Below are positions 1-20,571 of a stretch of 20,571 bases of DNA, one piece after another. The DNA is taken from positions 1 through 20,571 of IMG/VR virus record IMGVR_UViG_3300027969_000489, one strand, 5' to 3'. The notes beneath the pieces are model-generated. The model was not told the origin of the DNA. It made no database searches and worked only from the letters and a program-made list of their open reading frames with translations. Position numbers and translations under genes: made by a program. Position 1 is the first letter of the stretch; every line of letters starts with the position of its first letter. This stretch comes from a virus.

Positions 1-1653
1 ATGCACCAGTTCCTTGCTCAATTTGATTGGGCTAACAGCTTAGCTATTGCGCACAACGCCCCGTTCGATGGTGCAATTTTGAAGTGGGTCTACGGACTCA
101 GCCCTAAAGGTTGGCTTGATACTTTGTCTATGGGCAGAGCGCTACACGGTACGGAGGTAGGTGGTAGCTTGAAGGTGCTAGCTAATTACTACGGCCTTGG
201 CGAGAAGGGTACGGAGGTTGAGAACGCCTTGGGTCTGCACCGTGCCGACTTCAGCCCCGAGCAGTTGGCTAGGTACGGCGATTACTGCAAGAACGATGTG
301 GCGCTTACGTGGGAATTGTTTGGGCAGATGAGCAAAGGTTTCCCCAAGGTTGAGTTGCGCCTGATCGACTTGACTGTGCGTATGTTCACCGAGCCGGTAC
401 TGCGCTTAGATACCGTTTTGTTAGACAGCTACTTAGAAGAGGTTGTGAAAAAGAAGCGCTTTGCACTGGCTAACTACGACCGCGATGATTTGATGAGCAA
501 CCCAAAGTTTGCCGAGTTGCTTGTAAAGCTTGGTGTCGAGCCGCCTATGAAGGTCAGCCCCGCGACGGGCAAACAAACCTTTGCATTCTCCAAGACAGAC
601 GAAGCGTTCAAGGCATTGCTTGAACATGAAAACCCCGAGGTACAGGCTTTAGTAGCAGCGAGATTGGGCACTAAATCTACAATAGAAGAGACAAGAACTG
701 AGAGGTTCATTGGTATTGCCAAGCGCGGTGCGTTACCTGTACCCCTACGCTACTATGCCGCGCACACTGGACGTTGGGGCGGGGATGACAAGCTGAACTT
801 GCAGAACTTACCACGGGGTTCTGTGCTTAAGAGTTGCATCGAAGCGCCGGATGGGTATCTGATGATTGACTCAGACTCATCACAAATTGAAGCCCGTACG
901 CTGGCATGGCTTGCAGAACAGAACGACTTGGTAGATGCGTTTGATAGGGGTGAAGATGTTTATAAAATTATGGCGTCTGCTATCTATAACAAAGATGTGT
1001 CAGCGATTACAAAAGACGAGAGGTTTGTTGGCAAGACTACGATTCTTGGTTGCGGCTACGGCATGGGGGCAAAGAAGTTCCAAGCGCAACTCAAGAACTT
1101 TGGTGTGGCGATTGATTTGGACGAAGCGACACGCATTATTGACACGTACCGCGCAACGTATCCGAAGATTGTTGAGCTATGGAAGTCTGCGGCGTCAGCC
1201 CTAAAGTCCATACTACAGAAACAGCACACCACGCTAGGCCGAGGCGATATTTTAAAAGTCGAGGGCGTCAAGGGTATTTTGTTACCCAACACCTTGTACT
1301 TGCGTTACCCCAACTTGCGTAAGCTCCAAGACGATGACGGCGAGATCGAACTTGTATACGACACCAAGAAGGGCAAAGCAATTATTCCAACACGCATCTA
1401 CGGCGGCAAGGTGATTGAGAACGTGTGTCAAGCCTTGGCTCGGATTGTGATCGGTGAGCAGATGCTATTGGTTGCGAAGAAGTACCGAGTGGTTATGACT
1501 GTGCATGACGCTATCGCTTGCATTGTGCCGTCTGAACAGGTTGAAAACGCTATGGAGTACGTTGAGATGTGCATGCGTACACGACCAGATTGGGGCATGG
1601 ATTTACCACTGAACTGCGAGGCAGGGTACGGGAGAAATTATGGAGCATGCTAA
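1..1653 (+). CDS. Family A DNA polymerase with 3'-5' exonuclease domain (5' partial)
   Basis: Replicative DNA polymerase of the Pol I type. The visible 550 residues begin inside the exonuclease domain: Exo II is seen as AHNAPFD (17-23) and Exo III as YCKND (95-99). The Exo I Asp-x-Glu motif is missing and must lie upstream, so the ATG at base 1 is probably not the true start. The polymerase palm and fingers are complete: motif A DSSQIEAR with catalytic Asp292, motif B R341-x3-K345-x7-Y353-G354, and motif C VHD with catalytic Asp503. Two positions are unusual. Leu349 occupies the Phe762 position of E. coli Pol I, and Ala504 replaces the Glu that normally follows the motif C Asp. The last 14 nt overlap the next gene. 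The family assignment is secure; the role as main replicase is inferred from the neighbouring primase, helicase and SSB-like genes. Confidence 0.95.
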   Translation: MHQFLAQFDWANSLAIAHNAPFDGAILKWVYGLSPKGWLDTLSMGRALHGTEVGGSLKVLANYYGLGEKGTEVENALGLHRADFSPEQLARYGDYCKNDVALTWELFGQMSKGFPKVELRLIDLTVRMFTEPVLRLDTVLLDSYLEEVVKKKRFALANYDRDDLMSNPKFAELLVKLGVEPPMKVSPATGKQTFAFSKTDEAFKALLEHENPEVQALVAARLGTKSTIEETRTERFIGIAKRGALPVPLRYYAAHTGRWGGDDKLNLQNLPRGSVLKSCIEAPDGYLMIDSDSSQIEARTLAWLAEQNDLVDAFDRGEDVYKIMASAIYNKDVSAITKDERFVGKTTILGCGYGMGAKKFQAQLKNFGVAIDLDEATRIIDTYRATYPKIVELWKSAASALKSILQKQHTTLGRGDILKVEGVKGILLPNTLYLRYPNLRKLQDDDGEIELVYDTKKGKAIIPTRIYGGKVIENVCQALARIVIGEQMLLVAKKYRVVMTVHDAIACIVPSEQVENAMEYVEMCMRTRPDWGMDLPLNCEAGYGRNYGAC

Positions 1654-2581
1654 TAAGCCACTTATCGACAAGTTTTTTGACCGTGTTACATCTAATGATC
1701 TTGGATTGCCGACTGAGTTCCGGCACAACGTACCGAAGAAGGATGTGCAAACATTTATCCTGTCGCCCGAAGTTGCGTTGAGCGCCGAGATGCTTGTGCG
1801 TTCTAAGTCTTTCAAGATGCCTAACCTTGCTGAATTGCGTATGCCGTACCCGCATACGGTGATCGAGTACCCGCTAACAGAGGACATTCGCAAACTGCGG
1901 CACAACGGCACTATAAACGGCATCGTTGAGATAACACGCATCGGCGCATACATCCAAGAAATCAACGAAGGTGTGTTTACTTGTTTGCCGTATTGGGAGT
2001 TTGTTGACGGTCGTATTCAGCATAGCTTTTTTATGTTTTTATTTGGCATGAATGCGCTTGGCGCACTTAAAGTGTCCCTTAGCTCTAGGGTCAACGGAGA
2101 GGATGCTATTGATTGCAACATCGTACCGTGCACATCGTTTATCGTAGCCGCAGAAAAAGCGGGGGTTCCACCCGAGCGATTTAAACAACTATTTGCAGCG
2201 CCTGAAACACAACAACATATCAGGGAAGCTGCCACAGAAATTCCATGTCTTATGTTTGCCTCCTATCTCTTGCTTAGCTGTAAAAGTGGAGTAGGTCGGA
2301 CTAAAGTTTCCGCACGAGTACCCCCTAAAGGCATGAAGCTTGGCGGTAAAAAACAGAAAGCATACTCTGCTAGTGCGTACACACTGCTGCATTTGGAAGA
2401 GATTGAGAGCGCCACCACCGAGGGTGTTGTAAGTCGCCGTTCAGATATTTCAGCCCACTACGTGCGAGGCCACTTTAAGCAGCGCAAAAGCGGTATCTAT
2501 TGGTGGAATTCATTTGTGCGCGGTAACGGGGAGCCCCGTAAACGCGAAGCTTACTTGGTGAAAGACTATGGAGCATGCTGA
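1640..2581 (+). CDS. Phage protein of unknown function, 313 aa, with RGHFK/WW C-terminal motif
   Basis: I do not recognise a function. The start ATG lies inside the end of the polymerase gene, preceded by GGGAGAAA, so translation is probably coupled to the polymerase. The C-terminal 45 residues are basic and aromatic (HYVRGHFKQRKSGIYWW, then FVRG); I recall similar tails in other uncharacterised phage proteins, and they may bind nucleic acid. The central part is mixed alpha/beta with no signal peptide. The protein ends in YGAC, as does the polymerase, because both genes close on the same 14-nt stop/start junction. Position beside the polymerase suggests a replication or DNA metabolism role, but this is inference. 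Confidence 0.85.
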   Translation: MEHANKPLIDKFFDRVTSNDLGLPTEFRHNVPKKDVQTFILSPEVALSAEMLVRSKSFKMPNLAELRMPYPHTVIEYPLTEDIRKLRHNGTINGIVEITRIGAYIQEINEGVFTCLPYWEFVDGRIQHSFFMFLFGMNALGALKVSLSSRVNGEDAIDCNIVPCTSFIVAAEKAGVPPERFKQLFAAPETQQHIREAATEIPCLMFASYLLLSCKSGVGRTKVSARVPPKGMKLGGKKQKAYSASAYTLLHLEEIESATTEGVVSRRSDISAHYVRGHFKQRKSGIYWWNSFVRGNGEPRKREAYLVKDYGAC

Positions 2582-2711
2582 AAATGGAATGCGCATACTG
2601 TGGAAGTACATCAACAAGAAGACAAGAGACATTCACTATTCATGGGAACGCTGGAGTCGAGGCGATGCCTACGGATTTTGGGAAGTTAGATTCCCTCCCG
2701 AGCAAGATTAA
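2568..2711 (+). CDS. Small phage protein, 47 aa, unknown
   Basis: A short reading frame of 47 codons starting MEHAENGMRILWKY and ending FPPEQD. It starts inside the last 14 nt of the previous gene at a junction that repeats the polymerase/313-aa junction almost exactly, so its first four residues (MEHA) equal those of the 313-aa protein. It is rich in Trp, Tyr and charged residues (WKYINKK, YSWERWSRG, YGFWEV), which looks like real protein rather than noise. No family is recognised. The tight coupling and the composition support it being translated. Confidence 0.6.
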   Translation: MEHAENGMRILWKYINKKTRDIHYSWERWSRGDAYGFWEVRFPPEQD

Positions 2712-2737
2712 CCAACTGAAAAAGAAGAGGGGCAACA

Positions 2738-2953
2738 ATGTTTAAATATTTATGGACAGAACTCAAGCTGATGCTCAAGACCGTTACGCCGATTCAAGCG
2801 GTGACACATGAGCTACTTCACGCAGAACACGCTCTATTACAGGCAGAGTCAGGCGTGGAATATGCGACTGCACTGGTGGCGTACAACAAGAATCGGGTCA
2901 AGCGCTTGAGGGCGTATTTGGATAAGACTGAAGAAGTGAAGGAGCCGACATGA
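2738..2953 (+). CDS. Small helical phage protein, 71 aa
   Basis: A 71-residue, strongly helical protein. Residues 17-62 (TPIQAVTHELLHAE through NRVKRLRAYL) have the heptad-like spacing of Leu, Ala and charged residues expected of a coiled coil. The layout resembles small phage proteins with a T-P start to a helix that ends in a RhxRLR segment; their function is unknown. A purine-rich ribosome site (AGAGGGG) sits 6 nt before the ATG. The stop codon overlaps the next start (ATGA), beginning the chain of coupled small genes. Confidence 0.8.
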   Translation: MFKYLWTELKLMLKTVTPIQAVTHELLHAEHALLQAESGVEYATALVAYNKNRVKRLRAYLDKTEEVKEPT

Positions 2954-3186
2954 ACTGCGACACAGGAGCAATCTGCCCACATACGCCTCAGTGTGACCAC
3001 ATTTGCCAAGCCATCGAAACCCGCAAAATCAAGCCGTATCCGGCAATACCTGATGACATTGAGCCAGTGCCGCAAGTGTGGCAAGTGGTTGGCAGCGTTT
3101 TAGTTGGTTTTGTGCTGGTGGCGCTGGTAGTGATAGCCGCCCTGTTTTTCTTTACTGGGCTTTACATTTGGAGCTTGTTGATATGA
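2950..3186 (+). CDS. Small membrane protein with Cys-rich N-terminus, 78 aa
   Basis: The N-terminal 20 residues carry four Cys (3, 9, 15, 19) and two His (11, 17), a pattern that could hold a metal. A polar, Pro-rich stretch follows, then one long hydrophobic segment (about residues 45-77, VVGSVLVGFVLVALVVIAAL and onward) that should span the inner membrane. No signal peptide is evident, and the hydrophobic segment reaches nearly to the C-terminus, so this is a tail-anchored type. The start overlaps the previous stop by 4 nt. Function unknown. A role in host membrane takeover is possible but unsupported. Confidence 0.8.
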   Translation: MNCDTGAICPHTPQCDHICQAIETRKIKPYPAIPDDIEPVPQVWQVVGSVLVGFVLVALVVIAALFFFTGLYIWSLLI

Positions 3187-3297
3187 CCAAAGACGAAGCA
3201 CTGAAGCTGGCGCTGGAGGCGCTGGAAGAATACCATTAAGCGCACTGCTGACCTGACCACGATTCACACATGCACACCACCAAGGGAAAACACATGA
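3183..3297 (+). pseudogene. Interrupted small gene, MTKDEALKLALEALE type
   Basis: The frame opens with MTKDEALKLALEALEEYH and stops after 18 codons (TAA at 3237). The opening matches what I remember as a very common N-terminus of small phage proteins that are normally several times longer. The +1 frame is open from 3202 and runs past the stop to a TGA at 3295-3297 (TIKRTADLTTIHTCTPPRE), which overlaps the next ATG at 3294 exactly as the other genes of this run do. This suggests one gene broken by an indel, a sequencing error, or less likely a programmed shift. The start is an ATGA overlap with the membrane protein gene. Confidence 0.45.
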
Positions 3298-3455
3298 ACT
3301 TTGGCCAAAATAAACTTATCGATGGGTTGGTTGAAGACCTATTAAAAACAATCCACAAATACGATGACTCTCTGTACATGGCGACTGTGATTGGCTGCAT
3401 GGAGATTGTTAAACAGCAACTGATTGATGAGGCAAAGGAGGACGGGCATGACTGA
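3294..3455 (+). CDS. Small phage protein, 53 aa, unknown
   Basis: I chose the ATG at 3294 (MNFGQNKLIDGLVEDLL) over one 24 nt upstream because AAGGGAAA lies just before it and because it makes the 4-nt ATGA overlap typical of this gene run. The product is an acidic, mainly helical 53-residue protein with the core DDSLYMATVIGCMEIVKQQL, a pattern I recall from other phage hypothetical proteins. No enzymatic motif is present and function is unknown. Its end overlaps the next gene by 8 nt. Confidence 0.7.
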   Translation: MNFGQNKLIDGLVEDLLKTIHKYDDSLYMATVIGCMEIVKQQLIDEAKEDGHD

Positions 3456-3627
3456 AGAAGACGATGATACACAGGTGTACAAGAAGCCGTGGGTAAACCT
3501 GAGTGATTCACAGATAGAAGCGATCTACTACGAGGTGGTAGCGGAACACCGAGGTGCGCCTATGCCTTGGGGACAAGTAGTGTTTGCAAAAGCGGTGCAA
3601 GCTATGTTGAAGGAGTTGAACGCATGA
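3448..3627 (+). CDS. Small phage protein, 59 aa, unknown
   Basis: The start at 3448 (MTEEDDDTQVYKK) is supported by a near-perfect ribosome site (AAAGGAGG) 6 nt upstream; longer in-frame starts are less likely. The 59-residue product has a segment WVNLSDSQIEAIYYEV followed by WGQVVFAKAVQAMLKELN. This resembles a helical module (WxxLTDxEI ... FAxAIExxLKEKN) common in phage small proteins, often at the C-terminus of the MTKDEALKLALEALE family, whose truncated member lies just upstream. Function unknown. Confidence 0.72.
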   Translation: MTEEDDDTQVYKKPWVNLSDSQIEAIYYEVVAEHRGAPMPWGQVVFAKAVQAMLKELNA

Positions 3628-3848
3628 CACTACAAGAACAGTTTGGGCAAGCCAAAGTACAGCTTGAACAACTTGTCGCAGGTAGGCCGAAGTTTTATCG
3701 TGCATGGGAGGACACATGGGCTACGTTTCACGAAGATCCAGCCGCTTTCCGCAAGGCATACGACAGCTTGTACGGCTATGACGTTGAGAAGAACAAAGTT
3801 TGGGACGAAGTAAAGCGTCTGAGAAAAATAATTGAGGAGAACGCATGA
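3624..3848 (+). CDS. Small phage protein, 74 aa, unknown
   Basis: The preferred start is the ATG at 3624 (MTLQEQFGQAKVQLEQL), which overlaps the preceding stop as ATGA and has AAGGAG 10 nt upstream. An in-frame ATG at 3567 is possible but has no such support. The protein is helical and charged, with aromatic residues in its centre (FYRAWEDTWATFH, AYDSLYGYD) and a basic amphipathic C-terminus (WDEVKRLRKIIEENA). No family was recognised. The next gene begins on its stop codon. Confidence 0.7.
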   Translation: MTLQEQFGQAKVQLEQLVAGRPKFYRAWEDTWATFHEDPAAFRKAYDSLYGYDVEKNKVWDEVKRLRKIIEENA

Positions 3849-4018
3849 CCTACGAAGAGTTCATTGACTTTGTTAAATCAGAGTGTATGCACGAAACCAT
3901 TTACGAAGACAGCGAAGGCAGACTAATCCTTGTGATTGATTTGCTGAGCGCATACGTCATGGTGAACAAACTCAAGGAGAATTGGAAAAAACCATACGGC
4001 CCAAAGGTGAACACATGA
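3845..4018 (+). CDS. Small phage protein, 57 aa, unknown
   Basis: A 57-codon frame, MTYEEFIDFVKSECMHE to YGPKVNT, opening with an ATGA overlap and a GAGGAGAA ribosome site 4-5 nt upstream. The sequence before the start (GAACGCATGAC) repeats that before the gene at 3624. The product is acidic at the N-terminus and basic at the C-terminus, with a hydrophobic core (RLILVIDLLSAYVMV) that is too short and too charged around it for a confident membrane call. Function unknown. Confidence 0.62.
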   Translation: MTYEEFIDFVKSECMHETIYEDSEGRLILVIDLLSAYVMVNKLKENWKKPYGPKVNT

Positions 4019-4218
4019 GGCCGCACTTTAATTTCCATCGGCGCATTGGTCTCACCCCCAGCGTTGGGGTTGAGTTTGCCAACTACAACTCAAGTGGGAC
4101 AATCATCCTGCGTTTGTGGTGGTCTGCGGTTACATGTACGTTTGATGTCCCCAAGCGGTATCGGAAAGTGGAGGACGAAGAGACCCGTTTTTACAGACAA
4201 CTCAGGGAGAACATATGA
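4015..4218 (+). CDS. Small phage protein, 67 aa, unknown
   Basis: The start at 4015 (MRPHFNFHRRIGLTPS) is chosen for the ATGA overlap and the AAAGGTGA ribosome site; an in-frame ATG at 3982 lies deep within the previous gene. The middle is beta-rich (SVGVEFANY, GTIILRLWWSAVTCTFDV) and the C-terminus is a charged helix (RKVEDEETRFYRQL). I recall similar small beta proteins with a W-rich strand in other phages, without known function. It ends in another ATGA overlap. Confidence 0.68.
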   Translation: MRPHFNFHRRIGLTPSVGVEFANYNSSGTIILRLWWSAVTCTFDVPKRYRKVEDEETRFYRQLRENI

Positions 4219-4349
4219 CAATACAGCTTGCAGCCGACGATGGGGATTTTTACGGATTGCCCCGTGACTCGGTAAGTTCGTCAAACGCGGGCGGCAATGG
4301 CGTGACTGCTGGAGAGACAGCACCTATTAACGTGGGGGTAAAGCGGTGA
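4215..4349 (+). CDS. Possible small protein, 44 aa, perhaps frame-disrupted
   Basis: The frame starts MTIQLAADDGDFYGLPRDS at an ATGA overlap (AGGGAGA upstream) and ends at a TGA overlapping the next GTG start. Its second half is low-complexity (SSSNAGGNGVTAGET) and does not look like a natural protein. In the -1 frame the same bases (4271-4330) read GKFVKRGRQWRDCWRDSTY before a stop, which does look natural. I therefore suspect a gene of about 38 residues disrupted near 4270, or a chance open frame. The N-terminal half is the more reliable part. Confidence 0.4.
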   Translation: MTIQLAADDGDFYGLPRDSVSSSNAGGNGVTAGETAPINVGVKR

Positions 4350-4591
4350 TTAAGTACGACGGCTACGACGAAGCGATCATTGGGCCAGCGTATATCTGGC
4401 GTGACAGTACGCACGTATCTGTATTGGTTTACGACGCGGAGAAAATACGGGATATTCTTATGAAGCGTGATGGCATGTTGCACGAGGACGCACGTGAGTT
4501 TATTGAGTTCAATATTGAAGGCGGCTACTTGGGTGAACAAACCCCTGTGCTAGTTTGGCCTAATGACCTATGGGATTGGGATGAGTCATGA
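4346..4591 (+). CDS. Conserved small phage protein, 81 aa, unknown
   Basis: A GTG start at 4346 overlaps the preceding TGA (GTGA), with GGGGGTAAAG upstream. The product has the pattern YDGYDEAIIGPAYIW, then VLVYDAEKIRDILMKRDGM, then EFIEFNIEGGYLGEQTPVLVW. I recognise this as a widespread phage hypothetical family in which an acidic, DGM-containing helix is followed by a 'FNxEGxYxGExTP' strand. No catalytic function has been assigned to it as far as I know. Its last codon overlaps the nuclease start. Confidence 0.82.
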   Translation: MIKYDGYDEAIIGPAYIWRDSTHVSVLVYDAEKIRDILMKRDGMLHEDAREFIEFNIEGGYLGEQTPVLVWPNDLWDWDES

Positions 4592-5250
4592 GTATCGTTT
4601 GGTCATTCAGCAGCCTAAAAACATTTCAGCAGTGCCCTAAGAAGTACTACCACACTAAGATAGCTAAGGACATTGTCGAACCTGACACAACGGCAACGCT
4701 GTATGGCAAGACTGCTCACACTGTGGCGGAGGAATACGTCAAAGATGGAGTCCCGATCCCTAAAGCGTTTGCGTATATGCAAGCTACTCTAGACGTTCTA
4801 AAAGAAATCCCCGGAGACAAATTATGCGAGGTAAAGCTTGGGTTGACAAAGAACTTGGAAAGTTGCGATTTCGATGCACCGAATGTGTGGTGGCATGGGA
4901 TAGCCGATTTGGTAGTTATCAATCGGGAGACTGGGACGGCTCACTCGGTCGACTACAAGACAAGCAAGAATGCGAGATATGCGGACGTGAAGCAACTCGA
5001 TCTTGTAGCCTGTGGCCTGTTCGCCAAGTTTCCGGAAGTCAAGAGGGTGAAGTCTGCTCTCCTTTTCGTGGTGAGTAAGGAGTTCGTCAAGGCTGAGCAC
5101 CATTCCGAGATGTTGATTAAGTACATGGAGTCCCCCTCCAAAGATGTTGCAAGAATTGAGGCGGCATTGGACAATGGTGTCTGGAACCCAATCCAAGGCC
5201 CACTGTGCAAGTTCTGTGCAGTGAGAGATTGTGAATACAACAGGAGCTAA
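4588..5250 (+). CDS. PD-(D/E)XK nuclease, Cas4/RecB-like, with Fe-S cysteines
   Basis: A DNA exonuclease-type protein of 220 residues. It opens with the RecB/Cas4 signature SFSSLKTFQQCPKKYY (6-21). The catalytic set follows: His44 in GKTAHTVAEEYV, Asp107 in GIADLVV, the VDYK pair Asp122 and Lys124, and Gln136 of motif QLDLV. Cys16 together with Cys207, Cys210 and Cys215 matches the ligands of the 4Fe-4S cluster in Cas4 and AddB nucleases. The size is right for a stand-alone domain. No cas1, cas2 or repeat array is near, so it is a phage DNA processing or recombination enzyme rather than part of a CRISPR locus. The start is an ATGA overlap with the previous gene. Confidence 0.9.
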   Translation: MSIVWSFSSLKTFQQCPKKYYHTKIAKDIVEPDTTATLYGKTAHTVAEEYVKDGVPIPKAFAYMQATLDVLKEIPGDKLCEVKLGLTKNLESCDFDAPNVWWHGIADLVVINRETGTAHSVDYKTSKNARYADVKQLDLVACGLFAKFPEVKRVKSALLFVVSKEFVKAEHHSEMLIKYMESPSKDVARIEAALDNGVWNPIQGPLCKFCAVRDCEYNRS

Positions 5251-5252
5251 AA

Positions 5253-5609
5253 ATGGAAAATGATTATGTACGCGCACGGAAGACAGACCCCTCGACAAGC
5301 CATGAGGCAGCGGATAGAGTAAAAGAGTTTGTTCACGCGCACTACCAACAAATACTGCAAGCTTTACTAGACCACGGCCCATTAGGTAAAGACGGTATAG
5401 CTAAGAAAGCTAATACGAATAACCGTGAGGATGGGGTTGCTATATCTCGCCGACTGCCTGAGTTGCAGAAGATGGGTTTGGTACTTCTTACAGGTGAAAA
5501 AGTTCAGTCGCGTAGTGGGCGCAATGAACGTGAGTGGGTAATTAACCAAGACGCTTATAAAGAAAGGGTCAAACAAAATGCCATACGTAAACAAACCCCG
5601 TCCGTATAA
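5253..5609 (+). CDS. Winged-helix DNA-binding protein, 118 aa
   Basis: Residues 7-20 carry RARKTDPSTSHEAA, an N-terminal motif I recall from small phage proteins with a winged helix. A winged helix then fits residues 33-97: helix ILQALLDHG, helix KDGIAKKAN, recognition helix GVAISRRLPELQKMG, and a wing VLLTGEKVQSRSGRNEREWVI. The likely role is DNA binding, either transcription control or loading of replication proteins. An AGGAG ribosome site precedes the ATG and only 2 nt separate it from the nuclease stop. Its 3' end overlaps the HNH-like gene by 32 nt. Confidence 0.8.
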   Translation: MENDYVRARKTDPSTSHEAADRVKEFVHAHYQQILQALLDHGPLGKDGIAKKANTNNREDGVAISRRLPELQKMGLVLLTGEKVQSRSGRNEREWVINQDAYKERVKQNAIRKQTPSV

Positions 5610-5892
5610 AAAAGAGTACACCCAACAAATTACACGAGGAGAAGCTGATGAACGGCTGGAGCGACAACGAGCACGAGAGTCAATTGACAAGAAAAGTGCC
5701 GACACAAACAAAGACGGACGTGCTGATGTCCGCGAAGGCAAAGATGTTGCTCATATCAAAGCACTATCTAAAGGGGGCGCTAATAAAAACGGAGTCAAGC
5801 TTCAGTCGCCTTCAGCCAACCGATCGTTTAAGCGTGGCTCAAACCACAAAGTAGTGTCAGAAGTAAGCACCAAAGAACGTAAGAAAAAATGA
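5578..5892 (+). CDS. Small HNH-like protein with EF-hand-like loop, 104 aa
   Basis: A highly basic protein. Residues 56-83 (DVAHIKALSKGGANKNGVKL, then SANRSF) have the shape of a degenerate HNH nuclease core: Asp/His, a GG turn, Asn, and a final Asn-Arg. His59 and Asn81 are the candidate key residues. Just before it, residues 42-53 (DTNKDGRADVRE) match the 12-residue EF-hand calcium loop at positions 1, 3, 5, 6, 9 and 12. The N-terminus (MPYVNKPRPYKKEY) and the Lys-rich C-terminus are typical of this phage family. AAAGGG precedes the ATG. Nuclease activity is plausible but unproven, and the zinc-binding Cys pairs of many HNH proteins are absent. Confidence 0.72.
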   Translation: MPYVNKPRPYKKEYTQQITRGEADERLERQRARESIDKKSADTNKDGRADVREGKDVAHIKALSKGGANKNGVKLQSPSANRSFKRGSNHKVVSEVSTKERKKK

Positions 5893-7292
5893 ACCTATCA
5901 GAATATACGTGGCCCCGCCCACCGGGGTTCACGCCGTTTGAGCATCAGAAGACTACATCAGAATTTCTCACCATAAACCGCAAGGCGTTCTGCTTCAACG
6001 AGCAAGGTACAGGTAAGACAGCATCAGTTATTTGGGCTGTGGACTACTTGATGTCCATTGGTTTAATTAAGCGTGTGTTAGTGATCTGCCCTCTGTCGAT
6101 CATGAAGTCGGCTTGGCAGAACGACTTGTTTAAGTTTGCTATCCACAGAACCGTATCAATTGCTTACGGAGCCGCACGTAAGCGCAAAGAAATTGTGAAC
6201 GCTGGTGCTGAGTTTGTCATCATCAACTTTGATGGCGTTGGCATCGTTAAAAAAGAAATCATTGCCGGTGGGTTTGATCTCATCGTAGTGGACGAGGCGT
6301 CAGCCTATAAGAACGCGCAGACTGAGCGTTGGAAAGACTTGCGCGATTTAGCAAAGAACATCAAGGGCTTGTGGATGCTGACTGGTACGCCTGCTGCGCA
6401 GTCACCTGTGGATGCTTACGGATTGGCAAAGCTTGTGAACCCCAAGGGTGTGTCGCCTTTCTTTGGTCAGTTCCGAGACACGGTGATGATGAAGCTCACT
6501 ATGTACAAGTGGATACCGAAGCCGACCGCACAGCTAATTGTCCACAAAGCCTTGCAGCCAGCCATTCGGTTTGAGAAAGCCGACTGCCTTGATTTGCCGC
6601 CCGTTACGTTTGTTGAGCGAGACGCACCACTGACCCCGCAGCAGTTAAAGTTCTACAACATACTTAAGAAGCAGATGCTGATCGAGGCTGCTGGCGAAGA
6701 GGTATCAGCCGTTAACGCTGCCGTACAGATTAACAAACTCCTGCAAATAGCTGGAGGTGCGGTGTATACGGATACAAAGGAAGTCATTGAGTTCGACGTA
6801 AGTAGCCGACTGAATGTGGTGCAAGAAGTCATCGAAGAGTCAAGCCACAAGGTGCTTGTGTTTGTTCCGTTTACGCACACCATACAACTGCTTGAGAAGC
6901 ACTTACAAAAGAACAACATTACGTGCGAAGTAATTAACGGCGCGGTTCCTGTAAACAGGCGCTCAGACATTGTCAAGCAGTTCCAAGAGCAGCCAGAGCC
7001 AAAGGTGCTAATCATCCAGCCGAAGGCGGCGTCACACGGGTTAACGCTAACTGCCGCCAACACAATCATTTGGTATGCTCCATGCACAAGTGTTGAGACG
7101 TACCTACAAGCTAACGCACGTATCGACAGACCGGGGCAAGTCAACAACATGACTGTGGTACACATCAAGGGTAGCCCCATCGAGGCCAAGATGTACGCAC
7201 TGCTTCAGGGCAACATTAACAACCACCAAAAAGTAATCGACTTGTACCGCCAAGAAATTTCTTCGGAAACTCTTGACAATGTAAAAAGTTAG
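5889..7292 (+). CDS. SNF2-type superfamily 2 DNA helicase/translocase
   Basis: A 467-residue helicase with both RecA-like halves. Motif I is NEQGTGKTAS (Lys43), motif Ia follows VLVICPLSIMKSAW, motif II is VVDEASAYKN (Asp135-Glu136), and motif III is LTGTPA (165-169). In the second half are motif V SHGLTLTAANTIIW (382-395) and motif VI QANARIDRPGQ (407-417) with Arg411 and Arg414. The DEAS box and the RIDRPGQ motif are typical of phage SNF2-like proteins, which move on double-stranded DNA or remodel protein-DNA complexes. No extra nuclease or DNA-binding domain is fused. The start overlaps the HNH-like gene by 4 nt. The -35 box of a promoter lies in its last codons. Confidence 0.93.
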   Translation: MNLSEYTWPRPPGFTPFEHQKTTSEFLTINRKAFCFNEQGTGKTASVIWAVDYLMSIGLIKRVLVICPLSIMKSAWQNDLFKFAIHRTVSIAYGAARKRKEIVNAGAEFVIINFDGVGIVKKEIIAGGFDLIVVDEASAYKNAQTERWKDLRDLAKNIKGLWMLTGTPAAQSPVDAYGLAKLVNPKGVSPFFGQFRDTVMMKLTMYKWIPKPTAQLIVHKALQPAIRFEKADCLDLPPVTFVERDAPLTPQQLKFYNILKKQMLIEAAGEEVSAVNAAVQINKLLQIAGGAVYTDTKEVIEFDVSSRLNVVQEVIEESSHKVLVFVPFTHTIQLLEKHLQKNNITCEVINGAVPVNRRSDIVKQFQEQPEPKVLIIQPKAASHGLTLTAANTIIWYAPCTSVETYLQANARIDRPGQVNNMTVVHIKGSPIEAKMYALLQGNINNHQKVIDLYRQEISSETLDNVKS

Positions 7293-7300
7293 AGTAGAAT
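7273..7300 (+). promoter_or_regulatory. Sigma70-type promoter
   Basis: TTGACA at 7273-7278 and TAGAAT at 7295-7300 are separated by 16 bp. The -35 box is perfect and the -10 has one mismatch. It lies at the end of the helicase gene, in front of the SSB-like and primase genes, so these could be transcribed separately by host RNA polymerase. Start of transcription would be near 7306-7308. Confidence 0.7.
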
Positions 7301-7306
7301 TAGATT

Positions 7307-7330
7307 TGTGTGGGCCTTTGCCGCCACACA
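7307..7330 (+). promoter_or_regulatory. 5' leader stem-loop
   Basis: TGTGTGG (7307-7313) pairs with CCACACA (7324-7330) around a 10-nt loop. It begins at or next to the predicted transcription start and ends 10 nt before the AGGAGA ribosome site at 7341. No T-run follows, so it is not a terminator. It may protect the 5' end of the RNA or be an operator, as the inverted repeat is also a possible protein site in DNA. Confidence 0.5.
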
Positions 7331-7351
7331 CTTAACCATTAGGAGAATTAG

Positions 7352-7777
7352 ATGGACGAAGACGTCAAGGACAGAGTCACCCCCGTAGATTTGGACAAGC
7401 TGACCACAATCTACATCAAGATTAGAGACGCCCGTGCCGACAACAAGCGCACGTTTGAGTCTGAAGACAACGAACTTAAAGAGCAGATGGAAGTGCTAGA
7501 GGCACAGATGCTCGATGTATGCAAAGAGATGAAAGCGGATAGTATCCGCACCCCACACGGCACGATCATTCGCTCGGTAAAGTCACGGTACTGGACGAAC
7601 GATTGGGATTCAATGTACGACTTCATAGAGGAGCACGGTGCATTTGGCCTGTTAGAGAAGAGACTTCATCAAACAAACATGAAAGACTTTCTCTCTGAGA
7701 ATCCCGAAGTTCTACCACTTGGCCTCAATGTGGAGAATTCTTATTCCGTGGTAGTTAGACGTTCAAAGGAAAAATGA
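7352..7777 (+). CDS. Coiled-coil phage protein, 141 aa, replication-associated
   Basis: The N-terminal half (about 13-62) is a charged, coiled-coil-like helix pair (TTIYIKIRDARADNKRTF, then EDNELKEQMEVLEAQML). The C-terminal half begins with TPHGTIIRSVKSRYW and ends in a short beta strand SYSVVVRRSK. This layout, a helical arm followed by a small beta domain starting with a T-P-x-G turn, resembles Gp157-like and nuclease-inhibitor-like phage proteins, but I cannot name the family. It is the first gene after the promoter and leader hairpin and has a strong AGGAGA site. The following SSB-like gene starts 1 nt after its stop, so the two are likely made together. Confidence 0.8.
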   Translation: MDEDVKDRVTPVDLDKLTTIYIKIRDARADNKRTFESEDNELKEQMEVLEAQMLDVCKEMKADSIRTPHGTIIRSVKSRYWTNDWDSMYDFIEEHGAFGLLEKRLHQTNMKDFLSENPEVLPLGLNVENSYSVVVRRSKEK

Positions 7778-7778
7778 A

Positions 7779-8669
7779 ATGAGTAATGTCATGGTCATCA
7801 ACGAAGACTTGCCTGACTTCCTGCAAAGTGCAGGGGTTAGCGAGCTTACAAAACAACTCGCCGGTAAGACTGGCGTTAAGCGCATCGTGCCTAAAAACGG
7901 AATCTTCCGTAAGACGGTCGGTGGTGAAGAGATGGGGAAAGTCAAAGGCAGCTTAGACGTCATCATCGTTAACGCATCTCCCGCTGTGGGCCGCATCTTC
8001 TACGTAAAACCGTGGAGTCCTGATGCCGAGCCGACTGCGCCCGACTGCTTCTCTAACGATGGTCGCACACCTGATGCCGGTGCAGAGAACCCACAAGCTG
8101 AGCGTTGCGACAACTGCCAACAGAACATCAAGGGTTCGGGCATGGGCAACTCAAAGTCTTGCCGCTATTCACGCCGTATCGCTATGGTGCTGAAAGAGGA
8201 TTTCGGTACTTCACTTGAAGGCGAAGTCTATCAAATGAACTTGGCGTCCAAGTCATTGTTCGGTGAGGGCGCGGGTGAAAACACGCACACCTTTGAAAAC
8301 TACTCCAAGTATTTGTCCAACAACGGCAAGAGCTTGGACTACGTTGTTACGCAGATCAGTTTCAACGAAGAGAACGATAACCAGTCTGTGCTGTTCACGC
8401 CGACTGGCTACATCAACAAAGCGCAATTTGCTGTGACTAGCGAAGTAGCTAAGAAACCTGACGTGTTGAGGATGGTCGTTATGACACCATACCAAGCTGA
8501 CATGGCGGGCAAGCAAGCTAAGTTAGATGCACCAGTTTCCAAAGCCACTGCGCCTAAAGCTGAGTCTTCCATTGAAGAGCCAACTAAGCGTGAAAAGAAA
8601 GCTGAACCTAAACCTACAGTTAAGAAAGACCTTGACTCTGTGGTGAAGGCTTGGAGCGACGAGGAATAA
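7779..8669 (+). CDS. Putative single-stranded DNA-binding protein with zinc site
   Basis: A 296-residue protein with the general form of a phage SSB. It has a beta-rich core (about 30-245), a Lys/Ala/Glu/Pro-rich flexible linker (250-282) and a short acidic C-terminal tail ending WSDEE, as used by T7 gp2.5 and bacterial SSB to recruit replication enzymes. Cys90, Cys110, Cys113 and Cys128 (CDNCQQN, then GNSKSCRYSRR) look like a zinc site inside the core, a feature also known from T4 gp32. Position between a coiled-coil protein and the primase-helicase supports the role. No sequence signature proves the fold, so the call rests on architecture and context. The ribosome site is AAAGGAAA. Confidence 0.65.
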   Translation: MSNVMVINEDLPDFLQSAGVSELTKQLAGKTGVKRIVPKNGIFRKTVGGEEMGKVKGSLDVIIVNASPAVGRIFYVKPWSPDAEPTAPDCFSNDGRTPDAGAENPQAERCDNCQQNIKGSGMGNSKSCRYSRRIAMVLKEDFGTSLEGEVYQMNLASKSLFGEGAGENTHTFENYSKYLSNNGKSLDYVVTQISFNEENDNQSVLFTPTGYINKAQFAVTSEVAKKPDVLRMVVMTPYQADMAGKQAKLDAPVSKATAPKAESSIEEPTKREKKAEPKPTVKKDLDSVVKAWSDEE

Positions 8670-8671
8670 CT

Positions 8672-8920
8672 ATGCCCTACGGTTACAGCCAAAGCTTGGT
8701 GTACGCAAATAAACAAGCAAACATTAAGTCTTTGGGTGTGGCCTTGGGACGTGTTTGTATTCGTGCGGACATTAGCGTTAGCGAGGTTGCAGGGTTCTTC
8801 GGGGTATCTCGGATGACTATCTACAATTGGTTCAAGGGGGACTCTGTCCCCTACCCTTGCTACGCTGAAGTCATCAGCGAATACATCACCCGCACCAAAG
8901 CTACCATCCAAACAAAGTAA
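8672..8920 (+). CDS. Helix-turn-helix DNA-binding protein, 82 aa
   Basis: The start at 8672 (MPYGYSQSLVYANK) follows a GAGGAA site and lies just after the SSB-like stop; an in-frame ATG at 8651 would overlap that gene and has no ribosome site. Residues 24-60 hold a classical helix-turn-helix: ALGRVCIRADISVSEVAGFF, then GVSRMTIYNWFKGDSVP, where VSRMTIYNWF is the recognition helix as in Cro/CI-like or invertase-type motifs. It is a single small domain, so it may be a repressor, an origin-binding protein or a primase partner. I see no clear operator repeat near it. Confidence 0.85.
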   Translation: MPYGYSQSLVYANKQANIKSLGVALGRVCIRADISVSEVAGFFGVSRMTIYNWFKGDSVPYPCYAEVISEYITRTKATIQTK

Positions 8921-8923
8921 AAC

Positions 8924-11776
8924 ATGTCATCTTTCGATCTGCTTGATGCGGTACTGCCACCGGAAGGGCGCTACTGTGTGATAGGGATTGGCAAGTATCC
9001 TGACCAACATTTTGTAGAGACTAAGGAACAGGTTGAAGAGTTAGCGAAGGGGTTTGTTAAACGCAAGATTGACGTGTTCTTTGGATGCGCCAAGTTTGGT
9101 TCGTTAGACAACCGCACCCATGAAAATGCAAAATACTTCCGTGCTCTGTGGATGGACATTGATTGTGGCCCAACCAAAGGTGTACCCGACAAAAAAGGCA
9201 TTATCAAGGGCTATCTCGATCAGCAAACTGGACTCGACGAGTTCAAGAAGTTCTGCATTACGGTCGGCTTACCAAGGCCAATATTAGTTAGCTCCGGCTA
9301 CGGCATACATGCGTACTGGCTGCTAGAAGAAACAGTGTCCCGCCGAGAGTGGGAGCCACTAGCCAATAGGCTTCGTGAACTGTGCGTTGAGCAAGGGTTA
9401 ATTGTGGACTCCTCAGTCTTTGAGGCTTCACGTGTCCTGCGCATCCCCGGCACATTCAATTTTAAACAGGAAGACCCTAAAGAGGTAACAGTACTAAACG
9501 AGTTGACGCCTCGCATGACATACCAAGAAGTTAAAGACTTGCTTGGTGCGCCTGAACCAAAGGACGATACACCCGATTTCATCCCTCGCTCAATGAGCCC
9601 GATGATGGAAGCACTCATGGGTAACAAAGTCAAGCGGTTTAAGACGATCATGATGAAGGGTGAGGGCGGGTGCGCTCAACTTAACTACTGCTTTGAAAAC
9701 CAAAACAGCATCGAAGAACCGTTATGGCGCTCCGCTCTTTCTATTGCAGCTTTTTGCGTAGACGGAGATAAGGCTGTACATAAACTGTCAGACCAGCACG
9801 AGGGCTACGATGCCGTAGAAGTTGACAACAAGGTTAATAACCTACGTAGCAAAGGTGGCCCACACCACTGCGCGACATTTGCAAAACTCAATCCGCAAGG
9901 CTGTGAGGGTTGCATCCATAGAGGCAAAATTAAATCGCCCATCATGCTCGGCGTTGAGATTGAAGAGGCCGATGCAGAAGATAACGAATACGCCGTTGAA
10001 GATGAAGACGGTGAGGTTGAAATACAGCACATCCCAGAGTATCCGTTTCCGTTTTTCCGTGGCAAGAAGGGTGGCATTTACATTCGCCCCGAGAGCGAAG
10101 ACGAAGAGGCCGAGCCCAAACTTGTTTACGAGCATGACTTTTACGTAGTCAAGCGCATGCGTGACCCCGAGCTTGGCGAGATAGCTTTGTTTCGTTTGCA
10201 CTTACCGCACGACGGTGTCCGAGAGTTCAGCATCCCTACGATGGGTATCTCTTCACCCGATGAGTTGCGCAAACAGTTGGCACACAACGGAGTTGTAGCT
10301 CATAAGTCACAGTACGAATTACTCGCAAGATACGTTGTTTTCTTTATAAAAAATTTGCAATACATTAAAAAGGCAGAAACCATGAGAACTCAGTTTGGTT
10401 GGGTAGAGGGGGACAGCAAGTTCATCCTCGGTGATCGAGAGATTACAAAAGACGGAGTGTTTTACAGCCCGCCGTCGAGCGTTACAAAAGATGTTGCCGC
10501 AAAACTAATTGTTAAAGGCACGATGGAGAAGTGGAAAGAAGCGTTCAACATGTACGCTAGAAAGGGGCTCGAACCCCATGCGTTTGCCGCGCTCACAGCG
10601 TTTGGCTCACCACTGCTGAAGTTCACAGGTCTTGAAGGCGCGATCATCAACGTGATTCACCCTGACTCTGGTTCGGGCAAGTCGACGGCATTGTTTATGT
10701 GCAACAGCGTGTACGGTCAGCCCAAGGAGTTGACCTCCATGTACAAGGATACGTTCAATGCAAAGATGCACCAGCTTGGTGTGATGAACAACCTGCCCAA
10801 CACCATCGACGAGATTACCAACCTCAGTGGCATGGAGTTCTCTGACTTGGCGTACAGCATTAGCCAAGGCCGTGGCAAAAACAAAATGAACGGCTCAACA
10901 AACACTCTGCGTGTTAACAACACTAGCTGGCAGGGCACGACTTTGTGCTCGGCAAACGCCAGCTTCTACGAAAAGTTAGGTGCGGCAAAGAATACACCCG
11001 ATGGCGAGTCTATGCGTCTGCTCGAGTACAAGATCGAACCTAACAGCGCGATTGGTGTGCAGGAGGGCAAGCAGATGTTTGACCACCAACTGCGTGAGAA
11101 CTTTGGCCATGCCGGTGAAATCTACATCCAGTGGCTTGTCAATAACTTGGAAGAAGCAGTAGCCCTGATGCGTAAGATTCAGGCTCGGCTCGATAAAGAA
11201 GTACAGTTTAGTCAGAAGGAGCGTTTCTGGTCGGCTGTATCAGCTTGCAACATAGCTGGTGGTTTGATTGCGTCCCAACTGGAACTGCACGACTACGACA
11301 TGAAAGCTGTGTACGACTGGCTCAAGGGTATGCTTAACGAGATGCGGTTTGAGATCCAAGCACCTAACTCAACACCCGTAACAATCCTTGGTGAGTTCGT
11401 TAATGCGCACATCAATAACGCCCTAGTAGTGAACGGTGAAGTCGATTCTCGTAGCAACCTACAGTCCATGCCTATGCTCGAGCCCCGTGGAGAGCTACTC
11501 ATACGCTACGAGCCAGACACTAAGGAATTATTTATTGCGGCCAAGCAATTCAAAGACTTTTGCGTCAAGCAGCAGATCAACTACAAGACTACTCTGAAAG
11601 AGTTGGGCAATGCCAAGATTTATGTGGACGGTGTGAACAAGCGGATGTCCAAGGGCATGAAGGTTGTGTCCCCCGCAGTTCGGGTGCTGAAGTTCGATGC
11701 CTCAGCCGCCGAGTTCTTACAGATGGATACTTTTGCGGTTGCAGATGAAAATAGAGACGGTGTCGTACCAGATTGA
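8924..11776 (+). CDS. Primase-helicase: AEP-type primase fused to ring helicase
   Basis: A 950-residue bifunctional replication protein. The N-terminal third is an archaeo-eukaryotic-type primase: ALWMDIDCG with Asp78 and Asp80, SGYGIHAYW with His129, and LRIPGTFNFK with Arg173 form the three catalytic motifs. Next is a PriCT-like region ending in a probable zinc site (HHCATFAKLNPQGCEGC; Cys316, Cys327, Cys330 with His314 or His315). An acidic linker (345-375) follows. The C-terminal half is a P-loop ATPase of the DUF927 or superfamily 3 helicase kind: Walker A HPDSGSGKST (Lys586), Walker B NTIDEIT (Asp629-Glu630), then a sensor-like strand (GTTLCSAN). It would unwind and prime DNA at the fork. 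The ribosome site is weak, and the start is 3 nt after the previous stop. Confidence 0.92.
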   Translation: MSSFDLLDAVLPPEGRYCVIGIGKYPDQHFVETKEQVEELAKGFVKRKIDVFFGCAKFGSLDNRTHENAKYFRALWMDIDCGPTKGVPDKKGIIKGYLDQQTGLDEFKKFCITVGLPRPILVSSGYGIHAYWLLEETVSRREWEPLANRLRELCVEQGLIVDSSVFEASRVLRIPGTFNFKQEDPKEVTVLNELTPRMTYQEVKDLLGAPEPKDDTPDFIPRSMSPMMEALMGNKVKRFKTIMMKGEGGCAQLNYCFENQNSIEEPLWRSALSIAAFCVDGDKAVHKLSDQHEGYDAVEVDNKVNNLRSKGGPHHCATFAKLNPQGCEGCIHRGKIKSPIMLGVEIEEADAEDNEYAVEDEDGEVEIQHIPEYPFPFFRGKKGGIYIRPESEDEEAEPKLVYEHDFYVVKRMRDPELGEIALFRLHLPHDGVREFSIPTMGISSPDELRKQLAHNGVVAHKSQYELLARYVVFFIKNLQYIKKAETMRTQFGWVEGDSKFILGDREITKDGVFYSPPSSVTKDVAAKLIVKGTMEKWKEAFNMYARKGLEPHAFAALTAFGSPLLKFTGLEGAIINVIHPDSGSGKSTALFMCNSVYGQPKELTSMYKDTFNAKMHQLGVMNNLPNTIDEITNLSGMEFSDLAYSISQGRGKNKMNGSTNTLRVNNTSWQGTTLCSANASFYEKLGAAKNTPDGESMRLLEYKIEPNSAIGVQEGKQMFDHQLRENFGHAGEIYIQWLVNNLEEAVALMRKIQARLDKEVQFSQKERFWSAVSACNIAGGLIASQLELHDYDMKAVYDWLKGMLNEMRFEIQAPNSTPVTILGEFVNAHINNALVVNGEVDSRSNLQSMPMLEPRGELLIRYEPDTKELFIAAKQFKDFCVKQQINYKTTLKELGNAKIYVDGVNKRMSKGMKVVSPAVRVLKFDASAAEFLQMDTFAVADENRDGVVPD

Positions 11777-11939
11777 CTGGTCTAAGTTCCGGCGCGGCTA
11801 TTCTTTCTTTGTACCCTGCATTGATGATAAAGCCGCCCGGAGAACAATTGCGGCAATAAGTAAGCGGCTAAAGATGCCTACAGTTACGAAGGTAGTTATA
11901 GAGGAAGGCATCAAAGGTTTGCGAGTGTGGCGGGTTTGA
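11745..11939 (+). CDS. Conserved small phage protein, 64 aa, unknown
   Basis: The start at 11745 (MKIETVSYQIDWSKF) overlaps the primase-helicase gene by 32 nt; an in-frame ATG at 11697 would add 16 residues that look non-natural. The pattern DWSKFRRGYSFFVPCID, then KVVIEEGIKGLRVWRV, is one I recall from small phage proteins next to replication genes. The fold may be a small alpha/beta domain (strand, helix AARRTIAAISKRLKM, strand). Function is unknown. It is the last gene of the + strand block, 53 nt before the terminator stem. Confidence 0.78.
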   Translation: MKIETVSYQIDWSKFRRGYSFFVPCIDDKAARRTIAAISKRLKMPTVTKVVIEEGIKGLRVWRV

Positions 11940-11992
11940 GCTACACTGCTCATGTTGGCTTCTCGCAGTTGCTGACGTTGCTACTCCTCTTT

Positions 11993-12020
11993 ATCCCCGG
12001 CTAATCACCGGGGATTTTTT
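11993..12020 (+). terminator. Rho-independent terminator of the + strand operon
   Basis: ATCCCCGG (11993-12000) pairs with CCGGGGAT (12008-12015) around a 7-nt loop, followed by six T (12015-12020). It works in the + direction. The opposite strand has no T-run after the stem. The right arm and T-run lie inside the last codons of the convergent giant gene, whose stop is at 12001-12003. Confidence 0.85.
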
Positions 12021-15000
12021 CTGCCTTTCGTTTAGCCGCCATCTCAGTGGCCCGTCGATCTAGACGATCTTGCAGCTTGTCCGCAGCTTCTCCAACGATT
12101 GAAACATTCTTCTCCGTGACGTTCACACCTGCACGAGAGCTTGCACGTTGTTCAGCCTTCTTGAGAAGCGAATTGTAGATGGAGTCGGCATCAAGTGCGT
12201 AAGACGGGTTCTTCTTGTTGAACTTAGAAACTTCGTTCTCTATGATGTCGGCAAACTTATCATCCCCTGCATCGGTCTCTTTACGGCGTTGGAAATCAAG
12301 TTTGTTCAGTATCAAGTTGCGTTGGTTATTGATTTTTTGCTCGATACCCGAATATTTAAACGCTGGGCCTTGAGTAGCGGCAAGGATATCAGGACGGAAA
12401 CCAATTGCTTGGCCAATTATTTCACCCGTTTTTACATCGTCTTTGCCGACTAACTCCTTGCCGCGACCAGTCTGCATACCTTCGTCTGCGTATTTGTTAG
12501 CAACTACAAGGTTACGAACCACAGCGGGGAGCATGCGCTCCAACATCTTCTGGTAGTCACCCATTGCGTAAGCATCGTAGGCATCGGCAAAACCTAACAT
12601 CAAACTGGCAGTCGGGCCACCAAAGTGATCCAGCATAAAAGCAATTGCGCTTTCACGAGAAGTCTTAGTCTCTTTGCTGTCACGCCCAAATAGATCGGCT
12701 AGTCCAATACGAGCACCAATAGCCCATCCGGTAAGCGCATTAAATGGGCCTTCTTTAACGAGGTCGCTTACGGGCACGCCGCCAAGCGTAACGTCGCCTA
12801 ACTTATCGGGGAGAAGTACTTCAAAGAACCAAGTAAAGAAGTCAATATTTTTAAGTTCTTCAGGCCAGTCGTCGTCCAAACTCAACTGGCTCCAAGCCCA
12901 TCCAGCAAGCCCCATGATTGGGTTAATCAAAGCCATGTTTGCCGCACCAGCAAGCAAGAATGATGTGCCCATCATGCCAAAGAATTTAGTAGCTGCTTCT
13001 TTCTTGCCTTCTTTGTTGAGGAAGGGGAGCATCTTCTTAAAGTTGGTTAGCAGCAGCAAAGACATCTGCAACGGATACGTCTTGAACTGAAACGCAATCT
13101 TGCCAATACCTTGCTGCATAAACCGTGGGCGGTTTGTAACGTCGTAGTTACCCAGCGCTTCGTTGGTGGAGTCAACAGCTTTTTGTACGGCAGTGTCGTA
13201 GTCAAGTCCCTGCTTCTTACCCAACCGATACGCAGCTAGATACACGGCCTCACGGCTTAAACGCTCAGTGTTGTGCATCAATGCACCGACCATCAAGTTT
13301 GCAAGACGCTTGCCTTTACCTACAACACCCTCAAACTGCTCGGTGGACATGCTTTTGTAGCCCCACACCAAAGAGGCATAGGTTGACTCAGACACACCAC
13401 GGGCTGTCATCTCACCGATAGCTTTGCGCTCGTCGGCAGGAAGAGTTTTGTTATTGGCAATGCTCGGCGCAGAAATAGAGGTTGTACCGTCTACATTAGG
13501 GCGGAATACGCTGTATTGATTAACCAGAGTGGTCATCTTTGCAAGCTCAGTAGCCGCACCTGTAGCGTTGTTGTAGTTACCAGCAAGTACAGGCAAACCA
13601 GAAATAAATATGCTAGAAGGCTGAATCAATGCCGACGCAGCAGAAGACAAGTACCAGAAGTAAGACGCTTTGTTTGCAACACCAGCAACAGACTCGCTTA
13701 AAGAACCGTGAGCGCCAGACAACGCCATGTCAATACGTTTCTCAGCTTCTTGCACAAACGGGGACAACTCTTCACGCTCGGCAATAGAGTTACGCGCTTC
13801 TGACATTGCGTTACGGAGAAGCGGCCCGTACTTCAAACGTGCCAACTGAATGGATTGTTTAGAAGCAGTAGTCGCAATGTTTCGCTGCAAGTCTGTACTA
13901 AAACCAGCCCGACCTTTACGGTGAGTAAACTGCCTGCGGAACGATTGCTCCGGCATTGTGGTCAGATAGATCTGGTAGACCGCATCCTTCAAACCTTCTT
14001 TAGCTTCAGGCGAGCCCAAGTCTTTGGCGTCGATTGCTGCAAAAACTTCTTTAAGCATCTCGCTTGAGTTCTGTGATGCGGCGCGTAGTTCTTTTAGGTC
14101 GTTGCCTTGCTCAAACTCTTTATCGGCCACCAACTCAGCTAAACTTTTCCCCCGTTCAGCCGCTAATTTTTTAGCCGCTTCATTACGTTCTGCGCGAGTC
14201 TCAAATAGATAGAACAAGCGTTGCTCACCCGAGCCAATGGCTAGGAAGAAATCACCACGGCGCACTAACGGGAAGAAAGGCTTGATCCTCGACTCGGCTT
14301 CAAATGTTTTACGCAAGACAGCCATCAGATTTTTCTTCTCTTCCGTAGTCATACCCTGCAAGTTATTTATCTGCTCGTCCAACAGATCAGAGTACAACTC
14401 AATGACTGACTCATAGTAGTCCCGCAACTTCTTGTACATGCGCTGACCGACAGGGCCGAGTGCTTTGTAGTCGTCATCAAGTTCTTTACTGCGTACACGG
14501 GTGCTAGTGTCAGACGGGTCTATCTCTGCCAGCGTAGTGGCGTACACAAATTCTGAAAATTTCTCACGGCTAAGTTTGGGGTCTTCCTTAAACCCACGGT
14601 TCATAGAACCAATTATCTGCTCTGCGCCAACCAAAAACTTCTGGGACATACCCAACATGCGTTGCATTTGAGTGTTAGCTTTATTTAGCGCAGGTATACC
14701 CGCATCAGCGGCCCACTTAGCTAAGAAGTCAAACGTAGGAAGGCGCACAGTAGCTTGTAGCTTGGCATACCCCAGCGCATCAGTTACGTTAGCCAGTATT
14801 TCGCGCACAGCTTTGGGGTCACGCGCCAACTGCATCAACTCAACGTTCTTAGCCTCTTCGCCTTCACGGGACAGCCGCACTTTTTCTTTTGCAATCTTTG
14901 CGTCTTTTTCAAGCTGAGCAGCGGTGCGTTTTACTTTAGAGTCGGCCTCTTCGTCGAACAAATCTTCTGGGCCTTTTTGTTGGAGCGAAGTTCTTCCTGT

Positions 15001-18000
15001 TTCAACTGCTGTCAGTCTTGTATCAAGCATCTTGTCTGTGATGTCAACCAAGTCAGTGAACGCAGTAGCTTCACCCTGCTTGATACCAAACAAATCACGG
15101 ATACTGCTAACAAACGTAGAGAAGAGAGTTGGCTCTTTGCGTACACCTTGCACGCGCATCAAGAACTTTTGGAACTCCGGGCTAGACATGCCGTAAGCCA
15201 AGAACTCATTAGGGTCTTTAAATATGTCGTAGCTGTCTGTTTTGTCGTTGTAGGTTCTGCTAACTATGTCGTTAACGTCCTCATCAACCATGTCAAGGTA
15301 CGCCAAGTCTTTGTATTCCTGCTCGGCACGCTTCATGATGCCGTCCATCTCGCGCATAAATTTCTGCAAACTAGCGTTTTTAAAGCCTTTCAATAGACCT
15401 GCTGTAATACGACTAGCCGTTGCTGCGTGCAACAATTCATGTAGCACTGTTATATTATTTATACCCTGTTGGTCTCCGAAGCTACTACCACGCACGTAGA
15501 TAGTACGTTCTTTCCCTAGCATCACAAACAAGCCCCGCGCACCTTCTAACTCGGCAAGAATACTGGCCGGGGTTGCATCACCCTTCTCAACAACCACAAA
15601 CTTAACGCCAACCACAAAGTTACGAATGCGCTGGGCCACAAACCGCTGGAACAGATTGCCTGTCTTGATGATTTGCGCAATTGCTTGCGAGCCGTTAACC
15701 AGTCCGCTAAACCCTGTGTCAGCTTTGGCTACTTTGGCCTCAGAAGAACGCATCTTTTTAGGAATGTCCTTGGGGTCGATGTCTTCTTCAAGCATCTGCT
15801 TGGCACGTTCACGCACTGCTTTGGGTGCGCTAGGATCATTTGCAGCGTCGTTGATATACATAGCTGCATTAGCTATGCTAGTTTTTTCTGCGGGCGAGTT
15901 ATACGTCTCAAGCGCCGACTCCAAGGCAGCAAGTTCTACTTTGGTGTCCTGATCTACTTCAACAGTGCCGTCTTCTGATGGGGCTTTAGCTGGTCGGCCT
16001 CGGCCTTGTGAAGCAAGTGCTTTATCAAGTTCAGCTTGGTACTGAGTAGCACGGGCAGCATCGCCCCTGTCTTGCGCTTTAGCCAGATTTACAGCCGCAG
16101 TAGCTTGCTTCCTGTTCTTGTAGGTCGCGGTTACTGCACCGTCTGTAACGTGTTCAAACCCACCTTCGGGGTTCTGTGCTACTACATGCTTTTGCGGGGC
16201 GGGTGGCCGACCACGCTTACCGGTTACTGCTCCGGTTGTTGGTGGTGTTTGTCCTTCTTGCGCTGCTTCGATGGTTTCAGAGGTTTCAGTGCCAAGTGGG
16301 GCTCCTTCAGTTTCAGTTACGGGTTCTTCTATTGCGGCTGGTGCAAGTGTTTCAGGTGTTTTAGGTGTTTCAGTTACGGGTTCTTCTATTGCAGTCGGCT
16401 CGAGTCTTTCTCCTCCAACAACCCCTGTAACATCCTGTCCAGCAGGAACCACTCCACTTGGCTCAGCGACTCCAACTCCTCCGGCGGGGGGCTCTGCACT
16501 GGGCTGTCCAGCCACTTGAACGCTGTCTCTACTTGGCTCGGTGATAGTCTGTCCAACATTTGTTTCTCCTTGAGCTTCTACCCGCGCAAGTTCATCCGCT
16601 TGCACTTCCTCTTGAGCTAGGTTTTGGGCATCAATTACTGCTTGCTGTGGTGGGACGCCAGACGCAATTAAGTCTTGCGTGATTTGCTCAACACGGTTCT
16701 CAGGTACTTTTATGGCGGCGTCTTTATTCTCGGCCTTTAGCTGGGCATCAACTTTGCGTGTGGCAATATTTTCAGCGTTTTCTGCGGGAATACCTTGTTG
16801 GATATTAATTTCAGTAAGCGCGGCAATGCGGTCGGCGCGAACTTTTTCGGGTGTTGTTTCTAGTGGTGGCGCTTCTTTTAAGTCGTCGCTTGGACGCACT
16901 TTGCCAAGTTCGCCTAAGTTTGTATCCGTTGGTTTTTTCTCCGCCGCAAGCTCAGCGTTAATCACGGCTTGTTGCTCGGCCATCTTAGCGTCGCGTAAAT
17001 TAGAACGCGCTTCTAGCGGAGCAGTAACGCCCTCGGCCAAAGCCTCAAGTAACACATCGGCGGGTTTGTTTTCACCTGTAGCTTTTTGCGCTGCAAACTC
17101 ACCACCTGCGCCTCCAGCCATTTGGGTTGTTAATTCTTTGCCCCACGCCGCCATCGTAGCTTTTGTAGCCGCAGAGCCAGCAAGTTTGCCTTCCGCAATA
17201 AGAGCCCGTGCGGGCTTTAAGAACCTACCTGCTATGCCCATAGATAGAGCGTCGAATGCGCCGACGATTAAACCCCGCTTAGCGCCCTTGTCTTTGATCT
17301 CCGCAATAATTTTAGGGTCAGATAGAGCTTTGGACACCGCGTTTGCGTCCAGCATATTGACGCCTTTGTCTTGCAAGACATCAGCCATAACGGAGCCATA
17401 CTCAAGACCACCAGAACTAAGGCCAGCCGCGCCAGAACGAGCCAAAACTCCAGCGGGGCCGAGCACCAAAGCAGGAGCCATAGCAGGCAAAGACACAGCC
17501 ACCGACTCAACTAGCATGGTAAATGTTGCACGTGGGTTAGAAGCCAGAGCGGTAATAGCGTCGCCGTAAGTTTTAGCGTTGCCAATTTCTTCCATACCCT
17601 CACGTATAGCCTGTGATGGGGCAGCGGCAGCTCTTTGTTTTGCGTTACGCGCCAGCAAGCGTCCAGCGGCATCTGCGTCGGTTACACCGGTTTGAAACAA
17701 GAAACTTGTGGCCACATCGCCTAGGCTTGCGTCTACGCGCTTAAACATATTGCCCATTGCTTCTGCGACGTACTTTACGTCTGTTACGGGAGACTCAAAA
17801 AACTCCGTCTCGGGCGTTGCTTTAATTTCACCAGCGGGTTGGGCTTTAACGGCTGGTACAGGCGCAGCCATTGGCGCTTGCTGCTTAAAGTAGTCACTAC
17901 CCCGCCCCTGTCCGTGCTTAACTACATCACCCCATTTGACGCCCATTTTCTGCAAGGACTGCTTCATCTTATTAAGGTCTGCACCCTCTTCAATAAGATT

Positions 18001-18291
18001 GACGGCGTCGTCTAGCATTTCCCTTCGGTCTTTGTACGGGGCGGCTTTAGCTGGCCCCGGTTCTTTGCCCACTACGGGCGCAATTGGGGTTTCAGCAGGG
18101 GCAATGTCAGCCGCCATTGCAGCGCCAAAGTCATATCCCGCTTTAGGCTCCGCAGCTTGCGTAGGTTTTTGTGTAGGCGCAGGTTGGCTCCCTGCAATTA
18201 AACGCTTAACAGTGGATTGGATTACCGCTGGGTCTGTGCCATCGGGAAACTCAAGAACTCGCCCATCTGCGAGTTGTGCCTCGATTGCCAT
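12001..18291 (-). CDS. Giant polyvalent/ejection-type protein with metallopeptidase and PLxRFG-like regions, 2096 aa
   Basis: Probable internal virion protein delivered with the DNA. Residues 1-32 (LADGRVLEFPDGTDPAVIQS core) form a tag typical of large phage internal proteins. About 265-360 is Ala/Gly-rich and hydrophobic. Two helical repeats (488-517, 533-562) share the form RhxxhT-x4-IxxGhP-x3-A. A Pro/Glu/Thr linker (585-690) has a repeated AIEEPVTET. AT-hook-like motifs lie at 692-697 (KRGRPP) and 763-767 (GRGRP). HELLH (951-955), with Glu1029 in DPNEFLAYG as possible third ligand, indicates a zinc metallopeptidase. FFPLVRRGDFF (1338-1348) is a variant PLxRFG motif. Hydrophobic stretches near 1541-1570 and 1765-1797 may enter membranes. 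The C-terminus (1890-2045) resembles that of PLxRFG proteins. The start has AAAGGG upstream and follows the 508-aa gene by 9 nt. The virion role is inferred, not shown. Confidence 0.85.
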   Translation of the reverse strand: MAIEAQLADGRVLEFPDGTDPAVIQSTVKRLIAGSQPAPTQKPTQAAEPKAGYDFGAAMAADIAPAETPIAPVVGKEPGPAKAAPYKDRREMLDDAVNLIEEGADLNKMKQSLQKMGVKWGDVVKHGQGRGSDYFKQQAPMAAPVPAVKAQPAGEIKATPETEFFESPVTDVKYVAEAMGNMFKRVDASLGDVATSFLFQTGVTDADAAGRLLARNAKQRAAAAPSQAIREGMEEIGNAKTYGDAITALASNPRATFTMLVESVAVSLPAMAPALVLGPAGVLARSGAAGLSSGGLEYGSVMADVLQDKGVNMLDANAVSKALSDPKIIAEIKDKGAKRGLIVGAFDALSMGIAGRFLKPARALIAEGKLAGSAATKATMAAWGKELTTQMAGGAGGEFAAQKATGENKPADVLLEALAEGVTAPLEARSNLRDAKMAEQQAVINAELAAEKKPTDTNLGELGKVRPSDDLKEAPPLETTPEKVRADRIAALTEINIQQGIPAENAENIATRKVDAQLKAENKDAAIKVPENRVEQITQDLIASGVPPQQAVIDAQNLAQEEVQADELARVEAQGETNVGQTITEPSRDSVQVAGQPSAEPPAGGVGVAEPSGVVPAGQDVTGVVGGERLEPTAIEEPVTETPKTPETLAPAAIEEPVTETEGAPLGTETSETIEAAQEGQTPPTTGAVTGKRGRPPAPQKHVVAQNPEGGFEHVTDGAVTATYKNRKQATAAVNLAKAQDRGDAARATQYQAELDKALASQGRGRPAKAPSEDGTVEVDQDTKVELAALESALETYNSPAEKTSIANAAMYINDAANDPSAPKAVRERAKQMLEEDIDPKDIPKKMRSSEAKVAKADTGFSGLVNGSQAIAQIIKTGNLFQRFVAQRIRNFVVGVKFVVVEKGDATPASILAELEGARGLFVMLGKERTIYVRGSSFGDQQGINNITVLHELLHAATASRITAGLLKGFKNASLQKFMREMDGIMKRAEQEYKDLAYLDMVDEDVNDIVSRTYNDKTDSYDIFKDPNEFLAYGMSSPEFQKFLMRVQGVRKEPTLFSTFVSSIRDLFGIKQGEATAFTDLVDITDKMLDTRLTAVETGRTSLQQKGPEDLFDEEADSKVKRTAAQLEKDAKIAKEKVRLSREGEEAKNVELMQLARDPKAVREILANVTDALGYAKLQATVRLPTFDFLAKWAADAGIPALNKANTQMQRMLGMSQKFLVGAEQIIGSMNRGFKEDPKLSREKFSEFVYATTLAEIDPSDTSTRVRSKELDDDYKALGPVGQRMYKKLRDYYESVIELYSDLLDEQINNLQGMTTEEKKNLMAVLRKTFEAESRIKPFFPLVRRGDFFLAIGSGEQRLFYLFETRAERNEAAKKLAAERGKSLAELVADKEFEQGNDLKELRAASQNSSEMLKEVFAAIDAKDLGSPEAKEGLKDAVYQIYLTTMPEQSFRRQFTHRKGRAGFSTDLQRNIATTASKQSIQLARLKYGPLLRNAMSEARNSIAEREELSPFVQEAEKRIDMALSGAHGSLSESVAGVANKASYFWYLSSAASALIQPSSIFISGLPVLAGNYNNATGAATELAKMTTLVNQYSVFRPNVDGTTSISAPSIANNKTLPADERKAIGEMTARGVSESTYASLVWGYKSMSTEQFEGVVGKGKRLANLMVGALMHNTERLSREAVYLAAYRLGKKQGLDYDTAVQKAVDSTNEALGNYDVTNRPRFMQQGIGKIAFQFKTYPLQMSLLLLTNFKKMLPFLNKEGKKEAATKFFGMMGTSFLLAGAANMALINPIMGLAGWAWSQLSLDDDWPEELKNIDFFTWFFEVLLPDKLGDVTLGGVPVSDLVKEGPFNALTGWAIGARIGLADLFGRDSKETKTSRESAIAFMLDHFGGPTASLMLGFADAYDAYAMGDYQKMLERMLPAVVRNLVVANKYADEGMQTGRGKELVGKDDVKTGEIIGQAIGFRPDILAATQGPAFKYSGIEQKINNQRNLILNKLDFQRRKETDAGDDKFADIIENEVSKFNKKNPSYALDADSIYNSLLKKAEQRASSRAGVNVTEKNVSIVGEAADKLQDRLDRRATEMAAKRKAEKIPGD
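15427..15441 (-). other. HExxH zinc metallopeptidase motif in giant protein
   Basis: These codons encode HELLH (residues 951-955) in the context NITVLHELLHAATAS. The two His and the Glu are the classical zinc ligands and general base. No third His follows at the metzincin distance; Glu1029 of NEFLAY is the best candidate third ligand, as in gluzincin-like and polyvalent-protein peptidases. Confidence 0.75.
16310..16335 (-). repeat. 26-bp direct repeat, copy 1 (in giant gene linker)
   Basis: Identical to 16367-16392, with starts 57 bp (19 codons) apart. It encodes AIEEPVTET in the Pro/Glu/Thr-rich linker. It probably arose by duplication and could expand or contract. Confidence 0.85.
16367..16392 (-). 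repeat. 26-bp direct repeat, copy 2 (in giant gene linker)
   Basis: Second identical copy of the 26-bp unit at 16310-16335, in the same reading frame of the giant gene. Confidence 0.85.
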
Positions 18292-18300
18292 AAGAACCCT

Positions 18301-19827
18301 TTACGGAAGTTGTTTACCCGCCGCATCAAATTTTAATACAGTCCTAGGGTTAGCAGATTGTGGGTTTACAGTTACATAATTCTTTTTAAACTTAGTTTCC
18401 GCAGCTTCTACGCTACCCGCATCCGCAACAGCTTTTTTCCACTCGCGGCTATTCATAAGCTTGTGTTTAGCAAGCGCTTCGTTTGCTGCAATATTTTCCT
18501 TAGACTCAACGGGTGCAATCCTAGTTGCAGCGTTAAGCCCCCCAATTTCACCAGTAGAAAACGAAGTCTTGGTTTGTTTTGCAGTCAATGCGCCAGCTTG
18601 TGCGCGTATACGTGCCGTAAATGCTTCTGGCGACTCACCTTTTTTTGGCTTACTAGTTGCCATTAGGTCAGCTACGTTATCTGCGTATAGTTGTTCAGCC
18701 AACTTAGGCCCAGCGCCAGCGCCAGCGCCTTTACCGGTAGCTCGATTACCTGTAACGCCTTTAGCGGCTAGGTTAGCCACGGCATTATTTAAATCAAACT
18801 CAGCTTTGTTTTCGTCTTGCTGGAACTTTCTGTAGTTCTCCATAGAAGCATCTGCGGCGCGTAAATTACCCATACGCTCTTTACGTTGTGCATCTTTAAG
18901 GGCAAACTGCATCTTAGCGTTAGCAGTTTTCATGGCTTGATCGGCACGGTCAACTTCGCCCATTGCACCTGCGTAAGCTGGCAGTGCGTTACTAGCGCCC
19001 TCAGAAAGACTACGGCCTTTAAGAACAGCGCCCGCCGCAGTCAACAGTGCCATAGCTTCACCAGTATTACGGCGTTTGGCTCTGTCGGCGTCTTCTTGCG
19101 CCCCACGTGCTATTTCAGGCCCGTAAATATCTGGGCCAGCATTTTTAGTCTCACGCTCTAAAAACTTTGCACGTAATGCTTCTTGTTCTGTCGGGTTTGT
19201 TTTTCGAGCCCTCCTTTTTTGCATATTTTCTATTTGTTTTATTAGCAGCGAGTTAAACCGATCAGTTGCACTACCTGTGCCAGCATCCGTAGCTGTATCC
19301 GTATCAGCGTCATCATCTACATACATACCTGTTTCGTCTTCGCTATACGGTGTACCGGGTGGCACGGTAAGCTCCCCACCGACTGGGGCAATGTTGTCCG
19401 TAACCAAACTGTTGTTATTTTCTTTGGTAGGCCCTGCAAACGCAACAATGCCGCCAGCAGCGTAGTCTTCTTCGGGCGTGTACATACCGGCCAAACCACC
19501 GGAAGCGGCTTGCATCGTAGGCTGTGGCATTGGGGGGCGCTGCGGCATACCTTGGGGGGCTTGACCCATTGCACCGGGCACCATCGCCCCTAGACCTTGC
19601 ATCATAGGAGGAGGGGCCATGTTCTCAGCAACGATAGATGGGGACGAACTCGGCTGTTGTGCCTGACCCGCCATAGCCATTCTTTGAGATTCTTTGACCA
19701 GCTTCAGTGCATTTAGCGCAGTGTAGGGGTCTAGCTTAGGGTCAGGGCTCTGGCCCATCACCGCAGCTTGCAGAGCTTGAGGGTTTTGTTTGTACCGCTC
19801 GGCGTAGACAGATGCCATGTCAATCAT
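18301..19827 (-). CDS. Putative internal virion protein, 508 aa
   Basis: A low-complexity protein with several parts. There is a helical N-terminus (MIDMASVYAERYKQNPQALQ) and a Met/Pro/Gln/Gly-rich section (52-112). A short motif GMYTPEEDYAAGGIVAFA (114-131) follows, then an acidic Asp/Thr run (171-183). A long Ala-rich helical region comes next (190-355), and a charged C-terminal part. The AAGGIVAFA motif is one I recall from phage proteins coded next to giant internal proteins. No enzyme motif is present. The start has AAGGA 6 nt upstream, partly made of the previous stop codon, and the gene sits 9 nt before the giant. By position and composition it corresponds to a middle-sized ejection protein such as T7 gp15, but sequence similarity to gp15 is not evident. 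Confidence 0.8.
   Translation of the reverse strand: MIDMASVYAERYKQNPQALQAAVMGQSPDPKLDPYTALNALKLVKESQRMAMAGQAQQPSSSPSIVAENMAPPPMMQGLGAMVPGAMGQAPQGMPQRPPMPQPTMQAASGGLAGMYTPEEDYAAGGIVAFAGPTKENNNSLVTDNIAPVGGELTVPPGTPYSEDETGMYVDDDADTDTATDAGTGSATDRFNSLLIKQIENMQKRRARKTNPTEQEALRAKFLERETKNAGPDIYGPEIARGAQEDADRAKRRNTGEAMALLTAAGAVLKGRSLSEGASNALPAYAGAMGEVDRADQAMKTANAKMQFALKDAQRKERMGNLRAADASMENYRKFQQDENKAEFDLNNAVANLAAKGVTGNRATGKGAGAGAGPKLAEQLYADNVADLMATSKPKKGESPEAFTARIRAQAGALTAKQTKTSFSTGEIGGLNAATRIAPVESKENIAANEALAKHKLMNSREWKKAVADAGSVEAAETKFKKNYVTVNPQSANPRTVLKFDAAGKQLP
18711..18728 (-). repeat. Hexanucleotide tandem repeat (three units)
   Basis: CAGCGC/GCCAGC units repeat three times in frame and encode a Gly-Ala run (GAGAGAG) in the 508-aa protein. 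It is a small slippage-prone tract with no sign of frame change. Confidence 0.7.
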
Positions 19828-19836
19828 GATTATTCC

Positions 19837-20571
19837 TTAAACCAAGTGATTCAAAGCAAGTGCGCCAATACCGCCGCCGTTTGATTCCACCGCACCGCCG
19901 TTGGCAAACAGTTTGCTGATACCAGCCGCGCCAAGACCCAACGATGCAATATTTTGTGCAGCCGAGGGAGGAGCTTGATAAATAGAACTACCTGTTTGCG
20001 ACAGAGGCGTGCCGCGCAACATATCAGACATAAAGCTAAGCTGCTTATACGGGTAGTTCTGGAAGTTCAGATAGTCTTGGTATTTATTGTTTAAATCACT
20101 TTGCACCTGTTGCTGCTGTTGCAAACCGTACTGGTTCTGAAATGCGTTAATGCCCATGTTCTGTTGGTACTGCGTGTTGCCCAGATTGCCTAAATTTTGA
20201 GCAGCTTGACCAGCCGTTTGCAGACCCTGAAGACCTAGACCCGCACCAAACTGTTGCTGCTGAGCGTTAAGTTGGTTTTGAGCGTTGTACTGTTGCATTG
20301 CTTGGTTGTAAGCGTTTTGCAGCCCAGTAGCTTGGATGTCACCCTTTTGACGGGCTAAGTTATTTGCTGCTTGGCTACGCATAAGGTAGTCACCGCTACC
20401 GCCAAATGCACCCGAACGAGCCGCTTGAGCTTGCTGCGCTTGTCCTGCAATTTGAGCTTGGCGTTGAGCGTCCTGCTGCTGCCGAGCCACCACATTGTCC
20501 ATGTAAGGACTCATCAGGTTTTGAGCAGCCGAAGAGTTAAAGTTCGCCGGGTTAAACGTGTACTGTGTATT
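19837..20571 (-). CDS. Gln/Ala-rich putative internal virion protein (N-terminus cut off)
   Basis: The frame is open to the window edge. Nineteen codons precede the ATG at 20514 without a stop (FNPANFNSSAAQNL), so the gene starts outside the window and 244 residues are visible. The pattern NLMSPYMDNVVARQQQDAQR, then ARSGAFGGSGDYL and GDIQATGLQNAYNQAMQQYN, is a family common in phage virion modules, after tail or portal-linked genes. It is about one-sixth Gln, mostly in long helices. Near the C-terminus are a Pro/Tyr patch (NYPYKQLSF), a Gly/Ala-rich segment and LFANGGAVE, a shorter form of the AAGGIV motif of the next gene. It ends 9 nt before the 508-aa gene. A role like T7 gp14 (the first ejection protein) is inferred from order and composition. 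Confidence 0.82.
   Translation of the reverse strand, partial: NTQYTFNPANFNSSAAQNLMSPYMDNVVARQQQDAQRQAQIAGQAQQAQAARSGAFGGSGDYLMRSQAANNLARQKGDIQATGLQNAYNQAMQQYNAQNQLNAQQQQFGAGLGLQGLQTAGQAAQNLGNLGNTQYQQNMGINAFQNQYGLQQQQQVQSDLNNKYQDYLNFQNYPYKQLSFMSDMLRGTPLSQTGSSIYQAPPSAAQNIASLGLGAAGISKLFANGGAVESNGGGIGALALNHLV

Follow-up and report, generated by a model that had tools for sequence, protein, structure and literature searches.

We analysed a 20,571 nt window of phage DNA from an environmental metagenome (positions 1 to 20,571 of IMG/VR record IMGVR_UViG_3300027969_000489, taken as a whole), whose + strand holds a replication block with genes for DNA polymerase A, an exonuclease, a SNF2-type helicase and a DUF927-type primase/helicase. 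This block is convergent with the end of a virion operon on the - strand, in which a phrog_4287-type ejection ORF, a 508 aa protein and a 2,096 aa giant follow one another with 9 bp gaps (Table 1). The same operon order, with an identical giant, is found in a 60,257-base IMG/VR contig (L015/G001), where the ejection ORF is present as a complete copy of 330 aa (phrog_4287, E 1.1e-11) and where a 1,172 aa protein, a virion structural protein and tail-fibre genes lie ahead of the operon. A gene resembling a homing endonuclease is also present amid the virion genes of this 60 kb relative (L181:124-849). The two terminase models searched found no terminase in the 60 kb relative, so the virion type was judged from the ejection operon: the giant is the large gene closing a cluster of ejection-protein genes, as in podoviruses. 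The PhiM1 homologue is modelled as a tetrameric ejection protein inside the virion (PMC11440229). For the 508 aa protein, searches of Pfam, PHROGs and the isolated phages detected no relative; it is probably another ejection protein. Across 84,980 bacterial and archaeal genomes, no prophage relative of the giant's 1,190 aa core was confirmed.

Table 1. Features of the virion operon and of the giant protein, with window coordinates (residue numbers refer to the giant)
Feature	Position	Strand	Evidence
2,096-aa giant, candidate internal-virion/polyvalent protein	12001..18291	-	ATG start; AAAGGG RBS-like sequence ahead; homologues in 31 IMG/VR loci
508-aa protein of no known family, directly upstream of the giant, same operon	18301..19827	-	
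DNA ejection protein-like ORF, upstream, same operon	19837..20571	-	phrog_4287 E 1.6e-8
N-terminal module, residues 228-446	16954..17610	-	phmmer E 3.5e-23, 5e-19; tblastn; common to giants of Limnohabitans phage DC33 and Xanthomonas phage CP2
Hydrophobic stretch, residues 259-284, possible membrane contact	17440..17517	-	Kyte-Doolittle scan
Pro/Glu/Thr-rich linker, residues about 541-700	16192..16671	-	Composition scan; few conserved columns
AT-hook-like KRGRP, residues 692-696	16204..16218	-	Alignment of relatives
Second AT-hook-like motif, RGRP, residues 764-767	15991..16002	-	
Zincin-type metallopeptidase domain, residues 880-1088	15028..15654	-	AF2 pLDDT 89.9, pTM 0.87
HELLH, residues 951-955, two predicted zinc ligands and general base Glu952	15427..15441	-	
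Glu1029, predicted third zinc ligand, on the next helix	15205..15207	-	Invariant in alignments; model helix 148-157
LPD39-like stretch, residues 1248-1322	14326..14550	-	Pfam PF18858 20.9 bits, below the cut-off of 27
Helical C-terminal region of DarB-like/PLxRFG giants, residues 1320-2062	12106..14334	-	phrog_10089 E 4.8e-59

The original prediction had described a hydrophobic part, a long Pro/Glu/Thr linker and PLxRFG-like parts in the giant. The first two were recovered by the scans, the former as a single strongly hydrophobic stretch; the third stood in part, in that phage proteins bearing the names 'PLxRFG protein' or 'DarB-like' are homologues of the C-terminal third, but the motif itself is absent, with no PLxRFG, PLxxFG or PxxxFG pattern anywhere in the giant. 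The linker is variable between relatives, and its most conserved feature is the AT-hook-like KRGRP. Across 64 aligned relatives its Gly is kept in 94% and its Arg in about 80%; among 32 dereplicated relatives, 16 have [RK]GRP where 0.2 would be expected. KRGRP aside, nothing resembling a cleavage site is conserved along the linker in the aligned relatives. The conserved AT-hook-like motif is a modest new element of this family, and the two motifs hint that the giant touches DNA, either in the head or at ejection. The N-terminal module recurs in the 3,125 aa giant of Limnohabitans phage DC33 (L035, PQ492659), whose 39 kb record is placed under Inoviridae, a taxonomic assignment that looks wrong.

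The zincin-type domain, to which Pfam models gave no match, lies between the linker and the C-terminal region. A HELLH motif with Glu1029 as candidate third ligand had been proposed for the 2,096-residue protein, and comparison with relatives bears this out: Glu1029 sits 78 residues past the first His of HELLH, and His951, Glu952, His955, Thr958 and Glu1029 are retained in all 39 sequences that span the region (the window and relatives at 22-88% identity). These five are the only invariant columns among the window relatives, phiKMV gp37, N4-type virion RNA polymerases and others. Some of the sequence sets were retrieved by motif patterns and are thus biased; no active-site pattern went into the first scan, whose members, including one at 25% identity (L031), retain all five residues. 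HELLH and Glu1029 together form a predicted intact zinc-peptidase active site, and catalysis is favoured because the putative general base, Glu952, is invariant. Structure prediction of the peptidase region had been suggested as a check, and an AlphaFold2 model of residues 880-1088 gave the zincin order of helix, three strands, HExxH helix and Glu helix (H2-13, E18-22, E41-46, E49-55, H67-88, H148-157). The model has an HEXXH helix, a later helix bearing the third-ligand Glu, and a three-stranded sheet between one N-terminal and two C-terminal helices, all features of the zincin-like MPTase superfamily. The fold and third-ligand Glu of this superfamily, which includes region 2130-2448 of the N4 protein and is the commonest domain in polyvalent proteins, were described by Iyer et al. 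2017 (PMC5512222), and the window domain is a member of this already known group. Its best BFVD match was a phiKMV-type internal core protein (TM 0.73), with Vibrio virion RNA polymerases also among the nearest predicted viral folds. Among PDB folds the best were SprT-type metallopeptidase domains (prob 0.98 and 0.94), which are weak matches at E 0.2-0.3; no solved zincin matched at E below 0.001, and 8vb2 and N4 vRNAP were absent among the best Foldseek matches listed.

Sequence searches with the domain led to ejection proteins of several phage types. A single-sequence search of PDB sequences recovered 9sfn_G, an 'Internal virion protein' of 1,337 aa, at E 1.8e-11 over the domain, and a profile lacking both phiKMV and N4 recovered it at E 5e-20; the phiKMV gp37 ORF is of equal length (1,337 aa). 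The PhiM1 ejection protein (8vb2) was matched at a profile E of 0.0076 and by hhalign at 93-96%, and an independent PHROG virion-RNA-polymerase model matches phiKMV gp37 at the zincin position (E 2.5e-17). Among isolated phages the domain also found N4-type virion RNA polymerases, the DarB-like giant of Serratia Parlo, Xanthomonas CP2 and others. The phiKMV gp37/9sfn_G zincin is ~26% identical to that of the window, has HExxH...E and is likewise in the final ejection gene; however, the protein is much shorter, its local match is limited to the zincin and no DarB-like/LPD39 C-terminus was detected. In PhiM1, the aligned stretch (residues 381-518) includes HEAAHAKT (385-392) and a Glu motif, THEFIS, and the protein has been seen in the virion; unlike the giant, it is called endolysin-like by its authors and has a phiKMV/T7-type hub architecture. 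The N4 vRNAP is also a giant ejected protein with a hydrophobic N-terminal stretch and a zincin (HELVH at 2228 and Glu-helix motif aligning with the window) before a large helical C-terminal domain. The window giant, by contrast, has no T7-type RNA polymerase domain (no Pfam or PHROG match), and the two C-terminal regions lack detectable homology, with hhalign matching the zincin only. The giant's C-terminal ~1,000 aa was also considered as a homologue of N4 C2 or phiKMV gp37 and was rejected, having no local profile support; a well-scoring global phiKMV alignment owed its score to the zincin. These comparisons tie the ejection proteins of phiKMV and PhiM1 to the N4-type zincin, a predicted relationship that is a modest new element; phiKMV is unmentioned in the text of Iyer et al. 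(PMC5512222).

In its C-terminal ~750 aa the giant is homologous to the DarB-like/PLxRFG giants (Serratia Parlo gp81, Klebsiella ZX1, PHROG 10089), and tblastn with this region matched Klebsiella ZX1, Serratia Parlo and others. Parlo gp81 also has a zincin, at 1195, whereas its methylase, helicase and transglycosylase domains are missing from the window giant. Foldseek with the 1,190 aa core model (pLDDT 71) gave no significant match. LPD39, sub-threshold in the window, exceeds the Pfam cut-off in five relatives (L101, L109, L113, L133 and L007). Some relatives insert an ART-PolyVal domain (E 3e-16), an ADP-ribosyltransferase, or a GHKL/HATPase-like domain between zincin and LPD39; inserts of these types lie at residues 1194-1331 of L101 and after the zincin in L113 and L146. 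The identities of the modules vary independently, the pattern that domain swapping in a polyvalent protein would give: one relative (L054) shares 83% with the window in the zincin and 48% in the C-region, another (L122) 9% in the first 220 residues and 90% in the C-region. With zincin, LPD39-like stretch and DarB-like C-terminus in one very large chain and domain exchange among its relatives, the giant is a polyvalent protein with a metallopeptidase, a class that Iyer et al. 2017 had already characterised (PMC5512222). Proteins of this class are also encoded with late/packaging genes and delivered with the DNA; the giant's operon contains DNA-ejection-type, virion structural and tail genes, and its delivery would be a prediction.

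From the computed homology, fold, conservation and operon we infer packaging, ejection, zinc binding, activity, timing and substrate as follows. Taken jointly, it is likely that the giant is an ejected, polyvalent-type internal virion protein of a phage with a podovirus-like ejection operon, and that its zincin acts after delivery. Membership of the polyvalent class, a zinc-peptidase domain and delivery with the DNA had all been anticipated, and homology, fold prediction and gene context back them, delivery by implication. The giant would be packed in the head and then pass through the tail with the DNA to join an ejection complex; injection with the DNA is probable, given where the gene sits in the operon, the homologues that have been seen in virions and the polyvalent layout of the protein. 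Its modules would be a variable, partly hydrophobic N-terminus, a flexible AT-hook-like linker, the zincin and the large helical DarB-like/LPD39 C-terminus. Zinc would be held by H951, H955 and E1029, with E952 as general base, and the peptidase would most likely be active once in the envelope or cytoplasm, not as a head maturation protease. Its target would be a host protein or, under regulation, the giant itself; the zincin may possibly cut host proteins. The literature searched, in its accessible parts, reports no substrate for a zincin of the polyvalent type, and the accessible text of the papers on the N4 and PhiM1 homologues reports neither bound zinc nor protease activity.

Cleavage of the giant by its own zincin, in the head or after entry, would free its parts, and such self-release is the main suggestion of Iyer et al. 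for these domains (PMC5512222). In P1, DdrB carries an MPTase domain and undergoes processing prior to packaging (PMC5512222), and a long flexible linker does precede the zincin here. The original prediction had placed the cut at this Pro/Glu/Thr linker, a proposal that found no support: the linker has no conserved cleavage-site-like motif except KRGRP, and N4 vRNAP, with its homologous domain, enters particles unprocessed (PMC5512222), its purified form showing 'no evidence of degradation' (PMC12633501). We regard self-cleavage as unlikely. Because N4 vRNAP is unprocessed and the linker has no conserved site, action after entry is favoured over processing before packaging, with a host or envelope protein as the first choice of target and regulated self-cleavage the next.

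Less probable is a structural role, in which the zincin fold would serve the ejectosome and its catalytic residues would be retained mainly for metal-stabilised folding. The PhiM1 region is described as a structural insert in the hub, where charged loops close to the path of the DNA are disordered (PMC11440229), and T7 manages without a zincin, both of which suit such a role. However, Glu952 is no zinc ligand and would be dispensable there, yet none of the aligned sequences has lost it, and we consider a purely structural zincin improbable.

A cell-wall enzyme opening the murein at entry, either an endolysin/exotransglycosylase or a metallopeptidase that cuts peptidoglycan peptides, is what existing annotations would suggest. 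Residues D268-D528 of the PhiM1 tetrameric ejection protein are labelled endolysin/exotransglycosidase-like (PMC11440229), many phiKMV-like gp37 database entries carry an endolysin domain or exotransglycosylase annotation, and no other muralytic domain was recognised in the scanned neighbours. The labelled PhiM1 stretch, however, holds the very HEAAHAKT and THEFIS motifs that align with the zincin, and shows HExxH...E in a domain of predicted zincin topology. SLT or lysozyme models found no match in the window giant, phiKMV gp37 or PhiM1 gp48, whilst the same test detected SLT in the positive controls T7 gp16 and Parlo; this muralytic null is weak evidence, as Pfam also missed the annotated lysozyme motif of phiKMV gp36. 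It is the positive zincin match, rather than the missing SLT or lysozyme match, that calls the label into question, and on sequence grounds the endolysin/exotransglycosylase label on phiKMV gp37 and PhiM1 is likely a misannotation. We place little weight on the cell-wall reading as a whole, less than on a structural role, although the zincin may possibly cut murein peptides. In the open literature, incompletely covered, we found no relabelling of the phiKMV/PhiM1 region as zincin. As a zincin is found there, the endolysin-like domain annotation in use should be rechecked. The ejection proteins whose labelled region aligns with the zincin lie at L182:7198-10989 (PhiM1) and L036:4837-8850 (phiKMV gp37).

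A chance occurrence of HELLH in so long a protein, of the kind seen in T7 gp16, is refuted with near certainty by the invariance across families, the third ligand, the model topology and the rarity of HExxH in shuffled giant sequences (0.45%). The HERLH of T7 gp16, our negative control, is lost in the relatives of T7 gp16; it was rejected as a further family member, its motif being unconserved and its profile match not meaningful.

A broader reading, possible though doubtful, is that a single zincin clade is the common working part of otherwise unrelated ejectosomes, namely those with the phiKMV/PhiM1 tetrameric ejection protein, the N4 virion RNA polymerase and the DarB/LPD39 giant; it would be an active protease on an envelope or cytoplasmic host target at DNA entry, with the 'endolysin/exotransglycosylase' label misassigned in two of them. 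The same five invariant residues occur in the phiKMV-type, PhiM1 and N4 ejection proteins, which makes a point-mutation test possible in laboratory phages.
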